A stretch of 9,217 nucleotides of DNA, from contig PXSG01000014.1 in assembly GCA_003023485.1 (NCBI GenBank), forward strand, positions 1 through 9,217, in the 5' to 3' direction. Below the pieces are notes generated by a model. The model searched no databases. It was not told the DNA's origin and saw only the letters and a list, made by a program, of their open reading frames with translations. Source of the DNA: Halobacteriales archaeon SW_10_68_16. GTDB lineage: Archaea > Halobacteriota > Halobacteria > Halobacteriales > Haloarculaceae. The first letter of the stretch is position 1. Each line of letters starts with the position of its first letter. A program made the position numbers and the translations under genes. Below, piece after piece: positions 1-9,217 of this stretch.

Positions 1-109
1 CGCCCGTGACTACGGGACGCTCGTCGTCACCCCCTCCCATGGCATCATGAGCCACTACGAGGCCCGAAAGGAGGGCGTGGGCGGCCAGGTCATCGCATAC
101 GTATACTAA
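1..109 (+). CDS. rps8: 30S ribosomal protein S8 (uS8), 3' end only
   Basis: Only the last 35 codons lie in the window, read in the frame that begins at base 2 and ends with TAA at 107-109. The peptide contains SHGIMSHYEARKEGVGG and ends IAYVY, which is the conserved C-terminal end of uS8: the S-x-GIM-x-x-EA segment that contacts the central domain of 16S rRNA, followed by the glycine-rich turn and last beta strand. S8 is a primary binder of helix 21 in the small subunit. Its stop overlaps the start of rpl6 by one base (TAATG), the usual coupling in this operon. The start and N-terminal domain are outside the window. Confidence 0.95.
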   Translation, partial: ARDYGTLVVTPSHGIMSHYEARKEGVGGQVIAYVY

Positions 110-687
110 TGACACGAACAGCACTCCAGATACCGGACGAGGTGAGCGCCGAGGTCAACCACCTCGAGCTCACCGTCGAGGGACCGAACGGCAGCGTGAC
201 GCGGCGCCTCTGGTACCCCGACGTCTCGGTCGCCGTCGAGAGCGTTCCGGCGACGCCGGAACGGAGTGGAGACGGTGACACCGTCGACGCGGTCGTCATC
301 GAGAGCGACAACGAGGACGCGAAGACCATGTCGACGCTGGGGACCTTCGAGAGCCACGTCAGGAACATGCTCCACGGCGTGACCGAGGGCTGGGCCTACG
401 AGATGGAGGTCTTCTACTCCCACTTCCCGATGCAGGTCACCGTCGAGGGCGACGAGGTCGTCATCGAGAACTTCCTCGGCGAGCGCGCTCCGCGACGGAC
501 CCCAATCCACGGCGACACCGAGGTCGAGGTACAGGAGGAACGCGTGATCCTGCGCGGACCGAACATCGAGGACGTCGGCCAGACCGCCGCCGACATCGAA
601 CAGTTGACGCGCGTCCAGGACAAGGACGTCCGCGTCTTCCAGGACGGCGTCTACATCACCAGCAAACCGAACCGAGGTGGAGCCTGA
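109..687 (+). CDS. rpl6: 50S ribosomal protein L6 (uL6)
   Basis: A 192-residue protein of the large subunit that sits near the sarcin-ricin loop and the base of the stalk. Conserved archaeal L6 stretches are plain: [15 protein letters not shown] (25-39), the [17 protein letters not shown] segment (72-88), [21 protein letters not shown] (90-110, given here as a landmark only) and [16 protein letters not shown] at the C-terminus. The two repeated alpha/beta L6 domains span about 10-90 and 100-180. Haloarchaeal L6 is normally about 177 residues. This one is longer because of extra residues around 45-61 ([17 protein letters not shown]), a loop of the first domain. The start overlaps the S8 stop; the stop TGA overlaps the rpl32e ATG. 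A strong Shine-Dalgarno sequence for the next gene (GAGGTGG, 674-680) lies in its tail. Confidence 0.97.
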
Positions 688-1736
688 TGGCTGAGGACGA
701 ACCCGAAGACGAAGCGGTCGAAGAGGCCGACACGGACGAGAGCGACGAGGAAGCAGACGCCGAGAGTCTGACGGAGATCGGCGGCGTCAGCGAGGAGACC
801 GCCGACGCGCTGCGGGAGGCCGGCTACGAGTCGGTGACGGACCTCCGGGAAGCGGACCAGGACGACCTCACCGCCCTCGAAGGCGTCAGCACCGCGCTGG
901 CGGCCCGAATCAAGGCCGACGTCGGCGACGTAGACGTCTCCGAGGACACCGACGCCGACGTCGAGGTCAGCGATGAAGACGCACCTGAATCCGAGAGCGC
1001 CGACGAAGCTGCCGAGGCGGCTGAGGCTGCCGAGGAAGAAGCGGAAGACGAGGGTCCAGAGGACCTGACCGACATCAGCGGCGTCAGCGAGGATACGGCC
1101 GACGCGCTGCGCGAGGCCGGCTATGAGACGGTCGACCACGTCCGCGGCGCGAGCCAGGACCAGCTGGCCGACGTCGAGGGCATCGGCATGGCGCTTGCGG
1201 CCCGCATCAAGGCCGACGTCGGCGACGTAGACGTCTCCGAGGAAGTCGAGGCCGAAGTCGAGGAAGAAGCGCCGCCGGAACCCGAAGCGGACGTCGAGAC
1301 CGAACTCCAGCCACGCGGGCTGGTCGAGAAGACGCCCGACTTGGGCGAGGTGAAAGAGCGCCTGCTTGCCCAGCGGCGACGTCAGGACAAGCCGGCGTTC
1401 AACCGCCAGGACCACCACAAGAAGAAACGCGTCCCCACTTCGTGGCGCCGCCCGCGCGGGAACCTCTCGAAACAGCGCCGCGGAATCAAGGGCAAGGGCG
1501 ACACCGTCGAGGCGGGCTTCCGGACGCCCGAAGAGGTCAGGGGGCTGCACCCCTCGGGCTTCGAGGAGGTGTATGTCCACAACGCCGACGACCTCGAAGG
1601 CGTGGACGGCGACACGCAGGCGGTTCGCATCGCCTCGAAGGTCGGCGGCCGCAAGCGCGAAGCCATCGAGGAGTCCGCCGAGGACCGGGGTATCCGCGTG
1701 CTCAACCCGACCTACGAGGAGGTGGAGACCGAATGA
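687..1736 (+). CDS. rpl32e: 50S ribosomal protein L32e with duplicated HhH extension
   Basis: A 349-residue protein. The true L32e core is about residues 235-349 and holds the family signature [21 protein letters not shown], then [22 protein letters not shown] and [15 protein letters not shown]. In front is a long acidic arm, as known for haloarchaeal L32e, which carries one helix-hairpin-helix module and totals about 240 residues. Here the module occurs twice, at 28-87 and 127-186, exactly 99 residues apart and joined by a low-complexity Glu/Ala/Asp linker (88-126). Each copy contains a DALREAGYE helix and an [15 protein letters not shown] end. The start is set by GAGGTGG at 674-680 and the overlap with the rpl6 stop. 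The arm probably lies on the ribosome surface; what two copies do is unknown. The core has no damage, so the gene looks functional. Confidence 0.96.
768..1244 (+). repeat. Tandem duplication of helix-hairpin-helix module within rpl32e
   Basis: The two coding repeats run about 768-947 and 1065-1244, with a constant offset of 297 bp (99 codons). Their 3' ends are nearly identical at the DNA level: 42 of 43 bases agree between 904-946 and 1201-1243. The 5' halves have diverged mainly at third positions. The pattern fits an in-frame tandem duplication, with the 3' ends kept alike by recency or gene conversion. Confidence 0.9.
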
Positions 1737-2191
1737 CGGACTTAAGCGCCCAGAAGCGACTGGCCTCGGAGGTGCTGGACGTGGGGAAGAACAAGGTCTG
1801 GTTCGACCCCGACGCCCAGGGCGAGATCGCCGAGGCGATCACCCGCGCGGACATCCGCGAACTCGTCGACGACGGCCTCATCCGCGTCGAGGAGCCCTCG
1901 GGCAACTCGCGAGGGCGGGCCCGGGAGCGCCAGCGGAAGCGTTCCTACGGCCACCAGAAAGGTCCCGGCTCCCGGAAGGGGAAAGCCGGCGGCCGGCAGG
2001 ACCCCAAAGGGAACTGGCAATCGAGGATTCGCGCCCAGCGGGAGTACCTGCGCGACCTCCGCGACGACGGCGACCTCTCGCGGTCGGCCTACCGTGATCT
2101 GTACGACAAGGCCGGCGGCGGCGAGTTCGACTCCGTCGCGGACCTGCAACGATTCATGGACGACAACGACTACGGAGAGAACAATGGCTAG
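1733..2191 (+). CDS. rpl19e: 50S ribosomal protein L19e
   Basis: A 152-residue archaeal/eukaryotic-type large-subunit protein with no bacterial counterpart. It starts with the typical [18 protein letters not shown], followed by [19 protein letters not shown], the basic rRNA-binding linker [20 protein letters not shown] (58-77 approximately), [11 protein letters not shown], and the C-terminal helical part with [16 protein letters not shown]. Length matches haloarchaeal L19e (about 149-152). The start at 1733 is chosen because ATGA overlaps the rpl32e stop and GGAGGTG (1718-1724) lies 8 bases upstream. The frame stays open further upstream to 1442, but that part only shadows rpl32e. The stop TAG overlaps the rpl18 start by 8 bases. 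Confidence 0.97.
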
Positions 2192-2741
2192 TGGACCACG
2201 CTACACGGTGCCGATGCGGCGCCGCCGCGAGGCCCGAACCGATTACCACCAACGGTTGCGCCTGCTGAAATCCGGCAAACCACGCCTCGTTGCTCGCACG
2301 AGCAACAAGCACGTCAGGGTGCAGCTGGTGGTCACGGGCCCCCAGGGCGACCGGACGGTCGCGAGCGCCCACTCGGGCGATTTGCGCGACTTTGACTGGG
2401 AGGCCCCGACGGCCAACATGCCCGCGGCGTACCTGACCGGCCTCCTGGCCGGCCTGCGCGCCATCGAGGCAGACCTCGAGGAGGCGGTGCTGGACATCGG
2501 CCTGAACTCCCCGACACCGGGGAGCAAGGTATTCGCAGTACAGGAAGGAGCAATCGACGCCGGACTGGAGGTTCCGCACAACGACGACGTCCTCGCGGAC
2601 TGGTCGCGCACGCGCGGCGAGCACATCGCCGAGTACGCCGAACAGCGCGAGGAGCCGCTGTACAGCGGCGATTTCGACGCGGCGGACCTCCCCGAACACT
2701 TCGACGAGATGCGAGAGACACTAATGGGTGAGAGCCTATGA
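2184..2741 (+). CDS. rpl18: 50S ribosomal protein L18 (uL18)
   Basis: A 185-residue 5S rRNA-binding protein of the large subunit. It begins [20 protein letters not shown] and shows the L18 landmarks [33 protein letters not shown] and [19 protein letters not shown]. The acidic C-terminal extension (about 130-185, ending [14 protein letters not shown]) is normal for archaeal and eukaryotic L18/L5. Start chosen at 2184, where the ATG overlaps the rpl19e stop by 8 bases and the archaeal N-terminus begins; the upstream in-frame ATG at 2094 lies inside rpl19e. The stop TGA forms ATGA with the rps5 start, and GGTGAG at 2727-2732 serves rps5. Confidence 0.97.
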
Positions 2742-3373
2742 GCGAGGACGGATGGGTTCCCCAGACGCGACTCGGCAAGCGGGTCGCCGACGGCGAAATC
2801 GACTCGATGCGCGACGCGCTGAACGCCGGATTACCGCTGAAGGAACCCGAAATAGTGGACCAGCTCGTCCCCGACCTGGAGGACGAGGTGCTCGATATCA
2901 ACATGGTCCAGCGGATGACCGACTCTGGCCGGCGGGTGAAGTTCCGCTGTGTCGTGGTCGTGGGCAACCGCAACGGCCTCGTCGGCTACGCCGAAGGTCG
3001 TGACGACCAGGTCGGCGGCGCCATCCAGAAAGCCATCGAGATCGGCAAGCTCAACCTCATCGACGTCTCCCGTGGCTGTGGGTCCTGGGAGTGTGGCTGT
3101 GGGCGCCCCCACACCGTCGCACTCCGGACGACCGGCAAGGCGGGCAGCGTCGAGGTCGAGTTGCGGCCGGCTCCGCGCGGGCTCGGCCTCGCGGGCGGGG
3201 AGACCGTCCGCAAGGTGCTCGAACTGGCCGGCATCGAGGACATCTGGACGCGCAGTAGCGGCAACACCCGCACGACGGTCAACTTCGCGAAGGCGACGTT
3301 CAACGCCCTCCAGAACACGGCCGAGGCCCGGGTCCCCCAGGAGACCTGGGAGAAACGCGAGGTGATCGAGTAA
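2738..3373 (+). CDS. rps5: 30S ribosomal protein S5 (uS5)
   Basis: A 211-residue small-subunit protein that helps form the mRNA entry site and is involved in decoding accuracy. The N-terminal double-stranded-RNA-binding type domain is visible as [20 protein letters not shown] with [16 protein letters not shown], and the C-terminal ribosomal fold as [13 protein letters not shown] and [18 protein letters not shown]. The insertion [13 protein letters not shown] (113-125), with three cysteines and a histidine, is typical of archaeal S5. The start is set by GGTGAG at 2727-2732 and ATGA overlap with rpl18. The stop TAA shares its last A with an ATG (TAATG) that is not rpl30 but opens into the 482-bp insertion described below. 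Confidence 0.97.
3359..3366 (+). promoter_or_regulatory. Stranded Shine-Dalgarno sequence, probably the original rpl30 RBS
   Basis: GAGGTGAT is fully complementary to the CACCUC-type 3' end of haloarchaeal 16S rRNA and lies 6 bases before the ATG at 3373-3375. In a normal TAATG junction that ATG would start rpl30. Here the ATG leads into the inserted element, and rpl30 now starts at 3855 with no comparable purine run before it (the 18 bases before 3855 are pyrimidine-rich). The match is seen directly; the former role is inferred. Confidence 0.6.
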
Positions 3374-3375
3374 TG

Positions 3376-3630
3376 CTACCCACGACTGAAGCCATGGGCA
3401 TTCCCCTGGAGGGGTTTCAGCCCATGACTCGACACCTCGTAGGCGGGTTACACGCGCAACCACTGGCCCATGGGGAAGCACTGTCGCGACCCGCGGTGGG
3501 ACGCGATGGGTTGGCTCACACCGCTTTAATTCCCGGTGAGCCTCGGGCACGTCACCCCGAGAGTGAGCAGGGGATTTCTCACCCGCCAGCTGGCGGTCAG
3601 CACCAGGTGTACCCTGCCTCGACGGGCAGG
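3376..3630 (-). ncRNA. Candidate structured RNA resembling a TnpB right-end/guide (omega) RNA
   Basis: Read on the minus strand, this part ends with a two-part stem-loop (3426 down to 3393: outer GCCCATG/CATGGGC pairing, inner CCCC/GGGG) followed by CTTCAGTCGTGGGTAG. Before it come stems at 3505-3485, 3542-3513, 3561-3542 and 3582-3563. In IS200/IS605-type elements the RNA made from the right end past tnpB acts as the guide scaffold, and haloarchaeal tnpB loci are known to make such sense-overlapping RNAs. Here tnpB is gone. The minus orientation rests on resemblance of the CTTCAGTCGTGGG end to element right ends. One stem on the other strand (3706-3721) has a GCGA tetraloop, which argues the reverse, so strand and transcription are uncertain. 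Confidence 0.3.
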
Positions 3631-3733
3631 TTCGGAACGTCCCTCCTCTCATCGGTGGGAGCGGCATCCGTCAACGGCTCCCGAGTTCGGGGCCGGACTA
3701 CGGCAGCCCGTGCGAACGGGCCAGTTTGGCAGT

Positions 3734-3753
3734 CACTAAAACATCATAAATGC
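3734..3753. promoter_or_regulatory. AT-rich patch in the insertion, possible promoter
   Basis: CACTAAAACATCATAAATGC is the only AT-rich run in the 482-bp insertion. On the + strand CATAAAT could be a weak TATA box for rpl30-rpl15-secY, with a leader of roughly 80 bases. On the minus strand ATTTATGAT could drive the candidate structured RNA. Neither matches a strong haloarchaeal TATA box, and no start site can be fixed from sequence. Confidence 0.25.
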
Positions 3754-3854
3754 ACTGACCCGAAACCGACGAACGGCCAACGCGCGGTGGCCGAGAGCGC
3801 ATCCAACGCGCTTTCTCCCACGCCTGCAGCCGTGGGTTTCCGCGCTGCACTACT

Positions 3855-4322
3855 ATGACAAAGGTACTCATTCAGTTGCGCGGCGAGGTCAACGTCGAAA
3901 GCGAGGTACTCGACACGCTCGAAATGTTGAACCTCACGCGGGTCAACCACGCCACCTTCGTCCCGGAGACGCCGGCCTACGAGGGCATGGTGACGAAGGT
4001 CAACGACTTCGTGGCCGTCGGCGAACCCAGCCAGGAGACGGTCGAACTCCTGGTTCGCCAGCGTGGCGAGCCGGCCGAAGGGAGTGCTGACATCACAGAC
4101 GAGTGGGTCGCCGAGCACACCGACTACGACGACGTCTCCGCGCTGGCCGCGGCGCTGCTTGAGGAGGAGACCACTCTTCAGGAGCAGGGGCTCTCGCCGA
4201 CGCTGCGCCTGCACCCGCCCCGGGGTGGCCACGACGGCATCAAACACCCCGTCAGGGAGGGCGGCGAACTCGGCAAGCACAGCACCGAGGAGATCGACGC
4301 ACTGCTGGAGGCGATGCGATGA
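3855..4322 (+). CDS. rpl30: 50S ribosomal protein L30 (uL30)
   Basis: A 155-residue archaeal L30 (eukaryotic L7 type). The N-terminal ferredoxin-like L30 core is clear in LIQLRGEVNVESEVLDTLEMLN, RVNHATFVPETPAYEGMV and KVNDFVAVGEPSQETVELL. The C-terminal extension specific to archaea and eukaryotes is present with EEETTLQEQGLSPTLRLHPPRGGHDG and KHPVREGGELGKH, and length equals that of haloarchaeal homologues (about 154). The start at 3855 is supported by N-terminal homology. Unlike its neighbours it no longer overlaps rps5: the insertion lies directly upstream, and there is no Shine-Dalgarno sequence near the ATG. The ATG does form ATGA with the stop of the frame crossing the insertion, so reinitiation is possible. 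Downstream it overlaps rpl15 by ATGA. Confidence 0.97.
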   Translation: MTKVLIQLRGEVNVESEVLDTLEMLNLTRVNHATFVPETPAYEGMVTKVNDFVAVGEPSQETVELLVRQRGEPAEGSADITDEWVAEHTDYDDVSALAAALLEEETTLQEQGLSPTLRLHPPRGGHDGIKHPVREGGELGKHSTEEIDALLEAMR

Positions 4323-4810
4323 CGGACAAGAAGAAACGCCAGCGCGGCTCGCGCACCCACGGCGGCGGCACGCACAAGAACCGCCGCGGGGCCGGCCATC
4401 GGGGCGGCCGCGGCGCCGCCGGGCGTGACAAACACGAGATGCACAACTACGAGCCGCTTGGCAAGCACGGCTTCACCCGCCCGGAGAAGGTCAAAGACGA
4501 GGTGCTGACCGTCAGCGTCCGGAAACTCGACGAGGACGCGCCGCTGCTGGCCGCGGAGGGCGTCGCCGAGGAGACCGACGAGAGCTACCGGATCGACGCC
4601 CGCGACGTCGTCGAGGACGGCCACGAGGCCGACGCAGTGAAGGTGCTGGGGACGGGGCAGGTGCGCTCGGCGCTGAACGTGGTCGCCGACGCGTTCTCGG
4701 CGAGTGCCCGTGAGAAGCTCGTCGAGGCCGGGGGCGACGCACAGCTCAGCGACCGCGCGGAGAAGCGAAAGACCGATACGACCGAGGGCGAGACAGACGA
4801 CACAGAATGA
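4319..4810 (+). CDS. rpl15: 50S ribosomal protein L15 (uL15)
   Basis: A 163-residue large-subunit protein. The N-terminal tail is basic and glycine-rich (KKKRQRGSRTHGGGTHKNRR, then GAGHRGGRGAAGRDKHE) and threads into 23S rRNA; the rest is the acidic globular L15 domain with NYEPLGKHGFTRP, DVVEDGHEADAVKVLGTG, the SALNVVADAFSASAREKLVEAGG end, and an acidic tail finishing EGETDDTE. Length agrees with haloarchaeal L15 (about 164). The start is supported by GGAGG at 4307-4311 and by ATGA overlap with rpl30. The stop overlaps the secY start in the same way. Confidence 0.97.
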   Translation: MTDKKKRQRGSRTHGGGTHKNRRGAGHRGGRGAAGRDKHEMHNYEPLGKHGFTRPEKVKDEVLTVSVRKLDEDAPLLAAEGVAEETDESYRIDARDVVEDGHEADAVKVLGTGQVRSALNVVADAFSASAREKLVEAGGDAQLSDRAEKRKTDTTEGETDDTE

Positions 4811-6252
4811 GCTGGAAGGACACCGCCGAACCGGTGCTCACGCGGATGCCCGCGGTCCGCCGGCCCGAGCGCCACGTCCCGTTCAAGCGCAAGCTCGGGT
4901 GGACGGCCGGCATCCTCGTGCTCTACTTCTTCCTGACGAACGTCTTCCTCTTCGGCCTCCAGGGCCAGGGAAACGAAGCGTTCGGGCAGTTCCGGTCGAT
5001 CCTCGCCGGCGGCCAGGGGACCATCCTGCAACTCGGGATCGGTCCCATCGTCACGGCGAGCATCGTCCTCCAGTTGCTCGGCGGTGCCGACCTGCTCGGT
5101 CTCGACACGCAGAACAACCCCCGCGACCAGGTGCTCTACCAGGGGCTTCAGAAGCTCCTGGTGATCGTGATGTCGGCCCTGCCCGCCCTGCCGATGGTCT
5201 TCGCCGGCGAGTTCCTCCCGCCCAGTCCACAGGTGGCCCAGTCGCTCGGCATCGGCCTGGCCGGCGTCCAGTGGCTGATGTTCCTCCAGGTGTTCATGGG
5301 CGGGATTCTCATCCTCTACATGGACGAGGTCGTCAGCAAGTGGGGCGTCGGCTCCGGGGTCGGGCTGTTCATCATCGCCGGTGTCTCCCAGCGCCTGATC
5401 GGCGGGCTCGTCGCGATTCCCGGACTCGGTGTCGACCGGGGAATCGTCCCGACCTGGGTCGCCGTGTTGCTCGGCAACGAGCCCATCCCCCCGATCCTGA
5501 CTCCCTCCGGCGTCGAGGCGCTACTGTTGGGGGTCGGAAACATCATCCCCATCCTGACGACGATCGCCATCTTCGTGACGGTCGTCTACGCCGAGAGCGT
5601 CCGCGTCGAGATTCCACTCTCGAACGCCCGGGTGAAAGGCGCCCGCGGACGGTACCCCGTAAAGCTCATCTACGCGAGCGTCCTGCCGATGATTCTGGTG
5701 CGGGCGCTGCAGGCCAACATCCAGTTCATCGGGCGCATCATGGACGCCCAGCTCGGGTCGATGCCGGCCTGGCTGGGCACCTACCAGCAGGGCCAGCCCA
5801 CGGGCGGGCTGTTTTACTATCTGGCGCCGATCCAGACGCCCCTCTATCAGTTGACCGACCCGGCCTGGCAACTCGCCATCCGGACCGGTGTGGATCTGAC
5901 GATCATGGTCGTCGGCGGCGCCATCTTCGCCATCTTCTGGGTCGAGACGACCGATATGGGGCCCGACGCGACGGCCCAGCAGATCCACAACTCCGGGATG
6001 CAGATCCCCGGCTTCCGACAGAACGTCCGCAGTATCGAGCGGGTGCTGGAACAGTACATCCCGCAGGTGACGGTGATCGGTGGCGCACTTGTTGGGTTGC
6101 TCGCCGTGATGGCCAACATCCTCGGGACCATCGGTGGCGTCTCCGGGACTGGGCTGCTGCTGACCGTGTCGATCACCTACAAGATGTACGAGGAGATCGC
6201 CGAAGAGCAGCTCATGGAGATGCACCCGATGATGCGCCAGATGTTCGGATAA
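4807..6252 (+). CDS. secY: Preprotein translocase subunit SecY
   Basis: A 481-residue channel-forming subunit of the Sec translocon in the cytoplasmic membrane, which works with SecE and Sec61-beta. Ten hydrophobic segments fit the family: TM1 at about 31-52, the plug/TM2 region about 60-95 with GPIVTASIVLQLLGG, others at about 116-135, 151-172, 182-202, 240-262, 288-305, 363-380, 421-440 and 443-458. Family motifs include QNNPRDQVLYQGLQKLL, the cytosolic basic loop ARVKGARGRYPVKLIY (274-289) before TM7, and the C-terminal KMYEEIAEEQLMEMHP. Archaeal SecY has this two-halves layout and length. It is co-transcribed with ribosomal genes, as in most archaea, and its ATGA overlap with rpl15 sets the start. 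The adenylate kinase gene commonly found next in haloarchaea is missing here. Confidence 0.98.
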   Translation: MSWKDTAEPVLTRMPAVRRPERHVPFKRKLGWTAGILVLYFFLTNVFLFGLQGQGNEAFGQFRSILAGGQGTILQLGIGPIVTASIVLQLLGGADLLGLDTQNNPRDQVLYQGLQKLLVIVMSALPALPMVFAGEFLPPSPQVAQSLGIGLAGVQWLMFLQVFMGGILILYMDEVVSKWGVGSGVGLFIIAGVSQRLIGGLVAIPGLGVDRGIVPTWVAVLLGNEPIPPILTPSGVEALLLGVGNIIPILTTIAIFVTVVYAESVRVEIPLSNARVKGARGRYPVKLIYASVLPMILVRALQANIQFIGRIMDAQLGSMPAWLGTYQQGQPTGGLFYYLAPIQTPLYQLTDPAWQLAIRTGVDLTIMVVGGAIFAIFWVETTDMGPDATAQQIHNSGMQIPGFRQNVRSIERVLEQYIPQVTVIGGALVGLLAVMANILGTIGGVSGTGLLLTVSITYKMYEEIAEEQLMEMHPMMRQMFG

Positions 6253-6264
6253 TATTTCCTCTTT
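6253..6264 (+). terminator. Possible pyrimidine-rich terminator of the spc operon
   Basis: Directly after the secY TAA comes TATTTCCTCTTT, a T-rich stretch of the kind at which archaeal RNA polymerase tends to stop. There is no stem-loop before it. The following gene has its own promoter-like sequence, which fits the operon ending here. The call rests on composition and position only. Confidence 0.35.
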
Positions 6265-6325
6265 GTCATATCTTGTAGCGCAACACGGTCGTCGCCCCGG
6301 TACCGGTGGGCAGGATCAACCGGGC

Positions 6326-6339
6326 GAAATGTTTTTCAT
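6326..6339 (+). promoter_or_regulatory. Probable BRE/TATA promoter of the MNT nucleotidyltransferase gene
   Basis: GAAATGTTTTTCAT places a purine BRE-like GAAA directly before an AT-rich TATA-like TTTTTCAT centred about 27 bases before the ATG at 6362. That is the spacing of a leaderless haloarchaeal transcript. The box is not a consensus TATA, so confidence is limited. Confidence 0.4.
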
Positions 6340-6361
6340 CTATCGGACACCAAAAGTGTAT

Positions 6362-7078
6362 ATGGACACTATCGGTGAACAATCAGTGGGGCTCCACGTC
6401 TCCTTCCCGTTCGGCGAGGAGCAGGTGTTCAGGTACGGGGCGATGGAGGACGTGCTCGAACTCTTGATCCGCAACCCGTTCCGGGAGTTCTCCGTGCGGC
6501 GACTCCGCGACATCACGGACAACGGTTCGAAGACGACGACGCGTGCGGTCGAGCTGCTCCGGCAGTTGGGACTCGTGTGCGTCGACGAGAGCGGACGCAG
6601 CAAGCGCGTGCGGATAAACCGCGAGCGGGTGACGATTCCGGACGAGCCGCTGTTCGCGCTGCCGCAAGACGAATTCCGCGAACCGGTCCGGGCGTTCGTC
6701 GAACGGGCTCGTGAGGAGGTCCCGTCGTTTTCGGCACTGGTCGTGTTCGGGAGCGTCGCCCGTGGCGAGGCCGACCGCCGAAGCGACATCGACGTCTGGG
6801 TACTGATCGACGGTGACGATCTCCTGCAGGCACGACGCACAGCGACCGACATCGCCGTCGAACTCGGCGAGCGGCGATTCGGCGACGAGGGGCATCGGTA
6901 CGAATTCGAGGTGCTGGTCGAGTCAGTGGAGTCGGCAGTGAGTCACGGCGAGGCGAACGACGGCATCGAACAAGTCTTGGCCGAGGGCGTCATGATCGAG
7001 GACTCCGACGCGTTGGGGCGCGTGAAGGACGTGGTGCTGGGTGAGGCCGACGCCGCGGAGGTGATCAACGATGAATAG
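6362..7078 (+). CDS. MNT-type nucleotidyltransferase with N-terminal winged helix (antitoxin-like)
   Basis: A 238-residue protein. Residues about 28-92 look like a winged helix-turn-helix (FSVRRLRDITDNGSKTTTRA, then VELLRQLGLV and a basic wing SGRSKRVRINRERV). Residues about 105-225 form a minimal nucleotidyltransferase: VVFGSVARGEADRRSDIDVW carries the exact GSX10DXD motif, with G130, S131 and metal-binding D142 and D144. In MNT/HEPN pairs such as MntA-HepT the MNT protein adds AMP to and silences its HEPN partner; the winged helix suggests it also represses its own promoter. The frame is open from 6263, but I choose ATG 6362 because it gives the family-like N-terminus and fits a leaderless promoter. 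The gene lies alone after secY, outside the ribosomal operon, and overlaps the next small ORF by 8 bases. Substrate and partner are inferred. Confidence 0.85.
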   Translation: MDTIGEQSVGLHVSFPFGEEQVFRYGAMEDVLELLIRNPFREFSVRRLRDITDNGSKTTTRAVELLRQLGLVCVDESGRSKRVRINRERVTIPDEPLFALPQDEFREPVRAFVERAREEVPSFSALVVFGSVARGEADRRSDIDVWVLIDGDDLLQARRTATDIAVELGERRFGDEGHRYEFEVLVESVESAVSHGEANDGIEQVLAEGVMIEDSDALGRVKDVVLGEADAAEVINDE

Positions 7079-7241
7079 AGAGGATCCATGCAGCGACGAG
7101 TTGAGTGCCGCCGTGGCAGCGTTCACCCAACGCGGCACCGTGGAACCGGGACTGGACGTAGACGGCGACGCGCTCCTGCAGCTGCGGAAGGCGTGTCGCG
7201 TCTTGGACGGCATTAAGGGCTCGCGGAGACGGACGAACTGA
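7071..7241 (+). pseudogene. Small 56-codon ORF, probable N-terminal fragment of a HEPN-type partner
   Basis: ATG 7071 to TGA 7239-7241 encodes 56 residues and overlaps the MNT gene by 8 bases, as expected for the second gene of an MNT/HEPN operon. The first 48 or so residues look like a genuine acidic haloarchaeal N-terminus, including a helix DALLQLRKACRVLDGIK (33-49). The last residues (GSRRRTN) are abruptly basic, as if out of frame. From memory, haloarchaeal partners of this type continue from such a helix into a middle helix and then a segment like the next ORF. The missing middle (about 25-30 residues) and the change of frame point to an internal deletion. It might still be a separate small protein, since TGATG couples it to the next start. 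Confidence 0.5.
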
Positions 7242-7462
7242 TGAACCACGAGGACGCATTCGAGTACGGAGTGCGGGCTGGCGCGTTCTCCGAGACGACG
7301 AAAGACGAACTCGTCGAACTCTGGCAGAACCACCGCAACGGGACGTACTACCAACAGGAGCGCGCGACCGCGGAGCAGGCCAAAGCGATGCTGAAATACG
7401 CCGAGTGCATGCACAACCACATCCCGAAGCTCGCCGGTCGGGCACACGACTGCATCTGCTGA
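7241..7462 (+). CDS. Small HEPN-like C-terminal protein, 73 residues, possibly a gene remnant
   Basis: The start ATG overlaps the previous stop (TGATG). The 73-residue product is mostly helical by composition: EDAFEYGVRAGAFS, then ELVELWQNHRNGTYYQQE and EQAKAMLKYAECMHNHI, ending in HDCIC. The R32-N33-x-x-Y36-Y37 stretch stands where HEPN RNases have their R-N-x4-6-H motif, but no histidine follows at the right distance, so RNase activity is doubtful. Position after an MNT gene supports a HEPN partner. HEPN domains are usually about 110-140 residues; 73 would cover only the second half. Either this is the C-terminal piece of a broken gene whose start is the ORF at 7071, or a short stand-alone protein. 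The cysteine pair at the C-terminus is unexplained. Confidence 0.55.
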   Translation: MNHEDAFEYGVRAGAFSETTKDELVELWQNHRNGTYYQQERATAEQAKAMLKYAECMHNHIPKLAGRAHDCIC

Positions 7463-7509
7463 AGCGACCGCGCCGGGGACCTCGAAACGGGCCGCCCAGT
7501 GTCACAGGA

Positions 7510-7517
7510 TTTATATC
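7510..7517 (+). promoter_or_regulatory. TATA box of the sugar transferase gene
   Basis: TTTATATC is a near-consensus haloarchaeal TATA box, centred about 27 bases before ATG 7541. Transcription would start at or next to the ATG, giving a leaderless mRNA. This decides the start codon: the in-frame GTG at 7499 lies upstream of the box and would not be on the transcript. Confidence 0.75.
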
Positions 7518-7540
7518 AGGCGTATATCTCTATAAAGACG

Positions 7541-8989
7541 ATGGCGTCCGGTCGGCGGTATCGTTTGACGGGCATCCTAGGCACGGCTGTCCTGACCACC
7601 GCTGCCGTGCTCGCCGCCAACCTTCCAGTAGTGCAGGAGACGTTCGCCCTCGTTCCCTTCTTCGGCAATCCCGCACCCGTCGTCCTTGCTGGGAGTTCCC
7701 TGTCGCTGGCTATCTCGACGACGGTCCTCGTGGTGGTGGCGACGATGTGGCCCCTCTACAAACCCCGACCCCGGCGCATCCTCGATACGATCCTCCTGAC
7801 ACAGAAGCGCATTCTGCTGGCGATGATCGGCCTGGCTGCGCTGGGGTACTTCAAGTGGAGTCACCGACTCCCCCGGAGTACGTTGATGCTCGCGACGGTC
7901 GTCTTGCTTGTATTCTTGCCGGCGTGGTTCCTGTTCATCCGCCGCCAGCCGACACGGACGTCCCGGGCGGTCCTCGTCGGCGACGATCCGGAAACGATGC
8001 GAGACATCCTCGCTGCGACCGACACGACCGTGCTGGGGCATGTTTCACCGCCGTCGTCGTACGTGGCCATGGGTGGCGCGGACGCTGCTCGGGTTAGCGC
8101 TGCCGATGGTGGGATGGTGGAACCGCGACTGGACGACCTGACACCGCTGGGCGGTCTCTCGCGACTTGACGAGATACTCGTGGAACACGACGTCGACACG
8201 GCGTTGCTCGCGTTCGCCGAAACCGACCGCGGTGAGTTTTTCGGCGCGCTCGACGCGTGTGCCGAACACGGCGTCACGGCGATGGTCCACCGCGACCACG
8301 CCGACGACGTCCTGACCGCCGAGCGGGCGGGCGGTGACCTGCTCGAAGTCGATCTCGAACCCTGGGACTGGCAGGACTACGTCGTCAAGCGCGCCTTCGA
8401 CGTAGCGTTTGCGGGCCTGGGGTTGCTCGTGCTGTCACCCGTGATGGCAGTCATCGCCGCCGCGATCAAACTCGACAGTCCGGGACCGGTCCTGTACAGC
8501 CAGGATCGCACCGCCGAGTTCGGCGAAACCGTTACCGTGTACAAGTTCCGGAGCATGGTCCCGGACGCAGAAGCCGAGACCGGGGTGAAACTCTCCGAGG
8601 AGGACGATGGGGGGTACGACCCCCGCGTGACGCGTGTCGGGCGGATTCTCCGGAAGACGCACTTGGACGAAATCCCGCAACTGTGGTCGATCCTCGTGGG
8701 TGACATGAGTGTCGTTGGCCCGCGCCCCGAACGGCCGGAACTGGACACGGAGATGGAAATCGACGCGTCCGAGTGGCGCAGTCGGTGGTTCGTCAAACCC
8801 GGGTTGACTGGGCTCGCCCAGATCAACGGCGCCACCGGCCACGATCCCGACGAGAAACTGCGCTACGACATCGAGTACATCCGCAGACGGTCGTTCTGGT
8901 TCGACATCAGGATCGTCATTCGACAGGTGTGGCAAGTGGCTATGGATTGTGTCGGCTTTCTGGTCTCCCGCGACCGGCCGCGGGAGTAG
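7541..8989 (+). CDS. Membrane polyprenyl-phosphate sugar-1-phosphate transferase (bacterial sugar transferase family)
   Basis: A 482-residue enzyme that moves a sugar 1-phosphate from a nucleotide sugar to a lipid phosphate carrier, the first step in building a surface glycan or exopolysaccharide. Layout: four membrane segments at about 11-31, 46-73, 91-105 and 113-133; a nucleotide-binding-like domain about 140-270 beginning RAVLVGDDPETM; a fifth hydrophobic segment at 286-308; and the catalytic domain to the end. Catalytic-domain motifs are complete: KRAFDV (283-288), SPGPVLYSQDR, YKFRSMVPDAE (from 334), THLDEIPQLW with D376-E377, VGPRPE (GPRP at 393-396), and KPGLTGLAQING (from 419). It is the WbaP/polyisoprenyl glycosylphosphotransferase type, with full length. 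In haloarchaea such enzymes sit in glycan clusters; no other glycan gene lies within this window, so the sugar and pathway cannot be named. Confidence 0.9.
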   Translation: MASGRRYRLTGILGTAVLTTAAVLAANLPVVQETFALVPFFGNPAPVVLAGSSLSLAISTTVLVVVATMWPLYKPRPRRILDTILLTQKRILLAMIGLAALGYFKWSHRLPRSTLMLATVVLLVFLPAWFLFIRRQPTRTSRAVLVGDDPETMRDILAATDTTVLGHVSPPSSYVAMGGADAARVSAADGGMVEPRLDDLTPLGGLSRLDEILVEHDVDTALLAFAETDRGEFFGALDACAEHGVTAMVHRDHADDVLTAERAGGDLLEVDLEPWDWQDYVVKRAFDVAFAGLGLLVLSPVMAVIAAAIKLDSPGPVLYSQDRTAEFGETVTVYKFRSMVPDAEAETGVKLSEEDDGGYDPRVTRVGRILRKTHLDEIPQLWSILVGDMSVVGPRPERPELDTEMEIDASEWRSRWFVKPGLTGLAQINGATGHDPDEKLRYDIEYIRRRSFWFDIRIVIRQVWQVAMDCVGFLVSRDRPRE

Positions 8990-8991
8990 CT

Positions 8992-9017
8992 GTGACATCC
9001 TCCCCGCCCTAAAGGGC
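8992..9017. mobile_element. Possible end fragment of an IS1341/TnpB-type element
   Basis: GTGACATCCTCCCCGCCC followed by TAAAGGGC, with a small GCCC-TAAA-GGGC stem-loop at 9006-9017, begins two bases after the sugar transferase stop. GTGACATCCTCC plus a GC hairpin is, from memory, a common outer end of haloarchaeal tnpB elements. The expected longer stem (CCCCGCCC paired with GGGCGGGG) is cut off after GGGC, and base composition falls sharply after 9018. No tnpB frame follows. It could instead act as a transcription stop for the gene before it. Confidence 0.4.
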
Positions 9018-9109
9018 TGTCTCTTACCCATAACTCAGTATCAGAGGATAAAATCAACCAGATAGAGTTTGAAAAGAAAGAATTGGTCAGGATACTCTTA
9101 TTATCCGGG

Positions 9110-9160
9110 CCGGTTCACGATGACTCACGCCTTACGAAGAGGAGTCAGTCCGTGAACCGG
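9110..9160. repeat. Interrupted inverted repeat
   Basis: CCGGTTCACG (9110-9119) is perfectly complementary to CGTGAACCGG (9151-9160). Inside it TGACTC (9121-9126) pairs with GAGTCA (9142-9147), leaving a 15-base loop and a small bulge. TTCACGAT within the left arm recurs as a direct copy at 9175-9182. It lies in a GC-poor, gene-free stretch after the possible element end. It could be a protein-binding or recombination site, a mobile-element end, or an RNA hairpin; nothing here decides. Confidence 0.7.
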
Positions 9161-9192
9161 GAGATACGTCTCAATTCACGATAAGTTTCGCT

Positions 9193-9217
9193 GAATGAGC
9201 GTCGCTGGCGCTCATTC
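9193..9217. repeat. Perfect 9-bp inverted repeat at window edge
   Basis: GAATGAGCG (9193-9201) and CGCTCATTC (9209-9217) are exact complements around a 7-base loop (TCGCTGG). The right arm ends on the last base of the window, so the repeat may be longer or part of a larger structure. It resembles the subterminal hairpins of IS200/IS605-like ends, but could equally be a terminator of a gene beyond the window. Confidence 0.65.

Follow-up and report, generated by a model that had tools for sequence, protein, structure and literature searches.

The window analysed here, the whole stretch of 9,217 nucleotides, carries a ribosomal operon with the genes rpl6, rpl32, rpl19e, rpl18, rps5, rpl30, rpl15 and secY in this order. 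ATGA stop-start overlaps are how the genes of archaeal operons are coupled, and six junctions of this operon overlap, as judged from the coordinates of each stop end and the following start (687/687, 1736/1733, 2191/2184, 2741/2738, 4322/4319 and 4810/4807). This confirms a preliminary description of the same DNA, according to which every junction but the one between rps5 and rpl30 is overlapping. Here, the rps5 stop codon TAA occupies 3371-3373 and the ATG of rpl30 begins at 3855; the large gap is indeed unique to this junction, although its length is 481 bases and not the 482 originally given. Elsewhere in the window, the rpl32 ORF (687-1736) contains two helix-hairpin-helix stretches (PF14520) ahead of its L32e domain. 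The usual gene after secY in this position, adk, was not seen downstream of secY (6263-8989), where we found an ORF with a nucleotidyltransferase domain (6263-7078, PF01909) and, after it, small ORFs and at 7499-8989 the gene of a bacterial sugar transferase (PF02397).

We scanned genome contigs with rps5, kept 80 related loci, and found an insert between rps5 and rpl30 in none of them. The computed spacing between both genes ranges from –7 to +2 in 79 of these loci, and the value of –43 in the remaining one (L030) belongs to an rpl30 match that begins only at residue 12. In the closest relative, L001 (96% identity for rps5, 90% for rpl30), the junction reads GTG ATC GAA TGA with rpl30 starting at the ATGA, that is, the two genes form a stop-start overlap. 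Comparison of the window with this empty site, ATC GA^(GTAATGCTACCC...CACTACT)^ATGAC, delimits an insert of 485 bp at 3370-3854 without target duplication. The preliminary description had the element landing between the stop codon and the start codon. With an ATGA overlap at this junction in L001, no gap was available for such a landing: the TGA was broken, and the element brought its own TAA. The last codon of rps5 thereby changed from GAA to GAG, both encoding glutamate, with the element supplying G-TAA in place of the broken TGA, while the ATG of rpl30 is untouched. The readings of Rps5 and Rpl30 are thus unchanged, and the earlier notion that both coding frames stayed intact holds. An ATG does stand at both borders, as described, but the left one is created by the end of the element (GTAATG) and does not reflect a target duplication. 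The features of the locus are compiled in Table 1.

Table 1. Features at the rps5/rpl30 junction (positions refer to the window; LE, left end; RE, right end)
Feature	Position	Strand	Basis or remark
rps5	2738..3373	+	PF00333/PF03719; the element contributes stop TAA and the closing base of the final codon (GAG)
Host flank TCGATCACCTCGCGTTTCTC	3350..3369	-	Would-be guide of an RNA ending at RE; L001 has TCAT + this 20-mer with 1 mismatch
Non-autonomous element, very probably of IS200/IS605 type, 485 bp	3370..3854	-	L001 empty site; family ends TCAT^...TTAC^
RE	3370..3453	-	Profile E 5.9e-21 (profile includes window copy); consensus fold
RE terminal TTAC	3370-3373		GTAA on +
RE palindrome	3379-3398		Guide AATG = CATT on + at 3399-3402
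Interior	3454..3750	-	Without Pfam match; parts match other genomes at 70-88% identity
LE	3751..3854	-	Profile E 1.3e-27 (profile includes window copy); hairpin covariation; guide count
LE subterminal palindrome	3817-3836		Guide GAAA = TTTC on + at 3837-3840
Target TCAT	3855..3858	-	ATGA on + (rpl30 start, once also rps5 stop); TCAT before left end in 64/67 copies
rpl30	3855..4322	+	PF00327, uL30_arch; start codon unaltered

In a plasmid search, the end facing rpl30 matched the sequence just upstream of haloarchaeal tnpB genes, which places the element on the minus strand and its left end next to rpl30. A pattern derived from both subterminal hairpins, allowing up to 3 mismatches, matched the window four times (two places, both strands) compared with 0.06 expected matches, and none of the shuffled sequences reached four. 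The inverted CCCACG ends reported previously exist as CCCACG...CGTGGG motifs, but each pair is confined to one subterminal hairpin (at 3379-3398 or at 3817-3836), and the actual termini, AGTAGTG... and ...GCATTAC, do not form an inverted repeat. The roughly ten hairpins of the preliminary description carry little weight by themselves, given that the complete insert folds only modestly more stably than its shuffles (z = –1.84, 2/100). None of the five ORFs overlapping the insert (57-278 aa) has a Pfam match at E≤0.001, and there is no tnpA in the insert. Rfam returned only a chance-level hit to Scr1601 for the insert alone (21 bits, cut-off 100) and nothing useful at the element for the window, for six loci with short copies plus L314, or for five loci with TnpB-coding copies. 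A single match to phage records (Bradyrhizobium phage, E 0.1) was taken as chance.

Similar sequences were found at E≤1e-9 in 16 of 146 family genomes. The copies fall into two size classes, a TnpB class of 1386-1454 bp and a short class of 405-606 bp; tnpB was read in loci L084, L086 and L087 and by motif in others, though not in every one of the 23 long copies. The further copies to be expected of a mobile element do exist: full-length relatives of the window copy, 72-78% identical, are present in G108, G141 and G129. With both ends in place and a multi-copy family around it, nothing shows the insert to be a relic, although the right guide of the window copy, AATG, departs from the AAAG of the family. 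The TnpB-coding relatives of about 1.4 kb have the left end, the target TCAT, the terminal right hairpin and the TTAC of the window element, which supplies the sought-after tnpB relatives but not a demonstrated direct parent. An origin by direct deletion from the 1.4-kb element is not claimed, as the right-end layouts differ. In the window copy, a profile of the long element picks up nothing beyond the two ends; in seven other short copies (L225, L238, L245, L246, L248, L252 and L257), it also detects a 3′ coding piece of TnpB (E 2e-5 to 5e-3). The short elements at 3563-4167 of L252 and 3216-3621 of L242 have related interior sequences, and the L252 interior read in antisense resembles a small ORF (MVKHLHVTLNDEDYERLREAKDKHGG..., read by eye). 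Eight contigs (L218, L219, L222-L224, L231, L235 and L243) end inside or beside an element.

The ends of the family follow simple rules. TCAT precedes the left end in 54 of 57 unique copies (the exceptions are TCAC in L107, TCGT in L093 and CCAT in L149) and in 64 copies of the larger set of 67, from which one spurious left-end row, the second hit in L238, was dropped. TTAC terminates 45 of the 46 copies with a located right end and TGAC the remaining one; most of these ends were located by a pattern that itself contains TTAC. At the foot of the left hairpin, the guide GAAA accompanies TCAT in 54/67 copies, and AAAG accompanies TTAC at the right in 34/46. Strict covariation of the guides is broken by the copy L107/L234, which combines TCAC with GAAA, and by the AATG of the window. 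The stems of the left end are paired in 95.6% of 250 cells, including 26 two-sided cells indicative of covariation, and the right hairpin is paired in 92.9% of 168 cells. A sister set, retrieved solely through its right ends and with guides read by eye, shows TCAT with GAAA in both TCAT copies (L304 and L311), TCAC with GAAG in L303, L306 and L307, and TCAC with AAAG in L310. These last four belong to a sister family of ~430-bp elements (near 1500-1940 or 1100-1530) that target TCAC, which is GTGA on the opposite strand; the family provides a natural retargeting series for IS200/IS605 guides.

The guide/cleavage rule and the hairpin covariation identify an IS200/IS605-type, TnpA-dependent unit; as neither tnpA nor tnpB is present in it, the element is a PATE as defined by Dyall-Smith et al. 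(2011). We therefore conclude that the insert is very probably a transposase-less IS200/IS605 element of the PATE class that inserted antisense into the ATGA overlap of rps5 and rpl30. The core of the earlier interpretation, a non-autonomous IS200/IS605-related element of the TnpB type, was right, as borne out by the subterminal palindromes, the missing duplication and the TnpB-coding relatives that match the left end. The label MITE-like should be replaced, since PATE is the closest defined class; a classical MITE is ruled out by the absence of terminal inverted repeats and, in comparison with L001, of a target duplication.

The placement of the window copy recurs in the short class. On the opposite strand, TCAT reads ATGA and TTAC reads GTAA; as a consequence of these two end rules, an antisense insertion into NNA|TGA yields NNG TAA and leaves the ATG of the next gene intact. 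The exchange of NNA for NNG is synonymous for every codon except ATA, where isoleucine is replaced by methionine. The same seamless geometry was found at secF/secD (L230/L111), at eno/rps2 (L237/L108), between an antiporter gene and mnhB (L225), between two branched-chain permease genes (L233) and at the pair of an acyl-CoA-synthetase-like gene and a DRTGG gene (L241). In L234/L107, the target was GTGA and the stop codon alone was replaced. Among related loci, 27 of 29 have an ATGA overlap at eno/rps2, and of the two that do not, one is the genome that carries the element; a script classified secF/secD as an ATGA overlap in 23 of 29, with one A overlap and five junctions not resolved as overlaps.

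For a quantitative comparison, we restored the empty sites by joining the flanks and called genes with a home-made, codon-usage-based caller trained on the same contigs, so that all start codons are called and not experimentally established ones. ATGA sites in the same contigs served as controls. The 23 complete short copies comprise 6 stop-start, 10 start and 2 stop-only sites, 2 sites inside genes and 3 others, compared with 10, 26, 5, 327 and 84 among 452 controls. For the 23 long copies, we counted no start, 1 stop, 5 inside and 17 other sites (controls, n = 573: 7 stop-start, 28 start, 4 stop, 404 inside, 130 other). Hence, a called start codon is contacted by 16/23 short copies versus 36/452 controls (Fisher p 6e-12), a count in which 21 left-end rows lacking a located right end are unclassed. 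Duplicate sites occur in L250, which is the L249 site, and in L246, which is the L245 site. Excluding the window and one duplicate site, start contact amounts to 14/21 (p 2.4e-10), and the stop-start class alone to 5/21 versus 10/452 (p 2e-4). The difference from the TnpB-coding long copies (14/21 versus 0/23) has a p of 1e-6, with the two size classes often occupying different regions. If sites inside genes are excluded as well, start contact remains enriched (14/19 versus 36/125, p 4e-4), and among the sites outside genes, those without codon contact number 3/21 for short copies and 84/125 for controls. This enrichment goes beyond the avoidance of genes; neutrality does not fully explain it. 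Seven further short copies possess the left end alone (six are cut by a contig end, the seventh is L240), and six of them stand at the beginning of a Pfam-supported gene. In the sister set, classed without L298, L309, L312, L313 and L081, whose left ends were not located, both TCAT copies are at stop-start junctions, and the four TCAC copies comprise one stop, one inside and two other sites. T-run terminators were considered as the reason why TnpB-coding copies avoid starts; runs of T5 on the gene strand occur in 2/23 short and 9/23 long copies, which is not conclusive given a threefold difference in length.

Based on these observations, we propose that TnpA was provided in trans, that it cleaved the minus strand 3′ of TCAT and that the element inserted as a single strand. 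We infer the cut at TCAT because the left guide GAAA reads this tetranucleotide under the IS608 rule. The terminal TTAC, GTAA on the gene strand, would then have produced a synonymous codon together with a new stop. Such protein-silent insertions could survive even in an essential operon, and the short copies would gather at start codons and stop-start junctions because silent insertions survive. Expression of the operon would require either read-through across the element or a promoter within it. Survival of silent insertions probably accounts well for the stop-start class and less well for plain starts, because the native promoter is displaced there.

Two other explanations concern this placement. 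A targeting preference, for example for single-stranded DNA at transcription or translation starts, and not survival could determine the sites. It would account for the depletion of non-genic sites without codon contact and for the excess of start contact once in-gene sites are removed, and since the TnpB-coding relatives use the same TCAT target and yet never contact a start, the choice of TCAT alone is insufficient for start placement. On the other hand, the sites within operons (secF/secD, eno/rps2 and rps5/rpl30) may well lack a promoter bubble, TCAT sits on the template strand, and the TnpB-coding relatives are often found in gene-poor stretches (17/23 other), so that the classes are confounded; we consider a targeting preference unlikely, if worth keeping in mind. 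Alternatively, the short elements could have been domesticated as a promoter or leader of the downstream gene, which would favor insertion at the ATG. At least five start sites (L220, L226, L227, L242 and L252) have an upstream gene that is distant or on the opposite strand, so that insertion has moved the native promoter 405-606 bp from the start. Inspection by eye, however, revealed no TATA-like sequence ~26 bp before the ATG in the left end, and TnpB-coding copies away from starts carry the same left end, which renders domestication distinctly improbable.

Two further possibilities question the insertion itself. An assembly chimera in the window contig deserves consideration, as the family repeats trouble assembly at the eight contigs mentioned above. 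Nevertheless, the flanks form one continuous and correctly ordered ribosomal operon and the junction obeys the end rules of the family, leaving very little probability for an artifact. The idea that the relatives have lost an intergenic regulatory region of ancestral origin is refuted by the dispersed copies: all 80 related loci lack it, and similar sequences stand next to unrelated genes elsewhere. We assign this last possibility a negligible chance and retain the antisense insertion of a PATE-class element.

The right end may have a second function. In 21 of the 23 short copies, the terminal 100 bases share a three-helix consensus fold (L246 and L249 were omitted from alignments A2 and A3; alignment A4 contains 16/23 long copies). 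Within it, the final arm ahead of TTAC pairs with an arm further upstream (GCC...GA, columns 27-34). This helix (27-34/90-97) is paired in 98.8% of cells; its 9 two-sided cells all fall on one pair and possibly reflect a single event, and its 3′ arm doubles as an arm of the DNA hairpin. The fold resembles the scaffold of a TnpB guide RNA that ends just before the host flank, and we regard it as a putative guide-RNA-like scaffold. In 34 of the 80 related loci, TCAT or TCAC is followed by a sequence with up to 3 mismatches in the first 16 bases of TCGATCACCTCGCGTTTCTC. The Rfam families sot0042 and sot2652 gave no match in the window, the insert or the right ends of five TnpB-coding loci; a weak sot0042 hit in L263 (E 0.1) lies away from the right end. 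A putative solo guide would correspond to the conserved end of the upstream gene, and cleavage of the empty allele by a trans-acting TnpB would drive the element back in. We tentatively suggest, as a possibility that is still doubtful, a family of junction specialists whose guide reads the reverse complement of ATGA (of GTGA in sister copies), whose other end provides an in-phase stop, and which perhaps carries a solo TnpB guide RNA.

If true, such elements can enter operons, including essential ribosomal ones, without any change in protein. The end rules amount to a simple sequence rule that can hide a mobile element from selection at the protein level in compact operons: the target is the stop-start overlap in reverse complement, and the end is an in-phase stop. 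Translational coupling based on overlaps can be broken naturally in essential operons (rps5/rpl30, eno/rps2, secF/secD), and the broken overlaps represent natural experiments on the purpose of the stop-start overlap. Candidate solo guide RNAs can be drawn from right ends that lack TnpB, and fragmented assemblies may hide many junction insertions.

Among known systems, the PATEs (palindrome-associated transposable elements) of Haloquadratum walsbyi with their IS605-type-like ends (Dyall-Smith et al. 2011, PMC3119063) come closest. As far as their main text describes them, they share with the window element the near-terminal palindromes, the absence of terminal inverted repeats and of a target duplication, a size below that of a transposase-coding element (485 bp here) and a conserved terminal oligonucleotide as target (here TCAT in 64/67 copies). 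A word search of that main text gave no TCAT, ATGA or “start codon,” and neither junction placement nor stop replacement was found in it. IS608 of Helicobacter pylori, with the guide/cleavage pairs AAAG/TTAC and GAAT/TCAA (PMC5934647), likewise inserts 3′ of a tetranucleotide and has hairpins with guide tetranucleotides. In contrast to IS608, the pairs are swapped between the ends (LE GAAA/TCAT, RE AAAG/TTAC), and our element is short and contains neither tnpA nor tnpB. A cognate TnpA was not found in the 16 related genomes: Y1-transposase matches number 19 in 10 of them, and for none does the profile reveal a left end of the TCAT type. In the TnpA-bearing loci L325, L327 and L330 of the same genomes, the left end follows TTAC and GAAAG precedes the hairpin, as in IS608.

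Small palindromic IS200-related repeats between genes are also typical of REP/TnpA-REP and HEARO/IscB. HEARO prefers ATGA/GTGA, and its site tetranucleotide is possibly similar to that of our element. Rfam detected no HEARO in the window or in six loci with short copies, and the same scan found a true HEARO in L314. An origin from HEARO/IscB, considered for an LE-like hairpin beside an HNH gene in Natranaerobius, was rejected, as the HEARO hit of that record lies elsewhere. The haloarchaeal IS1341-type TnpB elements with their sotRNA/omega RNA (PMC8303175, PMC12558985) are a further close system, represented here by our TnpB-coding relatives, which match the window element in the left end, TCAT, the right hairpin and TTAC and differ from it in length, in the layout upstream of the right hairpin and in their absence from start codons. 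A literature search that took in PMC3119063, PMC12558985, PMC7290912, PMC5934647 and PMC8303175 yielded no description of IS605 elements at ATGA junctions or of a stop-start rule. Taken together, the class of the element is already known, and the junction rule is the novel part.
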